Part shown: in pieces, positions 1 to 64,000 of the stretch
Numbering within the stretch: position 1 is the first letter of the stretch
How the letters are laid out: each line of letters opens with the position of its first letter
Assembly: GCA_020403455.1 (NCBI GenBank)
Contig: JADBXP010000019.1
Span: 1-64,000, forward strand
Direction: 5' to 3'
Source of the DNA: Chitinophagaceae bacterium
Lineage (GTDB): Bacteria; Bacteroidota; Bacteroidia; Chitinophagales; Chitinophagaceae
DNA length: 64,000 nucleotides
Notes under the pieces: model-generated
Told to the model about the DNA's origin: nothing
Database searches by the model: none
Seen by the model: only the letters and a program-made list of their open reading frames with translations
Made by a program: the position numbers and the translations under genes

Positions 1-183
1 AATTATCTGTTCGCCGGAAGCCATGAAGCTGCAAAAAGAAGTGCCATGCTATATTCCTTACTGGGTACCTGTAAACTACATGGCATAAATCCATTTGAAT
101 GGCTGAGGGATAGCCTCCAAAAAATATATGATCATCCCATTAACAGAATCCACGAACTGCTACCCATCAAAACAAATCAATAG
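1..183 (+). CDS. IS66 family transposase, C-terminal fragment
   Basis: The frame open from base 1 reads NYLFAGSHEAAKRSAMLYSL, then a GTCKLHGINPFEWL stretch, and ends in TAG at 181-183. This is the conserved C-terminal end of IS66-type TnpC transposases (the NYLFAGS and GINPxEWL signatures). The rest of the gene lies left of the window, so it cannot be told whether the element is intact. It borders the RHS tip cassette array, and may have displaced the toxin that belonged to the next gene (inference). Confidence 0.9.
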   Translation, partial: NYLFAGSHEAAKRSAMLYSLLGTCKLHGINPFEWLRDSLQKIYDHPINRIHELLPIKTNQ

Positions 184-204
184 AGAAAAATATCTCTTAA
201 ACCT

Positions 205-228
205 ACATGTAGTTCGCCGGAGGGATAC
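205..228 (+). mobile_element. Probable right terminal end of the IS66 element
   Basis: Just behind the transposase stop lies CATGTAGTTCGCCGGAGGGATAC, which resembles the terminal inverted repeat of Bacteroidota IS66 elements as I remember them. The other end is outside the window, so the inverted repeat and target duplication cannot be confirmed. Confidence 0.4.
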
Positions 229-247
229 GAAGTAATTAATTATAAAT

Positions 248-1444
248 ATGGTTAAAGTTAAAATATTCGTTTTTTTATTAGTTATTATAACTATAAATCC
301 TTTTTGTTCTACAAAACAAAGAGCTAGGATAATAAATGAGAATGAATTCACAGATTTACCAATTACAGAAAATTTAAAAAAAATACTTTATTTCGGAATT
401 GAAACTAAAGTCGATTCGTCAAATTTCTTAGAAATGGCAGTTCATAGATTGAATTTATCAGATTATGCCGGATGTTTAAATATTATGAAAAAATCTATGA
501 ATCTTGATACTATTTGGTGTAATGGATTTTATGGATTTACAAACCGAGAAAAGGTTCCTATATGTAGAGAATTAGAATATTTGTTTTACAGGATAAACCA
601 ATATAATAATGATTTAGATCCATGGCATGTTAATTTGGTTCCTATTGTAAATCCAGAAGATTCAATGTTTGATTTTTTTACAATGGAAGGAGATTTCTTT
701 ATAGATTATTTTAAATTGACAAATAGAAATAGACCAGAAGAAGTTCTAGTTATAGCGAAAAAGTTAAAGAAAAAATATCCATTAAGTAAACGACTTGATT
801 TTATTATAGCATCTGAAAGTTTAATCTTAGGGGATGAATATTTAGCTTTTAAAATATTTGATAATTTAATTAGTCAAGATTATGCTGTTTTTGAAATAAT
901 AAAGTTTGTATTAAAGAATACTATTTTTTTAAAAAGTACTAATAAAATTATAGATTATACAAATCATTTTCATGAAAGATTTTCAAATTATTTTTTGTTA
1001 AATGATTCTTTGAGAGTCAATAGTATACAAGCAGCAATAGAATATTGCTCCCAAGCAAGCAAAACAGGCTCTCAAAGAGAGTATAGATTAGCAAGATTAT
1101 TTACTGCTAATTTTTTATTAGAAAATGAAGATTATTTTCATTTTGATTCAATTTCAAGTGTTTATTATTCTCAACCATGGGTTGTTAAAATGGATACAAT
1201 TCAAAAGAAAGAGGAAATCTTTTTCAAATATTCACAGTTAAAGAGTTTTTTTAAGCAGAAAAAATTTGACAATGCGTGTTTATTTATCAAAATGAATGTT
1301 GGTAGTATTGACATTTCATTAAATATATTAGATAAAGGAAGTTATAAGGATTTTATCAAGAAATTTTACTTTCAATTTGTGTCAACCGACCTACATGAAT
1401 TTGAGAAAATTTATAAAGATAAATTTGAAGCCTGCTTTGATTAG
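248..1444 (+). CDS. Hypothetical exported protein, possible orphan immunity protein
   Basis: This encodes 398 aa with a hydrophobic N-terminus (KIFVFLLVIITINPFC) ending in a cysteine, so it is a signal peptide and possibly a lipoprotein, although the lipobox is not canonical. The rest is rich in Lys, Phe, Ile and Asn and predicted mostly helical, with TPR-like spacing around residues 160-230. I do not recognise a named family. It is much more AT-rich than the core genes. It stands directly before the first RHS repeat block, the position that immunity genes occupy in the two following cassettes, so it may be the immunity gene of a tip lost to the IS66 insertion. That role is inferred from position only. 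Confidence 0.7.
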   Translation: MVKVKIFVFLLVIITINPFCSTKQRARIINENEFTDLPITENLKKILYFGIETKVDSSNFLEMAVHRLNLSDYAGCLNIMKKSMNLDTIWCNGFYGFTNREKVPICRELEYLFYRINQYNNDLDPWHVNLVPIVNPEDSMFDFFTMEGDFFIDYFKLTNRNRPEEVLVIAKKLKKKYPLSKRLDFIIASESLILGDEYLAFKIFDNLISQDYAVFEIIKFVLKNTIFLKSTNKIIDYTNHFHERFSNYFLLNDSLRVNSIQAAIEYCSQASKTGSQREYRLARLFTANFLLENEDYFHFDSISSVYYSQPWVVKMDTIQKKEEIFFKYSQLKSFFKQKKFDNACLFIKMNVGSIDISLNILDKGSYKDFIKKFYFQFVSTDLHEFEKIYKDKFEACFD

Positions 1445-1584
1445 ATGGGTGTGCTATTTTTCTAATAAATTTTCAATAAACTAGATAAGACTAAATTATG
1501 TATATTTTATTAGCATAATCATTATTGCATTTCATGTGAAAATGGTTTTTTTGTATATCCCACAACCCCAACTCCATACTCACT

Positions 1585-1930
1585 CTGCTTTTTCCTTCAG
1601 GAAAAAGTAGTAACTTCGGTAAGCACCGATAGCAAGCAGCGTGAAGTTGGCTATTGGGGTAAGCAGATCTTTGAATTACTGAGCAGTCAATAGTGTTCAC
1701 ACTATGGCTGCTGCGAAGTAATCACCGAGACCAACGCCTATAATAGATTTTACCGAGGTAACTGAGCAACCATTTGGGGAATGTACTTGCCACCATTACC
1801 GATAAAAAGCTGCAGGTAAGCACCAACAACAGCAGTACCAGCTACTTTGAAGCGGAAGTACAATCCGTGCAGGATTATTATGCATTCGGTATGCAAATGC
1901 CCGGCAGAAAATCGAGTGGTGGGTATCGGT
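1585..1930 (+). repeat. RHS homology block, copy 1
   Basis: This is the first of three near-identical blocks (others at 3475 and 8407). It starts at CTGCTTTTTCCTTCAGG. Read in sense it is decayed RHS coding sequence (STDSKQREVGYWGKQIFELL, then a TAG stop, then EVITETNAYNRFYRGN, then a frame change into NHLGNVLATITDKK). The last part runs into the open frame of the HNH tip. The in-frame stop and frame change show that it is not a functional N-terminus; it is best read as a homology arm or pseudogene segment. Confidence 0.8.
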
Positions 1931-2886
1931 ATGGGTTTAATGGAAAGGAGAATGATAATGTTACAGGTGAAGGTAATTTGGATTTTGGAGTAAGAATTTT
2001 GGATGTGAGATTGGGCAGGTGGTTAAGTGTCGATCCTGCTTTTGGTGAGCTCCCTGGTAGTTCACCTTACTGTTCGTCGTTAGATAATCCGATTATCCTA
2101 GTAGATAAAGATGGTAAATTCCCCATTGTACCATTGCTCCTTAAAATGGCAACTGCCGGTGCCTCTGATTATATGACACAAGTTGCAATGAATTATTTCT
2201 TCAATGACGCTACTAGAGGAGATATTAGTAAATCGGTTGCAACAGAAAATATTAATTTTGTACAAGTTGCCCGTTCAACTGTTGAGGGTGCGATCCCTTG
2301 GAAAACTCCGGGTGGTAAATTGGGTAAAGCTGCAGCAACCGCTCTAGGAGATGTAATTTATAATTATGGGGAATCTTTAGTTAAAAGTAAAGAATATACA
2401 ACTGAACAAGCGGTTACAGATTTTGCAACTGGTTTTATAAGCGATTTGGCAGGAGGCGAGATTGGAGGTCTAATCTCTAAATACGGGGCTAGAGGTTTTG
2501 CAAAAGGCCTATCCAAAATGGGGTTTGATGATAAGAAAATTGAAGAAATTTTAACAGGTGCCGGAACAACTTGGAAAGGGGCAGTTGATTATTCTGATTT
2601 AGATCTTACTGATAAGATGGCACATACAAGGGGGGTTGGTAAAGATTTTACAACTAACCAGAAAGATAAAATAAAAAAATTGAACAAGGACAAGAATAAT
2701 GGGTATCTTAGAAGTGATAAAGATGGAAGTTTTTTGGAGAAAGGAAAAGCGGGTGGAAACAACACTATACAAGCTGAGGTTGATCATAAGCAAGCAAAAA
2801 AACACAAAACAAATCCAGGAACAAATAAATTTAGTAACGCTCAGCTATTATCAAGAAAACAAAATGGTGCGAAAAGTAACAATTAA
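1774..2886 (+). CDS. Orphan RHS C-terminal tip with HNH-nuclease-like toxin domain
   Basis: This is a 370-aa open frame without a convincing start. The track start is TTG inside NHLGNVLATI, and an in-frame TAA lies 14 bases upstream, so it is a truncated or silent tip. Residues about 25-115 are the RHS-associated core (YYAFGMQMPGRK, YRYGFNGKEND, RLGRWLSVDPA, VDKDGK). A Gly/Ala-rich helical linker follows (about 120-260). The last 60 residues contain DHKQAKKH and the N-x-x-x-N-AQLLSRKQNGAK pattern, which matches the His/Asn core of HNH endonucleases. The toxin would cut nucleic acid in a target cell. The next gene starts 2 bases after the stop, as for a toxin-immunity pair. The RHS call is firm; the nuclease call is likely. 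Confidence 0.8.
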   Translation: MGNVLATITDKKLQVSTNNSSTSYFEAEVQSVQDYYAFGMQMPGRKSSGGYRYGFNGKENDNVTGEGNLDFGVRILDVRLGRWLSVDPAFGELPGSSPYCSSLDNPIILVDKDGKFPIVPLLLKMATAGASDYMTQVAMNYFFNDATRGDISKSVATENINFVQVARSTVEGAIPWKTPGGKLGKAAATALGDVIYNYGESLVKSKEYTTEQAVTDFATGFISDLAGGEIGGLISKYGARGFAKGLSKMGFDDKKIEEILTGAGTTWKGAVDYSDLDLTDKMAHTRGVGKDFTTNQKDKIKKLNKDKNNGYLRSDKDGSFLEKGKAGGNNTIQAEVDHKQAKKHKTNPGTNKFSNAQLLSRKQNGAKSNN

Positions 2887-2888
2887 TT

Positions 2889-3413
2889 ATGCAAGAAAAC
2901 TTTAAAGAATTTAAAAAAATATTAGAGGGTCGTAACGATAAGAAAGCTAAAAAGATATTGTTAGAATATCAACAAGAAAATAAAAAAGAAATTATCGATT
3001 TCATATTTTCCGAAATCAATTCTGATTTAATACAAGATGGACTTATTTTAAAATATTCTGTACACACTTACTTTAGGTTAAAAAGAACGTCTTTAAATGA
3101 TGTCAATCCATTATTTGACTTTGTTACAGAAATTTCAAATATAAATGAAAGTTTATTGGAAGTTCTTGGATATGATAAAATGGTGCCACCAATCGAAGAG
3201 CAAGAAAAAATTATAAAAAAATATTTTCATTTCGGTGATGGTATTGACTACCGCTACTTTTCAGACCCACGTTATGGATTAGCGGCAGCTTGTGCAGGTT
3301 GGGATAAAGAGATAGTTAGAGATTTTTTAAATCATTGTATAGCAACTGGAGATGTACCACTAAAATATGTTTCTGAGAACTCCCTTAAAGGAAAATATGT
3401 AAAGTTGCGATAA
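2889..3413 (+). CDS. Candidate immunity protein for the HNH-like RHS tip
   Basis: This encodes 174 aa with no signal peptide. It is predicted nearly all alpha-helical (FKEFKKILEGRNDKKAKKIL at the N-terminus, later DFLNHCIATGDVPLKY) and acidic to neutral. I do not recognise a named family. It begins two bases after the toxin tip stop and is followed at once by the 30-nt cassette border repeat. A cytoplasmic location fits protection against a nuclease. The immunity role is inferred from position, size and compartment. Confidence 0.75.
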   Translation: MQENFKEFKKILEGRNDKKAKKILLEYQQENKKEIIDFIFSEINSDLIQDGLILKYSVHTYFRLKRTSLNDVNPLFDFVTEISNINESLLEVLGYDKMVPPIEEQEKIIKKYFHFGDGIDYRYFSDPRYGLAAACAGWDKEIVRDFLNHCIATGDVPLKYVSENSLKGKYVKLR

Positions 3414-3415
3414 AG

Positions 3416-3446
3416 TGAAGTAGTTAAGACTTAATCTGACAGTTAC
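3416..3446 (+). repeat. Cassette 3' border repeat, copy A
   Basis: TGAAGTAGTTAAGACTTAAT and the following TCTGACAGTTAC lie 2 bases after the first immunity gene. The same segment with two or three changes lies behind the second immunity gene (5584-5613). A weak relative (TAGATAAGACTAAAT) is visible near 1479 behind the 398-aa gene. Confidence 0.75.
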
Positions 3447-3474
3447 ATCCCCACACTCAAACTCCACTCTCAAA

Positions 3475-3850
3475 CTGCTTTTTCCTTCAGGAAAAAGTAG
3501 TAGCTTCGGTAAGCACCGATAGCAAACAGCGTGAAGTGGGCTATTGGGGCAAACAGATCTTTGAATTACTGAGCAGGCAATAGTGTTCACACTATGACTG
3601 CTGCGAAGTAATCACCGAGACCTACGCCTACAATAGATTTTACCGAGGTAACTATCCAATCACCTTGGTAACCAGCATGTCCCGACTCTGTCGGGAGTAT
3701 TAGTTACCATTTCCGATAAAAAGCTGCAGGTAAGCACCAACAACAGCAGCACCAGCTACTTTGAAGCGGAAGTACAATCCGTACAGGATTATTATGCATT
3801 CGGTATGCAAATGCCGGGTAGAAAATTAAGTGGTGGGTATCGGTTTGGGT
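3475..3850 (+). repeat. RHS homology block, copy 2
   Basis: This is the second copy of the block, again starting CTGCTTTTTCCTTCAGG. It is very close to copy 1, including the in-frame TAG after ELLSRQ and the frame change at RGN. It differs by a 24-nt insertion at 3673-3696. It fills most of the gene gap 3414-3804 and merges into the lipase tip frame; no separate gene is seen in this gap. Confidence 0.8.
3673..3696 (+). repeat. 24-nt palindromic insertion inside RHS block 2
   Basis: CAGCATGTCCCGACTCTGTCGGGA interrupts the HLGN|VLVTISDKK coding text that is continuous in copy 1. It contains the 17-nt inverted repeat TCCCGAC-TCT-GTCGGGA. Its length is a multiple of three, so the frame is kept. 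Confidence 0.7.
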
Positions 3851-4740
3851 TTAACAGTATTGAAAAAGCAGATGAGATAAGCGGTACTGGAAACCATTAC
3901 ACAGCTTTGTTTGGAGAATATGACCCACGAATAGGTAGGCGTTGGAACAAAGACCCCAAACCCAATACTTCTTTAAGTGTTTATTCAATGTTCAGCAATA
4001 ACCCTATTTGGTTTAGTGATATTGCATTAGACACACCGACAGTTAAGGAAGCAGCATTAATGTCTAAGTTGGTGTATGGTGATAAACTGACCAAAGAAAA
4101 TCAAGCTGAATTTGATAGGTCTGGGTGGAAATTATCAAATGGTGTACAAGGCTTAGAGTATGAAAAAAAATCTGGTTTTAAGTCTGCTTTATTTGAAAGA
4201 GCAATTAATGGTAAAATAGAATATACACTTGCTTTTGCAGGAACTGAAGATATTGGTAAAGATGGAGTAGCAGATTTGAAGCAAATATTAGGTATGTCAA
4301 AGCAATATAATGAAGCACTAAAAAATGCAAAAGATATTTCTACTGCTTTAGGAGGCAAAGAACTTACATTTACAGGACATTCTTTAGGAGGAGGCTTAGC
4401 AAATGCGTCTGCACTATACACAGGCAAAGCTTCACTTACATTTAATCCTGCTTGGGTTTCTACTGCTACAATGGTTAGATATGGATTGTCCTTTAAGCCA
4501 CAGTCAGGTTTAAGCAATTATGTAATTTTAGGAGAAATTTTAAATAGCGTTCAGCAAGCTGCTAATCCTAATCCCATACCACAAATGAACCTGTTACAAA
4601 ATGTAGGGAAAACACATTATTTATATTCTGCCTTACCATTAGTACCTATTTATGGCACATTAAAAAGCCACTCAATTGATAAAGTAATTGATGAAATTGA
4701 GGATGTAAAAAAATATAATACCGTAAAGGATGGTCAATAA
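3805..4740 (+). CDS. Orphan RHS C-terminal tip with class 3 lipase-like toxin domain
   Basis: This is a 311-aa open frame. The ATG at 3805 lies inside the RHS core (MQMPGRKLSGGYRFGFN), and the same frame stays open upstream to about 3660 without a start, so this is a tip and not a full gene. Residues 1-75 are RHS core (YDPRIGRRWNKDPKP, SVYSMFSNNPIWF). Residues about 85-240 look like an alpha/beta-hydrolase of the lipase class 3/Mbeg1-like type: LAFAGTED (oxyanion region), then TFTGHSLGGGLANASALY with the GxSxG nucleophile elbow. It should hydrolyse phospholipid or another ester in a target cell. It overlaps the ankyrin lipoprotein gene by 11 bases. Confidence 0.82.
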   Translation: MQMPGRKLSGGYRFGFNSIEKADEISGTGNHYTALFGEYDPRIGRRWNKDPKPNTSLSVYSMFSNNPIWFSDIALDTPTVKEAALMSKLVYGDKLTKENQAEFDRSGWKLSNGVQGLEYEKKSGFKSALFERAINGKIEYTLAFAGTEDIGKDGVADLKQILGMSKQYNEALKNAKDISTALGGKELTFTGHSLGGGLANASALYTGKASLTFNPAWVSTATMVRYGLSFKPQSGLSNYVILGEILNSVQQAANPNPIPQMNLLQNVGKTHYLYSALPLVPIYGTLKSHSIDKVIDEIEDVKKYNTVKDGQ

Positions 4741-5542
4741 AATATTTGTTCTTCTTTTTGGTATTTTATTATTGCACTCCTGCAATACCACAAATTATTT
4801 ACCCGGATTTGATTTTAAACTATTCAGCAATAGCCCAGTTAATAAGCTGGCAACGGCAGTAGAAAAAGAAGACGTAAAAAAAATAAATGAGCTATTAAAA
4901 GACAAGTCTATAAATGTGGATTATAAAGAACCAAAGTTTGGGCACACGTTATTAATGCTTGCAGTTGCTAATAATAAAACTCAATCTGTTGAAGCTCTGC
5001 TCAAGAATAACGCAAATCCAAATTTAACTTCAAAGGGAAATGAAGATAACTCTGTTACGATTGCAGCAGAAAACTATTCTGACGTATGTGATACCGCAAT
5101 GTTAAACCTATTAATTAACTATGGTGGAAATATAAATTTCATTCAACACATTAACAGAGTCGAGAATAGCGGAATGGCTTCAATAGTAAATAGAACTACA
5201 TTGATGATTGCGGTAAGGAATGATTGTTATTTGATAGCAAAATATTTAATTGACAAAGGAGCAAAAATTAATGAGTATACTTATTACGAAGGTTATGGTG
5301 CAATCACAGATGCAATTATTCAAAATAATTTAAAAATTGCGAAATATTTAATTATAGACAAACAAGCCATCATACCGCCGTACATTTTTAAACGGCAAGC
5401 AAATATTAGTTATAAAGGCGAACCTGAAGAATATTTAACCGTTACCGATTTACTGAATGAGCAACCGTATGAAAAAGGAACAGAAAACTATAAATTAAGA
5501 GAAGAAATTATTAGCTATCTAAAAAGTAGAAATTTAAAATAG
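4730..5542 (+). CDS. Ankyrin-repeat lipoprotein, candidate immunity protein for the lipase tip
   Basis: This encodes 270 aa. The N-terminus MVNKIFVLLFGILLLHSC is a lipoprotein signal with the lipobox cysteine at residue 18. Residues about 40-200 contain ankyrin-type repeats (GHTLLMLAVANNKTQSVEAL, then RTTLMIAVRNDCYLIAKYLI). The start codon lies inside the end of the lipase tip gene (11-base overlap), giving tight coupling. Periplasmic ankyrin-type or lipid-anchored immunity proteins are known for lipase effectors, so the pair makes sense: the toxin acts at the envelope and the immunity protein is anchored there. The immunity role is inferred. Confidence 0.8.
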   Translation: MVNKIFVLLFGILLLHSCNTTNYLPGFDFKLFSNSPVNKLATAVEKEDVKKINELLKDKSINVDYKEPKFGHTLLMLAVANNKTQSVEALLKNNANPNLTSKGNEDNSVTIAAENYSDVCDTAMLNLLINYGGNINFIQHINRVENSGMASIVNRTTLMIAVRNDCYLIAKYLIDKGAKINEYTYYEGYGAITDAIIQNNLKIAKYLIIDKQAIIPPYIFKRQANISYKGEPEEYLTVTDLLNEQPYEKGTENYKLREEIISYLKSRNLK

Positions 5543-5583
5543 AATTACTCTGCAAAAAAGGCGTTCGGATATTCAAAATAATC

Positions 5584-5613
5584 TGAAGTAGTTAATACTT
5601 AATCTTACAGTTC
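5584..5613 (+). repeat. Cassette 3' border repeat, copy B
   Basis: TGAAGTAGTTAATACTTAAT and the following CTTACAGTTC lie 42 bases behind the ankyrin lipoprotein gene. It matches copy A at 3416-3446 with a few changes. The stretch from here to 5743 holds no recognisable gene. Confidence 0.75.
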
Positions 5614-5743
5614 CTCTTTCACCCTCATTTCCCCCTGTAAGCAATAATCCTTTCCTGGGTCTTCGCAAAAAGGGGAGGATGCCCTCCAAGTCGCAAAGTG
5701 TCCACCTCCATCGGGCGTATTAGCCCTTTGCCATTTGAAGCGG

Positions 5744-6139
5744 TTATTTTCCAATAAAGGAATAAGGATCCCAAACCTGTAGGCCCTCAATTTTCTTAAA
5801 ATCAGTTGTATTATGGGAAAGCAAAATGCAGTTTTTCACTATAGCTGTGGCTGCAATAATGGCATCAGGTAATTTTATTCGTTTCATTCTTCTAATCTCA
5901 ATAGTTTTATCTGCAACGGCTTCATCTATATATTCGATTGAACTAAGCTGAATAAACGATTCGAGCTGCTCCAGCTCGTATTCTTGCGTGTTAAAACCTA
6001 ACACTTCTATTTTAGATATGATTGAAACCGAGAAACAACTATTAAAATAAATATCTAATTGTTTAGCTGATTTTTCAGGAATTCGATTACTCACATAATC
6101 TATAATTACATTAGAATCCACAAGCATATTCATTTCCAA
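5744..6139 (-). CDS. PIN-domain toxin, VapC-like (pair 1)
   Basis: This is a 131-aa PIN-domain protein. The acidic residues expected for Mg2+-dependent RNase activity are visible: VDSN near the N-terminus, Glu in SKIEVLGF (about 45), Asp in LPDAIIAATA (about 92) and Asp in NTTDFKKI (about 112). As a VapC-type toxin it would cleave RNA and stop growth when its antitoxin is lost. It overlaps the stop of the upstream antitoxin gene by 10 bases. It is paralogous to the pair at 6679-7277. Confidence 0.85.
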   Translation of the reverse strand: MEMNMLVDSNVIIDYVSNRIPEKSAKQLDIYFNSCFSVSIISKIEVLGFNTQEYELEQLESFIQLSSIEYIDEAVADKTIEIRRMKRIKLPDAIIAATAIVKNCILLSHNTTDFKKIEGLQVWDPYSFIGK

Positions 6140-6357
6140 CCTTCCCTACTTCGCTTAATTTGGTCCTGTATTTTTTTTCCTGATTCTTTGCTGATAGCAC
6201 CCCTATAGTCGGAAGGCTTTTTTGTACCAGAACGACTAGGCATAACCTCGACCTTTTTTTCTGAGGGCATCTTAATCAATTGATTGGATGCTAATTCTTG
6301 AAGAACCTTCATTGCTTTTTTGCTTACAATATCAATAGTTATGCTTTGCATGCTCAT
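6130..6357 (-). CDS. Antitoxin of PIN pair 1
   Basis: This is a 75-aa protein beginning MSMQSITIDIVSKKAMKVLQ. The short beta strand plus helix (SITIDIVSKKAMKVLQELAS) is shared with the second antitoxin at 7071, and the basic C-terminus ends in a Trp-Lys tail (REGWK/RNDWK in the two). It comes first in the operon and overlaps its toxin by 10 bases. It should bind and neutralise the PIN toxin and probably repress its own promoter. The specific antitoxin family is not recognised. Confidence 0.75.
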   Translation of the reverse strand: MSMQSITIDIVSKKAMKVLQELASNQLIKMPSEKKVEVMPSRSGTKKPSDYRGAISKESGKKIQDQIKRSREGWK

Positions 6358-6536
6358 TAGTTTAAAAATATTTTACCCTTCTTCACAAGTGTCCAGCTTT
6401 CAGAACCAAGCCCAATTATAAATGAGTATACAATTGCGCATAATCAAAATGATAGGTAATCAGCACCAAGCCTAATTCTGCATCCTTATTCAGTACAAAA
6501 GTATTTATTTTTTAAAATGCATGTGTAGTGCTTGTA

Positions 6537-6668
6537 TCAGGTATTTATACTCTTTCTAATCCACCACCGGCTACTGTAAGTAGGTGATCGAGCCGACGGC
6601 TCTATACCCCTCTCCACTCTCATACCCGTCGTTACACTAACTCCAAAACTAAGCGTTAGAGCATACTC
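6537..6668 (+). repeat. Repeated border segments between TA modules
   Basis: Two sub-segments recur nearby. TATCAGGTATTTATACTC followed by CCACCACCGGCTAC (6537-6585) matches 7360-7400. The stretch from GAGCCGACGGCTC through CTCATACCCGTCGTTACACT to GCATACTCAAA (6590-6668) matches 8312-8394 with scattered changes. They contain the small palindrome GAGCCGNCGGCTC. They look like debris of the RHS blocks between inserted modules. No gene is seen in 6358-6678. Confidence 0.65.
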
Positions 6669-6678
6669 AAATAATACC

Positions 6679-7080
6679 CTAATTAGCTTCGAATTCAAAC
6701 GGGTCAATCAATGATAAACCCTTTATTTTTTTGAAGTCAGTCCGATTGTGCGTTATTAGGGTACTTTTACATACAATCGCTGTAGCAGCAATGATGGCAT
6801 CGGGTAGCTTTGTTTTATACACTCTTCTTATACTTATAGCCATATGCTTTACTTCACGCTCCAGGTCTATAATTACAGCATTATTTACAAATCCACTAAG
6901 GATTTTCCAGTCATTTGCATCAGCTGAATCCCAGCAAAGTAGTTCCATTTCTGAAATAACGGAAATAGCGGGTTGTTCGTCTTCTAATATCCGATCTATA
7001 TATTCCGCTGCATTTCTGGGGAACTGATTCTGCAAAAAATAAATGGCAGTATTGGTGTCCCACAAATAATTCATTTCCAA
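6679..7080 (-). CDS. PIN-domain toxin, VapC-like (pair 2)
   Basis: This is a 133-aa PIN-domain protein similar to the one at 5744. Acidic residues are visible in LWDTNTAIYFL (Asp, about 8), ISEMELLCWD (Glu, about 46), LPDAIIAATA (about 94) and NRTDFKKI (about 114), so the RNase site looks intact. It overlaps its antitoxin gene by 10 bases, exactly like pair 1, which suggests duplication or related cassettes. Confidence 0.87.
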   Translation of the reverse strand: MEMNYLWDTNTAIYFLQNQFPRNAAEYIDRILEDEQPAISVISEMELLCWDSADANDWKILSGFVNNAVIIDLEREVKHMAISIRRVYKTKLPDAIIAATAIVCKSTLITHNRTDFKKIKGLSLIDPFEFEAN

Positions 7081-7277
7081 TCGTTGCGTAGTTCATTCAA
7101 TTGATTATCAATATCAGCAATCAATTGTTTTTTCATGGCACCCTTAAGGGATTTCATTTGCGCTGCTTTGTAAACAGTTGGGTTTATTTGCTGCACTTTA
7201 ATCATTTGTTGCAATGCTAAATCATTTAATATCGCAAGGGCCGTATCGTCTAATATTTCTATGGTGATAGTTTGCAT
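7071..7277 (-). CDS. Antitoxin of PIN pair 2
   Basis: This is a 68-aa protein, MQTITIEILDDTALAILNDL at the start, with the same plan as the antitoxin of pair 1: a short strand, then helices, ending in LNELRNDWK. It lies directly upstream of its toxin with a 10-base overlap. It is expected to neutralise the PIN RNase and autoregulate. No named family is recognised. Confidence 0.75.
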   Translation of the reverse strand: MQTITIEILDDTALAILNDLALQQMIKVQQINPTVYKAAQMKSLKGAMKKQLIADIDNQLNELRNDWK

Positions 7278-7391
7278 AAAAAAAATTATGATTTAGAACG
7301 GGGCTTTAAATGTCAATAATGCAAAGGTAGTCTTTTCAATAAATTTGTATTGAGTAGTAGTATCAGGTATTTTTACTCGTAAAATACCACC

Positions 7392-7466
7392 ACCGGCTAC
7401 ACGTATCAATATGACCAGCTGAACCGCCTGCTGAATACCTGGCAGCGTGTATTCGGTGCTGCATAG
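7392..7466 (+). pseudogene. RHS YD-repeat fragment
   Basis: A short open stretch reads TGYTYQYDQLNRLLNTWQRV before a TAG at 7464. The YTYQYDQLNRL text is the typical YD repeat of RHS proteins. It is preceded by the repeated border CCACCACCGGCTAC. It has no start and is only a scrap of an RHS gene between two modules. Confidence 0.75.
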
Positions 7467-7497
7467 GTAGATACAATCAAAAAGAGTATAATTACTC

Positions 7498-8091
7498 ATG
7501 GTAAATTACCTTAGCAAATTAGTGTTGTTATTATATTTACAATACAATAAAAAAATGGTAAAGAAGGAATTGCTGGTTTTGGCTGTAGAGCATACAATAC
7601 TCAATAAGATTTATCATATCCGAGGACAAAAAGTGATGATTGATGAAGATTTAGCAAGTATGTACCATGTAGAAACCAAGCGTTTAAATGAGCAGGTAAA
7701 GCGAAATTCGAAAAGGTTTCCAAAAGATTTCATGTTTACTATTACACAAAGGGAGTTTGAAAACTTGAAGTCGCAAAATGCGACATCAAGTTGGGGGGGA
7801 AGAAGGAAGCTGCCAAATGCTTTTACAGAGCAAGGAATCGCAATGTTATCCAGTGTTTTGAACAGCGATACGGCTATTGAAGTAAATATTAGAATCATCA
7901 GAGTATTTACTCGACTGCGAGAATATGCACTTACTCATAAAGACATATTGCTTCAACTATCCAAACTTGAAAAGGAAGTAAAAGGAAACAACAAAGACAT
8001 TGAGAATATTTTTATGGTATTGAAGGAAATTTTGGAAAAAGCAAGTAAACCAACTCCCCGAAATAAAATAGGCTTTAAACAGTACGATTAA
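7498..8091 (+). CDS. ORF6N domain-containing protein
   Basis: This is a 197-aa protein. Residues about 30-120 carry the ORF6N domain (IYHIRGQKVMIDEDLASMYH, then RFPKDFMFTITQREF and NAFTEQGIAMLSSVLNS), a DNA-binding module of phage and mobile-element regulators. The C-terminus (LLQLSKLEKEVKGNNKDIEN) is likely coiled coil. The ATG at 7555 (MVKKELL) is a good alternative start, because the first 19 residues are not typical of the family. It sits alone between RHS scraps in the TA-rich region, so it is probably cargo. Its target is unknown. Confidence 0.82.
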   Translation: MVNYLSKLVLLLYLQYNKKMVKKELLVLAVEHTILNKIYHIRGQKVMIDEDLASMYHVETKRLNEQVKRNSKRFPKDFMFTITQREFENLKSQNATSSWGGRRKLPNAFTEQGIAMLSSVLNSDTAIEVNIRIIRVFTRLREYALTHKDILLQLSKLEKEVKGNNKDIENIFMVLKEILEKASKPTPRNKIGFKQYD

Positions 8092-8406
8092 ATTTTGCAC
8101 CTTACATAATTCCGTCTACTAGTAAAGAGGCGTAGCCTCGACATAAACTGCAACAATGGATTTTAATCCGTTGTTGGATGGCAAGTAAGATACAAAGAGA
8201 GGCCGATATAGTTGATAACAAAGCACATAAATATGCATAGTGCCTACAGCACTCTTTACGTTAGGTGCTTGAAGCTGCAAGGGATTAAAATCCTAGGTAT
8301 ATATAAAATCGAGCCGCCGGCTCTAAACACCTTCTCCACTCTCATATCCGTCGTTACTCTAACTCCAACCTTTAGCGTTGGAGCACACTCAAACTCCACT
8401 CTCACA
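8092..8406 (+). other. Intergenic region with palindromes
   Basis: No gene is seen. The stretch contains the near-perfect inverted repeat CAACAA-T-GGATT-TT-AATCC-G-TTGTTG (8151-8176), a small GGATTTTAATCC-like core repeated as GGATTAAAATCC near 8281, and the second copy of the GAGCCGCCGGCTC border segment (8312-8394). It looks like an accumulation of REP-like repeats. Confidence 0.6.
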
Positions 8407-8567
8407 CTGCTTTTTCCTTCAGGAAAAAGTAGTAGCTTCGGTAAGCACCGATAGCAAACAGCGTGAAGTGGGCTATTGGGGTAAGCAGATCTTTGAATTA
8501 CTGAGCAGGCAATAGTGTTCACACTATGTCTGCTGCGAAGTAATCACCGAGACTTAAGCCTACAATA
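8407..8567 (+). repeat. RHS homology block, copy 3 (truncated)
   Basis: This is the third copy of the block, starting CTGCTTTTTCCTTCAGG and including GYWGKQIFELLSRQ and the same in-frame TAG. Identity ends at GCCTACAATA near 8567, before the RHS core, so no toxin tip is attached. A UPF0175/PIN toxin-antitoxin module follows instead. Confidence 0.8.
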
Positions 8568-8660
8568 ATGATTGTTCAGGAAACCAAGTTGTAGTCTTGC
8601 GTTTTTAATATTCCTAGACCGTTATAACAACCTAAATTCCTAGTAATAAATTATTTTTTG

Positions 8661-8668
8661 TAACTTTA
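8661..8668 (+). promoter_or_regulatory. Candidate -7 box of the UPF0175 gene
   Basis: TAACTTTA, close to the Bacteroidota -7 consensus TAnnTTTG, lies 4 bases before the ATG at 8673. This is the same spacing as in front of clpB. Confidence 0.4.
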
Positions 8669-8672
8669 TCAT

Positions 8673-8900
8673 ATGAAGACGCTTACATTCAATATTCCTG
8701 ATTCGGTTGACTTAGACAACAGGGAAGTTGCTATGTTATTGGCTACCAAATTGTATGAGGAAGGAAAACTATCACTAGGCCAGGCAGCTGAATTGGTTGG
8801 ACTTTCAAAAAGGACTTTTGCTGAGTTGCTCGGGAAATACAACGTTTCCATTTTTAATTTTTCAGCTGATGATCTTTCCAGAGAATTGACAAATGTCTAA
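8673..8900 (+). CDS. UPF0175 family protein, antitoxin
   Basis: This is a 75-aa protein. The family pattern is clear: VAMLLATKLYEEGKLSLGQA, then AELVGLSKRTFAELLGKYNV, a helix-turn-helix-like segment. UPF0175 proteins are usually encoded directly before a DUF3368 PIN-like toxin, and that is the case here with an 8-base overlap. The product would bind the toxin and probably the shared promoter. Because the toxin frame is broken, the antitoxin may now be unopposed. Confidence 0.85.
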   Translation: MKTLTFNIPDSVDLDNREVAMLLATKLYEEGKLSLGQAAELVGLSKRTFAELLGKYNVSIFNFSADDLSRELTNV

Positions 8901-9348
8901 AATTATAATTTCAGACACTAGCTGTCTTATCATACTTTCTAAAATCAATGAACTTGATTAATTACGTAGGATGTATGGTAAAGTAATTACAACTGCTGAA
9001 GTTGCTGACGAGTTCGGGGAAAGTCTTCCCGAATGGGTTGAGATTAGAATAGCATCAGATGCTTATCGACAAAGAATTTTAGAATTACAAATCAATAAAG
9101 GAGAAGCAAGTACCATAGCTTTGGCAATAGAACTTACTGATTCCGCAGTTATTTTAGACGATTATAAAGCTCGAAAAATTGCAGAGAGCTTAGGTATTCC
9201 AATTATTGGTACTATCGGCGTAATTATTTCCGCAAAAAAACTGGGAGTTATTGAATCAATAAAGCCATACCTTCAAAAAATTCGTCAAACCAATTTTCGT
9301 ATTTCAGAGGAAATAGAAAAGCGGGCACTTGAAGAATCAGGCGAATGA
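8893..9348 (+). pseudogene. DUF3368 PIN-like toxin, interrupted by a nonsense codon
   Basis: From ATG 8893 the frame reads MSKIIISDTSCLIILSKINE and then meets TAA at 8959-8961 before continuing in the same frame (LRRMYGKVITTAEVADEFGE, NKGEASTIALAIE, AVILDDYKARKIAE, IIGTIGVI) to 9348. This is the full DUF3368 pattern with one internal stop. The ORF track starts at the downstream ATG 8971, which lacks the first catalytic Asp (ISDTS). The first ATG overlaps the UPF0175 stop by 8 bases, which supports 8893 as the original start. A sequencing error is possible but nothing else is out of frame. Confidence 0.82.
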
Positions 9349-9600
9349 GGTTAAATTGTATTTCGTCTCCGTGGGTCTTGCGCTATAGGCGGAAACCCCG
9401 CGGTTCATACACGGAGAATTTTCAAAATTTTCATGAAAAGCAACCCTGTGGAGAAGGAAACGCAGATCATTTTTATCAATGATACACTAGGAGTAATATA
9501 ACATTGATTCATGCCGCGAAGTCTCCGCCTCTGGCGGAAGACACGCGGTGGAAGAAAGCCAAAGACCAAAGACCGTGACCAAAGAATACCCATCCATCGT
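9349..9600 (+). other. Intergenic region with a CGCC-N3-GGCG hairpin
   Basis: No gene is recognised. CCGCCTCTGGCGG at 9525-9537 is one member of a palindrome family seen in several intergenic regions of this window (also 40819, 51771 and 52343). Confidence 0.5.
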
Positions 9601-9807
9601 TTATTCAGCCGCATTTTTGTCGATACCTGCCTGCCTAAGAATTGCCAGGAATGTACCCTTTTTTACATCTCTCCCTCCGTGAAATGGCACAATGGCAGTT
9701 TTGTTGTTAATTGGGTTATAATATAATCTGTGAGACCCTTTCGATCGCTTAAAAATAAATCCATTTTCTTCCAATAATTTTATTAGATGGCGGGGACTCA
9801 GATTCAT
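9601..9807 (-). CDS. hicA: HicA family toxin
   Basis: This is a 68-aa protein with the HicA double-stranded RNA-binding fold pattern: SPRHLIKLLEENGFIFKRSK, GSHRLYYNP with the catalytic His, and IVPFHGGRDVKKGTFLAILRQAGI. HicA toxins act on mRNA and block translation. It follows hicB with a 4-base overlap. Here the antitoxin gene comes first, an order seen in many HicAB pairs of this type. The length is normal for the family. Confidence 0.9.
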   Translation of the reverse strand: MNLSPRHLIKLLEENGFIFKRSKGSHRLYYNPINNKTAIVPFHGGRDVKKGTFLAILRQAGIDKNAAE

Positions 9808-10028
9808 TCTCCCTCTACAATTAACGAGTATTCCATAGTATTACTGTCTTCGGGTAATGACTCACCTCTTTCCCGCAATTCTTCTACATACAATGAAATA
9901 GCTTCCTTTGCCATAGTAATTGCTTCATCCCAATCCTGGCCATAAGTAATACAACCGGGCAACGCAGGGACAGAAACTGTATAACCCCCTTCTTTTTCTT
10001 TGCTAATATGTAATTTATAGCTGTACAT
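9804..10028 (-). CDS. hicB: HicB family antitoxin
   Basis: This is a 74-aa protein from ATG 10028 (MYSYKLHISKEKEGGYTVSV). The ORF track extends the frame to 10160, but the extra residues are hydrophobic and unlike the family, so the inner start is preferred. PALPGCITYGQDWDEAITMA and KEAISLYVEELRERGE are the HicB degenerate RNase H-like signature. It neutralises HicA. No additional DNA-binding domain is visible. Confidence 0.9.
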   Translation of the reverse strand: MYSYKLHISKEKEGGYTVSVPALPGCITYGQDWDEAITMAKEAISLYVEELRERGESLPEDSNTMEYSLIVEGE

Positions 10029-10491
10029 AATTTTTTGAAAGTTGAAAAAACAATGAATGATTACGAAAAATACATGCTGAATTAGTTTTTGGCTGTTTTG
10101 GTAAAACAAAGCTACTGCAGACTTTATCGATTTTTGTTTGCATAGTTCAAAGATAAACAAGTAAAGAAAATTTTCATACGTATTGGTTACAGGTATAAGT
10201 ACGTGTTGTTGTTTTGAAAATTTTATTTAAAGGACATCAATCAAATTCAGGCGACCGATTATGCCTACCCCTTACAGGTATAATACTCCCCAAAATTTCA
10301 GAACAGGGGTAAGTTTTTTTTTATTAATTTACACCTCAAGTATGAAAAAACAAACCCGTCGCAAATTTGCTGCCGCCTTCAAGACTAAAGGTCTTTCATC
10401 TTTGGTTTGATAGCCATCTAAAATCATACTCCGTAAAAGCATATTCACACTCACTCTCACACTCACACTAGCTCTATCTCCCCACTTGCTC
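10029..10491 (+). other. Intergenic region with mobile-element remnants
   Basis: There is no intact gene. From about 10279 to 10410 lies a fragment that looks like an IS3 left end (ACTCCCCAAAATTTCAGAAC) followed by the start of an orfA. Before it, a short open stretch DINQIQATDYAYPLQV may be another RHS scrap (weak). From 10440 a low-complexity CACTCACTCTCACACTCACA tract marks the boundary to the conserved chromosome segment. Confidence 0.5.
10342..10410 (+). pseudogene. IS3 family orfA, N-terminal remnant
   Basis: The frame from ATG 10342 reads MKKQTRRKFAAAFKTK, the very typical N-terminus of IS3-family OrfA (HTH_Tnp_1), and then diverges into six unrelated residues and a stop at 10408. Only the first 16 codons remain. 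It is the left end of an excised or deleted IS copy. Confidence 0.65.
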
Positions 10492-13400
10492 TTATCTTAC
10501 CAGCAACAACGTTCCATTCTTCACCACCTCCTTGCCATCATCATCCGTGAAGCGAATCAGATATACATATACCCCCTGGTTCTGTACTATTCCATTCACC
10601 TTCCCATCCCAGCCCCTGCGATAATCGGTCGTCTCAAAAATCACAAACCCTAAACGACTGTAAATCTGCATGCGATAATTCTTGAGCGCTACCGGTATCA
10701 CCGGACGAAAAACATCATTGATATAATCGCCATTCGGACTAAATGCATTGGGTACCTGAATCGGTATGCAGCGCTGATATTTTACCTCTATCGTATCCAC
10801 CCCCCTGCAATTGTTCACGTCCACTACATTCACCCAATACTTGCCCGGTGCACTGATCAATAAATTGTAATCAATTGATCCGCTGTTCCACAAGGTTGAT
10901 CGGAACTGGGGTAAACTAATACTCATCGTTCTTCCCAAACAGAGCGTAGTATCCTGCGGTAAGAATTGCACCGGCAATGGTGTTACCGATAACTGCGTTA
11001 CAATCACCGAATCACATCCCTGCCTGGTCTTCAACGTATCATAATAAATTCCCGATCGTGTCTGCAATGCTCCCCCGGCACGATAACTACTTCCATCACA
11101 TATCTGCACCTCCCGCGTTTGTCGGTACACCGGATTCACCACCAGATTCAGCGTGCGTGTACTGTCACAGCCATTCACCGCCTTGAATACATCCACATAC
11201 CTTCCCGTTCTGCTATACCCTGCATATTGTTGCCCCTCACACAATGCTACCGATATCGTTGTGCTTACCGGATTCGCCCGATAACTGAGGTGCAAAATGC
11301 GAATGCTGTCACAACCACCCGCGGTCCGGAATGTGTCGGAATATACACCCGCACTCGTTCTTCCCAAAACCGTATCTCCCGTACAGGCAGCATTCACGAA
11401 AAGATCAAATACAATGTAAGGGAACTCTACCTGCACCGTATCACTTCCGGAACATCCATTGTTATCCGTTACCCGCGCTGCATATATTCCTGTACGATTC
11501 ACTGTTATCGTGTTGGCAATACTTCCCGTATTCCACAATACCGTCGGATAACCCGATAAACTCAAAGTGAGCGTTTTGCCTGAACACAAGACAGTATCCT
11601 TTGGTAGAAAAGCAGCAGGTAATGGATGTACCGTTAAATAAGTGGAGACAATTGAATCGCATCCCGCAACCGTTCGCAGCGTGTCTTCATACCAACCCGT
11701 TGTTGTCTGCCAGCCACCTCCCGCCCGGTATCGTTCACCACTGCAAATGCCCACCCTCACGGTATCTTTTTTATTCGGATTTACTGTCAGCACCAGGGTG
11801 CGGAAACTATCACAGGCATTCTTCCCCAGGAACCTGTCCACATACACCCCCGTCTGTGTATATCCCTCTGCCTGTCCGCCCGCACAAATCGATGTATTAA
11901 CGGTGGTTCTGCTCACCCGTTCAGGCCGAATGGTTAACTGCAAAATTCGTATGCTGTCACAACCCGAGCCCTGTCGCAGCGTATCCCTATACGTACCTGA
12001 AACTGTTCTGCCATAAATAGTATCACCCGTACATGCCGTGATTGTCTCAGTGCGAGAAGGCCATTGATACACATAAGGTGCAGAAACATTGTTCGTATAA
12101 CTCATTTCTCTTACCTGGTCCGCCGGAAACCGAACGGGACTCACTGTTGGCTTTTGATTGAGGGTCGCATAAATTGTACCTTCTGCAGGTTTTCGGATGC
12201 GGAAAGTATAGGTCTCTTCATTGCCCGCCGAACTAAAGGGCAGGGTCAGTCCGGCAGTTAACAACTCGGCACCAACTACTCTCGGATCATTGCGGAAAAA
12301 TGCCAGGGGTAGTGCCACCGGTACCTTGCCGGGTGTAAATAAATTGGTCACCTTCACTCTTACATCTACCGAATCCCTGCCCGCACAAATCATATCCAGC
12401 AACTGGATGCGGAAATCAGTGGCTTCAATTCTGATCACTACCTGGGTCGTATCATAGCAATCCCACTGGCTGCGAACAATCAACTGCTTGGTCTCAGTAC
12501 TACTAGTAAGTCCGGAGAAAAAGAGCGGACCATTGCAATTGGTACAACTGAGTTTCGTGGGTGGACTCCATAGAAATTGTTGGGTGAAGGTATAAGACGG
12601 AGTGGTGGTAGCCATCAATTGAATGGTATCTCCCGGTAGTTGTGTTGGTACCTGGTTGATTTTGGCTGTGTATCGGAAATCAGAAACGCTCACTGCGTTG
12701 AATCGGGAGTAATTCATTTCTAAGAAGGGTGATCCGGGGTAGGGGATCTGGATGGGGATGGTCTGGTTGCCATCATCGTTGCTTACAGCAAACAGGGTTT
12801 TAGTGGCAGGATAGGCATTATCGATGATGATCTGATAAGTTCTTCCGCAATAACCGGTGATGCTGTCGGGAATCAGGAATGTTGTTCCTATCTTTTTGGC
12901 ACCACTATTGGCAACCTCTGGGTCGGCATCATAAAAGCTCACCGGAAGTTTAGTTTTCATGGTAGCAAAACCTGTATTGTAAACGTTCAGGTAGAACATC
13001 AGCTTGGTCTGTTGGTAACAGGTGGCACCAAATATATTGGTGTACATATCGGGTGTCGGATCTAACACATTGACGAATGCAAAACTGGTGCTGTCTACAC
13101 AGTTTGCGTTGGAAGCGATCAGTTTTACCCAGTATTGTCCTTCCTGCGGGAAGGCATACAGCAGGTCATTGACACCACCCCCTGCCACGTTACTGGTTAC
13201 TACTTTTCTGTCAGCGAAATTGCGGTTGATGATCCACTGATAATTGGTGGCATTGCCGATGGTATTGTTCGTGAATACAATCGTATCAAGCAGTATATTT
13301 TGCTTGGAGGCGATCAGAGATTTGTTGCTAAAAAATCTCGCCGTGAGTCCGCAGTTCGGTTGTATATTTTCTGAATGGGAGGCAAAACATCCGGCATTGT

Positions 13401-14712
13401 TGGATGCTTTGAGTGTTACTTTGAATTTTCCGTTGTTTGGAAATGCATAACTGAAAGTACTGCCACTGCCTACCACATTATCATTGATCAGCCACTCATA
13501 ATTGTTAAATCCACTGCCGGCTGTGAAGTTCACGGTTTCTCCGGTGATCGGATAATATTTATCGCGGGTGAATCTCACCAAAATATTTTCCCCACAGGGT
13601 GGAGTCAATACATCATTCATCAGGCCTGGTCGCTGCGATAGGACAACTGCCCGCATCCTTTCGGCCTGTCCCTGCGTAAACTGATTGGCACAGTTATTAT
13701 GGCCGTAATCCATGAAATTGGTGATGTAATCGGTGGTGTCTTTCCTGAAAAATCCATTGGAATAGTTGGAGAGGGTGTCGGTATTGCAGGAGTTATCAGG
13801 GTTGCTGCAAGATGGAGAAGGTGCAGTTTTGCAGTCAGGTGGCGTATCACATACCCTGTCACCATCTTTGGTACAATCGTTGTTGTTGCAACAGCCTTCA
13901 AAGGTATGGTAGAGACCGAGGTAATGTCCCATCTCGTGCGTTAGAAGAAAATCAGATATCCCTGCCATGACGATTCCATCTACTTCGGGTCGAGTACCGG
14001 GAAAAGTGGCATACCCGCCGATCTGTTCTCTGTTCCATCCCTTTTCACATTGAAAATAAACATTGGTCTCTCCGATGATTTGGGGAACTATCCAAACATT
14101 GATGTATTTAGCAGGATTCCATTGCATCAAGTTCTTTAGCTTTCCATCTTCTAACTCACGGAACATGTTATTGCCCATGAGGGATGTGATTCGGTTGATG
14201 CCATTGGTTACACCTCCCTCCGGTGTCTTTCTTGCCAGTGCAAATCTTATTTTAGCATCTGCCCCCGAGCTGCCGGCATATTTACCCGATTTGCTGAAAG
14301 CCTCATTCAGGCCTTTTATCGCATCCAGGATTTGTTGGTCTGAGATAAAATTCGAGTTCAGCGTTGGATGTACAATATGAATGACCAGGGGTAGGGTGAG
14401 GGTATCATTGCTACCATGGGTTTCCAGGATCTCCTGGTTCATCTTCATCTCCTTGGCCAGAAATTCAGGTGCTTTGCGTTCTGTCTTCAGCCAGCTATCT
14501 ATTCCACAACTCACCGTTAAATGGCCGGTTCTTTTGGTGATGGAATCTATGTATCGATCAGGGGGCACCTGCTGGGCCCTCAACTCTAGCGATGTTCCCG
14601 ATAAAAGAAATTCGAGAAAGCAAAACAAAGCAATCATATACCAGCGATGGGCTGAGTATGAAAAGCACAGATGTCGGTTGAAAAATGATTGGAAAGAGAC
14701 AAATGGCTTCAC
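10492..14712 (-). CDS. Secreted M43-like zinc metalloprotease with PKD domains and T9SS C-terminal domain
   Basis: This is a 1406-aa secreted protein. The N-terminus has a signal-type segment (MIALFCFLEFLLSGTSLE), and ATG 14637 is a good alternative start. Around residue 260, THEMGHYLGLYHTFEG is the extended zinc motif HExxHxxGxxH of pappalysin-type M43 peptidases, with a Cys-rich loop after it and MDYGHNN (Met-turn) about residue 338. PKD-like domains follow (about 380-560). Residues about 895-1310 hold a large tandem array of GCDSI-type units in two superunits. The last 95 residues (PNAFSPNGDYINDVFRPVIP, then GWDGKVNG) are the gliding-motility-associated/type B T9SS sorting domain. It is exported by the type IX system and probably digests extracellular protein. 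Confidence 0.9.
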   Translation of the reverse strand: MKPFVSFQSFFNRHLCFSYSAHRWYMIALFCFLEFLLSGTSLELRAQQVPPDRYIDSITKRTGHLTVSCGIDSWLKTERKAPEFLAKEMKMNQEILETHGSNDTLTLPLVIHIVHPTLNSNFISDQQILDAIKGLNEAFSKSGKYAGSSGADAKIRFALARKTPEGGVTNGINRITSLMGNNMFRELEDGKLKNLMQWNPAKYINVWIVPQIIGETNVYFQCEKGWNREQIGGYATFPGTRPEVDGIVMAGISDFLLTHEMGHYLGLYHTFEGCCNNNDCTKDGDRVCDTPPDCKTAPSPSCSNPDNSCNTDTLSNYSNGFFRKDTTDYITNFMDYGHNNCANQFTQGQAERMRAVVLSQRPGLMNDVLTPPCGENILVRFTRDKYYPITGETVNFTAGSGFNNYEWLINDNVVGSGSTFSYAFPNNGKFKVTLKASNNAGCFASHSENIQPNCGLTARFFSNKSLIASKQNILLDTIVFTNNTIGNATNYQWIINRNFADRKVVTSNVAGGGVNDLLYAFPQEGQYWVKLIASNANCVDSTSFAFVNVLDPTPDMYTNIFGATCYQQTKLMFYLNVYNTGFATMKTKLPVSFYDADPEVANSGAKKIGTTFLIPDSITGYCGRTYQIIIDNAYPATKTLFAVSNDDGNQTIPIQIPYPGSPFLEMNYSRFNAVSVSDFRYTAKINQVPTQLPGDTIQLMATTTPSYTFTQQFLWSPPTKLSCTNCNGPLFFSGLTSSTETKQLIVRSQWDCYDTTQVVIRIEATDFRIQLLDMICAGRDSVDVRVKVTNLFTPGKVPVALPLAFFRNDPRVVGAELLTAGLTLPFSSAGNEETYTFRIRKPAEGTIYATLNQKPTVSPVRFPADQVREMSYTNNVSAPYVYQWPSRTETITACTGDTIYGRTVSGTYRDTLRQGSGCDSIRILQLTIRPERVSRTTVNTSICAGGQAEGYTQTGVYVDRFLGKNACDSFRTLVLTVNPNKKDTVRVGICSGERYRAGGGWQTTTGWYEDTLRTVAGCDSIVSTYLTVHPLPAAFLPKDTVLCSGKTLTLSLSGYPTVLWNTGSIANTITVNRTGIYAARVTDNNGCSGSDTVQVEFPYIVFDLFVNAACTGDTVLGRTSAGVYSDTFRTAGGCDSIRILHLSYRANPVSTTISVALCEGQQYAGYSRTGRYVDVFKAVNGCDSTRTLNLVVNPVYRQTREVQICDGSSYRAGGALQTRSGIYYDTLKTRQGCDSVIVTQLSVTPLPVQFLPQDTTLCLGRTMSISLPQFRSTLWNSGSIDYNLLISAPGKYWVNVVDVNNCRGVDTIEVKYQRCIPIQVPNAFSPNGDYINDVFRPVIPVALKNYRMQIYSRLGFVIFETTDYRRGWDGKVNGIVQNQGVYVYLIRFTDDDGKEVVKNGTLLLVR

Positions 14713-14889
14713 CTGGTTCCTGATTTACTGTTGTGGGGTTATCAGGCAGGGGGGAGCCTGTTGGGTGAAAATATTACAAATTTTTCTGGAAAGCAACCTT
14801 AAGAGTATACTATTTCCTCTTATTGACACTCCGAGGTGGAAAAATAATGTAGTAACAGGGGTTTATTATTGATTGTTTTCAGTTTTTTG

Positions 14890-14897
14890 TACCTTTT
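14890..14897 (+). promoter_or_regulatory. Candidate -7 box of the lipoprotein gene
   Basis: TACCTTTT lies 4 bases before the ATG at 14902, the same arrangement as at several other genes here. The last base departs from the TAnnTTTG consensus. Confidence 0.35.
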
Positions 14898-14901
14898 CAC
14901 C

Positions 14902-15393
14902 ATGAAACCAGTTTTGGCATCCCTTCTTCTGCTGATGGTAGTAGTATCCTGTGACAAACCAGTTGTAGCAGTTCAAAAAATATTGTTTGCCCAAAATTTT
15001 ATAGTTGACCATCCCAACTGGCGGATTCTCAATGACACCATGCGCGAGTCTGTAATAGTGGGGTACAAGGGTATGGAAGTGCATATGGACATTGAGTGGC
15101 AAAGGGCAGAGGATGAAAACGGGTGCTTAAAAATTGCATCCATCCGCTTCATTCAAACCGGAGGGGATACCACCATTCAGATGCGTAATTTTGTGTTTCG
15201 GCACAACCCCTGCATCTATAAAAAAGGATACCAGAAGATTAAAAAATATGAGTCAATGGAAATTGACTTTGAATATTATGCCAAAACAAGTTTTGGTGTC
15301 TATCAACTAAAAACAAACCTGGGTGTAATTTTTGGTGATGGTGGTGCCTTATTCAACAGGGTATTTTTCCTCAATCAGAAGGGACCGGATTAA
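14902..15393 (+). CDS. Hypothetical lipoprotein
   Basis: This is a 163-aa protein from ATG 14902 (MKPVLASLLLLMVVVSCDKP), which gives a clean lipoprotein signal with VVSC as lipobox. The ORF track extends 11 codons upstream, but those residues precede a natural signal peptide and overlap a promoter-like box. The mature part is mixed alpha/beta with no recognised family. The gene ends exactly where the convergent gltD ends (adjacent stops, no gap). Confidence 0.8.
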   Translation: MKPVLASLLLLMVVVSCDKPVVAVQKILFAQNFIVDHPNWRILNDTMRESVIVGYKGMEVHMDIEWQRAEDENGCLKIASIRFIQTGGDTTIQMRNFVFRHNPCIYKKGYQKIKKYESMEIDFEYYAKTSFGVYQLKTNLGVIFGDGGALFNRVFFLNQKGPD

Positions 15394-16872
15394 TCATCCG
15401 TATATCATTGCAAGACTGTTTCCATCTCGGGTCTCCAGAACCGATTTTCCCATCAGGTATTCATCCACCTTGCGGGCACATTCTCTTCCCTCACTGATTG
15501 CCCATACTACCAATGATTGTCCGCGCCGCATGTCTCCCGCTGTAAATATTTTCGGAATGCTGGTCTGGTACTTGCCTTCTGCTGCTTTTACATTGCCTCT
15601 TTCATCTAACTCGATATCCAGCTGTTGCAATAGGCCCTCTTGCCGGGGAGCAACAAAACCCATCGCCAACAAGGCCAACCCACAAGGTATTTCGCGCTCA
15701 GACCCAGCCACTTCTTCAAAACCCGCATAAGTTCCGTCACCCTTCATTTTCCACTGCAGGTCCACGATGCGCAGTGCTTTTAGATTGCCTGCCTCATCCC
15801 CTATGAATGCCTTGGTAGCGGTGGCCCACTGTCGCTGTACGCCCTCCTCATGGGAAGAGGTTGTCTTTAAGATCATGGGATAAGTTGGCCAGGGCATGCG
15901 CTCTGTTCTATGTGCAGGAGGTTGTGGCAACAATTCAAATTGGGTAACGCCTGCTGCACCCTGTCTGTTCGATGTTCCTACACAGTCACTACCGGTATCT
16001 CCACCTCCAATTACTACGACTTGTTTTCCCTGTGCGCTGATGTCTTCAATAGGTATAGTTTCACCGCTTACCCGTTGGTTTTGTTGTTTGAGAAATTCCA
16101 TTGCAAAATGAACACCTTTTAATTCTCTTCCAGGTATGTTCAGGTCTCTCGGAATTGTTGATCCTCCCGCCAATACGATGGCCTGGTATTCTCTCAAGAG
16201 ATCGTTGATGCTCGTATCTTTTCCAACTTCTACCCCACAACGAAATATAATACCTTCTTTCTCCATCAAATTGATGCGTCTTTCCACCACCCATTTCTCT
16301 AATTTGAAATCAGGTATGCCATAGCGCAACAATCCTCCCGGATGAGCGTCGCGCTCATAAACAATTACTTGATGTCCTGCCTGGTTCAATTGAGCTGCCG
16401 CCGCAAGGCCTGCAGGACCCGAACCAATCACGGCTATCTTTTTTCCTGTGCGTACAAGCGGGGCTTTGGGTTCAACATATCCTTTTTCAAAGGCGATCTC
16501 TATGATGTGTTTTTCTATTTCTTCAATGCTTACAGGAGGTTGATTGATACCCAATACGCAGGCAGACTCACAGGGGGCAGGACAAATCCTCCCGGTGAAT
16601 TCGGGGAAATTATTGGTGGAGGAAAGTATCTCATAGGCCTCCTGCCAGTTTTTGCGATACACCGCATCATTGAACTCGGGTATGATGTTACCCAGCGGAC
16701 AACCGGAATGGCAAAAAGGAACACCACAATTCATGCAACGTGCTGCTTGTTGGTTCAATTTTTCCTCCGTGTAAGGTGCAACGAATTCACGGTAATGTTG
16801 TAACCTTTCCTCCGGGGCTGTTTTTTTCGGTGCCTCTCTGTTGAATTCTATGAATCCTGTTGGTTTTCCCAT
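15394..16872 (-). CDS. gltD: Glutamate synthase (NADPH) small subunit
   Basis: This is a 492-aa protein, the normal length. The N-terminal 4Fe-4S ligands are visible (CMNCGVPFCHSGCPLGNIIP, then RICPAPCESAC). FAD and NADPH binding motifs follow: VIGSGPAGLAAAAQL (about 150) and VIGGGDTGSDCVG (about 290). It passes electrons from NADPH to GltB for converting 2-oxoglutarate plus glutamine to two glutamates. It lies 19 bases behind gltB in the same operon. Confidence 0.97.
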   Translation of the reverse strand: MGKPTGFIEFNREAPKKTAPEERLQHYREFVAPYTEEKLNQQAARCMNCGVPFCHSGCPLGNIIPEFNDAVYRKNWQEAYEILSSTNNFPEFTGRICPAPCESACVLGINQPPVSIEEIEKHIIEIAFEKGYVEPKAPLVRTGKKIAVIGSGPAGLAAAAQLNQAGHQVIVYERDAHPGGLLRYGIPDFKLEKWVVERRINLMEKEGIIFRCGVEVGKDTSINDLLREYQAIVLAGGSTIPRDLNIPGRELKGVHFAMEFLKQQNQRVSGETIPIEDISAQGKQVVVIGGGDTGSDCVGTSNRQGAAGVTQFELLPQPPAHRTERMPWPTYPMILKTTSSHEEGVQRQWATATKAFIGDEAGNLKALRIVDLQWKMKGDGTYAGFEEVAGSEREIPCGLALLAMGFVAPRQEGLLQQLDIELDERGNVKAAEGKYQTSIPKIFTAGDMRRGQSLVVWAISEGRECARKVDEYLMGKSVLETRDGNSLAMIYG

Positions 16873-16891
16873 GTTGTACTTTACTTTTTCC

Positions 16892-19800
16892 TTAGATCGT
16901 TTTGTTAGAAAGAATGGGTTGATCGCTCACTGCTTGCCGTCGCTCCAACACTTTTTTATAATCACGCGGAAATACCTTGACAAAATTTTTCACTTGTTGT
17001 TGCAAGTTCGATAGGATGAATGCCGCTATGCTACTGCCTGTCAGTTGGTGGTGTTTACTTAGCAGATTCTTTAGTAGCACAATGTCTTCAGTCCCCACCG
17101 GATCGAGATCAACCATTTCCCGGTTGCAGTTGCCGGCAAACTGCTCTGCCACATCATATACATAAGCAATTCCTCCACTCATGCCTGCAGCAAAATTTCT
17201 TCCGGTAGCACCCAAGATCACTGCAATCCCACCGGTCATGTACTCGCAGCCATGATCTCCGACGCCTTCTACAACCACACTTGCTCCTGAGTTGCGCACT
17301 GCAAAACGTTCTCCTGCCTTACCACGAATGAAGGCCTCACCGGAAGTAGCTCCGTAAAATGCTACGTTTCCAATGATGATGTTTTCTTCCGGAACGAAAC
17401 TGGACTGGCGGGAAGGATATACAATTAACCGTGCGCCACTCAATCCCTTTCCAAAATAATCATTGGCATCACCTTCGAGCTCGAGCGTTACTCCACGTGC
17501 ATTGAAAGCCCCGAAGCTTTGTCCCGCTGTACCGGCGAATAAAAAATGTATCGTATCATCCGGTAGACCGTCTGCCCGGTATTTTCTACTGATCTCGTTC
17601 GACAGCATAGTGCCCGTGGCCCTGTCTGTATTTTTGATTGGAAAGGAAGCCCGTATTTTTTCTCCCTTTTCAAGGGCCGGTTGTGCTGCTTGCAGCAAAC
17701 GCCAATCGAGTACATCTGATAGTCCGTGATCCTGTGCTTCGCTGTGATATAAACCCGTGTCGGCATCTGCAGGTTCCTTGTATAAAATGGCTGAGAGATC
17801 CAGTCGGCTGTATTTCCAATGATTGATTGATTCGCGCATTTCCAATCCATCTACTTGTCCGACCATCTCTTCAACGCTTCGATAGCCCAGTTCTGCCATT
17901 AGTTCCCTCAGCTCTTGTGTGAGCATGCGGAAAAAATTCACTACGTGATCTGCATTGCCGGTAAACCGTTTGCGTAGCTCGGGGTCTTGGGTAGCAACTC
18001 CAACCGGACAAGTATTGAGATGACATTTGCGCATGAGAATACAACCTTCTACTATCAGCGCTGCAGTGGCTACCCCCCATTCTTCTGCACCGAGCAAAGT
18101 CGCAACCACAATATCACGTGCCGTTTTCATTTGTCCATCTGCCTGTACCACCACGCGGCTGCGCAATTTATTTTTCACCAGTGTCTGGTGTGTTTCTGCA
18201 AGCCCGAGTTCCCAGGGAAGTCCGGCATGGCGAATAGAGCTGATGGGTGATGCACCCGTTCCACCATCAAATCCGGAGATGAGAATTACATCTGCCTTGG
18301 CTTTGGCAACACCTGCCGCAATGGTGCCTACACCTGCTTTCGATACCAGTTTCACATTGATGCGGGCATGGCGGTTGGCATTTTTTAAATCGAAAATCAA
18401 TTGGGCGAGATCTTCGATGGAATAAATATCATGATGCGGAGGTGGAGAGATGAGTCCTACTCCCGGAGTTGCATGTCTCGTTTTGCCGATCCAGTCATCT
18501 ACCTTATGTCCGGGCAGCTGACCACCTTCCCCCGGCTTGGCACCCTGCGCCATTTTGATCTGAAGTTCATCGGCTTCGGTGAGATAGTAACTGGTTACAC
18601 CAAATCTGGCGGAAGCCACTTGCTTGATGGCCGAGCGCATGGAGTCACCATTGGCGAGAGGAGTGTAACGAAGTGCATCTTCACCTCCTTCACCTGTATT
18701 GCTTTTTCCGCCGAGTCGATTCATAGCAATGGCGAGTGTGGTATGGGCTTCCCAGGAGATGGAGCCGAAAGACATAGCACCGGTGGCAAAGCGCCGGTAG
18801 ATATTTTCTGCCGGCTCCACTTCATCAATAGGTATCGATGGTCTGGTTCTCTTCAATTGGAATAAACTGCGCAGGGTGCAAGCTTTCTCACTTTGTTCAT
18901 TGATGAGTCTTGCATATTTTTTGAATGTCTCGTAATCATTGTTGCGTGTGCTGTATTGCAGCAGGTGTATTGTTTGCGGGTTGAAAAGATGTTGTTCACC
19001 TTTTCGTTTCCATTGATAAATTCCGCCTACGGGCAAGCGGTTGACAGGAATTTCCGTGCGACTAAACCCGAAGAAATGCTTGGCCAATGTTTCCCTTGCT
19101 ATCTCATCGAGACCCATGCCACCAATGCGGGAAGTAGCGCCGGAGAAATATTGATCCACTACTTTGGTGTCGAGTCCGATGATCTCAAAAATCTGTGCGC
19201 CCTGATACGATTGTAAGGTCGAGATACCCATTTTGGAGAAGACTTTGAGCAGACCATCATTGACTGCTTTCACATAATTTTTCTTCAATTGGTCGGGGTC
19301 CAGTTCTGTGGAGATTTTGCCGCTTAGTTTCATATCGCGGATACTCGAGAGAGCCAAGTAGGGATTGATGGCAGTGGCACCAAAAGCTAGCAAACAAGCA
19401 AAATGGTGCACCTCCCATACATCACCTGCTTCTACGATGATGCCTACTTTGCCACGATATCCTTTGCGGATAAGGTGATGATGCACCGCACTGGTGGCGA
19501 GAAGAGAAGGGATGGGCGCATGTTCTGAATCGATGGCCCTATCGGTGAGAATGATCACTTCAAACCCGTCTTCCACCGCATCAACGGCATAGCGACAAAG
19601 CCGGTCAAGTCCTTTCTTCAAAGATCCTGCTGCTCCATCGGCCCTGAAGTAAGTTTGTAAGGTTTTTGCCTGGAAGATTCCGGTATCGATGCTGCGGATT
19701 TTTTCCAGCTCATGATTATTCAATACGGGATGTTGAAGTGCCACGCAATGGCAGGATAGGGGATCTTCTATTAGGAGGTTTCCATTGCTGCCTGCGAAAA

Positions 19801-21436
19801 CAGCCAACGACATGACCATGCGTTCCCGGATTGGATCGATGGGTGGGTTGGTTACCTGGGCGAATAGTTGTTTGAAATAATTACTCAGGTGTTGTGGTTG
19901 GTCACTGAGAATCGCGAGGGGTATATCCGTACCCATGGACCCCACAGGTTCTTTACCATCGAGTGCCATGGGGGCAATGATGGTGTCGAGGTCTTCGGTG
20001 CTGTAGCCAAAGGCCTTTTGGTATTTAAGTATCTGATCAGATTCCAGGTGGGTGAACAGAACACGCGGCTCGGGCAATTCTTCCAGCCGGATTTTATATT
20101 TATTCAACCAGGAAGTATAGGGTTTTTTGCTGCAGATGTTCTGCTTCAATTCTTCATCGCTGATGATGCGACCCAATTCCATGTTGACCACAAACATTTT
20201 TCCGGGTTGTAATCTTCCTTTTTCTTTTACCAGTGCCGGATCGATCGGCAATACACCTGTTTCGGATGCCATGATTACCCGTTCATCGTGGGTAACGATG
20301 TAGCGTGAAGGTCGAAGTCCGTTCCTGTCAAGTGTAGCACCAATGATTTTTCCATCGGTAAAAGAGATGGAAGCCGGACCGTCCCAGGGTTCCATCAGGC
20401 AAGCGTGGTATTCGTAAAATGCTTTTTTAATGGGGTCCATTTGGTCATTGCCATCCCATGCTTCCGGTATGAGCATCATCATCACATGTTCCAGTGGTCT
20501 GCCGGTGAGGGTGAGCAGTTCGATCATGTTGTCGAGGCAGGCAGAGTCAGATTGGTTGGGCTGAATGATGGGCAAGAGCATGTCCATTTCTTCCCGGCTG
20601 AAATAAGGGGTGGTGAAGCCTTGTTCACCGGTGCGGAGCCAGTTCAAATTTCCCTGGAGGGTATTTATTTCACCATTGTGCGCTATATAGCGGAAGGGCT
20701 GCGCCAGTTTCCAGGAGGGGAAGGTATTGGTGGCAAAGCGAGAGTGAACGAGCCCAAATGCTGAGACCACCCTTTTATCGCTGAGGTCGGGAAAATAATT
20801 TCTTACCTGCCAGCTGGTAAGTTGGCCCTTATAGACAATTGTTTTGTAAGAAAGGGAAGCAATGTAAAAACCTACCTCATCTTGTTGAACAGTATGTTGG
20901 ATGAGATGGGTGACATGGTTGCGGAGAACGAATAATTTTCTCTCCAATTCATCAGGATTTTGAATGGTATCGGGACAGCCCAGAAATACCTGTTCCATGC
21001 AGGGCACAACGGAAAGGGCGGTTGGACCGATACCCTCTTTGTTAACAGGTACCTTGCGGAAGCCAAGCAGGGGAAGTCCGAGCTTTTCCGCTGTACGAAT
21101 GAAAATATCGCGACAGGCTTCCCGCAGTCTTAAGTCTTGAGGAAAGAAAATACTGCCTACACCATAGCGTCCATAAGCAGGAAGTTGAATGCCCATTTTC
21201 AGGCATTCGTCAAAGAAAAATTCATGGGGCATTTGGAGTAATATGCCTGCCCCATCTCCGGTATTGTTTTCACAACCGCAGGCTCCTCGGTGTTCCATGT
21301 TTTCCAGAACCGTGAGTGCATCGCTGATGTGCTGGTGTGATTTATGTCCGCGTATGCTGGCTACAAAGCCAATGCCACAGGCATCGTGTTCAAAGCGGGG
21401 ATCATACAGGCCGGTGCCTGTGGAAGGGTAAGACAT
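16892..21436 (-). CDS. gltB: Glutamate synthase large subunit
   Basis: This is 1514 aa from ATG 21436 (MSYPSTGTGLYDPRFEHDAC). The track start at 21466 adds ten residues without family support. The N-terminal nucleophile Cys of the type II glutamine amidotransferase is in DACGIGFVAS. The central FMN and 3Fe-4S region shows GGKSNTGEGGED, GFDGGTGASP and the cysteines of CHLNTCPVGVAT. The C-terminal GXGXG beta-helix repeats (GGIAVILGATGRNFAAGMSG) are present. It carries out ammonia transfer from glutamine to 2-oxoglutarate. It is the first gene of gltBD. Confidence 0.97.
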   Translation of the reverse strand: MSYPSTGTGLYDPRFEHDACGIGFVASIRGHKSHQHISDALTVLENMEHRGACGCENNTGDGAGILLQMPHEFFFDECLKMGIQLPAYGRYGVGSIFFPQDLRLREACRDIFIRTAEKLGLPLLGFRKVPVNKEGIGPTALSVVPCMEQVFLGCPDTIQNPDELERKLFVLRNHVTHLIQHTVQQDEVGFYIASLSYKTIVYKGQLTSWQVRNYFPDLSDKRVVSAFGLVHSRFATNTFPSWKLAQPFRYIAHNGEINTLQGNLNWLRTGEQGFTTPYFSREEMDMLLPIIQPNQSDSACLDNMIELLTLTGRPLEHVMMMLIPEAWDGNDQMDPIKKAFYEYHACLMEPWDGPASISFTDGKIIGATLDRNGLRPSRYIVTHDERVIMASETGVLPIDPALVKEKGRLQPGKMFVVNMELGRIISDEELKQNICSKKPYTSWLNKYKIRLEELPEPRVLFTHLESDQILKYQKAFGYSTEDLDTIIAPMALDGKEPVGSMGTDIPLAILSDQPQHLSNYFKQLFAQVTNPPIDPIRERMVMSLAVFAGSNGNLLIEDPLSCHCVALQHPVLNNHELEKIRSIDTGIFQAKTLQTYFRADGAAGSLKKGLDRLCRYAVDAVEDGFEVIILTDRAIDSEHAPIPSLLATSAVHHHLIRKGYRGKVGIIVEAGDVWEVHHFACLLAFGATAINPYLALSSIRDMKLSGKISTELDPDQLKKNYVKAVNDGLLKVFSKMGISTLQSYQGAQIFEIIGLDTKVVDQYFSGATSRIGGMGLDEIARETLAKHFFGFSRTEIPVNRLPVGGIYQWKRKGEQHLFNPQTIHLLQYSTRNNDYETFKKYARLINEQSEKACTLRSLFQLKRTRPSIPIDEVEPAENIYRRFATGAMSFGSISWEAHTTLAIAMNRLGGKSNTGEGGEDALRYTPLANGDSMRSAIKQVASARFGVTSYYLTEADELQIKMAQGAKPGEGGQLPGHKVDDWIGKTRHATPGVGLISPPPHHDIYSIEDLAQLIFDLKNANRHARINVKLVSKAGVGTIAAGVAKAKADVILISGFDGGTGASPISSIRHAGLPWELGLAETHQTLVKNKLRSRVVVQADGQMKTARDIVVATLLGAEEWGVATAALIVEGCILMRKCHLNTCPVGVATQDPELRKRFTGNADHVVNFFRMLTQELRELMAELGYRSVEEMVGQVDGLEMRESINHWKYSRLDLSAILYKEPADADTGLYHSEAQDHGLSDVLDWRLLQAAQPALEKGEKIRASFPIKNTDRATGTMLSNEISRKYRADGLPDDTIHFLFAGTAGQSFGAFNARGVTLELEGDANDYFGKGLSGARLIVYPSRQSSFVPEENIIIGNVAFYGATSGEAFIRGKAGERFAVRNSGASVVVEGVGDHGCEYMTGGIAVILGATGRNFAAGMSGGIAYVYDVAEQFAGNCNREMVDLDPVGTEDIVLLKNLLSKHHQLTGSSIAAFILSNLQQQVKNFVKVFPRDYKKVLERRQAVSDQPILSNKTI

Positions 21437-21466
21437 ACCGATCGGTTTGAGGGCTAAAAAATGCAA

Positions 21467-21681
21467 AGGCAGTATTCGTCAACGGAAATTACTAATAAAT
21501 TGCCAATAAATATGAATAATTATTAACACAATATTGACTTTTTTAAAAACTATTCAATGAATAAGACAAATATTAGATAATGTATAACAAATAATGTCAA
21601 TTGGCTAATAAAGGGAGATGAGTTGCCCAAGCAGCTTATCCAGATGCCTCTTTAAATGAAAAATCAATTGGTGGGAAATTC
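21467..21681 (-). other. AT-rich gltBD upstream region
   Basis: About 200 bases separate gltB from ispE. The region is strongly AT-rich and no gene is seen. It should hold the gltBD promoter, but no clear TAnnTTTG box stands out. Confidence 0.4.
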
Positions 21682-22515
21682 TTACACCATTACTTCTACC
21701 CAATGCTGGGTACAGCCCGTAAATGTATGGGTGGGTTGAGCCGCACCGGGCGGGAAGAGTCCATACAGCGTACTACCACTTCCACTCATGGAAGCATACA
21801 CTGCGCCGGACAGATACATTTTTTCTTTCAGTGAGGCCAGTTCGGGATGCAGTGGGAAGACAGAATCTTCAAATTGATTGCGGATATGATTTTTCCATTC
21901 GCTGATGGGCAGGGAAAGGAGTTGTTCAAGCGGCACTGACAAAGGTTGAGGAATTACCCGGGAGAAGGCTGCTGCAGTTGAGACATGAATACCCGGATGC
22001 ACCAACAATACCCGGAAACCTTCGAGGGGAACATTCACAGGTTGGAGTATTTCCCCCCGGCCTTCGGCGAGGGAGGGGACAGGGTGTAGGAAGAAGGGAC
22101 AATCGCTGCCGAGTTGCAGTGCGATGCTCTGCAGGGTTGTCATTGGAATCTCCGTGCGAGTGAGTTGGCGCAGGAGCAGCAGCATGTTACTGCCATCTGA
22201 ACTTCCACCTCCCAGTCCGGCACCCATGGGAATTACTTTGTGCAGGTGCATTTGTACGCGTGGTAATGCCGGATCATGTTGTCGCAATAATTGCCAGGCA
22301 CGAACACAAAGATTGTCTTTGCTGTCACCCGCAACAGGTAGTCCGCTACTGGAGAATTGCACATCTTCATTGCTGTCTGTATGGACTGCGATACATTCAA
22401 TGGCATCACACAATTGCACAGGAAGGAACAGGGTAGAAAGATCGTGGTAGCCGTCGGATCTTTTAGCGGTAATATATAAACCCAGGTTGATCTTAGCGGG
22501 CGGAAAAGCGACCAT
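21682..22515 (-). CDS. ispE: 4-diphosphocytidyl-2-C-methyl-D-erythritol kinase
   Basis: This is about 277 aa. The substrate-binding N-terminus (FPPAKINLGLYITAKRSDGY) and the GHMP kinase ATP loop PMGAGLGGGSSDGS (about 95-108) are typical, as is the C-terminal MSGSGSTLYGLF. It phosphorylates CDP-ME in the MEP isoprenoid pathway. The ATG at 22515 (MVAFPPAKINL) fits the family better than 22521. It lies 36 bases behind the bifunctional nuclease gene and may be co-transcribed. Confidence 0.95.
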   Translation of the reverse strand: MVAFPPAKINLGLYITAKRSDGYHDLSTLFLPVQLCDAIECIAVHTDSNEDVQFSSSGLPVAGDSKDNLCVRAWQLLRQHDPALPRVQMHLHKVIPMGAGLGGGSSDGSNMLLLLRQLTRTEIPMTTLQSIALQLGSDCPFFLHPVPSLAEGRGEILQPVNVPLEGFRVLLVHPGIHVSTAAAFSRVIPQPLSVPLEQLLSLPISEWKNHIRNQFEDSVFPLHPELASLKEKMYLSGAVYASMSGSGSTLYGLFPPGAAQPTHTFTGCTQHWVEVMV

Positions 22516-22551
22516 GGTCAATGGGTTGATGTACCGGTTATTTTTTGCCGG

Positions 22552-23142
22552 TTATTTTCTCTTATTGATTTCATCGCGGATGGCGATGGCCCTGATATAA
22601 TCTTCCTGGTCCAAAACTTCCTGCAACAGCTGTTCCAATTCTTCCAGCGACATGCGGGATAAATTGCCGGAGGCAAGTGCGGAACTTTTTTCCGGTTCTT
22701 CCGGCTCAGGAGAAAAAGCGGGCTCATTCATTCTCTTATCCTGCTTATCTAATTTCTTCAACACATCTTCGTAGATATAGATCGGACACCCAAAGCGAAC
22801 AGCAAGGGCCAATGCATCACTGGTTCTGCTATCGATTTCAATGATATCATTCTCCGTGTGGCAAATCAGTTTGGAATAAAAAATTCCTTCCTGCACATCA
22901 CTGATGACAATTTCCTGTAAGTCCACATTCACTGCCTTCATGAAATTTTTCATAAGGTCATGCGTCAGTGGTCTGCTGATCTGCATATTCTCGAGAACAA
23001 CTGCGATCGATTGTGCTTCCAATGGTCCGATCACGATGGGCAGACGCTGTGATCCATTCACTTCCGCCAGCACGATTGCATAGGAAGTGGATTGGGTAAC
23101 GCTGTGTGAAAGGGCTACAATTTCAAGTTCTATCTTTCTCAT
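22552..23142 (-). CDS. Bifunctional nuclease family protein (DUF151) with UVR-type C-terminus
   Basis: This is 196 aa from ATG 23142 (MRKIELEIVALSHSVTQSTS). The track start 60 bases upstream is disfavoured because a TATTTTTG promoter box lies within that extension. Residues 1-130 are the DUF151 domain (RLPIVIGPLEAQSIAVVLEN, DSRTSDALALAVRFGCPIYI). The last 40 residues (MSLEELEQLLQEVLDQEDYI, AIAIRDEINKRK) resemble a UvrB/UvrC helical motif. The family has reported nuclease activity, but the cellular role is not settled. Confidence 0.9.
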   Translation of the reverse strand: MRKIELEIVALSHSVTQSTSYAIVLAEVNGSQRLPIVIGPLEAQSIAVVLENMQISRPLTHDLMKNFMKAVNVDLQEIVISDVQEGIFYSKLICHTENDIIEIDSRTSDALALAVRFGCPIYIYEDVLKKLDKQDKRMNEPAFSPEPEEPEKSSALASGNLSRMSLEELEQLLQEVLDQEDYIRAIAIRDEINKRK

Positions 23143-23149
23143 GGGTAGA

Positions 23150-23157
23150 CAAAAATA
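23150..23157 (-). promoter_or_regulatory. -7 promoter box of the bifunctional nuclease gene
   Basis: TATTTTTG on the minus strand fits TAnnTTTG and ends 7 bases before ATG 23142. It argues for the inner start codon. Confidence 0.5.
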
Positions 23158-23236
23158 CTTGAATTTGGCGGATTGTAAAACAAGAACCTCCAAAACAACC
23201 ATCGGATATTACTGGTGCCGATAAGTCCGGTTACAG

Positions 23237-23244
23237 TACTTTTG
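23237..23244 (+). promoter_or_regulatory. -7 promoter box of the ABC-F gene
   Basis: TACTTTTG fits TAnnTTTG and ends 4 bases before ATG 23249, so transcription would begin at or very near the start codon. Confidence 0.5.
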
Positions 23245-23248
23245 CAAC

Positions 23249-25174
23249 ATGCATTATGTATCAGCGGAGGGATTGACAAAAAGTTATGGGGCTGAACCCC
23301 TTTTTCGTTCCATTTCCTTTCACATCAGCGAGGGAGATAAGATTGGGCTCATCGCCCGCAACGGCGTGGGGAAGTCCACCTTATTGCGCATTTTGAGCGG
23401 TCAAGAACCGCCGGATGAGGGAAAATTGTTCATTCACAAAGACCTGACGGTGGCCCTGTTCGAGCAAGACCCTGTTTTCAATGAAGAGGGTCTGGTCAGT
23501 GACCAGCTTTTTCATTCCAACCACCCCGTGGTACAATTGATACGTGCTTATGAAAATGCCGTGGAAGAGCAAGATGAGGCTTCGCTGCCTGAACTCCTTG
23601 ATCGCATGGATACCTTGCAGGCATGGGATTTCGAGGTGAAGGTGAAGCAGATTGTTACCCGACTGGAAATCAATTTTCTTCGGCGGCCAGTAAGGGAACT
23701 GAGTGGTGGACAAAGAAAGCGGCTTGCACTGGCGCGTACATTGATTGATATCGGATTCGATCACCGGCATACTTTATTGATGATGGACGAGCCGACCAAT
23801 CACCTCGACGTAGAGATGATAGAATGGCTGGAGCATTATCTGCGCCAGGAAAGAGTTACTCTTTTGTTGGTTACCCACGATCGCTATTTTCTCGATGCAG
23901 TGACAGATGAGATCTGGGAACTGGAACGCGAGCACCTCTATGTATATAAAGGCGATTATGCCCATTATATGGAAACCAAGGCTGCACGTTTGGAAAGTGA
24001 ACAGGCAGGCTGGGAGAAGGCCCGCAATCTTTATCGCAAGGAATTGGAATGGATGCGCAAACAACCACGGGCGCGCACTACCAAAAGCAAGAGCCGCCAG
24101 GAAAATTTTTATCAGCTGGAAACACAGGCAGCCAAAAAACCTGCGGAAGCAGCCCTGCAATTACAAATGAAAATGAGCCGGCTCGGTGGAAAAATTGTCG
24201 AGCTGAAAAAAGTGTACAAGAGTTACGGCGATCAATGCATCCTGAAAGGTTTTGATTACACATTCAGTCCGGGCGAACGGGTCGGGGTAATCGGCCGTAA
24301 CGGCGTCGGGAAATCTACTTTTTTACAAATATTACAGCAACTGGTTCCACCGGATAGCGGGAAAGTCAACATAGGAGAGACGGTAGTGTTCGGGCATTTT
24401 TCTCAACAGGGATTGACCATACGTGAGAATGTTCGCGTAATCGAGTATGTAAAATCCATCGCTGAAAATTTTCCACTGGCTTCCGGTGGAAGTCTCAGTG
24501 CAGCTCAGTTCCTGGAATTGTTTCTCTTTCCCCCCGCCAAGCAATATACGATGCTGGAATCGCTGAGTGGTGGAGAGAAAAAGCGGTTACAGTTGCTGAC
24601 GGTTCTGTTTGCCAATCCGAATTTTTTGATCCTCGATGAGCCAACCAATGACCTGGATTTGCCTACGTTGGCTGTCCTGGAAAATTTTCTTTATGAATTT
24701 TCAGGATGTGTTCTGATCGTATCGCATGACCGGTATTTCATGGATCGTTTGGTGGATCATTTATTGGTGTTGGAAGGAGAGGGGGTCATACGTGATTTCC
24801 CCGGAAACTATACCCAATACAGGTTCTGGCAACAGGAACAGGAGAAGACTGATCAGATGAAGAAAGAGCAGCCCAAATTGCAGGAGGAGAAGACCGAAGC
24901 CCTTGCTGCTGGACAGTCTGTACCATCTGCTGCTCCGGCATCGGTTGTAAAACGCAAAATGAGTTACAAGGAAAAAAGAGAATGGGAACAGATTGAAAAA
25001 GATTTGGCAAGATTGAATGCAGAAAAGGATGCTCTGCTGCAGAAGATGAGCAAGGGAGATCTTCCGTTCAACGAACTTGAGTCTGCAGGTCAGCAAATGA
25101 CGCAGGTGCAAATGTCATTGGATGAATTGGAAATGCGTTGGCTGGAGTTGAGTGAATTATTGCCAGCAGGTTGA
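23249..25174 (+). CDS. ABC-F family ATP-binding protein
   Basis: This is a 641-aa protein with two ATPase domains and no membrane segments. Domain 1 has Walker A GRNGVGKST-like text (ARNGVGKSTLLRIL), signature LSGGQRKRLALARTL and Walker B LLMMDEPTNHLD. Domain 2 repeats these (GRNGVGKSTFLQIL, LSGGEKKRLQLL, LILDEPTNDLD). Between them is the inter-domain linker with Arg/Lys-rich RKQPRARTTKSKSRQ, and the C-terminus (about 570-640) is coiled coil as in Uup. ABC-F proteins act on ribosomes or, for Uup, on DNA-transposition-related functions. It is divergent to the bifunctional nuclease gene. Confidence 0.95.
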   Translation: MHYVSAEGLTKSYGAEPLFRSISFHISEGDKIGLIARNGVGKSTLLRILSGQEPPDEGKLFIHKDLTVALFEQDPVFNEEGLVSDQLFHSNHPVVQLIRAYENAVEEQDEASLPELLDRMDTLQAWDFEVKVKQIVTRLEINFLRRPVRELSGGQRKRLALARTLIDIGFDHRHTLLMMDEPTNHLDVEMIEWLEHYLRQERVTLLLVTHDRYFLDAVTDEIWELEREHLYVYKGDYAHYMETKAARLESEQAGWEKARNLYRKELEWMRKQPRARTTKSKSRQENFYQLETQAAKKPAEAALQLQMKMSRLGGKIVELKKVYKSYGDQCILKGFDYTFSPGERVGVIGRNGVGKSTFLQILQQLVPPDSGKVNIGETVVFGHFSQQGLTIRENVRVIEYVKSIAENFPLASGGSLSAAQFLELFLFPPAKQYTMLESLSGGEKKRLQLLTVLFANPNFLILDEPTNDLDLPTLAVLENFLYEFSGCVLIVSHDRYFMDRLVDHLLVLEGEGVIRDFPGNYTQYRFWQQEQEKTDQMKKEQPKLQEEKTEALAAGQSVPSAAPASVVKRKMSYKEKREWEQIEKDLARLNAEKDALLQKMSKGDLPFNELESAGQQMTQVQMSLDELEMRWLELSELLPAG

Positions 25175-25223
25175 TAAACCTACATGAACCCCCCATGAAC
25201 CCTACCTGAACCCAACTTGAACC

Positions 25224-25658
25224 TTACGTGAAGCTGATCAACTCGACTTCAAATACCAGGGTGCTGTTCGGGCCAATGTGGCTGCCCACTTGTCTGTCAC
25301 CATAGCCCAGCTGGGGAGGAATGAACAATCGCCATTTACTGCCAACGGGCATTAATTGCAGGGCTTCCGTCCAGCCTTTGATAACAGCTGACAGGGGGAA
25401 ACTCGCTGGTTGTTGTCTTTGAACAGAACTATCGAATACAGTACCATCAATTAGGGTACCATGGTAATGACAAGTAACTTTATTGTGCAGACTTGGTTTT
25501 GGACCATCACCCATATGTAGCACTTCATATTGAAGTCCGCTCGTCAAACTCACAACACCTTCTTTTTGTGCATTGTTTGCCAGAAAGGTTTGTCCTGCTT
25601 CCAGGTTGGCTTTGGCCTGTGCCGTCTTTTTTTGAGCGAGGAAATCAGCTATTCCCAT
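25224..25658 (-). CDS. FKBP-type peptidyl-prolyl cis-trans isomerase
   Basis: This is 144 aa from ATG 25658 (MGIADFLAQKKTAQAKANLE); the track start at 25676 is a TTG. The N-terminal helix is followed by the FKBP domain: VTCHYHGTLIDGTVFDSSVQ, FPLSAVIKGWTEALQLMPVG, SKWRLFIPPQLGYGDRQVG and LVFEVELISF. It has no signal peptide, so it is a cytoplasmic foldase of the FklB/Mip-like type. It follows a small gene by about 20 bases. Confidence 0.94.
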   Translation of the reverse strand: MGIADFLAQKKTAQAKANLEAGQTFLANNAQKEGVVSLTSGLQYEVLHMGDGPKPSLHNKVTCHYHGTLIDGTVFDSSVQRQQPASFPLSAVIKGWTEALQLMPVGSKWRLFIPPQLGYGDRQVGSHIGPNSTLVFEVELISFT

Positions 25659-25673
25659 AGATTTTATTTTTTG

Positions 25674-25681
25674 CAAAATTA
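25674..25681 (-). promoter_or_regulatory. Candidate -7 box of the FKBP gene
   Basis: TAATTTTG on the minus strand fits TAnnTTTG and lies 15 bases before ATG 25658. It overlaps the end of the preceding small gene. Confidence 0.45.
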
Positions 25682-25906
25682 CGGGTTCTTATCCGTTCTA
25701 GTCGGATGAACCGGTTGAACGGTACTATCCGGCAGACCCAATTTTTTTTCCACTGCAGCATAGAGCAGGAGCAGTTGCATGCGCTGCCGGTAACTGATTA
25801 GTTTTTTAGCGGTAGCCCGGTGAATCAGCTGAAGCCACTGATCCATGAGTTCTTTTGTAATGATAGGTTCATTATTGGCTGGATTGTTATTTGTTGTGGT
25901 TTCCAT
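25679..25906 (-). CDS. Small hypothetical protein
   Basis: This is a 75-aa protein starting METTTNNNPANNEPIITKEL. A helical centre (LMDQWLQLIHRATAKKLISY, then RQRMQLLLLYAAVEKKLGL) is flanked by polar ends. No family is recognised. Position directly upstream of the FKBP gene and reasonable codon use support a real gene, but it is not certain. Confidence 0.6.
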   Translation of the reverse strand: METTTNNNPANNEPIITKELMDQWLQLIHRATAKKLISYRQRMQLLLLYAAVEKKLGLPDSTVQPVHPTRTDKNP

Positions 25907-26071
25907 TGATAATGGTTTTTAGGTTAAAATACTTTACCGGACAAGTATAAATTCGGTTGTACAGCTCGCTGGCTTCAACTTATTTAGCTGCCCGGATACC
26001 GATACAATATTAGGCCATGGTCTATGCATTCGGCTCCGGGAAATCACCATTTTTCTAATGTATTTATACCT

Positions 26072-26470
26072 ATGAGATTGATTGAAAGATTAGAGCATTT
26101 CTTACGTGCCAATGGCATTACAGCTTATGCCTTCGAACATGCCTGTGGTCTTTCCAACGGCTATCTCGCCAAGCAATTGCGGGGACGGGGATCAGTGGGC
26201 TCCGATATCATCGAGAAGATTAAGTATAATTACCCTGAGTTGAGTATTGTCTGGCTTTTCACGGGGAAAGGGCAGATGGAAATACCTCCCCAGCCCACAG
26301 GCCAGGAGTCTATTTATGTTGAGTTGCGCGAAGAACAAGCACTCTTCTATACAGCTAAAGATGACGTAATCGCTTTATTGAAAAAGCAAATAGTACAATA
26401 TGAATCTTCCCTCGCGGAAAAAGATAAGATCATCCGCTTATTGGAAAATCGTTCACTGCTGCGGCGATGA
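26072..26470 (+). CDS. Helix-turn-helix regulator-like protein
   Basis: This is 132 aa from ATG 26072 (MRLIERLEHFLRANGITAYA). The helix-turn-helix text FEHACGLSNGYLAKQLRGRG, and the phrase LSIVWLFTGKGQME that follows, are typical of Bacteroidota phage-repressor-like regulators. The C-terminal 45 residues are coiled coil (ALLKKQIVQYESSLAEKDKI). There is no peptidase domain, so it is not a LexA-like protein. It is convergent with gcvP (12-base gap). Targets are unknown. Confidence 0.8.
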   Translation: MRLIERLEHFLRANGITAYAFEHACGLSNGYLAKQLRGRGSVGSDIIEKIKYNYPELSIVWLFTGKGQMEIPPQPTGQESIYVELREEQALFYTAKDDVIALLKKQIVQYESSLAEKDKIIRLLENRSLLRR

Positions 26471-26482
26471 GATTATCCTACA

Positions 26483-29353
26483 CTAAGCATACGCTTCTGT
26501 GGGCTCACAAGTGCAGACCAGATTGCGATCTCCATGCGTATTATTTACCCTTGCAACAGAAGGCCAGAATTTGTTGCTGCTCACATAGCTCAGCGGGAAA
26601 GCTGCTACCTCGCGGCTATACGGTCTTGTCCATTCACTCGCACATACAACAGCCATCGTATGGGGTGCCTGCTTGAGTGGATTGTTCACCGGATCTGCTT
26701 GTCCTGATTCTATGGCTTTGATCTCCGCATGAATGGCAATCATTGCATCACAGAATCTGTCGAGTTCTCCCTTGTCCTCACTCTCTGTCGGTTCAATCAT
26801 GATGGTTCCCGCTACCGGAAAACTCATCGTAGGTGCATGGAAACCATAATCTATCAAACGCTTCGCCACATCTTCGGCTTCAATACCGGCAGATGCTTTG
26901 AATGGACGTAAATCAACAATGAACTCATGTGCACAGGTGCCGTGCTTGCCCGTATACAAGATAGAATAATAAGGAGCCAGTCTTGCCTTCATGTAATTGG
27001 CATTGAGGATGGCAAATTCTGTAGCTCTCCTGATCCCTGCACTACCAAGCATGCGGATGTATCCATAACTAATCAGCAAAATACTGGCTGAACCGTAAGG
27101 AGCAGCACTTACTGCACCCGGCAGGCTTTCCTGGTTGGTCAATGCAGAATGGCCGGGCAGGAAGGGAGCCAATTTATCATTCACGCAGATAGGGCCCATG
27201 CCGGGACCACCACCACCGTGCGGTATGGCAAAAGTCTTGTGTAAATTGAGGTGGCAGACATCTGCTCCGATCATACCCGGACTCGTCAGACCTACCTGGG
27301 CATTCATATTGGCACCATCCATGTACACCAAACCACCATGTTGGTGGATCAGGTCACATACCTCACGAATGGTCTCCTCAAATACGCCGTGTGTAGAAGG
27401 ATAGGTCACCATCAGACCACCCAATTGTTCACTGTATTGTTCTGCCTTCTGCTGTAGATCGAGCATGTCAATGTTTCCAGCCTCATCACATTTCACCACC
27501 ACTACTTTGAACCCTGCCATCACTGCACTCGCAGGGTTGGTGCCATGGGCACTGATAGGAATCAACACCACATTGCGGTGTGGATTGCCATGGTGACGGT
27601 GATAATCGCGGATCGTTAGTAAGCCGGCATATTCTCCCTGGGCACCACTGTTGGGTTGCAAACTGCAAGCAGTGAACCCTGTCACTGAACACAGGTACTG
27701 GCGCAATTCATCAATGATCTGCGCATAGCCCAGGCACTGATTCGCCGGTGCGAAAGGATGTAATCCGCCAAATTCAGGCCAACTCACCGGTATCATCTCA
27801 GTAGCGGCATTTAATTTCATGGTACAACTTCCCAAACTGATCATGCTGGTATTGAGCGAAAGATCTTTGTTCTCTAATTGTTTGATGTACCTCATCATCT
27901 GACTCTCACTCCGGTGAGAATGGAACACAGGATGCAGCAGGTATGAGGACTTTCTCTGCAGATCGGCAGGAATGCGCACGCCATCGATTGCAACAGTGCT
28001 TTCCATTGCTTTTTTTCCTGCAGCAGCAGCAAATGCTTCCGTTAAACGGGCAATCTCTGCATCGCCGGTTGTTTCGTCAATGCTTACACCCACTTCACCA
28101 TTGGAAAAATAACGCAGATTGATCTTCCTGGCTTCCGCTTCAGCGCGCAGTTGCGTGAGTGCTTTGGCATCGAAACAAAGGGTATCAAAATAATGCGCAT
28201 TGGATTGACCGATGCCGAGTTCCTGCAGGTTCTTTTCCAGTACTTGTGCTCTGCGATGAATTTGCAGGGCAATATTTTTCAGTCCATCAGGACCGTGATA
28301 GACTGCATACATGGCAGCCATGTTGGCCAGTAGTGCCTGTGCCGTACAAATATTGGAGGTGGCTTTTTCTCTCTTGATGTGTTGTTCACGTGTTTGCAAA
28401 GCCATGCGCAGCGCGCGATTGCCGGCTGCATCAATGCTCACACCGATCAATCTGCCCGGCATACCTCTCTTGAAAATATCACGTGTGGCAAAAAAGGCAG
28501 CATGCGGACCTCCATAGCCCATGGGAACACCGAATCTCTGCGCAGAACCTACCGCCACATCAGCACCCCATTCACCGGGTGGTACCAATAAAGTTAGTGC
28601 GAGCAGGTCGGTGGCAGCAATGACCAAGCCGCCGGCGGCGTGCACCTGTTCGGTGAAAGCAGTCAGCGAATGTATGGCTCCGCGGTTGTTGGGATATTGT
28701 ACGAGGGCACCAAAATAAGTAGTATCGATGGCCGCATTTTGTACGTCGCCGGTTACGATTTCAATTCCCAGGGGTGCAGCCCTTGTGATCAATACATCCA
28801 ATGTTTGTGGAAATACTTCCTGATCTACAAAGAGCCTGGGTCTCTCCGGTATGTCTGCTTTGTTCAGATGATGGAACAGCATCGACATCGCTTCGGCAGC
28901 AGCGGTTGCTTCATCCAGGAGCGATGCGTTCGCAATGGGGAGTCCGGTCAGGTCGGCCACCATTGTCTGATAATTCAACAAACTTTCCAAACGACCTTGT
29001 GAAATTTCTGCCTGATAGGGCGTGTATTGGGTGTACCATCCCGGATTTTCAAAAATGTTTCTCAAGATCACACTTGGGGTAATGGTACCATAGTATCCTT
29101 GTCCGATAAAATTGCTGAATACCTGATTCTTGGCGGCAATCTGTTTCATCATTTGCAGGTACTCAAATTCAGTCATGGGTGCCGGGATCTCGGGATCCTG
29201 TTTTACTCTGATGGCCGCAGGTATGGTTTGGCTTATCAGGGTCTCTATGTCAGGAACACCAATTTGTTCCAGCATCTCGCGGGTTTCTTCACCGCGGGGA
29301 CCTATGTGTCTGCTTTCAAATTCACTAACGGGGGAGACTTTTTTCTGGCTCAT
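26483..29353 (-). CDS. gcvP: Glycine dehydrogenase (aminomethyl-transferring), P-protein
   Basis: This is 956 aa from ATG 29353 ([20 protein letters not shown]), the usual length of single-chain GcvP. The track start at 29488 adds 45 atypical residues. The pyridoxal phosphate lysine lies in [20 protein letters not shown] (about 705), and the N-terminal half shows the family text [19 protein letters not shown] and [20 protein letters not shown]. It decarboxylates glycine and passes the aminomethyl group to the H-protein. The other gcv genes are not in the window. Confidence 0.97.
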
Positions 29354-29557
29354 GGGTAGTAATATATGGATGAACAGGAATCGTATTCCGCAATACCGTA
29401 TTTGCGAAAGCGCAAAGTTACTGCAAGTCAGTTTAGCTTGTACCATTTTGTTGCACTTGGGGATAGTTTGTGCATCCCTTGCATCCACGTTTTTACTTCC
29501 CTTTATCGCCTGTGCTGATTAATGCTTATTTTTCCACCCGTATCTTACACAAAACCC

Positions 29558-30052
29558 ATGGCAAACCCGCCCGAACTAGACCATTGGCAAAAAAAAACTG
29601 AGGAGCACCGGCGTGATCATCAGCGTTTGTTGGAGCGGGGTGACCGGAAAAAAATGTTGGCTCATTTGCCCGACTTTCATGCGGAGGCATTCAGTAAGAT
29701 TTCCTGCCTGGATTGTGCCGGTTGTTGTTCCGGTTATTCCCCGCGATTTAAGACCCCCGACATCAAAAGAATCAGCAAGCACCTGCGCATGAAAGAAGGT
29801 GCGTTCATTGAAAAATTCCTGCGATTGGATGAGGAGGGCGACTATGTGGTTCAATCCTTGCCTTGTCCTTTTCTGGGTGAAGGCAATGCCTGCAGTATTT
29901 ATGAGGAGCGTCCTTCCGATTGTCGGCGTTTCCCCTATACAGATGAAGACGTTTTTTTCAAGCGCCCTGCCATAACACTCAAAAATGCTGCGTTTTGTCC
30001 GGCTGTGTATTATGTATTGGAAAAGATGCGTACCCTTTTGCAGAAGGGCTAA
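29558..30052 (+). CDS. YkgJ family cysteine cluster protein
   Basis: This is 164 aa from ATG 29558 (MANPPELDHWQKKTEEHRRD); 29522 is an alternative. The cysteine pattern of the family is clear: SCLDCAGCCSGY (about 54-65), CPFLGEGNACSIYEERPSDC and later FCPAVYYVL. The cysteines probably bind zinc or an Fe-S cluster; the function is not known. It is convergent with the MFS gene (4-base overlap of ends). Confidence 0.9.
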   Translation: MANPPELDHWQKKTEEHRRDHQRLLERGDRKKMLAHLPDFHAEAFSKISCLDCAGCCSGYSPRFKTPDIKRISKHLRMKEGAFIEKFLRLDEEGDYVVQSLPCPFLGEGNACSIYEERPSDCRRFPYTDEDVFFKRPAITLKNAAFCPAVYYVLEKMRTLLQKG

Positions 30053-31293
30053 TATTCCATTTTCCTCAGACTGGGTGCTTTGAACCAGGTGATGACTACT
30101 ACCAGCAATGTCATGGTTCCCCCAAAAACGACCGAGGGCACAACACCCAATAATTTGGATGCCACCCCGCTTTCAAATTGTCCGAGTTCATTGCTGCTGT
30201 TGATGAACATCGAATTCACACTCATCACTCTTCCCCGCATGTGGTCAGGGGTTTTGATTTGAACAATGGTTCCTCTGATAATCATGCTCACGCCATCTAG
30301 GATACCACTCAACACCAGCACAACAAACGATAGCCAATAATTTCTGGACAAACCGAAGATGATGATGCAGAGTCCGAAACCGCCCACGGCATACATCAGT
30401 TTCCTGCCTTGTTGTTTGCGCAGCGGGAACATGGTTAATAGAATAACTACGATGATTGAACCGATATCGGCAGCTGCATTCAGCCAGCCAAAGCCCACCG
30501 GTCCGGTCTTGAGAATATCTCGTGCAAAAACAGGTATCATGGCAACAGCTCCACCAAACAGCACTGCAAAAAGATCAAGCGAGAGAGCTCCCAATACTTC
30601 TTTGGTAGAAAAAACAAAGCGAAGCCCTTCCTTCACACTATCCAATGTTTTCTTTTCTCCTTTTTCAGTCAGCGGTGGTTTGGGGTGGAGGAAGCGCAAG
30701 TAGAAAAAACCTGTGGTCACCAGCGTACAGATCACCACCAAAGCACCGGTATTTCCGAGGCCAACAATTAAAAATCCTACAATGGCATGCCCGAGAACAG
30801 ACGCTGCCAGCCAGATACCCTGGTTCCAGGTGGTGGCATTGGCGAGAAGTTCCCGGGGAATGATGTGGCCAATCATGGTGCCGAAGGTCGGTCCTGTAAA
30901 AGCCCTGAATATACCTGTCAGGAAGATAGCGGCATAGATGCAGAAAACGATGATTGCCGTGCTCATGCGCCCTTCTCCCAACCCCGACAGCAGGGTTAGT
31001 CCGACTGCACAACACAAGTAAGCAACCACGCCCCGCAAGAGTAATTTTCTTTTCTCGCTCGTGTCGATCACATGGCCGGCATACAGCGATAATGACACTG
31101 CGGGAATCACCTCTGCCAAACCGATTAAACCAATGGCAAAGGGGTCGTTGGTGAGTTCATACACCCACCATCCTACGAGTGTTCCCATCATTCTTAAACC
31201 CATGATAAAGAGAAACCGTCCTGTCATCAGGTGCCTGAATTCAGTGATCCGCAGGGCGGCATAGGGGTCATTTCCTTTAATTTCTGCTGGCAT
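30049..31293 (-). CDS. MFS transporter (MFS_3/enterobactin-exporter-like)
   Basis: This is 414 aa from ATG 31293 (MPAEIKGNDPYAALRITEFR). The track start at 31377 would overlap the upstream kinase gene. About twelve membrane segments are visible, with the FRHLMTGRFLFIMGLRM opening and central charged loop PKPPLTEKGEKKTLDSVKEG typical of this subfamily. It is an inner-membrane exporter with unknown substrate. It lies about 28 bases behind the deoxynucleoside kinase gene, likely in one operon with folK. Confidence 0.9.
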   Translation of the reverse strand: MPAEIKGNDPYAALRITEFRHLMTGRFLFIMGLRMMGTLVGWWVYELTNDPFAIGLIGLAEVIPAVSLSLYAGHVIDTSEKRKLLLRGVVAYLCCAVGLTLLSGLGEGRMSTAIIVFCIYAAIFLTGIFRAFTGPTFGTMIGHIIPRELLANATTWNQGIWLAASVLGHAIVGFLIVGLGNTGALVVICTLVTTGFFYLRFLHPKPPLTEKGEKKTLDSVKEGLRFVFSTKEVLGALSLDLFAVLFGGAVAMIPVFARDILKTGPVGFGWLNAAADIGSIIVVILLTMFPLRKQQGRKLMYAVGGFGLCIIIFGLSRNYWLSFVVLVLSGILDGVSMIIRGTIVQIKTPDHMRGRVMSVNSMFINSSNELGQFESGVASKLLGVVPSVVFGGTMTLLVVVITWFKAPSLRKMEY

Positions 31294-31321
31294 ATTGTAT
31301 CCTTCTGCAGGATTGGTAGGA

Positions 31322-31954
31322 TTATGGTAAACTGAAATAATGTTGTCCCTGTTCGATGTCTTTTTCCAGGGCTTCAATCACCACTTGCAAATGTGCCGGA
31401 TTACCCAGAAAGTCTGCATTGGCAGCATCAATAAAGATGGTTGTTATATTGTGTTGTTTGATGTAACTGGTATAAGTTTCCTGCAGGTTGAACAAATATT
31501 GATCCGGAATATTCAACTCGTATGGACGATTGCGTTTGCGGATGTTTTGCTGCAGACGTTGTACAGGGGCATGCAAATAGATAACAATATCCGGGAACAT
31601 CAGCTGTTGGTGAATGATGTCGAATAGTTTTTGGTACAACCTGAATTCCTCTTCCGGAAGATTGACCTTGGCAAACAACAAACATTTGGTGAAGAGATAA
31701 TCGGAAATGGTGACATGTTGAAAAAGATCCTTATTGTGCACCAATTCTTTCAGTTGCTTATATCTTTCCGCCATGAAAAAAAGCTCTACGGGAAATGCAT
31801 ATTGCTGGGGTTGTTCGTAGAACTTGGCGAGGAACGGATTTTCCGCAAATTCTTCCAGCACCAGTCTCGCATTATAATGTTCTGCCAGTAAATGACTCAG
31901 GGTGGTTTTTCCTGCGCCAATGTTTCCTTCAATGGTAATAAAATGATGTTTCAT
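31322..31954 (-). CDS. Deoxynucleoside kinase family protein
   Basis: This is a 210-aa protein. The P-loop ITIEGNIGAGKTTLSHLLAE, the LVLEEFAENPFLAKFY substrate segment, the DRY-like TISDYLFTKCLLFAKVNL and the RKRNRPYELNIPDQYL lid are typical of dNK/dGK/dCK kinases. It phosphorylates deoxynucleosides for salvage. It follows folK by 21 bases; this neighbourhood (folK, dNK, divergent sppA) is common in Bacteroidota. Confidence 0.93.
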   Translation of the reverse strand: MKHHFITIEGNIGAGKTTLSHLLAEHYNARLVLEEFAENPFLAKFYEQPQQYAFPVELFFMAERYKQLKELVHNKDLFQHVTISDYLFTKCLLFAKVNLPEEEFRLYQKLFDIIHQQLMFPDIVIYLHAPVQRLQQNIRKRNRPYELNIPDQYLFNLQETYTSYIKQHNITTIFIDAANADFLGNPAHLQVVIEALEKDIEQGQHYFSLP

Positions 31955-31975
31955 GTGTGGCGGTAAAATTACTTG

Positions 31976-32497
31976 TCATTCGCCAAGCCAACCTGCTTTT
32001 TTTTGCACATCACCCGGGTCATTACATTCATTCAACAGTTGCCGGATATTTTTTTTCAGTACAGGATGCACTAAAAATGGCGCTATCTCTTCCAACGGCA
32101 TCAGGGCAAATCTTCTTTGAGGAAGAAGTGGATGAGGAACTTTCAGTTCCGGAAGATCCAGTATCTGCTGATCGAGCAACAAAATATCTATGTCAATGGT
32201 TCTGGGTCCCATTTTTTCTGTTCTTACCCTGCCCATTTCTTCTTCTATTGCGAGCAATGTTGTCATCAACAAAGTCGGTGAAAGGTGAGTGGATAGTATC
32301 AGTGCCTGGTTCAAAAAAGGGGGTTGTTCAATAGGTCCCCAGGCAGCAGTACTGTACATGCTGCTCGACAAGAGCACAGCCCCACAACGTGTATGAATCA
32401 GCTGTCTGGCACGCAGCAGTTGCTGTTCCGGCCTGCCTAAATTACCTCCCATCAGTAAATAAGCCCTTTGAATAGAATTGCTCGCCTTTTCTGCCAT
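31976..32497 (-). CDS. folK: 2-amino-4-hydroxy-6-hydroxymethyldihydropteridine diphosphokinase
   Basis: This is about 173 aa from ATG 32497 (MAEKASNSIQRAYLLMGGNL). The HPPK signatures are visible: LLMGGNLGRPEQQL, SSMYSTAAWGPIEQPPFLNQ, and GPRTIDIDILLLDQQ with PHPLLPQRRFALMPLEEI. It transfers pyrophosphate from ATP in folate synthesis. It is the first gene of a folK-dNK-MFS operon and divergent from sppA. Confidence 0.96.
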   Translation of the reverse strand: MAEKASNSIQRAYLLMGGNLGRPEQQLLRARQLIHTRCGAVLLSSSMYSTAAWGPIEQPPFLNQALILSTHLSPTLLMTTLLAIEEEMGRVRTEKMGPRTIDIDILLLDQQILDLPELKVPHPLLPQRRFALMPLEEIAPFLVHPVLKKNIRQLLNECNDPGDVQKKAGWLGE

Positions 32498-32653
32498 ATT
32501 TGTATGCACCTTTGCAGCTTGTAAGATCTTTGTTTAACTTCCTCCACTACTATGGGGTCGAAAATACTGATTTTATTGCGGTAGTTGCTTGGTTTTGGTA
32601 CCTTTACGACCACCGCATGCTAACAAAAACGAAATTGACATTAAAGGAAGAAC

Positions 32654-34417
32654 ATGAAAAACTTTTTTAAAATTTTCTTTGCATCACTGCTCGCATTGAT
32701 CGTATTTACCATGCTGGCATTTTTTGTATTCGTCGGTATCATTGGATTGATTGCTTCCGCCTCCTCTTCCGATGTGCCGGAGATAAAAGCCAAGTCGGTA
32801 TTGGTGCTTGACCTTTCGGAGACATTTCCTGAGCAGAGCAAGGAAGATCCCTTCGCTGTTTTCATGAATACAACTGATAAAGAAATTCCCTCCCTATATG
32901 ACATGGTGCGGATGATCAAGGCCGCCAAGAATGACACGCTGATAAAAGGTATCTATATTCAGGGTGCGGGTAATGGGAATGGTTTTGCTGCCAGCGAGGA
33001 ATTGCGCAAAGCCCTCGAAGACTTCAAGAGCAGCAAGAAATTCATCTGGTCTTATGGTGAGACCATGTCTCAAAAAGCTTATTACGTAACCAGTGTGAGC
33101 GATTTTGTAGCTGTACATCCGCAAGGCGGACTTGAATTTTATGGCATGACATCCAGTCTCTTTTTCATCAAAGGGATGTTGGAAAAATTAGACATTCAGC
33201 CACAAATATTTTATGCAGGAAAATTCAAGAGCGCCACTGAGCCATTCCGGGAATACAAAATGACCGATGCCAATCGTTTGCAAACAGGCATCTGGCTCGG
33301 AGACCTCTATAATCATATGCTGGTATCTGTTGGTCGTTCCCGGAAAATGGATACGGCAACATTGAGGAAGCTGGCCGTAACCGGTGCCATTCAATCATCT
33401 GGCGATGCCAAAAACAATCAATTGGTAGATGACCTGCTCTACGACGATCAGTTCAAGTCGCAGTTGAATAAAAAACTTGGCAATGCTGCCAACGACAAAA
33501 TCAACTTTGTTACATTCCATGATTATGCCCGTTCAGCCGATTACAGACAAACAGGCAGCAACAGGGTAGCGATTGTTTTTGCCGATGGTGATATCGATGG
33601 CAGCAATGAGTCGGAAGGCACCGTTGGCAGCGATGCTTACAAGGCCCTTCTGAGAAAAATACGGCTTGATAACAGTATAAAAGCGGTGGTGTTGCGCGTG
33701 AATTCACCGGGTGGTTCTGCTCTCGCCAGTGATGTAATGTGGCGGGAACTGGAATTGATGAAGCAACAAAAGCCGGTTGTAGTTAGCATGGGCGATGTGG
33801 CTGCCTCCGGTGGATACTATATCTCTTGTAATGCAGATTCAATCTTCGCCAATGAAAACACCATTACAGGATCTATCGGCGTTTTTGGCATCATTCCAAA
33901 TATGGAAAAATTCTTCAACAACAAATTGGGTGTGAGTTTCGATCGCGTGAAAACGGGTCCTTATGCTGACCTGGGAGGAATTGACCGGGCACTCACAGAG
34001 CCGGAAAAAAAGTTCATACAATCATCCATCGACTCTACTTACTACACCTTCAAATCAAGAGTTGCCGCCGGCAGGAAAAAAACTGTTGACATGGTTGATA
34101 CGATAGCACAAGGAAGGGTATGGACCGGCAGCCGTGCGTTGGGTGTTGGGTTGGTTGACCGCATCGGTACCTTGCAGGATGCTGTGAACTGCGCAGCCAG
34201 ACTTGGTAAAATAACTTCCTACTCGGTTCGTGAATACCCCGAGAAAAAATCATTCATCGAAAAAATTACCGGCAGCACAGAAAAATCCATCCGCCAGCGA
34301 TTGGTTAAAAAAGAAATAGATGAAGTGGCCTGGCGTTGGATGGAAGAAGGGAAAAAGATCCGCAAAATGGCAGGAGTTCCACAGGCCAAATTGCCCTTTA
34401 CTTTTGACCTTCGCTGA
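32654..34417 (+). CDS. sppA: Signal peptide peptidase SppA, 67 kDa type
   Basis: This is a 587-aa protein with one N-terminal membrane segment (FFASLLALIVFTMLAFFVFV). Both tandem S49 domains are present. The catalytic Lys is expected in KSATEPFREYKMTD (about 190) and the Ser in GDVAASGGYYISCNAD (about 385), followed by NTITGSIGVFG. It degrades cleaved signal peptides at the inner membrane. Confidence 0.95.
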   Translation: MKNFFKIFFASLLALIVFTMLAFFVFVGIIGLIASASSSDVPEIKAKSVLVLDLSETFPEQSKEDPFAVFMNTTDKEIPSLYDMVRMIKAAKNDTLIKGIYIQGAGNGNGFAASEELRKALEDFKSSKKFIWSYGETMSQKAYYVTSVSDFVAVHPQGGLEFYGMTSSLFFIKGMLEKLDIQPQIFYAGKFKSATEPFREYKMTDANRLQTGIWLGDLYNHMLVSVGRSRKMDTATLRKLAVTGAIQSSGDAKNNQLVDDLLYDDQFKSQLNKKLGNAANDKINFVTFHDYARSADYRQTGSNRVAIVFADGDIDGSNESEGTVGSDAYKALLRKIRLDNSIKAVVLRVNSPGGSALASDVMWRELELMKQQKPVVVSMGDVAASGGYYISCNADSIFANENTITGSIGVFGIIPNMEKFFNNKLGVSFDRVKTGPYADLGGIDRALTEPEKKFIQSSIDSTYYTFKSRVAAGRKKTVDMVDTIAQGRVWTGSRALGVGLVDRIGTLQDAVNCAARLGKITSYSVREYPEKKSFIEKITGSTEKSIRQRLVKKEIDEVAWRWMEEGKKIRKMAGVPQAKLPFTFDLR

Positions 34418-34431
34418 TCAAAATATCCTTG

Positions 34432-35544
34432 ATGCCAAAAGAATCAAACTACAGTCAGTTCAGGGCCATGCTGGCCATTACCAAGGGAAGTCTTCGGGCT
34501 ATTTTTCGAAGTCCCTCTGCCGTTCTCTTCAGCATTGCCTTCCCGCTGATATTCATTTTGGTTTTCGGCTTCATCGGTGGCAGCGGTAAAATATCGGTAA
34601 GCGTAGCTTTCACAGCTCAATCTGATACTTCCAATCCTATCTATGCTGCCATTCGCCAAACTCCCGGTATTCGCATAGTCGATAAGACCCCTCAATTGTT
34701 GCGGGAAGATCTCGAAAAAGGAAGAATCACCGCCGTCATCACCATTCGTTCCTCCGGATTGACCAATCCACCTTATTTCATCGATCTCCAAAGTTCAGAT
34801 GCTGTCAATCCGCAAAATCTGCAGGTGCTCACTTCCATATTGAATGCCATAATCTCCGGTATCAACCAGCAAACATATCCGGGAACCCCTACCATTGCTA
34901 TGGTTAACAACCAGGTTCAAAAAATTCCCGGCAGGGTTTACCGAACCATCGATTTTATTCTTCCGGGACAATTGGGTTTTTCACTCTTGAGTTCAGGTGT
35001 TTTTGGTGTGGCCTTTTTGTTTTTCAATCTCCGGCAACAATTGGTGCTGAAACGTTTTTATGCGACACCCATCCGAAAATCGTATATCATTCTGGGGGAA
35101 GCTACGAGCAGGGTATTGTTTCAAATGATGACCGCTGTAATCATCATTGGAGTCGGGCACTATGCTTTTGATTTTACACTGGTACATGGTTGGCTGACCT
35201 TCCTACAAATCATGCTGCTGAGCTTTCTCGCGCTCATCCTCTTCATGGGATTTGGCTTCATCGTTAGCGGACTCGCCAAAACAGAGAGTACCATTCCTCC
35301 CTTTGCCAACTTAATTACATTGCCCCAGTTTTTGCTGGCGGGAACATTTTTTCCTGTCGAAACATTTCCAAGCTGGTTACAACCGATATGCCGCGTCTTA
35401 CCTTTGACACATTTCAACAATGCCATGCGCAACATCGCTTTTGAAGGTGCCAACCTCTCTGCCTGCTGGCAGGAATTAAGTATCCTCGGTATCTGGGCGC
35501 TGGTAGTGTATGGAATTGCTTTCAAAACATTTAAGTGGGATTGA
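34432..35544 (+). CDS. ABC-2 type transporter permease
   Basis: This is about 370 aa. The architecture is one N-terminal membrane helix (FRSPSAVLFSIAFPLIFILV), a large extracytoplasmic domain (about 50-180), then five helices with the ABC2 text LLAGTFFPVETFPSWLQPIC and VLPLTHFNNAMRNIAFEG. The start may be ATG 34429 or 34432. No ATP-binding subunit gene is adjacent, so its partner must be elsewhere. It follows sppA by about 14 bases. Confidence 0.88.
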   Translation: MPKESNYSQFRAMLAITKGSLRAIFRSPSAVLFSIAFPLIFILVFGFIGGSGKISVSVAFTAQSDTSNPIYAAIRQTPGIRIVDKTPQLLREDLEKGRITAVITIRSSGLTNPPYFIDLQSSDAVNPQNLQVLTSILNAIISGINQQTYPGTPTIAMVNNQVQKIPGRVYRTIDFILPGQLGFSLLSSGVFGVAFLFFNLRQQLVLKRFYATPIRKSYIILGEATSRVLFQMMTAVIIIGVGHYAFDFTLVHGWLTFLQIMLLSFLALILFMGFGFIVSGLAKTESTIPPFANLITLPQFLLAGTFFPVETFPSWLQPICRVLPLTHFNNAMRNIAFEGANLSACWQELSILGIWALVVYGIAFKTFKWD

Positions 35545-35545
35545 C

Positions 35546-36040
35546 ATGCGCCTCATAAAAGGTTTTTTAATTAGCATACCTGTTTTGTTTTTTTTATTGG
35601 TTCTGATGGGCCTTCTCTTGCCGGCAAGAACCATTGTATCCCGTGCCGTCAATTTACCCGCACCACCGGTGCGCGTACTTCCTTTCCTTATTAACATTGA
35701 AAAATGGCCCTCCTGGATGTCGGGATTGGATAGCACACAAATGATTAAGGTAAATGATACCCTGATTCAGATTGACAAAATGAAAATTTATTTATTGCAG
35801 CGCAGTGATACCCTCATTCAAACAAAATGGATAACCGCCAGTGGCGAAGAACATCTTTCTACCATGCGCCTGTTGCCCGCAGACAACGGAAAACTATGTA
35901 CGGTTCAGTGGCAATTTGAACAGCAAGTGGGTTGGCTACCCTGGGAACGATTGGGTACCATGCTGCATGAAAAAATCATTGGACCGCAATTGGAAAGCAA
36001 CCTGAATAAGTTGCGTGAACAACTGGTAAGCAACCCGTAA
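35546..36040 (+). CDS. Membrane-anchored SRPBCC-like protein
   Basis: This is 164 aa from ATG 35546 (MRLIKGFLISIPVLFFLLVL), one base behind the permease stop. There is one N-terminal membrane helix, then a polyketide-cyclase/SRPBCC-like domain (INIEKWPSWMSGLDSTQMIK, CTVQWQFEQQVGWLPWERLG). Such proteins may bind a hydrophobic ligand; nothing more specific is visible. It is co-transcribed with the permease. Confidence 0.75.
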   Translation: MRLIKGFLISIPVLFFLLVLMGLLLPARTIVSRAVNLPAPPVRVLPFLINIEKWPSWMSGLDSTQMIKVNDTLIQIDKMKIYLLQRSDTLIQTKWITASGEEHLSTMRLLPADNGKLCTVQWQFEQQVGWLPWERLGTMLHEKIIGPQLESNLNKLREQLVSNP

Positions 36041-36041
36041 A

Positions 36042-36977
36042 TCATTTGTTCTGAATGAAGCGAAGATTGCGTTGAATTCCGCTGAATTTCGTCCGCTTCA
36101 AAGGTGACTTCCCAAAAATTTTTTTAAAAGCACTTTCTTCCATCACCTCCCATTCCTTTGTGCTTAACTCTAAAATTTCCGGTAAAGGCTCGAAACGGGA
36201 CTCTGTATTGGGCCGGCTGAAACGGTTCCAGGGACATACTTCCTGACAAACATCACATCCAAACACCCAATTATCGAATTTTCCCGACATCTCTTCCGGA
36301 ATCATCAGTTCCTTTAGCTCGATCGTAAAATAACTGATGCACTTACTGCCATCGACAACCTTGTTGGGAAGAATGGCTTCTGTCGGACAGGCATCGATGC
36401 AGCGGGTACAGGAGCCACAATAATCTTTCGCCATCGGATCATCATACATCAACTCACAATCGACCAGTAAAGTGGCGATGAAAAAATAAGAACCCTGCTG
36501 CTTGGTGATAAGGTTACCATTTTTTCCTACCCATCCCAGACCGCTTTTCACTGCCCAGCTTCTTTCCAATACCGGACCTGAATCGACAAATCCACGACCC
36601 TGAATTGCTCCAATAGAATGACGCATGCCTTCCAGCAGCGCACTCAGTTTGTCGCGAATCACCAGGTGATAATCTTCCCCCCAGGCATAGGTTGCAATGC
36701 GGGGAGCTGATTCAGCTTGATGTTCAGCAGGAAAGTAATTGCACAACAAAGTAATTACAGAACGGGTTCCGGGAACCAACTCCCTCGGATCGATGCGCAG
36801 GTCGAAATAATTTTCCATGTACTGCATACTTCCGTGCATGCCTTTGTTCAGCCATGCCTCCAGCCGCCGGGCATCTGCCTCCAGTTTTTCCGCACGGGCA
36901 ATACCACAGTAAGTAAAACCCAGCTCCGCAGCCAATGATTTAATAATTGCTGTATGTTGTTCAGGCAAACTTTTCAT
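36042..36977 (-). CDS. queG: Epoxyqueuosine reductase
   Basis: This is a 311-aa protein. The cobalamin-binding domain (GFTYCGIARAEKLEADARRL, then GPVLERSWAVKSGLGWVGKN) is followed by two 4Fe-4S clusters: CGSCTRCIDACPTEAI (about 187) and CDVCQEVCPWN (about 240). It catalyses the last step of queuosine formation in tRNA. It ends convergently with the SRPBCC gene, one base apart. Confidence 0.96.
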   Translation of the reverse strand: MKSLPEQHTAIIKSLAAELGFTYCGIARAEKLEADARRLEAWLNKGMHGSMQYMENYFDLRIDPRELVPGTRSVITLLCNYFPAEHQAESAPRIATYAWGEDYHLVIRDKLSALLEGMRHSIGAIQGRGFVDSGPVLERSWAVKSGLGWVGKNGNLITKQQGSYFFIATLLVDCELMYDDPMAKDYCGSCTRCIDACPTEAILPNKVVDGSKCISYFTIELKELMIPEEMSGKFDNWVFGCDVCQEVCPWNRFSRPNTESRFEPLPEILELSTKEWEVMEESAFKKIFGKSPLKRTKFSGIQRNLRFIQNK

Positions 36978-36984
36978 GTATCCA

Positions 36985-38031
36985 TTAATGACAAGAGGAG
37001 GGTAGCTGATCAGTCAATGCCTGGCGTATGCGTTGATAGACATCGCTCTTTTCCGTATTCTCCATTTTGCGTGTCAACACCAAAAATCCTACATTCCTGC
37101 ACCAATCAATACCCGCCCAGCTACCGCACAGGCCCGGACAATCCAATGCCGTTGCCTTACCCTGCTCATTGGTCGTGGATACAAATGCTCCCATGGAATA
37201 AGCCATGCCGCTCACTTGTGCAGGCGCAGACTTGATAACAGCGGGGGTAGTACATACTTTTTGCATTTCTTCTATCGCCGCTTCACTTAATATTCTTTTT
37301 CCATTGAACATGCCCTTGTTCAACAACATGGTGAGAAAATTACTCAGGTCATTCGCTGAACCAATGGCCCCGCCTGAGGGATTGACTGCACCAAAACTGC
37401 TGAAGCTGGTGCTGCGCATCATCAGTGGGCGAGTAATTTTTTCTGCCATCAATTGTTCGAAACCACGTTTGGTAATCACTTCCAGCACCCGTGCTGCTAA
37501 ATTCAATCCCACCTGACTGTACCGAAACTCAGTTGAAGGGTTGGCCTTGATTTCTCTTTTGGTGGCAAAAGTTTCCACCTCTTCCTGCAACATAGAGAAC
37601 TTACTGTTTTTATCAAAAGAAGACATCTTCACAGGTTCCCCCTCGATACCGGTAAAATGGGTGAGACAATCTTTGATGGTGATATATCCTTTGGCATATT
37701 TGGCAAATACCGGAATGTACTGACTTACTTTATCATTCAGACTGATCTTGCCTGCATCTACATAGCTTAAAACAAGAGCAGTGGTGAGCCATTGACTGAT
37801 GCTACCCAGTGGTGCCTGGTCTTTCGCTGTCATCTCGCCAATGGTTTTGATGAATACCGGTTTTCCGGGTTGAACGATCGCTAAAACCGCATGACTTCCC
37901 AATTCCTTCCCGGAACGTTCGAATTGCAATACCGGATCGGCAAATTGTTGAGCAGTAAGGGACTGAAAAAATAACAGCAAAAGAGCTGTAAGACTGACTT
38001 TTGTGCAGTTATAGCGAAAGATTTCAGACAT
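36985..38031 (-). CDS. Serine hydrolase (beta-lactamase/S12 family), active site altered
   Basis: This is a 348-aa protein with an N-terminal signal (VSLTALLLLFFQSLTAQ). It aligns by eye with class C beta-lactamase-like S12 proteins (ISLNDKVSQYIPVFAK, YITIKDCLTHFTGIEG). The usual SxxK motif reads GSISQWLT, so the general-base Lys is Gln (codon CAA). The YxN motif reads YSQ. A canonical H/KTG is also not evident (CPGLCGSWAG). It may have lost hydrolase activity or use another mechanism. It lies 7 bases upstream of queG, likely in one transcript. Confidence 0.85.
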   Translation of the reverse strand: MSEIFRYNCTKVSLTALLLLFFQSLTAQQFADPVLQFERSGKELGSHAVLAIVQPGKPVFIKTIGEMTAKDQAPLGSISQWLTTALVLSYVDAGKISLNDKVSQYIPVFAKYAKGYITIKDCLTHFTGIEGEPVKMSSFDKNSKFSMLQEEVETFATKREIKANPSTEFRYSQVGLNLAARVLEVITKRGFEQLMAEKITRPLMMRSTSFSSFGAVNPSGGAIGSANDLSNFLTMLLNKGMFNGKRILSEAAIEEMQKVCTTPAVIKSAPAQVSGMAYSMGAFVSTTNEQGKATALDCPGLCGSWAGIDWCRNVGFLVLTRKMENTEKSDVYQRIRQALTDQLPSSCH

Positions 38032-38176
38032 AGTTACCGAATAATTGAATTGGATACAGTTTTGTTGCCATCCTAAAGATACCGCAAGTTAACGGTTCAT
38101 GCCCTTGGAACGCCTGCTAAAAATTGATCAAAATTGATAGCAACTTCTAAAGGTAGGAACACCCAACACGCAACCA

Positions 38177-38184
38177 TAACTTTA
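38177..38184 (+). promoter_or_regulatory. Candidate -7 box of clpB
   Basis: TAACTTTA, one base off TAnnTTTG, ends 4 bases before ATG 38189. No CIRCE element was recognised in the upstream region. Confidence 0.4.
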
Positions 38185-38188
38185 TACT

Positions 38189-40783
38189 ATGAATCTGAAC
38201 CAGTACACCATCAAGGCACAGGAAACTATTCAGGCAGCCCAGCAATTGGCCTATGCCGGAACCAATCCAACCATTGAGACGGCACACCTGTTGAAAGCCC
38301 TGCTCAACGACCAGGATAGTCCGGTTCACTACCTGATGAAACGCAACAATGTCAACGTTCGTTTGCTCGAAACCAAGTTGGCAGAGAGTTTACAGAAATT
38401 GCCCCGTATAACATCGGGTGAGCCGGCCCAGCAAGTAGGTCGTGATCTGGGAAATGTTTTCCTGAAAGCAGTCAATAACCTCAAAGAATTCAAAGACGAA
38501 TTCGTGAGCATGGAACACCTCTTGCTTGCCCTATTGCAAGTGAATGATGATGTGGCTGCAGCATTGAAAGCAGCAGGGTTAACAGAAAAGGGATTGATAA
38601 CTGCCATCCGTGATTTGCGCAAGGGAGAAACCATCCAGTCGCAAACACAAGAGACTCAGTACAACATGCTGAACAAATATGCGAAGAACCTCAACGACTT
38701 TGCCCGTCAGGGTAAACTAGACCCTGTAATTGGCAGGGATGAGGAAATTCGCAGAACCCTGCATATTCTTACCCGCAGAACCAAGAACAATCCGATCCTG
38801 GTAGGTGAGCCGGGCGTAGGTAAGACTGCTATTGTGGAAGGACTCGCCATGCGCATCATCAATGGTGATGTGCCCGATAATCTCCGTTCCAAAACCATTT
38901 TTGCACTTGACATGGGACAGTTGATCGCAGGTGCCAAGTACAAGGGAGAATTTGAAGAGCGACTGAAAGGAGTTGTGAAGGAAGTAAGTACGAGCGAGGG
39001 AGAGATCATACTCTTCATCGATGAGATACATACGTTGATCGGTGCGGGTGGGGGAGAAGGAGCCATGGATGCAGCCAATATTTTGAAGCCTGCACTGGCA
39101 AGAGGTGAACTCAGGGCCATCGGTGCCACCACATTGAATGAATACCAGAAGTATTTTGAAAAAGACAAAGCACTGGAGAGAAGATTCCAGAAAGTAATGA
39201 TTGATGAACCTTCTCATGAAGATGCAGTTTCAATTCTGCGCGGACTTAAAGATCGATATGAAACACACCACCATGTGCGCATCAAAGACGAAGCCATTAT
39301 CGCAGCTGTTGAACTGTCCTCACGCTACATGACCGATCGGTTTCTTCCCGATAAAGCCATAGACCTGATTGATGAAAGTGCTGCCCGGCTGCGCCTGGAA
39401 ATGAATTCCATGCCGGAAGAGCTCGATCAACTGGAACGTCAGATTCGTCAATTGGAAATCGAACGTGAAGCCATCAAACGCGAAAACGATGAAGTGAAAC
39501 TGAAAGAACTCAATGTGGAGATCAGTAACCTGGCAGTTGAAAGAGATACTTTGAAAGCCAGGTGGAAACAGGAAAAAGAGTTGGTAGAAAAAGTACAGAA
39601 TGCCAAGGCATCCATCGAGGAATTGAAATTGCAGGCCGATCAGGCAGAAAGAAACGGCGACTATGGCAAAGTAGCTGAGATACGCTATGGCAAAATCAAA
39701 GAACAGGAAGCCATCATTCAGCATTTAACAGCCACCATTGCTTCTACGACTGAAAAGAGACTTTTGAAAGAGGAAGTGGATGCAGAAGATATCGCTGAAA
39801 ATGTAGCGAAAGCAACCGGCATTCCCGTAGCTAAAATGTTGCAGGGCGAAAGAGAAAAATTGCTGCAACTGGAAGATGAATTGCACAAGCGGGTTGTCGG
39901 ACAGGAAGAAGCGATTACTGCAGTAGCTGATGCCATTCGGAGAAGCCGTGCCGGCTTGCAAGATCCACGCAAACCCATCGGTTCATTTATATTTCTGGGT
40001 ACCACAGGTGTGGGAAAAACGGAATTGGCCAAAGCCCTGGCAGAGTATCTCTTCGATGATGAAAGCATGATGACCCGCATCGACATGAGTGAATACCAGG
40101 AAAAACATACGGTTTCCCGATTGGTCGGGGCGCCTCCCGGATATGTGGGATATGATGAGGGGGGACAGCTAACTGAATCAGTTCGGCGCAAGCCCTACAG
40201 CGTTGTCTTGCTCGATGAGATTGAAAAAGCACACCCGGATGTATGGAACGTTCTATTGCAAGTGCTCGATGATGGAAGATTAACCGATAACAAAGGTCGT
40301 GTAGTGAATTTTAAAAATACCATCATCATCATGACCAGCAACATTGGAAGTCACCTGATACAAGATGCTTTTGACGGGGTGAATGATGATAACGTAGAAG
40401 AGGCAACCGATCGCGCCAAAGTTGATGTGATGAATCTTTTGCGTCAAACGATTCGTCCGGAATTTTTAAACCGGGTAGATGAGATCATCATGTTCCGTCC
40501 ATTGTTGCGCGGACAGATTTTGAATATTGTCAAGATACAATTGGAAGATCTTGCAAAAATGACTGCACAAAATCATGTGGAATTATCTTTCTCTGATTAC
40601 CTCATTGAGTTATTGGCCGATCAGGGATTCGATCCGCAATTCGGTGCCAGACCTTTGAAGCGTTTGATTCAGAAACAGATCGTGAATGCCCTCAGCAAGA
40701 AATTACTATCGGGTGAAATCGATCAGACCAAGAAGGTTTTGGTAGATGCTTTCGATGGAGTAGTGGTTTTCAGGAATGAATAA
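38189..40783 (+). CDS. clpB: ATP-dependent chaperone ClpB
   Basis: This is an 864-aa protein, normal length. The N-terminal Clp repeat domain is residues 1-145. NBD1 has [14 protein letters not shown] (about 205) and [14 protein letters not shown]. The coiled-coil middle domain spans about 400-520. NBD2 has [16 protein letters not shown] (about 610) and [15 protein letters not shown]. It solubilises protein aggregates with DnaK. Confidence 0.97.
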
Positions 40784-40812
40784 GAATAGAAGTTTCCTAA
40801 ACTTTTAATACA

Positions 40813-40837
40813 GTTTCCCCGCCAGAGGCGGGGAAAC
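40813..40837 (+). terminator. Hairpin behind clpB
   Basis: GTTTCCCCGCC-AGA-GGCGGGGAAAC is a perfect 11-bp stem about 30 bases after clpB. There is no long T run after it, so it may stop transcripts only partly or protect mRNA ends. Its core is the CGCC-N3-GGCG palindrome found elsewhere. Confidence 0.55.
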
Positions 40838-40933
40838 TTGTCGGGGCTACTAATTTATATTATGGCAACAGGGTGTTGCCTTCTGCAAAATGTTTTTCGA
40901 GGCTATTGATCCATGGTAATATGAAGGGGCTTT

Positions 40934-42187
40934 TTACTTCCCGAGTGATGCCAATGAAATTACATTTATTCCATCTGGACGTCGATAGCTCATACCTGTT
41001 CCTGTAATTATATTCAGTGATTTTGGAGATTCCATTTTGTTAGTGTCAATATTGGATGAGAATTTTTTTAGATTCTCTGCAGCATCCTCAATGAATCCTA
41101 CTCCAAGTTTTATTTCAAAAGCGGCATAATCTCCATTGCGCTTCTGAACGATTGCATCAATTTCATGACCATAGTAATCTTTGTAGTGATAAACAGTAGC
41201 ATCATTTGTTTTGGCATATACATTCAATTCGTGTATTGCTAATGATTCAAACAGAAAACCTGTGTATTTTATGTCTTTCATCAATGATTCCTTTTCTAAA
41301 CCCAAAACTGCAACAGCTAGCGAAGGGTCGCATAGGTGCCTTTTTGGTGATTTACGTAAAGATGCAGATGATCGAATATGCGGGTTAAACGCAGGTTGCT
41401 CGTAGAGAATCATTAATTTGGAGAGTGCATCTAAATAATCAGCAAGAGTATTTCTTGATAACTCATTGTTTTCATTCAATTTAACATCTTTCTCTAAGGT
41501 TTTATTATCTACTAAAGTCGCTACATTTCTCGCGAGAGAGCGCAGTAAACTGCGTACTTTATATGGGTTTCGCTTCACTCCTGACACATGGCTCATGTCT
41601 ACCTCACAAAGTAGATCAATATAACCTCTATTCATGTTCAATGAATTTTGTAAACGCTCATTGATCAATGTAGGCCAACCACCTATGCAAATTCTTTCAA
41701 TGATAAAATCCAATGAAATTGCAGGCTCATAAAAATCATTTAATTCACCATTTAGCAAATCCGATAGTTTTACAGCACCACTGGAGTACCCCAATTCTTG
41801 CCAAGTCATTGTATCCATTTGTATGACTGTAAATCTACCGGCACCACTATGTAGCTTTATATTTTCAGGCGGATTGGCGGACCCTGTAAGGATAAACATA
41901 CCTTTTAACTTACGCTGATCGACTTCATGTCTCACATAATTCCATATTTCCGGCTGCTCTTGCCATTCATCAATCAATCGTGGATTTTCGCCAACTAACA
42001 ACAACTGAGGATTGGTTGCCATGATTACCGAAACTTGTGGATCTTGATCCATTTTCAACACGCTTTTTGCATATCGTGTTGCAGTTTCTGTTTTACCACA
42101 TGACTTAGGACCTTTTATAAGTACAGCACCAGAGGCTGACATTTTCTCCATTAAATCATCTTCAACCAACCTTTTGATATAACTCAT
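40934..42187 (-). CDS. ATP-binding protein with DUF4143 domain
   Basis: This is a 417-aa protein. The Walker A motif is GPKSCGKTETATRY (about 26), Walker B-like text RLIDEWQEQPEIWN (about 72) and sensor GMFILTGSANPP follow. The C-terminal DUF4143 domain ends in a PD-(D/E)xK-like segment (YYGHEIDAIVQKRNGDYAAF, then EIKLG). Such AAA proteins are common lone accessory genes in Bacteroidota with unknown function. Its lower GC than the neighbours suggests acquisition. Confidence 0.88.
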   Translation of the reverse strand: MSYIKRLVEDDLMEKMSASGAVLIKGPKSCGKTETATRYAKSVLKMDQDPQVSVIMATNPQLLLVGENPRLIDEWQEQPEIWNYVRHEVDQRKLKGMFILTGSANPPENIKLHSGAGRFTVIQMDTMTWQELGYSSGAVKLSDLLNGELNDFYEPAISLDFIIERICIGGWPTLINERLQNSLNMNRGYIDLLCEVDMSHVSGVKRNPYKVRSLLRSLARNVATLVDNKTLEKDVKLNENNELSRNTLADYLDALSKLMILYEQPAFNPHIRSSASLRKSPKRHLCDPSLAVAVLGLEKESLMKDIKYTGFLFESLAIHELNVYAKTNDATVYHYKDYYGHEIDAIVQKRNGDYAAFEIKLGVGFIEDAAENLKKFSSNIDTNKMESPKSLNIITGTGMSYRRPDGINVISLASLGK

Positions 42188-42530
42188 AACCTATTTTATT
42201 AACCACCCAAATATACATATAAATCTATCAATTGTGCATAATTAAGGAAATATGTTGTGCATATTTAAGAGTATTTAATGGGCGTATTTGAGAATAGGCG
42301 CTAAATCAACCTTAATATGGTTAAAACCAACTGTAGTAAAACCTACCATCAACTTTTGGTACAAGTTCTCCACCAGAGGCGGGCAGACAGGAATTTTTGG
42401 CGGTGCTACATTAAAATTTTAATACAACTATTTATGCTGACATACGCCATAGGCGAATCGTCAGCATCGGGACTACCACACTCATAATGTCCTGATTATA
42501 AGAACCAAATTTGTTATATGAAAATGAAGA
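42188..42530 (+). other. Intergenic region with an interrupted hairpin
   Basis: No gene is seen. TGCTGA-CATA-CGCC-ATA-GGCG-AATCG-TCAGCA at 42435-42466 is an imperfect hairpin with the CGCC-N3-GGCG core. The region is AT-rich. Confidence 0.5.
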
Positions 42531-43240
42531 TTATTTTATTTTTAAAAGAATATACGCCAAAGAAATAGAAAATGCACTATGATGATAAATCCCACGATTA
42601 CTGGTATTACTTTCTAATCAATTACTGAAGCCAAATCTATGAGATGAAGAAAATAAAAATTGCTTTTTTCTTATGCATGCAGTAATTATGCCTCCTAAAT
42701 CAAATGGTCGAAAAACAGCAGGAAGTGATTGGTCAAGCGTATTATTTCTTGAAATTATTACACTATTATAAATAATCGCTTCTCTTGGAATAATACTGGT
42801 CCTTCCATCCTGAACCCTTCCTTCCTGAATCCCATTTAACAAAGGAGAAAAATAAGACCCCAACCCAAGTTCAAAATCTGATGCCTTGCCTAAATTTTTA
42901 ATTGTATAAAAAAACTAATTGAGCAATCAAGATAGTGTAAATTAAACTTTTGATCAAGTTGATAAAGTGGATAAAATATCTCTTTCATCCTAGCTCCTTT
43001 ACCTTCATAACCCAAGCTAGCTTCCCAATAAAATTTCTTACTAAAGTGATGCAAATATTTGACTGAAGTAATGAAATTGTTGACTGGTGAGGTGCTTATT
43101 GTCCATGGATCAATAATGTTTGGAATATATTTCAAATTGGAAAATGAAATCCCAGATGCTATAACAATTTCTTGGCCATATAGTCTAAAAAGTAGCCAGA
43201 CAAAAGATAAGCAGAGGGCATCTTATGATCATTGCGATTT
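42531..43240 (-). pseudogene. Outer-membrane beta-barrel protein, frameshifted
   Basis: On the minus strand, LYGQEIVIASGISFSNLKYI continues through YWEASLGYEGKGARM and FNLHYLDCSISFFIQLK. The frame then changes near 42893 in an A-rich run and continues as NLGKASDFELGLGSYFSPLL and RNNTLDQSLPAVFRPFDLGG. A TGA at 42618-42620 interrupts it, and the same frame goes on as LESNTSNRGIYHHSAFSISL and ends at 42531. Alternating beta-strand text with aromatic ends is typical of small PorT-like barrels. One frameshift and one nonsense codon make it non-functional unless they are sequencing errors. The N-terminal signal is also not clear. Confidence 0.7.
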
Positions 43241-43464
43241 AATTTTACTGTATTCCCAATGGTGAGCTCCTTTCCTGTGCTGCAGCACTTGCTGCAAAAC
43301 CGGGTTTATCTACGCACTTCCTACACATTTTTTGAATTAAATGAGTTGAAAATCAATCCCTATTTTATAAAAAAGTCTTGTAGCAGTTTATTCCTGCATT
43401 CCTTCTACAACTATACAGCAGTGTTACTGAAGCAATCCTCCGAAACGATGCTATTCTATAACTT

Positions 43465-44754
43465 TTAGTTATTGATCAGGCGGTGTATCACCAGTGCAGC
43501 CCGCTGTATGAGTATGGGAAATTCCTTCAGGTTGATGGTTTCGCCGGGGGCATGTGCTCCTCTTCCCGAGGCACCCATTCCATCCACACCACTCAGGTAT
43601 TTGGCAACATAAGATATGTCACCGGCTCCACGACTGCCCGGATCTCCGGCAATGGTGGGTCCTAATCCCATCGCTACAGTCACATCACTGATGACCTGTC
43701 TGATGGCATCATTGCCTGGTGTTGGTTCCATGGCAGGAATTCCATCGGAGAAACGGATGGATGCAGTGGTACCCGTAAGATTGCGTTGGGTGATGGCGCG
43801 CATTTTCTCACGTGCCTCATTTTTTTGTTGTTCGGTGAGGAATCGCAGGTCTCCGGTGACAAATACTTCCGGTGAAATGATATTGGTTTTACCAATTGCC
43901 TCTCCCGTTGCTTTTTTTGAATCATAACTCATTTCTGAACCACCAATTATGATGCCCGGATTAAAAGTGAGGTATTTTTCAGTGCTCAATTCTTCCCTAA
44001 AACTATTCAATATGCGCGCAGCTTCATAAATCGCACCATAGCCGGCATTGGGTGTGAAGATTCCGGCAGAATGTCCCGTCTTTGCTTTCACCTGTAAATT
44101 CCAATCACTGCTTCCTCTTCTGCCCGTAGCCACATTTCTCAGGCCACTGGCACCTTCAAAACCAAGTGCCACATCACAAGTTTTGGCGCGCTCAATAAAA
44201 TCTTTGCGGGATACACTGGTAGGTCTTCCCGATTTTTCTTCATCGCCTGTAAAATAGGCAACGATGTGTGCATCTTCCAGCAATCCGAGTGATTGCAATG
44301 CCTGCAAGGCAATGATCACAATAACATCACCTCCCTTCATATCGTTTACACCCTGTCCGGTAGCCGTTGAGTCGTTCAATCGACGATAAGGATTCGGTGG
44401 CATATCCGGTTCAAAAACAGTATCCAGGTGACCTATTAAAAATAATTTCTTGCCCTTGTTTCCCTTGCGTGTCGCTACCAGATGTCCCGCACGGCGCAGG
44501 GAGTCGGGTAAACTTACCCATTCCGGCGTCATGCCGGCTTTTTCAAATTCTTTCGCATAGAGCTCACCCACTTTCTTTACACCTGCTATATTCAGTGAGC
44601 CACTGTTGATGTTGACAGATTCTTTCAATAACTCCTCTGCGTAACCAAGTCTTTCATTCACCGCTGCAATGATCTTTTGTTCAACCGGACTCAGCGTTTG
44701 AGAGAATGATGCACAAGCAATCGATAAAAATAATAATGTGAGGAATCTTTTCAT
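43465..44754 (-). CDS. M20 family metallopeptidase (carboxypeptidase G2-like)
   Basis: This is a 429-aa protein with a signal peptide (MKRFLTLLFLSIACASFSQ). Metal ligands and catalytic residues are visible: LIGHLDTVFEPD, GQGVNDMKGGDVI, and the acidic pair in YFTGDEEKSGRPTS. The C-terminal His is in GRGAHAPGETI. It is a periplasmic di-zinc exopeptidase that probably cleaves glutamate or dipeptides. Confidence 0.93.
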   Translation of the reverse strand: MKRFLTLLFLSIACASFSQTLSPVEQKIIAAVNERLGYAEELLKESVNINSGSLNIAGVKKVGELYAKEFEKAGMTPEWVSLPDSLRRAGHLVATRKGNKGKKLFLIGHLDTVFEPDMPPNPYRRLNDSTATGQGVNDMKGGDVIVIIALQALQSLGLLEDAHIVAYFTGDEEKSGRPTSVSRKDFIERAKTCDVALGFEGASGLRNVATGRRGSSDWNLQVKAKTGHSAGIFTPNAGYGAIYEAARILNSFREELSTEKYLTFNPGIIIGGSEMSYDSKKATGEAIGKTNIISPEVFVTGDLRFLTEQQKNEAREKMRAITQRNLTGTTASIRFSDGIPAMEPTPGNDAIRQVISDVTVAMGLGPTIAGDPGSRGAGDISYVAKYLSGVDGMGASGRGAHAPGETINLKEFPILIQRAALVIHRLINN

Positions 44755-44885
44755 TCCGACTATTTTATTGTTGTGTGTAAAGTAAAGCCATTCATTTCAA
44801 ATAGCGTGAAGCTTACCTGTTTTTCTGTTCACGCGGGCTCATTTGTAGGGGTAAAATTAGTTCCGTAGACAGCACTTACAATGAC

Positions 44886-44893
44886 TATATTTG
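44886..44893 (+). promoter_or_regulatory. -7 promoter box of the saccharopine dehydrogenase-like gene
   Basis: TATATTTG fits TAnnTTTG exactly and ends 5 bases before ATG 44899. It lies inside the longer ORF that begins at 44881, which rules that start out if the promoter is real. Confidence 0.55.
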
Positions 44894-44898
44894 TTGTT

Positions 44899-45966
44899 AT
44901 GACTGACAATCGTTTTTTACTCTACGGTGCCAATGGCTATACAGCAGGACTCATTATTCGTTTTGCGGGTGAATATGGACTGAAGCCGGTGTTGGCAGGA
45001 AGAAATGAAGCTGCCATTCGTTCGTTGGCTGAACAACATGGATTGGACTATCGCATTGCTTCCCTTGATGACCCAAAGCAGGTTGATGCTTTGCTGCAGG
45101 GTTTTCAAGTGGTATTGCATGCAGCAGGCCCATTTATGTACACTGCACGACCAATGATGGAAGCATGTCTGCGCAACAAGGTTCATTATCTTGATATCAC
45201 AGGTGAGATCACTGTTTTTGAAATGGGGAAGCGATTGCATGAAAAAGCACAACAGGCAGGCATTGTTGTTATGCCGGGGGTTGGATTCGATGTGGTGCCC
45301 ACAGACTGCATGGCGCTCTTTGTAAAAAATCATTTACAGGATGCAGTTCAATTGGATCTGGCATTTGCCACATTAGGTGGCATGCTTTCCCATGGTACAG
45401 CAACCACCATGGCCGAAAACCTGGGTGGCGATGGAGCCGAACGCAGAGATGGAAAAATTGTGCGCAGGCCCATCGGAGAAAAGGGGAAATGGATCGACTT
45501 TGGGGTGAAAAAAATATTCTGCATGTCCATACCCTGGGGGGACGTGTCTACAGCATATACTACGACCGGCATTCCCAATATCACCACATTTACCCGTGCA
45601 AGTCCGGGAACTTTCCGAATGCTTCGTTGGCAGAAAATGTACAACTGGATATTGCGACTAGGACCAATCAAAGCTTATTACAAGAAAAAAATCAAACAAC
45701 AGCCGGCCGGACCTTCCGATGAAATGCGTGCCAAAGCCCTGAGTCTGATTTGGGCACAGGGAACCAATGCGTCGGGAAAAACATTTACCGCTCTTCTACA
45801 GGCTCCCGAAGGATATACCCTTACAGCCATCACTAGTCTGATCATTACCAAAAAAGTTCTGGAAGGAAATGTACGTGCAGGTTACTCCACGCCGGCTGCT
45901 TTGTATGGTGCCGACCTAATTCTCGAGGTACCCAATACTTCACGCTCCATTGTTGCAGAAACTTAA
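44899..45966 (+). CDS. Saccharopine dehydrogenase family protein (trans-acting enoyl reductase-like)
   Basis: This is 355 aa from ATG 44899 (MTDNRFLLYGANGYTAGLII). The N-terminal Rossmann fold shows GANGYTAGL, then VVLHAAGPFMYTARPMMEAC and VMPGVGFDVVPTDCMA. These are hallmarks of the family that includes mycobacterial trans-acting enoyl reductase. The substrate is not known. The TetA-like gene follows after 5 bases. Confidence 0.9.
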   Translation: MTDNRFLLYGANGYTAGLIIRFAGEYGLKPVLAGRNEAAIRSLAEQHGLDYRIASLDDPKQVDALLQGFQVVLHAAGPFMYTARPMMEACLRNKVHYLDITGEITVFEMGKRLHEKAQQAGIVVMPGVGFDVVPTDCMALFVKNHLQDAVQLDLAFATLGGMLSHGTATTMAENLGGDGAERRDGKIVRRPIGEKGKWIDFGVKKIFCMSIPWGDVSTAYTTTGIPNITTFTRASPGTFRMLRWQKMYNWILRLGPIKAYYKKKIKQQPAGPSDEMRAKALSLIWAQGTNASGKTFTALLQAPEGYTLTAITSLIITKKVLEGNVRAGYSTPAALYGADLILEVPNTSRSIVAET

Positions 45967-45971
45967 GAAAC

Positions 45972-47198
45972 ATGTCTGAAAAACGCTCTCCTGCAGTAGG
46001 TTTTATCTTCATCACTTTGTTGATAGATGTGATTGGTTTTGGAATCCTGATTCCGGTCATACCCTCTCTGATTGAACACCTGACAGGTAATCCGGATATC
46101 AGCTATTCTTCCCGCGTCGGAGGTTGGCTGACATTCACTTTTGCCATCATGCAGTTCCTGTTTTCTCCTGTATTGGGAAGTTTGAGTGATCGCTTCGGAA
46201 GAAGACCGGTATTGTTGTTTTCGCTTTTTGGATTTGGGGTAGATTATTTGCTGCTCTCTTTTGCTCCTTCCATTGCCTGGCTTTTTTTAGGAAGGGCCAT
46301 TGCAGGAATCACCGGAGCTAGTTTCACCACCGCCTCAGCTTATATAGCCGATATCAGCACTGCTGAAAACAGAGCCAAAAATTTTGGCATGATGGGTGCT
46401 GCTTTTGGCATGGGCTTTATCATTGGGCCGGTACTGGGTGGTTTTCTCGGTGAACTCGGAGAGCGTGTACCTTTTTGGGTAGCTGCGGGTCTGGCTTTCA
46501 CCAATTGGTTGTACGGATATTTTGTTTTACCTGAATCACTGGCACCTTCTAACAGAAGGGCATTTGACTGGAAACGGGCCAATCCCATTGGTTCTTTGTT
46601 ACAGTTGCGCAAGTATCCTGCTGTGATAGGTCTGGTAGGAAGTTTTGTGCTGATCTATCTGGCTGCTCATGCTGTGAATAGCAATTGGAGTTTTTTTGCC
46701 ATCGAGAAATTTCATTGGAGCAAAAAAATGATCGGTATATCTCTCGGGGTTGTTGGTGTGTTGGTAGCCACGGTACAAGGCGGATTGGTGCGCATTGTCA
46801 ACCCCAAAATCGGTAATGAACGAAGTGTTTATTTGGGACTCAGTCTATATGCCTTGGGGTTATTGTGTTTTGCATTGGCAGGCAGCACTTGGGTTATGTT
46901 TGCGTCACTGATACCGTATTGTCTGGGTGGTATAACCGGTCCGGCCTTGCAATCCATTATTACCGGACATGTTCCCGCCAATGAGCAAGGAGAACTACAA
47001 GGATCGCTGACCAGTCTGATCAGCGCTACTACAATTGTTGGCCCGCCCATGATGACCGGTTTGTTCTCCTATTTTATAAGTCCGGCAGCACCTGTCTATT
47101 TCCCGGGTGTTTCTTTCTTGTTGGGGTTCCTTTTAATGTTGGCCAGTGCCATCTGGGCATATATCTCACTCAAAAAAGAGAAATACAGGGCAGCTTGA
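45972..47198 (+). CDS. TCR/Tet family MFS transporter
   Basis: This is a 408-aa protein with twelve membrane segments. The Tet/TCR motif A appears as GSLSDRFGRRPVLLFSLFGF, with LIDVIGFGILIPVIPSLIEH at the N-terminus and GAAFGMGFIIGPVLGGFLGE (motif C). It exports small molecules by proton antiport. The family is broad and the sequence alone does not show tetracycline resistance. It forms an operon with the upstream dehydrogenase-like gene. Confidence 0.93.
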   Translation: MSEKRSPAVGFIFITLLIDVIGFGILIPVIPSLIEHLTGNPDISYSSRVGGWLTFTFAIMQFLFSPVLGSLSDRFGRRPVLLFSLFGFGVDYLLLSFAPSIAWLFLGRAIAGITGASFTTASAYIADISTAENRAKNFGMMGAAFGMGFIIGPVLGGFLGELGERVPFWVAAGLAFTNWLYGYFVLPESLAPSNRRAFDWKRANPIGSLLQLRKYPAVIGLVGSFVLIYLAAHAVNSNWSFFAIEKFHWSKKMIGISLGVVGVLVATVQGGLVRIVNPKIGNERSVYLGLSLYALGLLCFALAGSTWVMFASLIPYCLGGITGPALQSIITGHVPANEQGELQGSLTSLISATTIVGPPMMTGLFSYFISPAAPVYFPGVSFLLGFLLMLASAIWAYISLKKEKYRAA

Positions 47199-47786
47199 TT
47201 AAGATCGTTGAGAGGAAAAATGATAGCGTATTCTGAAATACGATGCCAACAAAAGTGCAATTCCGCACAGTTCTATCACTGCCTTTTCTGCATCGAACCA
47301 ATCGGGTGATCTGTCTTTCAGCAGGGGGTCCATGAATAGCCCGTGTACAATGAAAATGATGGCGAGACAATAGGAGAGGAGATGAATATTTTTCCAAATG
47401 CGGAAGCCCAAATAACGTTTAACAGATTTCTGGGTAGTGATGATGATGAAGGCAAAGCCAAGCAGAGAAATGGTTCCCAAAAGCACAAATACAGGTTGTT
47501 TGGGGGCATTCAAACCCCAGATCAGGTGTGTCCAGTGAAAGCCAAGACCATTGTCCATGGGAAGCAATGCGGCATGCAGTACAGCAAATGATAGGGCAAT
47601 GTATGCGGTGTAATTGTGTAGGTTGGTCATGTTCAGTTGCCGGATAATTGGAGGCAGTCTGTTCCACCAGGGCAACCGTTGATAAGCGACAGATAACAAC
47701 ATACCCATTAAGAAATTAGCAGTAAAAAGTAAACAGGCTATAATGCCTAAAGCACCGGAAAGATCGAGGTAATCAATGGGTGGCAT
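47199..47786 (-). CDS. Ferric reductase-like transmembrane protein
   Basis: This is a 195-aa integral membrane protein with about six helices. Paired histidines on two helices (NLHNYTAYIALSFAVLHAAL and WKNIHLLSYCLAIIFIVHGL) are the heme b ligands of the ferric reductase/MsrQ-like fold. No FAD or NAD domain is present. It probably moves electrons across the inner membrane; the partner is not visible. The gene ends directly against the convergent TetA-like gene. Confidence 0.85.
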   Translation of the reverse strand: MPPIDYLDLSGALGIIACLLFTANFLMGMLLSVAYQRLPWWNRLPPIIRQLNMTNLHNYTAYIALSFAVLHAALLPMDNGLGFHWTHLIWGLNAPKQPVFVLLGTISLLGFAFIIITTQKSVKRYLGFRIWKNIHLLSYCLAIIFIVHGLFMDPLLKDRSPDWFDAEKAVIELCGIALLLASYFRIRYHFSSQRS

Positions 47787-47981
47787 ACGATTAACTGGGA
47801 CTAGTGAATAAAAAAGTACATTGAAGATATCAATTTAGCTGAAATCTTCCACCTTAAATGGATGAACGGATGTACAGTGTAAGTCTTTCTCCGGAACGGA
47901 TATCATTGGTACTAATTTTTTCTTTGGTCATTGGATATGTTAAAGAGTGCGCACTAATTAGGAACTCCGCTGTAATTAAAG

Positions 47982-47989
47982 TATATTTG
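47982..47989 (+). promoter_or_regulatory. -7 promoter box of the cold-shock gene
   Basis: TATATTTG fits TAnnTTTG. It lies 26 bases before ATG 48016, leaving a short 5' leader. Confidence 0.55.
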
Positions 47990-48015
47990 CCCTTTATTCA
48001 TTTTTAATTTACACA

Positions 48016-48219
48016 ATGAGCACACAAATCACAGGTACTGTGAAGTTCTTCAATGAGGAAAAGGGTTTTGGATTTATCAAGCATGATCAATCCGGAACAG
48101 AGACTTTTGTACATGCCAATGGTCTTATTGATCAGATCGAGGCAAATGACAGAGTCGCTTTTGATGTTGAACAAGGACGCAAAGGCATGAATGCAGTCAA
48201 CGTAAAACGCGTAGGATAA
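48016..48219 (+). CDS. Cold-shock protein
   Basis: This is a 67-aa single OB-fold protein. The RNP1 motif KGFGFIKHDQ and the RNP2-like ETFVHANGL are both intact, with GTVKFFNEEKGFGF at the N-terminus. It binds single-stranded RNA and DNA as an RNA chaperone. The gene is monocistronic, with its own promoter and a strong terminator. Confidence 0.96.
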   Translation: MSTQITGTVKFFNEEKGFGFIKHDQSGTETFVHANGLIDQIEANDRVAFDVEQGRKGMNAVNVKRVG

Positions 48220-48243
48220 TATTATTTTATTTACCTGTTTATC

Positions 48244-48277
48244 AGCCCGATTGGATAAAACCTTTCGGGCTTTTTTT
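48244..48277 (+). terminator. Rho-independent terminator of the cold-shock gene
   Basis: The inverted repeat AGCCCGA...TCGGGCT is followed by a run of seven T, 25 bases after the stop codon. Confidence 0.85.
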
Positions 48278-48335
48278 ATTCCAGTCACTTAAGCCGGCAT
48301 CAGTTTGGGGTACCGGTTTACCACAGCATTATTAG

Positions 48336-48343
48336 TATATTTG
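48336..48343 (+). promoter_or_regulatory. -7 promoter box of punA
   Basis: TATATTTG fits TAnnTTTG and ends 17 bases before ATG 48361. Confidence 0.5.
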
Positions 48344-48360
48344 ACCCTCAAATACCATAC

Positions 48361-49191
48361 ATGGCTACCCTTATAGAACAACTCAATGAATCAGTCGCTT
48401 TTATTAAAGCCCGGGTTACCTCTCAATCATCTATAGGAATTATTTTAGGGAGCGGATTGAGTAACCTCGCCAATCAAATTGTTGCCGAACAGGAAATACC
48501 CTACGGTGAAATTCCTCATTTTCCGGTAAGTACCGTGGAAGGACATCGGGGAAAATTGATTTTTGGCACCCTGGGTGGAGTTCCTGTTTGGGTGATGGCA
48601 GGGCGATTTCATTTTTATGAGGGCTATTCAGCGCAACAGGTTGCATACCCCGTTCGTGTGATGCGGCTATTGGGGGTTGAAACATTGTTGTTGTCCAATG
48701 CTGCCGGTGGTGTCAATCCTGCATTTGAGGTTGGTGACCTGATGATCATCAAAGACCACATCAGTTTGTTCCAGGTAAATCCATTGTTAGGAAAAAATGA
48801 AGACAGTCTCGGTACCCGTTTTCCTGATATGAGTGAACCCTACAGCAAAGACCTGATCATGCGGGTGAAAGACCTTGCCACCCGGCACAACATATCCTTG
48901 CATGAAGGAGTTTATTTGGGTGTTACCGGTCCTACTTTTGAAACCAGGGCTGAATACAAACTGATACATATAGTAGGGGGTGATGCAGTTGGTATGAGTA
49001 CAGTGCAGGAAACCATTGCTGCTGTTCATGCCGGCATGAAGGTATTTGCGATGAGTGTGATTACTGATCTCGGAATTCGGGAAGAAGAGAATACCATTAC
49101 CCATGAAGAAGTATTGCAGGCAGCTACTGCGGCAGAACCTAAAATGACATTGCTATTTACAGGACTTGTTCAGGAACTGGCAGGTCAATAA
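48361..49191 (+). CDS. punA: Purine-nucleoside phosphorylase
   Basis: This is a 276-aa protein of the trimeric PNP class. The family text is clear: IGIILGSGLSNLAN (phosphate loop), VMAGRFHFYEGYSAQQVAYP, LLLSNAAGGVNPAFEVGDLM, VTGPTFETRAEYKL and GGDAVGMSTVQE. It splits purine nucleosides with phosphate. The length is normal. Confidence 0.96.
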   Translation: MATLIEQLNESVAFIKARVTSQSSIGIILGSGLSNLANQIVAEQEIPYGEIPHFPVSTVEGHRGKLIFGTLGGVPVWVMAGRFHFYEGYSAQQVAYPVRVMRLLGVETLLLSNAAGGVNPAFEVGDLMIIKDHISLFQVNPLLGKNEDSLGTRFPDMSEPYSKDLIMRVKDLATRHNISLHEGVYLGVTGPTFETRAEYKLIHIVGGDAVGMSTVQETIAAVHAGMKVFAMSVITDLGIREEENTITHEEVLQAATAAEPKMTLLFTGLVQELAGQ

Positions 49192-49245
49192 GCAAATGCA
49201 ATCCGGTATGATGGAAAAAGCAGGCACTCAAATATATTCTACACC

Positions 49246-51282
49246 ATGCGGCCAATGATGCGCATCATATTGTCCTCATTGGTTCTCCTGATGGTCGTTG
49301 CTGCCAACGCCCAGATGATTAATTTGAATAATACCCGCGGTGCCGGTGGTTCCGGACTTTCCTTCGATAACCAGGGAAGACCTATGCGAAGAGGATCCGG
49401 TAGTGACTCCCTCAAAAAAAGAGACAACCTCGCAGATTCAATTACTATCTTCTTCCGCTATTTCGACTCCACACGTACCCGCCGATTTGATTCAACACTC
49501 AACGACTATTCTCTCCGATCTCCCATACCCTATACCCATTACAACATGGGAAATATGGGATCTGCAGCACAATCATACCTTTTCCAACCACGGATGCTCC
49601 CCGGTTTTGACCCGGGATTTCATGCATTTGATATTTATAATTACTCACTGGAAAATACGCGCTTATTTCAAACAACGCGTCCGTATACAGAGTTTAATTA
49701 CTCCCTGGCCAGCAGTGCAGAACAAATGATCAGCTTCCTGCATACCCAAAACAAAAAAAGTAATTTCAATTTTTCTGCCGAATACCGATTTAGCAATGCT
49801 CCCGGTAATCTCAAAAATCAAAATGCCAGCATCAATAATTTTCGCTTTACTTCCCGCTATCAAACCAACAACAAGCGGTATGAAGGATTATTGATTGCTA
49901 TTGTCAATAAGAATGCAGCTGCTGAAAATGGGGGATTGGAAAATGAGGCCCGGCTGGATAGTCTTTTCAACAATGCATTTGAATTACCCACTCGACTCGG
50001 GAGAGCCGGACTTGTTAGCCGAAATCCATTCAATACCAGTGTAAACACCGGTAATATTTACCGTGAAACAACGGTATTTTATCGGCATCATTATGACATC
50101 GGACAAAAAGATTCCTTGGTAACAGATAGTTCTGTGATCAAACTGTTCTATCCCAGATTGAGATTCGAACACGATTTAAATTACAGCACCCGCCAGTATC
50201 GTTTTTTTGATTACAACATTGAATCAGTCAATTCTGAGAGGTACAGAAAATATTTCAACTTCAGAAATCCCAATGATACGATTCAGTATTCCGATCAATG
50301 GAATCGACTCAGCAATACCTTCAGCCTTATTTCCTATCCCGATAAAAAGAACCTCAGTCAATTCCTCAAGCTTGGAGTCACGCTGGAAAACATCAAGGGT
50401 ACTTTTCAGGACACAACAACATTGGCTGGCCTCTATAATATTTACGCTTCCGGTGAATACCGCAACCGAACCAAAAATCAGGTGTGGGATATGGAAGCCA
50501 GGGGCAGTCTGTACATCAACGGACTCAATGCAGGAGATTACGATGCGTTCATCAGTCTGAAGCGAATGCTCAGCAAGAAAACCGGGTACCTGACAGTAGG
50601 CTTCAACAATGTGAACAGGTCTCCCGCCATGCTGTTCGATCGCATCAGCAGTTTCCCGATTAGCAACCGAACTGATTACAACAAACAAAACCTAACACGG
50701 TTGTTTGGTAAATATGAGAATCCGCAACAACGCCTCAGCATCACGGGTAATTATTATCTCGTGAGCAATTACCTCTATTTCGACAGTTTTTTTACAGCCC
50801 GACAGGCAGCGACGGTATTTAATGTTCTACAGATAAGTTTGAACAAGCAGTTCCGCTTATCGCGTAAATGGAATTGGTACAGCGAGATTCATTTACAACC
50901 CCTGACCGGACAACCACCCGTTAATTTGCCCTTGATTTTCACCCGCAACCGGGTAGCATTTGAGGGTACTTTTTATCGCAACTTACAGTTGTCTACCGGA
51001 CTCGAAATGATTTATCATACACCCTATGAGAGAGACAATTATTCTCCTTTTCTTGGACAGTTCTTTGTTCAAAATGGAACGACTTTCTCCAACCGGCCAG
51101 ACATACATTATTTCATGCATTTCCGCATACGCAGTTTTCAGGGATTCTTTCGGTTAGAGAACCTGAACTCATTGAATATCAAGAAAGGATTTGAATTCAC
51201 CCAACTCAGCCGACTGGCAGACCACTATCGACAGTTGGGACTTTGGATGCGATTCGGACTCTGGTGGAGTTTTGTGAATTAA
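49246..51282 (+). CDS. Putative outer-membrane porin (Porin_10-like)
   Basis: This is a 678-aa protein with a signal peptide (MRIILSSLVLLMVVAANAQ). The polar N-terminal third (RRFDSTLNDYSLRSPIPYTH, YNMGNMGSAAQSYLF) is the usual start of the Bacteroidota putative-porin family. Residues about 150-678 are alternating beta strands with aromatic belts, ending LWMRFGLWWSFVN. It should be a large outer-membrane channel; the substrate is unknown. Confidence 0.9.
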   Translation: MRPMMRIILSSLVLLMVVAANAQMINLNNTRGAGGSGLSFDNQGRPMRRGSGSDSLKKRDNLADSITIFFRYFDSTRTRRFDSTLNDYSLRSPIPYTHYNMGNMGSAAQSYLFQPRMLPGFDPGFHAFDIYNYSLENTRLFQTTRPYTEFNYSLASSAEQMISFLHTQNKKSNFNFSAEYRFSNAPGNLKNQNASINNFRFTSRYQTNNKRYEGLLIAIVNKNAAAENGGLENEARLDSLFNNAFELPTRLGRAGLVSRNPFNTSVNTGNIYRETTVFYRHHYDIGQKDSLVTDSSVIKLFYPRLRFEHDLNYSTRQYRFFDYNIESVNSERYRKYFNFRNPNDTIQYSDQWNRLSNTFSLISYPDKKNLSQFLKLGVTLENIKGTFQDTTTLAGLYNIYASGEYRNRTKNQVWDMEARGSLYINGLNAGDYDAFISLKRMLSKKTGYLTVGFNNVNRSPAMLFDRISSFPISNRTDYNKQNLTRLFGKYENPQQRLSITGNYYLVSNYLYFDSFFTARQAATVFNVLQISLNKQFRLSRKWNWYSEIHLQPLTGQPPVNLPLIFTRNRVAFEGTFYRNLQLSTGLEMIYHTPYERDNYSPFLGQFFVQNGTTFSNRPDIHYFMHFRIRSFQGFFRLENLNSLNIKKGFEFTQLSRLADHYRQLGLWMRFGLWWSFVN

Positions 51283-51324
51283 CATACTTTTTCGGGGCGA
51301 TGGAAGCATGCCTGTAAAAAATTG

Positions 51325-51332
51325 TATCTTTG
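51325..51332 (+). promoter_or_regulatory. -7 promoter box of the HYC_CC_PP-like gene
   Basis: TATCTTTG fits TAnnTTTG and ends 5 bases before ATG 51338, inside the longer ORF of the track. Confidence 0.55.
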
Positions 51333-51337
51333 CAGAG

Positions 51338-51724
51338 ATGAGAAAGCTATTCCTGTTTTGTTTCAGTCTGCTTTTCATCGCTGCCAGCAGCGGTGCTTCC
51401 ATCAGCATTCATTATTGCCGGGGGAAGGTAAGTGCTGTCAGCCTCTCCCTTTTATCCGATCCGGGCTGTGCCTGCGGCAAAAAAAAGCCTAAAAAAAGTT
51501 GCTGCAAAACAGAAACCAAGTTGGTGAAAATGCAGGACGATGCCCGACAGCCGGAATTCGTCAATGATCATTCATTCACACAGGTAGTTGCACTGCCACT
51601 TCAAGATATACAAGTTACGGTTCCTGTTGAATCTAACTCCAACAGTCATTCTTTCTCCGTAGCTGACCCACCCGATGCTGCATCGGTTCCGCTTTATCTC
51701 CGCCATCGGGTTTTTAGACTATAA
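51338..51724 (+). CDS. HYC_CC_PP-like exported Cys-rich protein
   Basis: This is 128 aa from ATG 51338 (MRKLFLFCFSLLFIAASSGA). The order of conserved residues is HYC (SIHYCRGKVSAVSL), C-x-C plus CC (GCACGKKKPKKSCCKTE), then PP (VADPPDAAS). This matches, as I recall, a Bacteroidota family named for these residues. The cysteines and His suggest metal binding in the periplasm. It heads a group of metal-related genes. Confidence 0.8.
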   Translation: MRKLFLFCFSLLFIAASSGASISIHYCRGKVSAVSLSLLSDPGCACGKKKPKKSCCKTETKLVKMQDDARQPEFVNDHSFTQVVALPLQDIQVTVPVESNSNSHSFSVADPPDAASVPLYLRHRVFRL

Positions 51725-51770
51725 TACTGTTCCAATCTTTTCTGTCTGTGAAGGCAGATGTTTGCGTTTC

Positions 51771-51783
51771 CCGCCATAGGCGG
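51771..51783 (+). repeat. CGCC-N3-GGCG palindrome
   Basis: CCGCCATAGGCGG in the gap between the HYC_CC_PP-like gene and the first HMA gene. It belongs to the same small family as 9525, 40819 and 52343. Confidence 0.55.
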
Positions 51784-51824
51784 AATTCTATTCTATTGTC
51801 AATCTTCATTATAAAAAAAATACA

Positions 51825-52307
51825 ATGAGAACCTTATATACATTTTTAGCTGCCGGCTTATTTTTCCTGGCAGCCACAGCCACTGCACAAACCATCAAAT
51901 CTGAAACCATCAAAGTATGGGGTAACTGTGGTATGTGTAAAAAAACAATCGAGACAGCAGCTAAAGACGCGGGAGCTACCGCAGCAGTCTGGGATAAGAA
52001 TACCAAGATGCTCGCAATTAAGTATGATGGTGCACAAACCTCAGCTCAAAAAATTCAAGAGAAAATTGCTGCTGCCGGTTATGATACCCGCGATTTCAGG
52101 GCCAATGACGAAGCATACAAAAATCTCGAAGAATGTTGCCAGTATAAGCGCAAAGCAGCTACTCCTGCTAAGCCGGCTCAGCAGGCCATGAAGAAGCCTT
52201 GTTGCAGCAAGGAAGCAACTGCAGTGGCATGTTGTGCTGAAAACGACAAAAAAGATAAATCTTGTTGTGCTGCAACAACAAAAGATGGTAAGTCCTGCTG
52301 CAGTTAA
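51825..52307 (+). CDS. Exported heavy-metal-associated (HMA) domain protein with Cys-rich tail
   Basis: This is a 160-aa protein with a signal peptide (LYTFLAAGLFFLAATATAQ). Residues about 25-95 are an HMA domain with CGMCKKTIE as the metal-binding CxxC. The last 45 residues are lysine-rich with four CC pairs (KPCCSKEATAVACCAE, KSCCAATTKDGKSCCS). It probably binds copper or a similar soft metal in the periplasm. It is followed by a second HMA gene. Confidence 0.9.
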   Translation: MRTLYTFLAAGLFFLAATATAQTIKSETIKVWGNCGMCKKTIETAAKDAGATAAVWDKNTKMLAIKYDGAQTSAQKIQEKIAAAGYDTRDFRANDEAYKNLEECCQYKRKAATPAKPAQQAMKKPCCSKEATAVACCAENDKKDKSCCAATTKDGKSCCS

Positions 52308-52337
52308 TTAACTGATTTTTTAGAACCTATTTTTTCT

Positions 52338-52359
52338 GCCACCCGCCTTGGCGGGTGGC
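52338..52359 (+). terminator. Hairpin between the two HMA genes
   Basis: GCCACCCGCC-TTG-GCGGGTGGC-type stem directly before the second HMA gene. Only three T follow, so it may attenuate or process the transcript and not fully stop it. Confidence 0.5.
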
Positions 52360-52374
52360 TTTCAACTCATTACC

Positions 52375-52917
52375 ATGAAAAAAATATTATTTCTTTTCCT
52401 GATACTACAGGCAAGTAATCTATCAGCACAATTCACGAGTGCTACCCTCAAAGCATCCGGTCTCACCTGTGCCATGTGCTCAAAAGCTGTCTTTAATGCA
52501 TTGAGTGCGGTTCCTTATGTAGAGAAGGTACAACCCGATATTCAGGCATCTACTTATCAGATCAATTTTAAGAATACAGCCAACATCGATCCTGATATGA
52601 TGGCAAGAGCAGTTACTGATGCAGGCTTTTCTGTTGCTAAACTTGAAATGACAGGGAACTTTCCTGAGACAGCGATAGAAAAAGATGGACATGTGATCTG
52701 GAACAACAATGTGTATCATTTTGTACAATCTTCAGTGAAGAGCATCAAGGGCAAGCAGACCATTCGCCTGGTGGATAAATTATTTGTCTCTGCCAAAGAG
52801 CAAAAGAATTTTGCCAAACTCACCAACATGTCATGCTATGCTACCGGAACACGTCAATCTTGTTGTCCTTCAGTGACGGGAGCAGCCTCTGCACGTATCT
52901 ATCACGTCACACTCTGA
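52375..52917 (+). CDS. Exported heavy-metal-associated domain protein
   Basis: This is 180 aa from ATG 52375 (MKKILFLFLILQASNLSAQF); the track start 27 bases earlier falls inside the hairpin. The HMA domain (about 20-90) has GLTCAMCSKAVFNALSAV with the CxxC motif. The C-terminal half contains three further cysteines (NMSCYATGTRQSCCPS). It is likely a periplasmic metal-binding protein paired with the preceding gene and the following outer-membrane protein. Confidence 0.88.
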   Translation: MKKILFLFLILQASNLSAQFTSATLKASGLTCAMCSKAVFNALSAVPYVEKVQPDIQASTYQINFKNTANIDPDMMARAVTDAGFSVAKLEMTGNFPETAIEKDGHVIWNNNVYHFVQSSVKSIKGKQTIRLVDKLFVSAKEQKNFAKLTNMSCYATGTRQSCCPSVTGAASARIYHVTL

Positions 52918-52924
52918 TCAACAC

Positions 52925-53758
52925 ATGAAAAGAGCAATGTTCTTTTTCGGTTGGCTTCTCGGTGGGACGCTGACCGCACAGGAGTTATATGTATTCTCTG
53001 AACCTGCGAGCAACATGCCTGCTTATTCCAATGGTGTCAAGCAATCCCTCAAATGGCTTCCTAACAGGCCGGGCAAGGGAAGAGATTTTAGAAGTACTAC
53101 CGAGTGGATGTATGGTGTGAACAAGAATTGGATGGTGCATGGTGCGGTTACTTTTTCCGATATGTACAGTCCGAATTTTCGGTGGGAATCCTGGCGACTG
53201 TACAGCAAGTATCGCTTTTACTCCAGCGATGATCTGTACCGCCATTTTCGGATGGCAGCATATGCGGAGGTTTCAACCAGTACCAATCCCCTGATCTATG
53301 ATGAGCTCAGCATGGAGGGAGATCAGTCGGGCTGGCAGACAGGCATCATAGTGACGCAGTTGTTGCACAAGCTGGCGATCTCGGGCACAGCAGGATTCAC
53401 GCAAACATTTTTACAGCCTGATACTCTTCACCACATCAGTGTACCACCCATAGCAAGGGAAGCATTCACTTATTCATTGTCAGCCGGCTATCTCATACTT
53501 CCAAGAACTTATTCCAGTTATGACCAGACGAACCTGAATCTATATTGCGAGTTTCTCGGACAAGAGGGTATCAGTTCCAGGAGAGGCTTTTTGGACATGG
53601 CGCCGGCATTGCAATTGATTTTTAAAAGTCAGTTCAAGCTGAACTTGGGGTATCGATTTCAGCTGGCAGGAGATATGAAGCGAATGGCGCAGCAAAGCTG
53701 GCTACTGAGTACGGAATGGTTGTTTTTGAGGAAGATAAAAGGTCAGGGTAAGAAATAA
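52925..53758 (+). CDS. Predicted outer-membrane beta-barrel protein of the metal module
   Basis: This is a 277-aa protein with a signal peptide (AMFFFGWLLGGTLTAQ). The rest is alternating strands rich in Trp, Tyr and Phe (WESWRLYSKYRFYSSDDLYR, LNLGYRFQLAGDMKR), typical of a barrel. It starts 7 bases behind the second HMA gene, so it is in the same operon. No family name is recognised; a role in metal export or sensing is inferred from context. Confidence 0.78.
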   Translation: MKRAMFFFGWLLGGTLTAQELYVFSEPASNMPAYSNGVKQSLKWLPNRPGKGRDFRSTTEWMYGVNKNWMVHGAVTFSDMYSPNFRWESWRLYSKYRFYSSDDLYRHFRMAAYAEVSTSTNPLIYDELSMEGDQSGWQTGIIVTQLLHKLAISGTAGFTQTFLQPDTLHHISVPPIAREAFTYSLSAGYLILPRTYSSYDQTNLNLYCEFLGQEGISSRRGFLDMAPALQLIFKSQFKLNLGYRFQLAGDMKRMAQQSWLLSTEWLFLRKIKGQGKK

Positions 53759-53785
53759 ATGTGGTGAATAGGAATCATTATTGCA

Positions 53786-54088
53786 TCAGCATCCATAAAC
53801 CAGTTGCTTGTTTTGGTTTACAACATTCTTAAAGAAAGGATTTTTTATAGCTTGTTCTTCCAAAAGATCTACAGGACGATTGAAAATATTTTGTAATGAA
53901 TATTTGAAATCGAAATAGTTATCAGCATATTCTTTTACCGGCATATCTTTAAAATGGACTATTAAATCTATATCACTATTTTGATTGAAATTATTCGAAA
54001 GCACAGATCCGAAAGCGTAGAGCGATTTAACTTTGTATCTAGTACAAAGTTCCCGGAGTGTTGCTTGATGTTGTGAAATAAGATTCAT
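53786..54088 (-). CDS. Nucleotidyltransferase domain protein (MNT-like)
   Basis: This is a 100-aa minimal nucleotidyltransferase. The GSxx...DxD motif is present: YAFGSVLSNNFNQNSDIDLI. Such proteins usually pair with a HEPN gene, but none is found next to it here. It may be a lone antitoxin-like gene. Its lower GC than the neighbours suggests acquisition. Confidence 0.85.
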   Translation of the reverse strand: MNLISQHQATLRELCTRYKVKSLYAFGSVLSNNFNQNSDIDLIVHFKDMPVKEYADNYFDFKYSLQNIFNRPVDLLEEQAIKNPFFKNVVNQNKQLVYGC

Positions 54089-54206
54089 ATTGTAGAGAGC
54101 AAAAGTACTTTATTTCCTAGAATTACTCTTTGAATCAGTTCATTACCCTCATTCATAAGCTGCAAAAGAAATTAAGATGTCTATAAGCTCTCGATCTAAT
54201 GAGCTG

Positions 54207-55403
54207 TTATTCAAAAAAATAAGCCAAACTTCCACCCACCCAGGTTTTGTCTTTGTTGTATCGAACGCCAATCATTTTTCCCTTACTCAAACGGGCCAGG
54301 TTGTTCACTGCAACGGGACGTGCTGTTCCTTCTTTCCAAAAATAGAATAAACGTATTTCAGCTTTCGCCGGTCCGTCGGGTGTAGTAATCACATCGGCAT
54401 ATTTCACTTTGCGCTGAAGGATCCAATTTTCCGGGTCTTCGATTTTTTTCAAATCCTCCAAATGTAAATCAATGATTACTCCCTGACCTGCAAATGAAAA
54501 CAGAGGTTTCAGCACATAGTTGTTCAGATCTTGCGGTATCTCTTTTATATCAGAGAGAAAGTGGGTAACAGGAACATAAGGATGGTGCAGGTAGGGCAGG
54601 GTGTGTTTGCTGATGCGGTAAAACCAATTGGGGTGTGGTACCCATTCTACGTCTAACTCTTCCATCAACAGCTGACCTTTGGCTCTGATTTCCTCCGGTT
54701 GTTGTTGCAGTTCATCAAATATGATGCGGTTGTAAATGCGTTCCACCCGTATGCGCTTGCCTTCTTTTCGGTAGTACAATTGCTTCCCTTCCCGCTCTAA
54801 CTCTGTCAAGCATACAATTGAAATGCCGGTATATTGAGTAGTGCAATAAAAATCAATGCGGGTTTTTTGTTGGTGGGGGAATATCTCCAACAGTATAACC
54901 GATTCAGGTTCGTGCTTTCCGAGTATCATTTCCCGTAAAAATGCGTTGTAGCTTTCCGGAGTATATCCATTCAGATAGCTGCTGCAATGCTCAGGAATGG
55001 AAAAGTTACGGCGGGTAACTTCCTCGTGCCAAAGTTGATAACCAAAGAGACTGGGGAAACCCTGCATTTCAATAAGCTGTGGTTCATATTCTCCCGATGC
55101 ATTTTCACAGATACCAAAATCGAATACCAGGCATTGTGGATGTTTTTCATCACCGGGCACCCGGTAAGCAGCCGGAATAGCAGCTTCACTTTGCTGCAAG
55201 AATTCCGGAGCAACAATCACATCAATGATGTGCTCACAGGCTGAAAGCATTTTATCGCGGAAGTAGGCAGGAATAAATACCGGCGTTTCTGCTACCCGAA
55301 AATCGAGTGCCCCAGGATAGGGTGCCTGTAATTCCTGCAGGTAACGTTGGTAAGTTGCTTCACTGAAAGAGGCATTGAATGTTTGGCGCAATTCAGGTAT
55401 CAT
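54207..55403 (-). CDS. ATP-grasp-like protein
   Basis: This is a 398-aa protein. The second half has features of an ATP-grasp fold: YVLKPLFSFAGQGVIIDLHL (Lys plus Gly-rich loop, about 300), WILQRKVKYADVI (hinge), AEIRLFYFW and NNLARLSKGKMIGV (metal-binding Glu and Asn-x-Arg). The N-terminal half is unfamiliar. ATP-grasp enzymes join a carboxylate to an amine using ATP. It is the last gene of a minus-strand operon with a glutamine amidotransferase-like gene and an M42 peptidase, so a ligase for a peptide or amide is possible (inference). Confidence 0.72.
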   Translation of the reverse strand: MIPELRQTFNASFSEATYQRYLQELQAPYPGALDFRVAETPVFIPAYFRDKMLSACEHIIDVIVAPEFLQQSEAAIPAAYRVPGDEKHPQCLVFDFGICENASGEYEPQLIEMQGFPSLFGYQLWHEEVTRRNFSIPEHCSSYLNGYTPESYNAFLREMILGKHEPESVILLEIFPHQQKTRIDFYCTTQYTGISIVCLTELEREGKQLYYRKEGKRIRVERIYNRIIFDELQQQPEEIRAKGQLLMEELDVEWVPHPNWFYRISKHTLPYLHHPYVPVTHFLSDIKEIPQDLNNYVLKPLFSFAGQGVIIDLHLEDLKKIEDPENWILQRKVKYADVITTPDGPAKAEIRLFYFWKEGTARPVAVNNLARLSKGKMIGVRYNKDKTWVGGSLAYFFE

Positions 55404-55451
55404 GAAAAATGCATTGTACAGGAAAATTACTGCATTAATGCCAAAAACTTA

Positions 55452-56306
55452 TCACAAAGAAATGGCAGGTACTGCCTCTGTTGCGTGGTTCAGGAAATTA
55501 GGCAACACATGCGTATAGGTCCACAGAATTTTATCAGGGTCTTGTAGATGTTCCACCATGCTGGTCCATTTCGCTTCACCGTGGTTTTCAATGATGGTGG
55601 CTTTTTTGTCTGCCCGCTGCAGATACATTTGCATACCTTCAGCATCTGCTTCCGGGTGGAACTGGGTGCCGATGAAATAGGGATTGAAACGCACGGCCAT
55701 CATCGCCCGTTCATACGGAACATGGGGACGATTTTTTTCAATAGCAAGGATATGTGCCCCCAATTCCCGCATGCGTGCGTGTTTGGGTTGGATGACTTGA
55801 AAATCGCGGCTGTCCACACTGTAAAAAGGATCTTTCAAGCCCTCGAACACAGGTTCATGGTGACCTTCTTCCAGGAGGTGGATGGGAAAGATACCAAAGG
55901 CAGTGGATTTTCTGGGGCATACTTCACCGATACCAAAATAGCGACAGGCCAACTGAAAACTGTGACAGATAAAGAGGATATGTTTGGGTGTACCCTTACC
56001 TGAACGATTATAGGAGTCGATGTTTTTTATCCAATCAAAATATTTGTTCTCCCAGGAACTGCCTGCTGATTCCAACGGAGAACCCGGTCCGCCGCTCGAA
56101 ATATAGACATCATAGGAAGTGTCAGGCAGTTGCTCCTGTTGTCTTACTTCAAACTCATGTAATTCAACGAAGCATTCCTGTGCTTGTCCCCATTCCTGAA
56201 TCAAGCTTCTCAAGCAGCGCATACCCTCATTGGGTACGCCCTCGTACAGGTCGAGCAATGCAATCCTAATAACAGGTGCAGAAGTAGAATGTGAACTGCT
56301 CTCCAT
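55452..56306 (-). CDS. Class I glutamine amidotransferase-like protein
   Basis: This is a 284-aa protein. The nucleophile elbow ILFICHSFQLACRYFG (Cys about 120) and the His-Glu pair GTQFHPEADAEGM (about 215) fit the GATase1 triad; YISSGGPGSPLES is the oxyanion loop. There is no synthetase domain attached. It overlaps the M42 gene by one base (TAATG) and is followed by the ATP-grasp-like gene, which could be the acceptor partner for ammonia. Confidence 0.88.
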   Translation of the reverse strand: MESSSHSTSAPVIRIALLDLYEGVPNEGMRCLRSLIQEWGQAQECFVELHEFEVRQQEQLPDTSYDVYISSGGPGSPLESAGSSWENKYFDWIKNIDSYNRSGKGTPKHILFICHSFQLACRYFGIGEVCPRKSTAFGIFPIHLLEEGHHEPVFEGLKDPFYSVDSRDFQVIQPKHARMRELGAHILAIEKNRPHVPYERAMMAVRFNPYFIGTQFHPEADAEGMQMYLQRADKKATIIENHGEAKWTSMVEHLQDPDKILWTYTHVLPNFLNHATEAVPAISL

Positions 56307-57427
56307 TATTTGAAATAGCTCAGGTTGGTTTGAGGCGTCAATGTCAGCAGGGTCTCATACATGAGTCGGATGGTGTCTTCTACATCTTTCTTGTGCAGCA
56401 TTTCAACGGTGGTATGCATGTAGCGCAATGGGATGGAAATGAGAACGGAAGGACATCCATCATTGGCATAGGCAAAGCTATCGGTGTCGGTGCCTGTACT
56501 TCTGCTCAGGGTGCGGAATTGAACCGGAATCTTCTTTTGTTCGGCCACTGTTTCCACTACCTGCAACAATTTATTATGAATCGCAGGTGCATAGGCAAGG
56601 GAAGGTCCTTTGCCACAATGAATATCACCTTCCACGATTTTGCTGATCATGGGGGTATTGGTATCGTGTGTTACATCGGTGATGATAGCAATATTGGGTT
56701 GAATTCGGCGCGCGATCATTTCTGCGCCACGTAAGCCAATTTCTTCCTGAACAGCATTGACTACATAAAGACCGTAGGGCAATTTCTTTTTATTTTCTTT
56801 CAGTAGGCGGGCCACCTCAGCGATCATGAAGCCACCGATGCGGTTATCGAAGGCACGGCCGATGAAAAAATCATAGGCCAGTTCATCGAAACCTTCTTCA
56901 TAGGTAACCACCGCACCGATGTGTATTCCCAATGATTCTACCTCTTTTTTACTGCGGGCACCGCAATCAAGGCAAAGGTTATCTACCCGCGGTTGTGCTT
57001 CTTTTTGGTCTGGTTGAGAAAGGCGGGTATGTATTGCGGGCCAGCCGAAAACAGCTTTAACCGGGCCTTTTTTTCCGTGTATCCACACGCGTTTGGCGGG
57101 AGCCACCTGATGGTCAACACCACCATTGCGTTTCAGGTAAATCAATCCCTGGTCATTGATGTAATTCACGAACCAGGAGATTTCATCGGCATGGGCTTCC
57201 AGCACTATTTTGAAGGGGGCAGACGGATTGATCACGCCCACAGCAGTACCGTAGGGATCGGTAATGAAGGTATCGATGTAGGGCTTCACATATTCCATCC
57301 ATACTTTTTGTCCTCCACTTTCGAAGCCAACGGGAGAAGGGGTATTGATGTAATTTTTGAGGAAGTTCATGGACTGCTCTGTCAGCAGCGACTTTTCTTT
57401 CTTTTTTCCGGCAGTTTTCTTAGACAT
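56306..57427 (-). CDS. M42 family metallopeptidase
   Basis: This is a 373-aa protein. Metal ligands and catalytic residues fit the M42 aminopeptidase fold: LEAHADEISWFVNY, GRAFDNRIGGFM, AVQEEIGLRGAEMI (catalytic Glu) and SRSTGTDTDSFAYAN. It forms large oligomers in the cytoplasm and trims peptides. It has one-base translational coupling to the downstream amidotransferase gene and lies 4 bases behind the UbiA-like gene. Confidence 0.94.
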   Translation of the reverse strand: MSKKTAGKKKEKSLLTEQSMNFLKNYINTPSPVGFESGGQKVWMEYVKPYIDTFITDPYGTAVGVINPSAPFKIVLEAHADEISWFVNYINDQGLIYLKRNGGVDHQVAPAKRVWIHGKKGPVKAVFGWPAIHTRLSQPDQKEAQPRVDNLCLDCGARSKKEVESLGIHIGAVVTYEEGFDELAYDFFIGRAFDNRIGGFMIAEVARLLKENKKKLPYGLYVVNAVQEEIGLRGAEMIARRIQPNIAIITDVTHDTNTPMISKIVEGDIHCGKGPSLAYAPAIHNKLLQVVETVAEQKKIPVQFRTLSRSTGTDTDSFAYANDGCPSVLISIPLRYMHTTVEMLHKKDVEDTIRLMYETLLTLTPQTNLSYFK

Positions 57428-57431
57428 GCGA

Positions 57432-58340
57432 TCAGTGGGTTAAAAGGTGAGCGGAAATGCCAAACAATGCTTTCACCGGTAGTAGTCCGTCTATCAGCCA
57501 CAGATAGAAAAGTACGGGCGTATTCCGGTTCAGCGATCGGCATGCAAATATCAGTAAAACCCATGGAATACAGTTCAGTAAGGCAGCTGCCGGTGGATAA
57601 CCTGTTTGCAGGGAAGGAAGGATTTCCAAAACAGAACCGGTGATGCTGATGGGAATTATCAGTCGAACCAGCAGATTTTCCATGCCAATGCGGATGGCCC
57701 ATGTTTTTAGTTGCTGGTTGTGATCTGCATCGAAGTCTTTGATGTCGAACAGCATACCGATGGCTGTGAAGAATAAGGTTTGCTGTGTGAACAAGAGCAG
57801 GACAGATGGCGAAGGGATGAAAGGGGTTGTTGGAGGTTGACTCCACCAGAAGGGAATGAGCACTGAGCATCCGCTCCATACCAATGCGATGATAATGGGT
57901 TTGATCCAGCCATATTGCCGAAGGTTCATACGTGAATGACCGGGTTGAATGCCACCGTAATAAAGGAGAGCGAGTAAGGGAAATAGCCAGGCGGGCCAGT
58001 TGGAGCTTGGTGGAAGAGTAAACAGGCGGCCTGCAAGAGGCAGGAGGAAAGGAAGACTGAGGAAGAGCAGAACACCGGAAAGGATAAGTTGGCTGCTGAT
58101 CAAGAAGCGACGATTTTTCCGGTACCAAATGATCCGATCATCGGTTGGGGTGGCTGTGGGTGCTGAACTCAGGTAAGCATGGGTATAGAAAAGGAGAGTA
58201 GCAATGCAGAGAATGAGGAAGAGTTGTGGTTGTGGGGGAAGATCTAGAACGATGGATGTTTGCAGGAGCAAGGTGAAAAGGCAAAAAGCATAGAAGAGGT
58301 TGCTATAAAACAACAGGCGGGTGAAGCCGGAGGAGCTCAT
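57432..58340 (-). CDS. UbiA-like prenyltransferase family membrane protein
   Basis: This is a 302-aa protein with about eight membrane helices. The second Asp-rich motif is present as DIKDFDADHNQQLKTWA. The first motif (NDxxDxxxD) is not recognisable in the expected loop (YTHAYLSSAPTATPTDD), so it may be a divergent or non-catalytic member. It starts one base inside the end of the lipoprotein gene and precedes the M42 gene. Confidence 0.78.
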   Translation of the reverse strand: MSSSGFTRLLFYSNLFYAFCLFTLLLQTSIVLDLPPQPQLFLILCIATLLFYTHAYLSSAPTATPTDDRIIWYRKNRRFLISSQLILSGVLLFLSLPFLLPLAGRLFTLPPSSNWPAWLFPLLALLYYGGIQPGHSRMNLRQYGWIKPIIIALVWSGCSVLIPFWWSQPPTTPFIPSPSVLLLFTQQTLFFTAIGMLFDIKDFDADHNQQLKTWAIRIGMENLLVRLIIPISITGSVLEILPSLQTGYPPAAALLNCIPWVLLIFACRSLNRNTPVLFYLWLIDGLLPVKALFGISAHLLTH

Positions 58341-58807
58341 TATCTCAGGAGGATGATGGGTGGTGATACGAGGGTATCACTTATATTTTTAGCTTTATCC
58401 CGCAGCCAGAATTTGAAAGTGGCTGTATCATTTCTATTACCACATCCTGAGATAACCGGGTAGTTCCCGATGTTGGCATTGTAGGCAAATCCGATTTCCA
58501 ATACGCCTTCCTGATTAGGAACTGAGGTGAAGTCCGGTACTTTGTTTTTAGAGATGAATTGAACTCCGGGTGAGTTGGGACAAACCTTCGAAATTTTCTG
58601 TACCCAGAGTGTATCTTGAACATCACCTTCTTTGTCGGTGAAGCGAATTTCAAAAAACAGAACCGGATTGGTGGTACTGAGGGTGGTGTTGCTGATATTT
58701 TTGAAGCTTATTTGAGGTTTGGTAGTGAAGGTTGTTTTATCACATCCCATGACAATGAATAGCAGTAGGCCGGTAATAATAAGTAATTTTGTTCCCTGAA
58801 GCTTCAT
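58340..58807 (-). CDS. Hypothetical lipoprotein
   Basis: This is a 155-aa protein with a lipoprotein signal (LIITGLLLFIVMGCDKTT, Cys about 22). The mature part is predicted beta-rich, with the phrase FFEIRFTDKEGDVQDTLWVQ resembling Bacteroidota extracytoplasmic Ig-like lipoproteins. It is the first gene of the minus-strand operon that continues to the ATP-grasp-like gene. No named family is recognised. Confidence 0.82.
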   Translation of the reverse strand: MKLQGTKLLIITGLLLFIVMGCDKTTFTTKPQISFKNISNTTLSTTNPVLFFEIRFTDKEGDVQDTLWVQKISKVCPNSPGVQFISKNKVPDFTSVPNQEGVLEIGFAYNANIGNYPVISGCGNRNDTATFKFWLRDKAKNISDTLVSPPIILLR

Positions 58808-58811
58808 ATTT

Positions 58812-58819
58812 CAAATTTA
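58812..58819 (-). promoter_or_regulatory. -7 promoter box of the lipoprotein/M42 operon
   Basis: TAAATTTG on the minus strand fits TAnnTTTG and ends 4 bases before ATG 58807. Confidence 0.5.
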
Positions 58820-58849
58820 GTTAAAACCGGACAATACCCGGTGCTGTGT

Positions 58850-59824
58850 ATGATAGATGTTAACAATATTTTCTCGGTTGGGCCGCAAAATTTGGAGGAA
58901 ATCGCATTGACAACCTTTCAGTTCCAGTATGAGAACAATGGATTGTATCGAATCTGGTGTGATCGGTTGGGACGAACTCCTGCATCGGTAAGATACGTGG
59001 AGGATATTCCGGCGCTGCCTGTATCTTTTTATAAGTCCGATCGGGTAGTGACGACGGAGTTTGAGTCGGAGGTTATTTTTCGCAGTAGCGGAACTACGGG
59101 AACGACGGGGAGTTTCCATCATGTGAAGGATGTTGGAATGTATAGAGAGAGTTACAGTCGTGGTTTTCGCAGGATGTATGGAGAGCCTGCTGATTGGTGT
59201 ATTCTGGGGTTGTTGCCATCTTATTTGGAGCGTGGAGATTCATCGCTGGTGAATATGGTGCAGGGTTTGTTGCAGCAGAGTGGTCATGTGCTCGGTGGCT
59301 TTTTTCTGCAGGATTGGGAGGAGTTGGCGGGAAGGCTGGACAAGTTAGAGGCAGAAGGACAAAAGACTTTGCTGATAGGGGTTACTTATGCTTTATTGGA
59401 TTTTGCTGAGCGGCATCCAATGGAGTTGCGTCATACGGTGGTGATGGAGACTGGGGGGATGAAGGGGAGGAGGGAAGAGTTGACCAGGTCTGAGGTGCAT
59501 GATCGGTTGAAGTTGGCTTTTGGTTTGGGGGAAGTACATTCAGAGTATGGGATGACGGAGTTGTTGAGTCAGGCATATTCGAAGGGTGGGGGAAGGTTTG
59601 TTTGTCCGCCCTGGATGCGGGTGTTGGTGCGGGATGAGCGGGATCCTTTGGCGGTGATGAAGGAGGGGGAGGGTGTTTTGCAGGTGGTGGATTTAGCGAA
59701 TTGCTATAGTTGTTCATTCATAGCTACGGAGGATGTGGGGTGTGTGTATGGGGATGGCAGTTTTGAGGTATGGGGCAGGCAGGACGATGCCGATTTGCGG
59801 GGCTGCAGTTTGCTTGCGGTGTAG
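58850..59824 (+). CDS. LuxE-like acyl-protein synthetase
   Basis: This is 324 aa from ATG 58850; GTG 58841 is the track start. The adenylate-forming text SEVIFRSSGTTGTTGSFHHV is the P-loop-like motif of the LuxE/acyl-protein synthetase family, and HSEYGMTELLSQAYSKGGG is the second. It should activate or transfer acyl groups. It is divergent to the lipoprotein operon. GC at third positions drifts high toward the end. Confidence 0.88.
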   Translation: MIDVNNIFSVGPQNLEEIALTTFQFQYENNGLYRIWCDRLGRTPASVRYVEDIPALPVSFYKSDRVVTTEFESEVIFRSSGTTGTTGSFHHVKDVGMYRESYSRGFRRMYGEPADWCILGLLPSYLERGDSSLVNMVQGLLQQSGHVLGGFFLQDWEELAGRLDKLEAEGQKTLLIGVTYALLDFAERHPMELRHTVVMETGGMKGRREELTRSEVHDRLKLAFGLGEVHSEYGMTELLSQAYSKGGGRFVCPPWMRVLVRDERDPLAVMKEGEGVLQVVDLANCYSCSFIATEDVGCVYGDGSFEVWGRQDDADLRGCSLLAV

Positions 59825-59832
59825 TGAAAAAC

Positions 59833-59863
59833 TTGGTTAAAAATTGCTTTTATCGTATATTTG
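59833..59863 (+). promoter_or_regulatory. Promoter of tRNA-Leu
   Basis: TTGG, 19 bases of spacer, then TATATTTG fit the Bacteroidota -33/-7 pattern. The -7 box ends 37 bases before the tRNA. Confidence 0.7.
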
Positions 59864-59900
59864 CACCCCTGTTAGTTAAGGCAACTTTTCTGATAGTTGG

Positions 59901-59984
59901 GCCCAGATGGCGAAATTGGTAGACGCACTGTGTTCAGGTCGCAGCGCCTTCACGGGTGTGCTGGTTCGAATCCAGTTCTGGGCA
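59901..59984 (+). tRNA. tRNA-Leu (CAG anticodon)
   Basis: The acceptor stem is GCCCAGA/TCTGGGC with discriminator A. The anticodon stem CTGTG/CGCAG encloses the loop TTCAGGT with anticodon CAG. The T arm is CTGGTTCGAATCCAG. A long variable arm (CGCCTTCACGGGTG) is present, as expected for a class II tRNA. No CCA is encoded. Confidence 0.95.
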
Positions 59985-59989
59985 CAAAG

Positions 59990-60019
59990 GCCCCAACACG
60001 CAGTGTTGAGGGCTTTTTT
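59990..60019 (+). terminator. Terminator behind tRNA-Leu
   Basis: GCCCCAACAC-GCA-GTGTTGAGGGC stem followed by six T. Confidence 0.75.
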
Positions 60020-60594
60020 ATTTGGCGCGGGGCAAGCTTGCTTGCCCGAGCAGCCAAATAAAAGCCCGTCACGGCGAAGCCGTGGGGCCTTTGGGTAAGC
60101 CCCTCGTAGAAGTCTCTGGATCATCGGAGATAATCCACTTAGATAAGCAAGCTAAAACGCCCAAACACTACGAAGTAGTGTGGAGGAAAGGCCAGCGTGA
60201 GTGTGGGTTTGAGTGTGAAGGAGAAAATTATCCTTACACTCAAACTCAAACTCACTCTTTTTTTTGTGGGTTTGAGTAGGAACGCTTCACTTTGGCCTTT
60301 TCTTCACATGCTCCAGAGGGCGCACAAGCTCAAACCCACACTCAAACTTCCTTCCTCGCAAAGTCTTCCGACGTAGGAGGCGACTTTGCGCTTCGGAGTT
60401 AAACTCATCTTCGATTTATAAAATATTTCTTTTTCCACATAATCATCCGGCAATGCATAAAAGTAATCATCAATAAAAAATTCCATCCTGGAAGATAACT
60501 TACGCCTTAGGATGACTTTAAAAGGAATAAGATTAATTTATACCCGTAATCAACCTCAATCTCACACTCACTCTGGCTTTCTTCCGGCGACCAG
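60020..60594 (+). other. Intergenic region with CACTCAAACTC tracts
   Basis: No convincing gene is present; the 60-aa minus ORF at 60304 is weak. GAGTGTGGGTTTGAGTGTGA and ACACTCAAACTCAAACTCAC (about 60200-60256) form an imperfect inverted pair followed by a T run. A CAATCTCACACTCACTCTGG tract lies directly before the RHS gene. The same kind of tract precedes the RHS blocks at 1560, 3450 and 8390. Confidence 0.5.
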
Positions 60595-62007
60595 ATGAAT
60601 ATCCGTGCCAATGCCTATTACCGATTTAATGGTGCTAGTGCCGGTATGCCATCCAATCCGTTCAATGAATTACTGGCAGCTTTGGCAACCAGTATACAGG
60701 GGGTAACGGGTGGCAAGTTTGGATTGCAGCAGGGGCAGAGTTCGAGTGTGCTAGGGCCGGGCATTACCGACCTCTTACAACGCCAAACCGATCAATCCAC
60801 TGGCAGCACTCGACCAAAGGCATTCCTCAATTGGGTATTGTTGGATGAGCAGTTTAAAATCGTAAACACCTCCACCGGTTTTGAGCCTGTGGGTTCCGAC
60901 GTGGAGTTTAAAACCTTTGTAAAAACCGGTTTGCCGATTTCACAAAATGGGTATCTTTATGTGTACACGAGCAATGAGAGTCCGGTTGATGTGTTCTTTG
61001 ATAATTTACAGGTTACGCATGTGAGAGGGCCTCTTCTCGAAGAGTCGCATTATTATCCGTTTGGGTTGACGATGGCAGGCATCTCCGCAAAAGGTGCCGG
61101 TAAAACCGAGAATAAATTCAAATACAACGGCAAAGAATTACAGAATAAAGAGTTTAGTGATGGTAGTGGGTTGGAGTTGTATGATTATGGGGCGAGGATG
61201 TATGATGGGCAGATTGGTAGGTTCTTTACACAAGACAGGTATGCAGAAAAATATTATGCGGGCAGTCCTTACAGCTATGCTGCAAACAATCCAATAATGT
61301 TCATTGATGTAAATGGCGATAGCATAAATGTGGCTGAACAATATAGAGGACAATTTGGGCAAGCTCTTGAAAGTGTCTTTGGTGCAAACTCAAAGAATTT
61401 TAGTTACAATGCGTCCGGCAATCTTATTTATAATGGGGACACAAAATCCTTTAGTAAGGAAGAGTTGGCTGTATTCAATCAGATGAATGGTGTTATGGGT
61501 GAATCAACAATAACCAATCTTATCTATGAAAGCAGCTATACATTTAAGGATAAAGAGGGTAATTCAATTACAATTGACCCGAGTAAATCTGGTGGCGAGG
61601 GAACCCTTGTAGCAAAAGAAAATCCTACTCTTACTAAGAATTATATAATCATTGACCCCAAAGCTGCAACAACTCTTACAGGTGTTTATGAAGTTACTGA
61701 TGGATATTATAATCATAAAAGAAACGGTACTCTTCCAAGACCGACTGACCCGCCTAACATTAATATCAATAATAGTGTGACAACTTCACCTGGAAATTTA
61801 ACGCTGCATGGAATAGGACATATTATTAATGGTGGAAAGCGGCAGGATAGGGTATTAGACTTTGATAATGCTACCAGGGCAATCAATAAGACAAAGAATG
61901 CTGATGGAACATTTACGCCTAGTCCATTGACACCAAGAAAGTACGATGAAACCCATAACAAAACTGTTATTAAAGGTTCGGGTTCATTGGGAGATAAGAG
62001 AGATTAA
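60595..62007 (+). CDS. 5'-truncated RHS protein with metallopeptidase-like tip
   Basis: This is a 470-aa protein. The first 150 residues look like the middle of a large RHS/DUF6443-type protein ([20 protein letters not shown]) without a signal peptide, so the gene is 5'-truncated. RHS core is about 155-240 ([58 protein letters not shown]). The C-terminal tip has [20 protein letters not shown] followed by DFDNATR, which resembles a zinc-peptidase toxin with HExxH and a downstream ligand, but the catalytic Glu is Gly (codon GGA). The tip may be inactive. Confidence 0.82.
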
Positions 62008-62026
62008 TAAATCAACTTCATGTGCT

Positions 62027-62764
62027 ATGTATAATTTAAAGATGTTTGCTTGCAATTTGCTATTATGCATAACTACTTCTTTTGCTTTTGCTCAAACTAG
62101 TAGGACTGAATATTGTGCATGTAAAGAAGGTGATGAAATACAGGAGATGACTAAAGTTTATCCTGATAGTTTATACACTAACTATAGTCTGGATGCAACA
62201 GGCTTTGTAATTACCATCATCAATACAACTAAAGACACTTTGTATGTTTTTAATAGTTATATAGAGCCATCATTTTTAGGTTCGAAGTATCTGCATCGAA
62301 TTAACTCAAAAGATAAGTTATACAAAGTATCATTCTTGCCTTTAGTCCCTTATGTGTTTACGAAATACTCTGATGTTATAACAGATGAACCAATCATAGG
62401 TAATCATCAGATTGTGTATAATTTTTTTAAACTTCCACCAAGTACAACCCAAAAAATTAAGTTATCATACAATGATTTATTTAAAAGCAAAAACTCTGTG
62501 AGAAATGTCTCAAAAGATTATGATGTAAAGACCTTACATAAGTATAGCAAAAGATTACCACTGAAGTTTTGCACTACAAGCAACTTGAAAGGAAAATATA
62601 ATTTGCAATTTGAATTTGCTGTTTACAAAGCTATAGATCTATTGTGTGAACAATCCGCCTATTATTTACGAGAGCAGGTTTTTGATAAACAATCAAAAGA
62701 CTTTAAAATACTAATTGTTCCTGTAGAACTTGGCAACTATGAGTATCCGTTACTAAGCAAATAA
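62027..62764 (+). CDS. Exported candidate immunity protein
   Basis: This is 245 aa from ATG 62027, or 240 from 62042; the track start at 61946 overlaps the RHS gene and hides a signal peptide (MFACNLLLCITTSFAFAQ). The mature part is mixed with several cysteines near the N-terminus (YCACKEGDEIQ). No family is recognised. It lies 19 bases behind the RHS tip, so it is the expected immunity gene. Export implies the toxin acts in the periplasm. AT-rich like other cassette genes. Confidence 0.75.
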   Translation: MYNLKMFACNLLLCITTSFAFAQTSRTEYCACKEGDEIQEMTKVYPDSLYTNYSLDATGFVITIINTTKDTLYVFNSYIEPSFLGSKYLHRINSKDKLYKVSFLPLVPYVFTKYSDVITDEPIIGNHQIVYNFFKLPPSTTQKIKLSYNDLFKSKNSVRNVSKDYDVKTLHKYSKRLPLKFCTTSNLKGKYNLQFEFAVYKAIDLLCEQSAYYLREQVFDKQSKDFKILIVPVELGNYEYPLLSK

Positions 62765-62801
62765 TCATAGTAATATGCTGTCACTACAGATAAAAAGCTA
62801 A

Positions 62802-62830
62802 AATAAAGCCCGGCACTGCCGGGCTTTATT
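62802..62830 (+). terminator. Bidirectional terminator
   Basis: AATAAAGCCCGGCA-CTGCCGGGCTTTATT forms a long stem flanked by A and T runs on the two strands, placed between the candidate immunity gene and the IS3 element. Confidence 0.8.
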
Positions 62831-63032
62831 GTTTATGCGTAAGCTTTACCGGTTTTGGCATCCCTGATAACTGCATTGGCTAAGAAAATAAGTTTTCTTA
62901 CTCGCATTCTATCTTAAAAAAAAATAAATTAGGCTACAGCCTTCATGGTGTTGTAGGCTCCCCATTTTTAGTACACCATAAAAGTAGAATAATTTATCAT
63001 TGACCCTATCCCATTTTTCAGACACGCATAAT

Positions 63033-63860
63033 TTAAGTTTCCGGGCTTGTTGATTGACATATCTCTATGTATTCCATGGGTGTCAGATTGTTTAAAGAAC
63101 TATGTGGTCTGAAGTGATTGTATTCATGCCTCCAATCCTCAATTTTATCTTCTGCATCTTCAAGAGACATGAACCAATTTACGTTTAAACACTCATCTCT
63201 AAAACTGCCATTGAACGATTCAATATATGGATTGTCCGTTGGTTTTCCAGGTCTTGAGAAGTCTAAGGTAACATTATTTTCATTTGCCCACTTATCAAAA
63301 TTCTTACTGATAAATTCTGATCCATTGTCTACTTGTATACGCTCAGGAGTTATTCCATGATATTGTTTTACATCATTCATGATCCTTACAACATCAATTC
63401 CTTTGATTGATTGGCCGACACGAGTTGCAAGACACTGGCGACTAAAATTATCGACTAAAGTCAACACCCTGAACTTCCGACCATTGAACAGCTGGTCAGC
63501 CACAAAATCCATTGACCAACACTGATGTAGGTTTACCTGTTTGGGGCGTTCCATCCGGTGTGCAGCCACTTTGCTTCTGCGAGGCCTTTTACTACGAAGA
63601 TTGAGTCCTTCTTCTTTGTAAATCCGATGTACACGCTTTTTGTTGTCTTTCCAGCCTTCACGTCTTAAAAGAACATGAATGCGATTAACTCCATAACGGA
63701 TCCTGGTATTAGCAATCTCCACAATACGGCTTCTAACTGCCTTATCAGAACGCTTGGTGGATTTGTAATACCACGCGGCCCGGTTGAGCATCATAGCTTG
63801 ACAAGCTTTTTGAGTGGACACTTTGTACTGGTCTTTGAGTTTTTGTACCAACACCTTCAA
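63033..63860 (-). CDS. IS3 family transposase OrfB
   Basis: This is a 275-aa protein (TTG start in the track). The HTH_21 segment ([20 protein letters not shown]) is followed by the rve integrase core with the DDE residues: Asp in [12 protein letters not shown], Asp in [12 protein letters not shown], and Glu in [14 protein letters not shown]. It is normally made as an OrfAB fusion by -1 frameshifting at the site at 63884. The frame is intact. Confidence 0.95.
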
Positions 63861-63880
63861 TTGGCTGATCTTCAGACATT

Positions 63881-64000
63881 TTATTTTAAAACATCCTGCA
63901 GCATCTGCTTATCCAAAGTAAGATCTGCAACAATCTGTTTTAAACGAGCATTTTCATCTTCGAGCTGCCTCAAACGACGTATCTCAGAAGTGCCTAACCC
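63881..64000 (-). CDS. IS3 family transposase OrfA, C-terminal part
   Basis: The minus-strand frame reads [20 protein letters not shown], then [19 protein letters not shown] and stop. This is the leucine-zipper C-terminus of IS3 OrfA. The N-terminus lies outside the window. Confidence 0.9.
63884..63890 (-). promoter_or_regulatory. Programmed -1 ribosomal frameshift site of the IS3 element
   Basis: The minus strand reads T TTA AAA directly before the orfA stop TAA, a canonical X XXY YYZ slippery heptamer. OrfB is in the -1 frame and is open back to this site, as needed for an OrfAB fusion. Confidence 0.75.

What the first reader, a model, noticed from the sequence alone, without database searches (positions are those of the whole stretch)
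3805..5542. Lipase RHS tip paired with an ankyrin-repeat lipoprotein
GHSLGGG in the tip and a lipobox plus ankyrin repeats in the overlapping next gene make a coherent envelope-acting toxin and envelope-anchored immunity pair. The 11-base overlap supports coupling.
Basis: partly seen in the sequence, partly recalled or inferred. Interest (0 to 1): 0.6.

Follow-up and report, generated by a model that had tools for sequence, protein, structure and literature searches.

The report
Orphan RHS lipase tip with ankyrin immunity
This is a spare toxin cassette, a membrane-lipid-cutting enzyme domain followed by its ankyrin-repeat antidote, of a type already known from enterobacterial injection systems but here cut off from any delivery protein next to a bacterial RHS toxin array.

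Summary
Window 3805-4740 encodes an RHS-core fragment plus a class-3 lipase domain, overlapping by 11 bases an ankyrin-repeat lipoprotein gene (4730-5542). The lipase is homologous to the crystallised Enterobacter cloacae T6SS phospholipase Tle (proposed Tle6; 7UBZ; profile E=1e-34 over the whole domain, next PDB hit 4e-4), including its unusual Ser-Glu-His triad. Tle6 enzymes are reported to be always encoded with ankyrin immunity proteins. In 12 of 12 related loci examined, on RHS, PAAR/DUF4280-type and prophage carriers, an ankyrin gene follows the lipase. The ORF lacks the RHS shell and export signal, and its upstream core is broken by an 86-bp stop-containing insertion. The only full RHS gene found that shares this core (another contig, 2556 aa) carries a metalloprotease-like tip. 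The core repeat (147/161 bp identical, same frame) could allow a tip swap, as shown for Salmonella rhs orphans. Unlike Tle, the RHS-borne form has no homologous helix carrying the Arg180 of Tle's activating glycation crosslink. Ordinary new member of a known kind; toxicity and protection are untested.

The parts
3475..3500 (+). shared left junction of the orphan cassettes: imperfect palindrome CTGCTTTTTCCTTCAGGAAAAAGTAG; present at all four orphan starts, absent from the intact RHS gene
3490..3565 (+). RHS core block A, matches the full-length RHS gene on contig C27
3566..3651 (+). 86-bp insertion with stop codons, found only at orphan cassettes on C11; breaks the RHS reading frame
   Evidence: stops
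3672..3696 (+). about 24-bp in-frame insertion with hairpin CCCGACTCTGTCGGG, unique in the window
3697..3857 (+). RHS core block B, 147/161 bp identical to the intact RHS gene and in the same frame; candidate site for tip exchange
3805..4740 (+). orphan RHS C-terminal fragment: RHS core end (weak Rhs_assc_core, terminal DPxG replaced by DIAL) followed by the lipase tip
4042..4737 (+). Tle6-like class-3 lipase toxin domain; triad Ser193 (4381-4383), Glu244 (4534-4536), His289 (4669-4671)
   Evidence: triad of Tle from PMC11470151
4730..5542 (+). ankyrin-repeat lipoprotein, predicted cognate immunity (Tli-like); lipobox Cys18 at 4781-4783
5578..5627 (+). cassette right-border repeat, matches 3410-3459 after the preceding cassette (78%)

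Best explanation
The locus is a displaced (orphan) RHS C-terminal toxin/immunity cassette. The toxin domain is a Tle6-type class-3 phospholipase with a Ser193-Glu244-His289 triad. The overlapping gene encodes its ankyrin-repeat lipoprotein immunity, which would sit on the periplasmic side of a membrane and cup the lipase. In its present form the tip has no shell or export signal and is probably silent. The cassette is kept as a source of immunity and as spare ammunition: homologous recombination in core block B could place the tip, in frame, on the main RHS gene. Shown: gene content, homology, triad, conserved pairing, orphan state, in-frame repeat shared with a full RHS gene. Inferred: phospholipase activity, periplasmic action, neutralisation, silence, and exchange with the main gene.
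For: The tip's best structural relative is 7ubz_B, T6SS lipase effector Tle (phmmer E=1.3e-9; family profile E=1e-34 over chain 49-307, next hit 4e-4). [quoted passage not shown] the window residues align to that triad. An ankyrin gene follows the lipase in 12/12 relatives: six RHS (L014, L018, L019, L020, L021, L037), four PAAR/DUF4280-type (L015, L022, L038, L064) and two other viral/prophage loci (L053, L057). Distances of lipase and ankyrin correlate (Mantel r=0.84, p=5e-5, 12 pairs). Orphan state: no full RHS gene upstream; the core is interrupted. The only full RHS gene found with this core is on C27, with another tip. Block B is shared with it in frame. Precedent for orphan rhs tips silent until fused by recombination: PMC3967940; as a reservoir: PMC3150448.
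Against: No activity data. The AlphaFold models were single-sequence and too poor to use (pLDDT 41 and 47). C27 and C11 are separate contigs, so linkage of the orphan to the main gene is not shown. The terminal DPxG of the RHS core is changed to DIAL here, so a fused product might not be processed normally. No T6SS sheath gene was found (uninformative because its controls did not ring), and how this kind of Sec-signalled RHS protein is delivered is unknown.
Confidence: 0.8

Rival explanations
1. Decaying relic: the tip is a dead fragment and only the ankyrin gene is functional, as an orphan immunity gene against neighbours that still use the lipase.
For: No signal, no RHS shell, interrupted core. 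Solitary ankyrin lipoproteins without a lipase exist in relatives (L034, L035, L036, L042). L020 shows a lipase tip in the same setting with a broken frame.
Against: The lipase frame is open over its whole length with the triad intact, and relatives at 27-45% identity keep both genes.
Confidence: 0.35
2. The ankyrin protein is also an activator: a cytoplasmic pool lets the lipase be modified before export, as Tli does for Tle in Enterobacter.
For: Tli-dependent methylglyoxal crosslink Arg180-Lys461 is required for Tle activity (PMC11470151; PMC10294624). The window has a Lys at the matching distance, His+13.
Against: The homology begins at chain residue 49, about residue 208 of Tle, so helix 1 with Arg180 has no counterpart in the RHS tip; the Lys is absent from the other 12 relatives.
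Confidence: 0.15
3. An unrelated housekeeping or secreted lipase next to an unrelated ankyrin protein.
For: Class-3 lipases and ankyrin proteins are common, and the Pfam lipase score is below its cut-off.
Against: RHS core fused in frame, 11-base overlap, 12/12 conserved pairing, best match to Tle; more distant class-3 lipases from the same search (e.g. L054, L055, L060, L061, L066, L068) show no ankyrin gene next to them.
Confidence: 0.03

Closest known systems
Tle/Tli of Enterobacter cloacae (proposed Tle6 group; PDB 7UBZ, 9CYS; PMC11470151)
   Same: Class-3 lipase fold by homology, Ser-Glu-His triad, conserved lid-region sequence, ankyrin-repeat lipoprotein immunity encoded directly downstream.
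   Different: Carried as an RHS C-terminal tip in a genome with no T6SS sheath gene found; no counterpart of helix 1 / Arg180; orphan, without a delivery module.
Orphan rhs-CT/rhsI modules (Salmonella LT2, Dickeya, Yersinia; PMC3967940, PMC3150448)
   Same: Core fragment plus tip plus immunity gene, with a repeat shared with a main rhs gene and no export signals of its own.
   Different: A Bacteroidota RHS family (DUF6443 N-terminus); shorter shared repeat (161 bp at 91% against 522 bp at 95% in LT2); a stop-containing insertion in the orphan core; linkage to the main gene not shown.
Polymorphic toxin cassettes with Imm-ank immunity (PMC3482391)
   Same: Toxin-then-immunity gene order, standalone cassettes, ankyrin repeats as immunity.
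   Different: That survey lists Imm-ank beside Tox-AHH nucleases; in the passages read, the lipase type described there is DUF2235-like Tox-ABhydrolase-1.

Membership tests
Tle6 lipase effectors | Sequence homology to E. cloacae Tle across the lipase domain | tested here: met
   Profile E=1e-34 over chain 49-307; single sequence E=1.3e-9
Tle6 lipase effectors | Ser-acid-His triad in GHSLGGG, GE(I/L)L and C-terminal HxI contexts | tested here: met
   Ser193, Glu244, His289 align with the Tle triad
Tle6 lipase effectors | Ankyrin-repeat immunity gene directly downstream | tested here: met
   12/12 relatives
Tle6 lipase effectors | Delivery by a type VI secretion system | tested here: inconclusive
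   No VipB in the genome; Bacteroidota TssC search had no working control
Tle6 lipase effectors | Arg180-Lys461 glycation crosslink residues | tested here: not met
   No homologous Arg-bearing helix 1; a Lys at His+13 is present. Shown only for E. cloacae Tle, so not strictly defining
Tle6 lipase effectors | Phospholipase A activity and neutralisation by the ankyrin protein | not testable with these tools
   Needs biochemistry
Orphan rhs-CT/rhsI module | Core fragment plus tip without shell or export signal, immunity gene following | tested here: met
Orphan rhs-CT/rhsI module | In-frame repeat shared with a full-length main rhs gene | tested here: met
   147/161 identical, same frame
Orphan rhs-CT/rhsI module | Located downstream of the main gene | tested here: inconclusive
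   Main gene on C27, orphan on C11; C27 ends inside another orphan core, so a contig break in the array is likely but unproven
Bacterial lipoprotein (immunity) | Signal peptide with lipobox Cys | tested here: met
   LLHSC at Cys18, Cys column shared by 11 of 13 family members; His at -2 is atypical

The most novel reading that the evidence does not exclude
RHS-borne Tle6 lipases form a branch that has dispensed with the immunity-dependent glycation crosslink: they lack the helix that carries Arg180, the crosslink partner would lie in the RHS core beyond the tip boundary, and they are active without ankyrin-assisted modification or use another way of fixing the C-terminal helix.
Probability: 0.45. 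Interest if true: 0.45.

Novelty: new member of a known kind. Interest (0 to 1): 0.3.

Why it matters
It extends the lipase/ankyrin pair known from an enterobacterial T6SS to RHS tips and orphan RHS arrays of Bacteroidota. It shows the pair moving as a unit between three carriers (RHS, PAAR/DUF4280-type, prophage). It also offers natural variants lacking the crosslink helix, which makes it testable how general immunity-dependent activation of this lipase group is.

Tried and rejected
Structure prediction of each protein alone gave pLDDT 41 and 47, so no fold search was run. The Bacteroidetes promoter pattern TTTG-N-TAnnTTTG gave no site near the genes; sigma-70-like hits were not clearly above shuffles (25 against 18.2 +/- 4.5), so silence or expression is not decided. 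The ankyrin profile against the PDB returns generic ankyrins and cannot single out Tli. The genome-contig search found only an identical contig of a MAG (L017, 4144/4144). Phage records: no match. Synteny to join C27 and C11 was not pursued because the flanking genes read on C27 are variable repeat proteins. The idea of a generic secreted lipase was rejected on the pairing and homology data.

Full report
Observation. The first carries GHSLGGG. The second carries an N-terminal hydrophobic segment ending in LLHSC and ankyrin repeats (Ank_2 E=7e-16). The Pfam lipase hit is marginal (E=2.6e-4, just below the curated cut-off), so the motif alone would not have settled the matter.

Identity of the tip. 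A single-sequence search of solved structures puts one protein far ahead: 7ubz_B, the T6SS lipase effector Tle of Enterobacter cloacae (E=1.3e-9). A profile built from nine homologous tips matches the same chain over residues 49-307 at E=1e-34, with the next structure at 4e-4. The published Tle triad is Ser341, Glu393, His448 (PMC11470151). With the chain offset of 159 worked out from the alignment, Ser and Glu fall on window Ser193 and Glu244, and the C-terminal His of the HxI motif on His289. The acid is Glu or Asp in the family; the window has the Glu form, like Tle.

Identity of the partner. Tli, the immunity protein of Tle, is a lipoprotein of six ankyrin repeats that binds the lid helix of the lipase, and the authors state that Tle6 lipases are invariably encoded with ankyrin immunity proteins (PMC11470151; PMC10294624). 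In the relatives fetched here, an ankyrin-repeat gene follows the lipase in 12 of 12 loci: RHS tips L014, L018, L019, L020, L021, L037; PAAR/DUF4280-type L015, L022, L038, L064; and two other viral/prophage loci, L053 and L057. The Cys of the lipobox falls in one alignment column in 11 of 13 members including the window. Distances between lipases and between their ankyrin partners correlate (Mantel r=0.84, p=5e-5, 12 pairs); shared ancestry of the whole cassette explains this as well as co-adaptation, but either way the two travel together. More distant class-3 lipases in the same viral search have no ankyrin neighbour. The downstream residues NTTNYLPG show no acidic cluster of the kind that, from general knowledge of Bacteroidota lipoproteins, sends them to the cell surface, so a periplasm-facing location is the better guess (inference).

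The tip is not the end of an RHS gene. The open frame reaches back only to about 3650 and no start precedes the ATG at 3805. Upstream is a copied piece of RHS core (3490-3857) interrupted by an 86-bp insertion with stops; the same insertion sits at the same site in the cassette before (1554-3413) and in a remnant at 8376-8603, and nowhere else in the genome. The only full-length RHS gene found that shares this core is on contig C27: 2556 aa, a signal-peptide-like N-terminus, DUF6443, an HESFGHAV metalloprotease-like tip and its own 155-aa partner. C27 ends inside one more orphan core. All orphan starts share a palindromic left junction absent from the intact gene. Core block B is 147/161 identical between main gene and orphan and in the same reading frame. 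I did not build the joined sequence. Arrays of the same kind surround the lipase tip in L014, L020 and L037.

Mechanism. Orphan rhs tips in Salmonella are silent until recombination in a shared 522-bp repeat fuses them to the main gene (PMC3967940), and orphan modules are seen as a reservoir of toxin and immunity diversity (PMC3150448). The anatomy here fits that model: the ankyrin gene can serve as standing immunity, and the lipase as a spare warhead. Shown here: content, homology, triad, pairing, orphan state, shared in-frame repeat. Inferred: activity, compartment, neutralisation, silence, exchange. A caution is that the DPxG motif at the end of the RHS core reads DIAL in the window, and the Rhs_assc_core match stops short of it and is below its cut-off.

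Difference from Tle. Tle must be crosslinked Arg180-Lys461 by methylglyoxal, with cytoplasmic Tli, to be active. The RHS-borne tips start where homology starts, about residue 208 of Tle, directly after the RHS core, so they have no homologous helix carrying Arg180. The Lys equivalent (His+13) exists in the window but in none of the other 12 relatives. This suggests the RHS branch does not use that crosslink, which is testable.

Novelty and verdict. The pair is a new member of the known Tle6/ankyrin immunity kind, in the known setting of an orphan RHS cassette. It is a solid annotation with one specific testable difference. No T6SS sheath gene was found (the Bacteroidota-type TssC search had no working control); a T9SS SprA gene is present, but nothing here ties it to RHS export.

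Noticed in passing
window 1554-3413: A second orphan cassette directly upstream: RHS core piece, tip ending in an HNH-nuclease-like stretch (EVDHKQAKKHKTNPGTNKFSNAQLLSRKQN, by eye) and a 174-aa partner with no family match.
   Followed up: partly
window 3566-3651, also about 1676-1763 and 8498-8567: 86-bp insertion with an ATAGTGTTCACACTAT palindrome at the same place in three orphan cores, absent from the intact RHS gene and the C27-edge orphan; one insertion copied with the cassettes, or a functional element.
   Followed up: partly
window 1585-1610, 3475-3500, 8407-8432; L004 192-214: Palindromic left junction shared by all four orphan starts, suggesting one founding truncation event followed by tip exchange or cassette duplication.
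   Followed up: partly
L004 852-8522 (-): Full-length RHS gene on contig C27 with a metalloprotease-like tip (HESFGHAV) and a 155-aa secreted-looking partner overlapping by 4 bases; no Pfam family for tip or partner.
   Followed up: partly
window 60595-62764: Another RHS core fragment with an unrelated tip (470 aa) and an overlapping 272-aa gene; best Rhs_assc_core score in the genome, yet no long RHS body in its frame.
   Followed up: no
window 248-1444: 398-aa protein with a lipoprotein-like N-terminus (INPFCSTK) and no family match, just before the orphan array; possibly immunity of a lost cassette. The contig starts in what looks like an IS66-type transposase end (by eye).
   Followed up: no
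window 5744-7080 and 8971-9348: Two PIN-domain (VapC-like) genes and a DUF3368 gene next to the orphan array, an island of small mobile or defence-like modules.
   Followed up: no
L034, L035, L036, L042: Solitary Tli-like ankyrin proteins without a lipase neighbour in the same order, candidate orphan immunity genes.
   Followed up: partly
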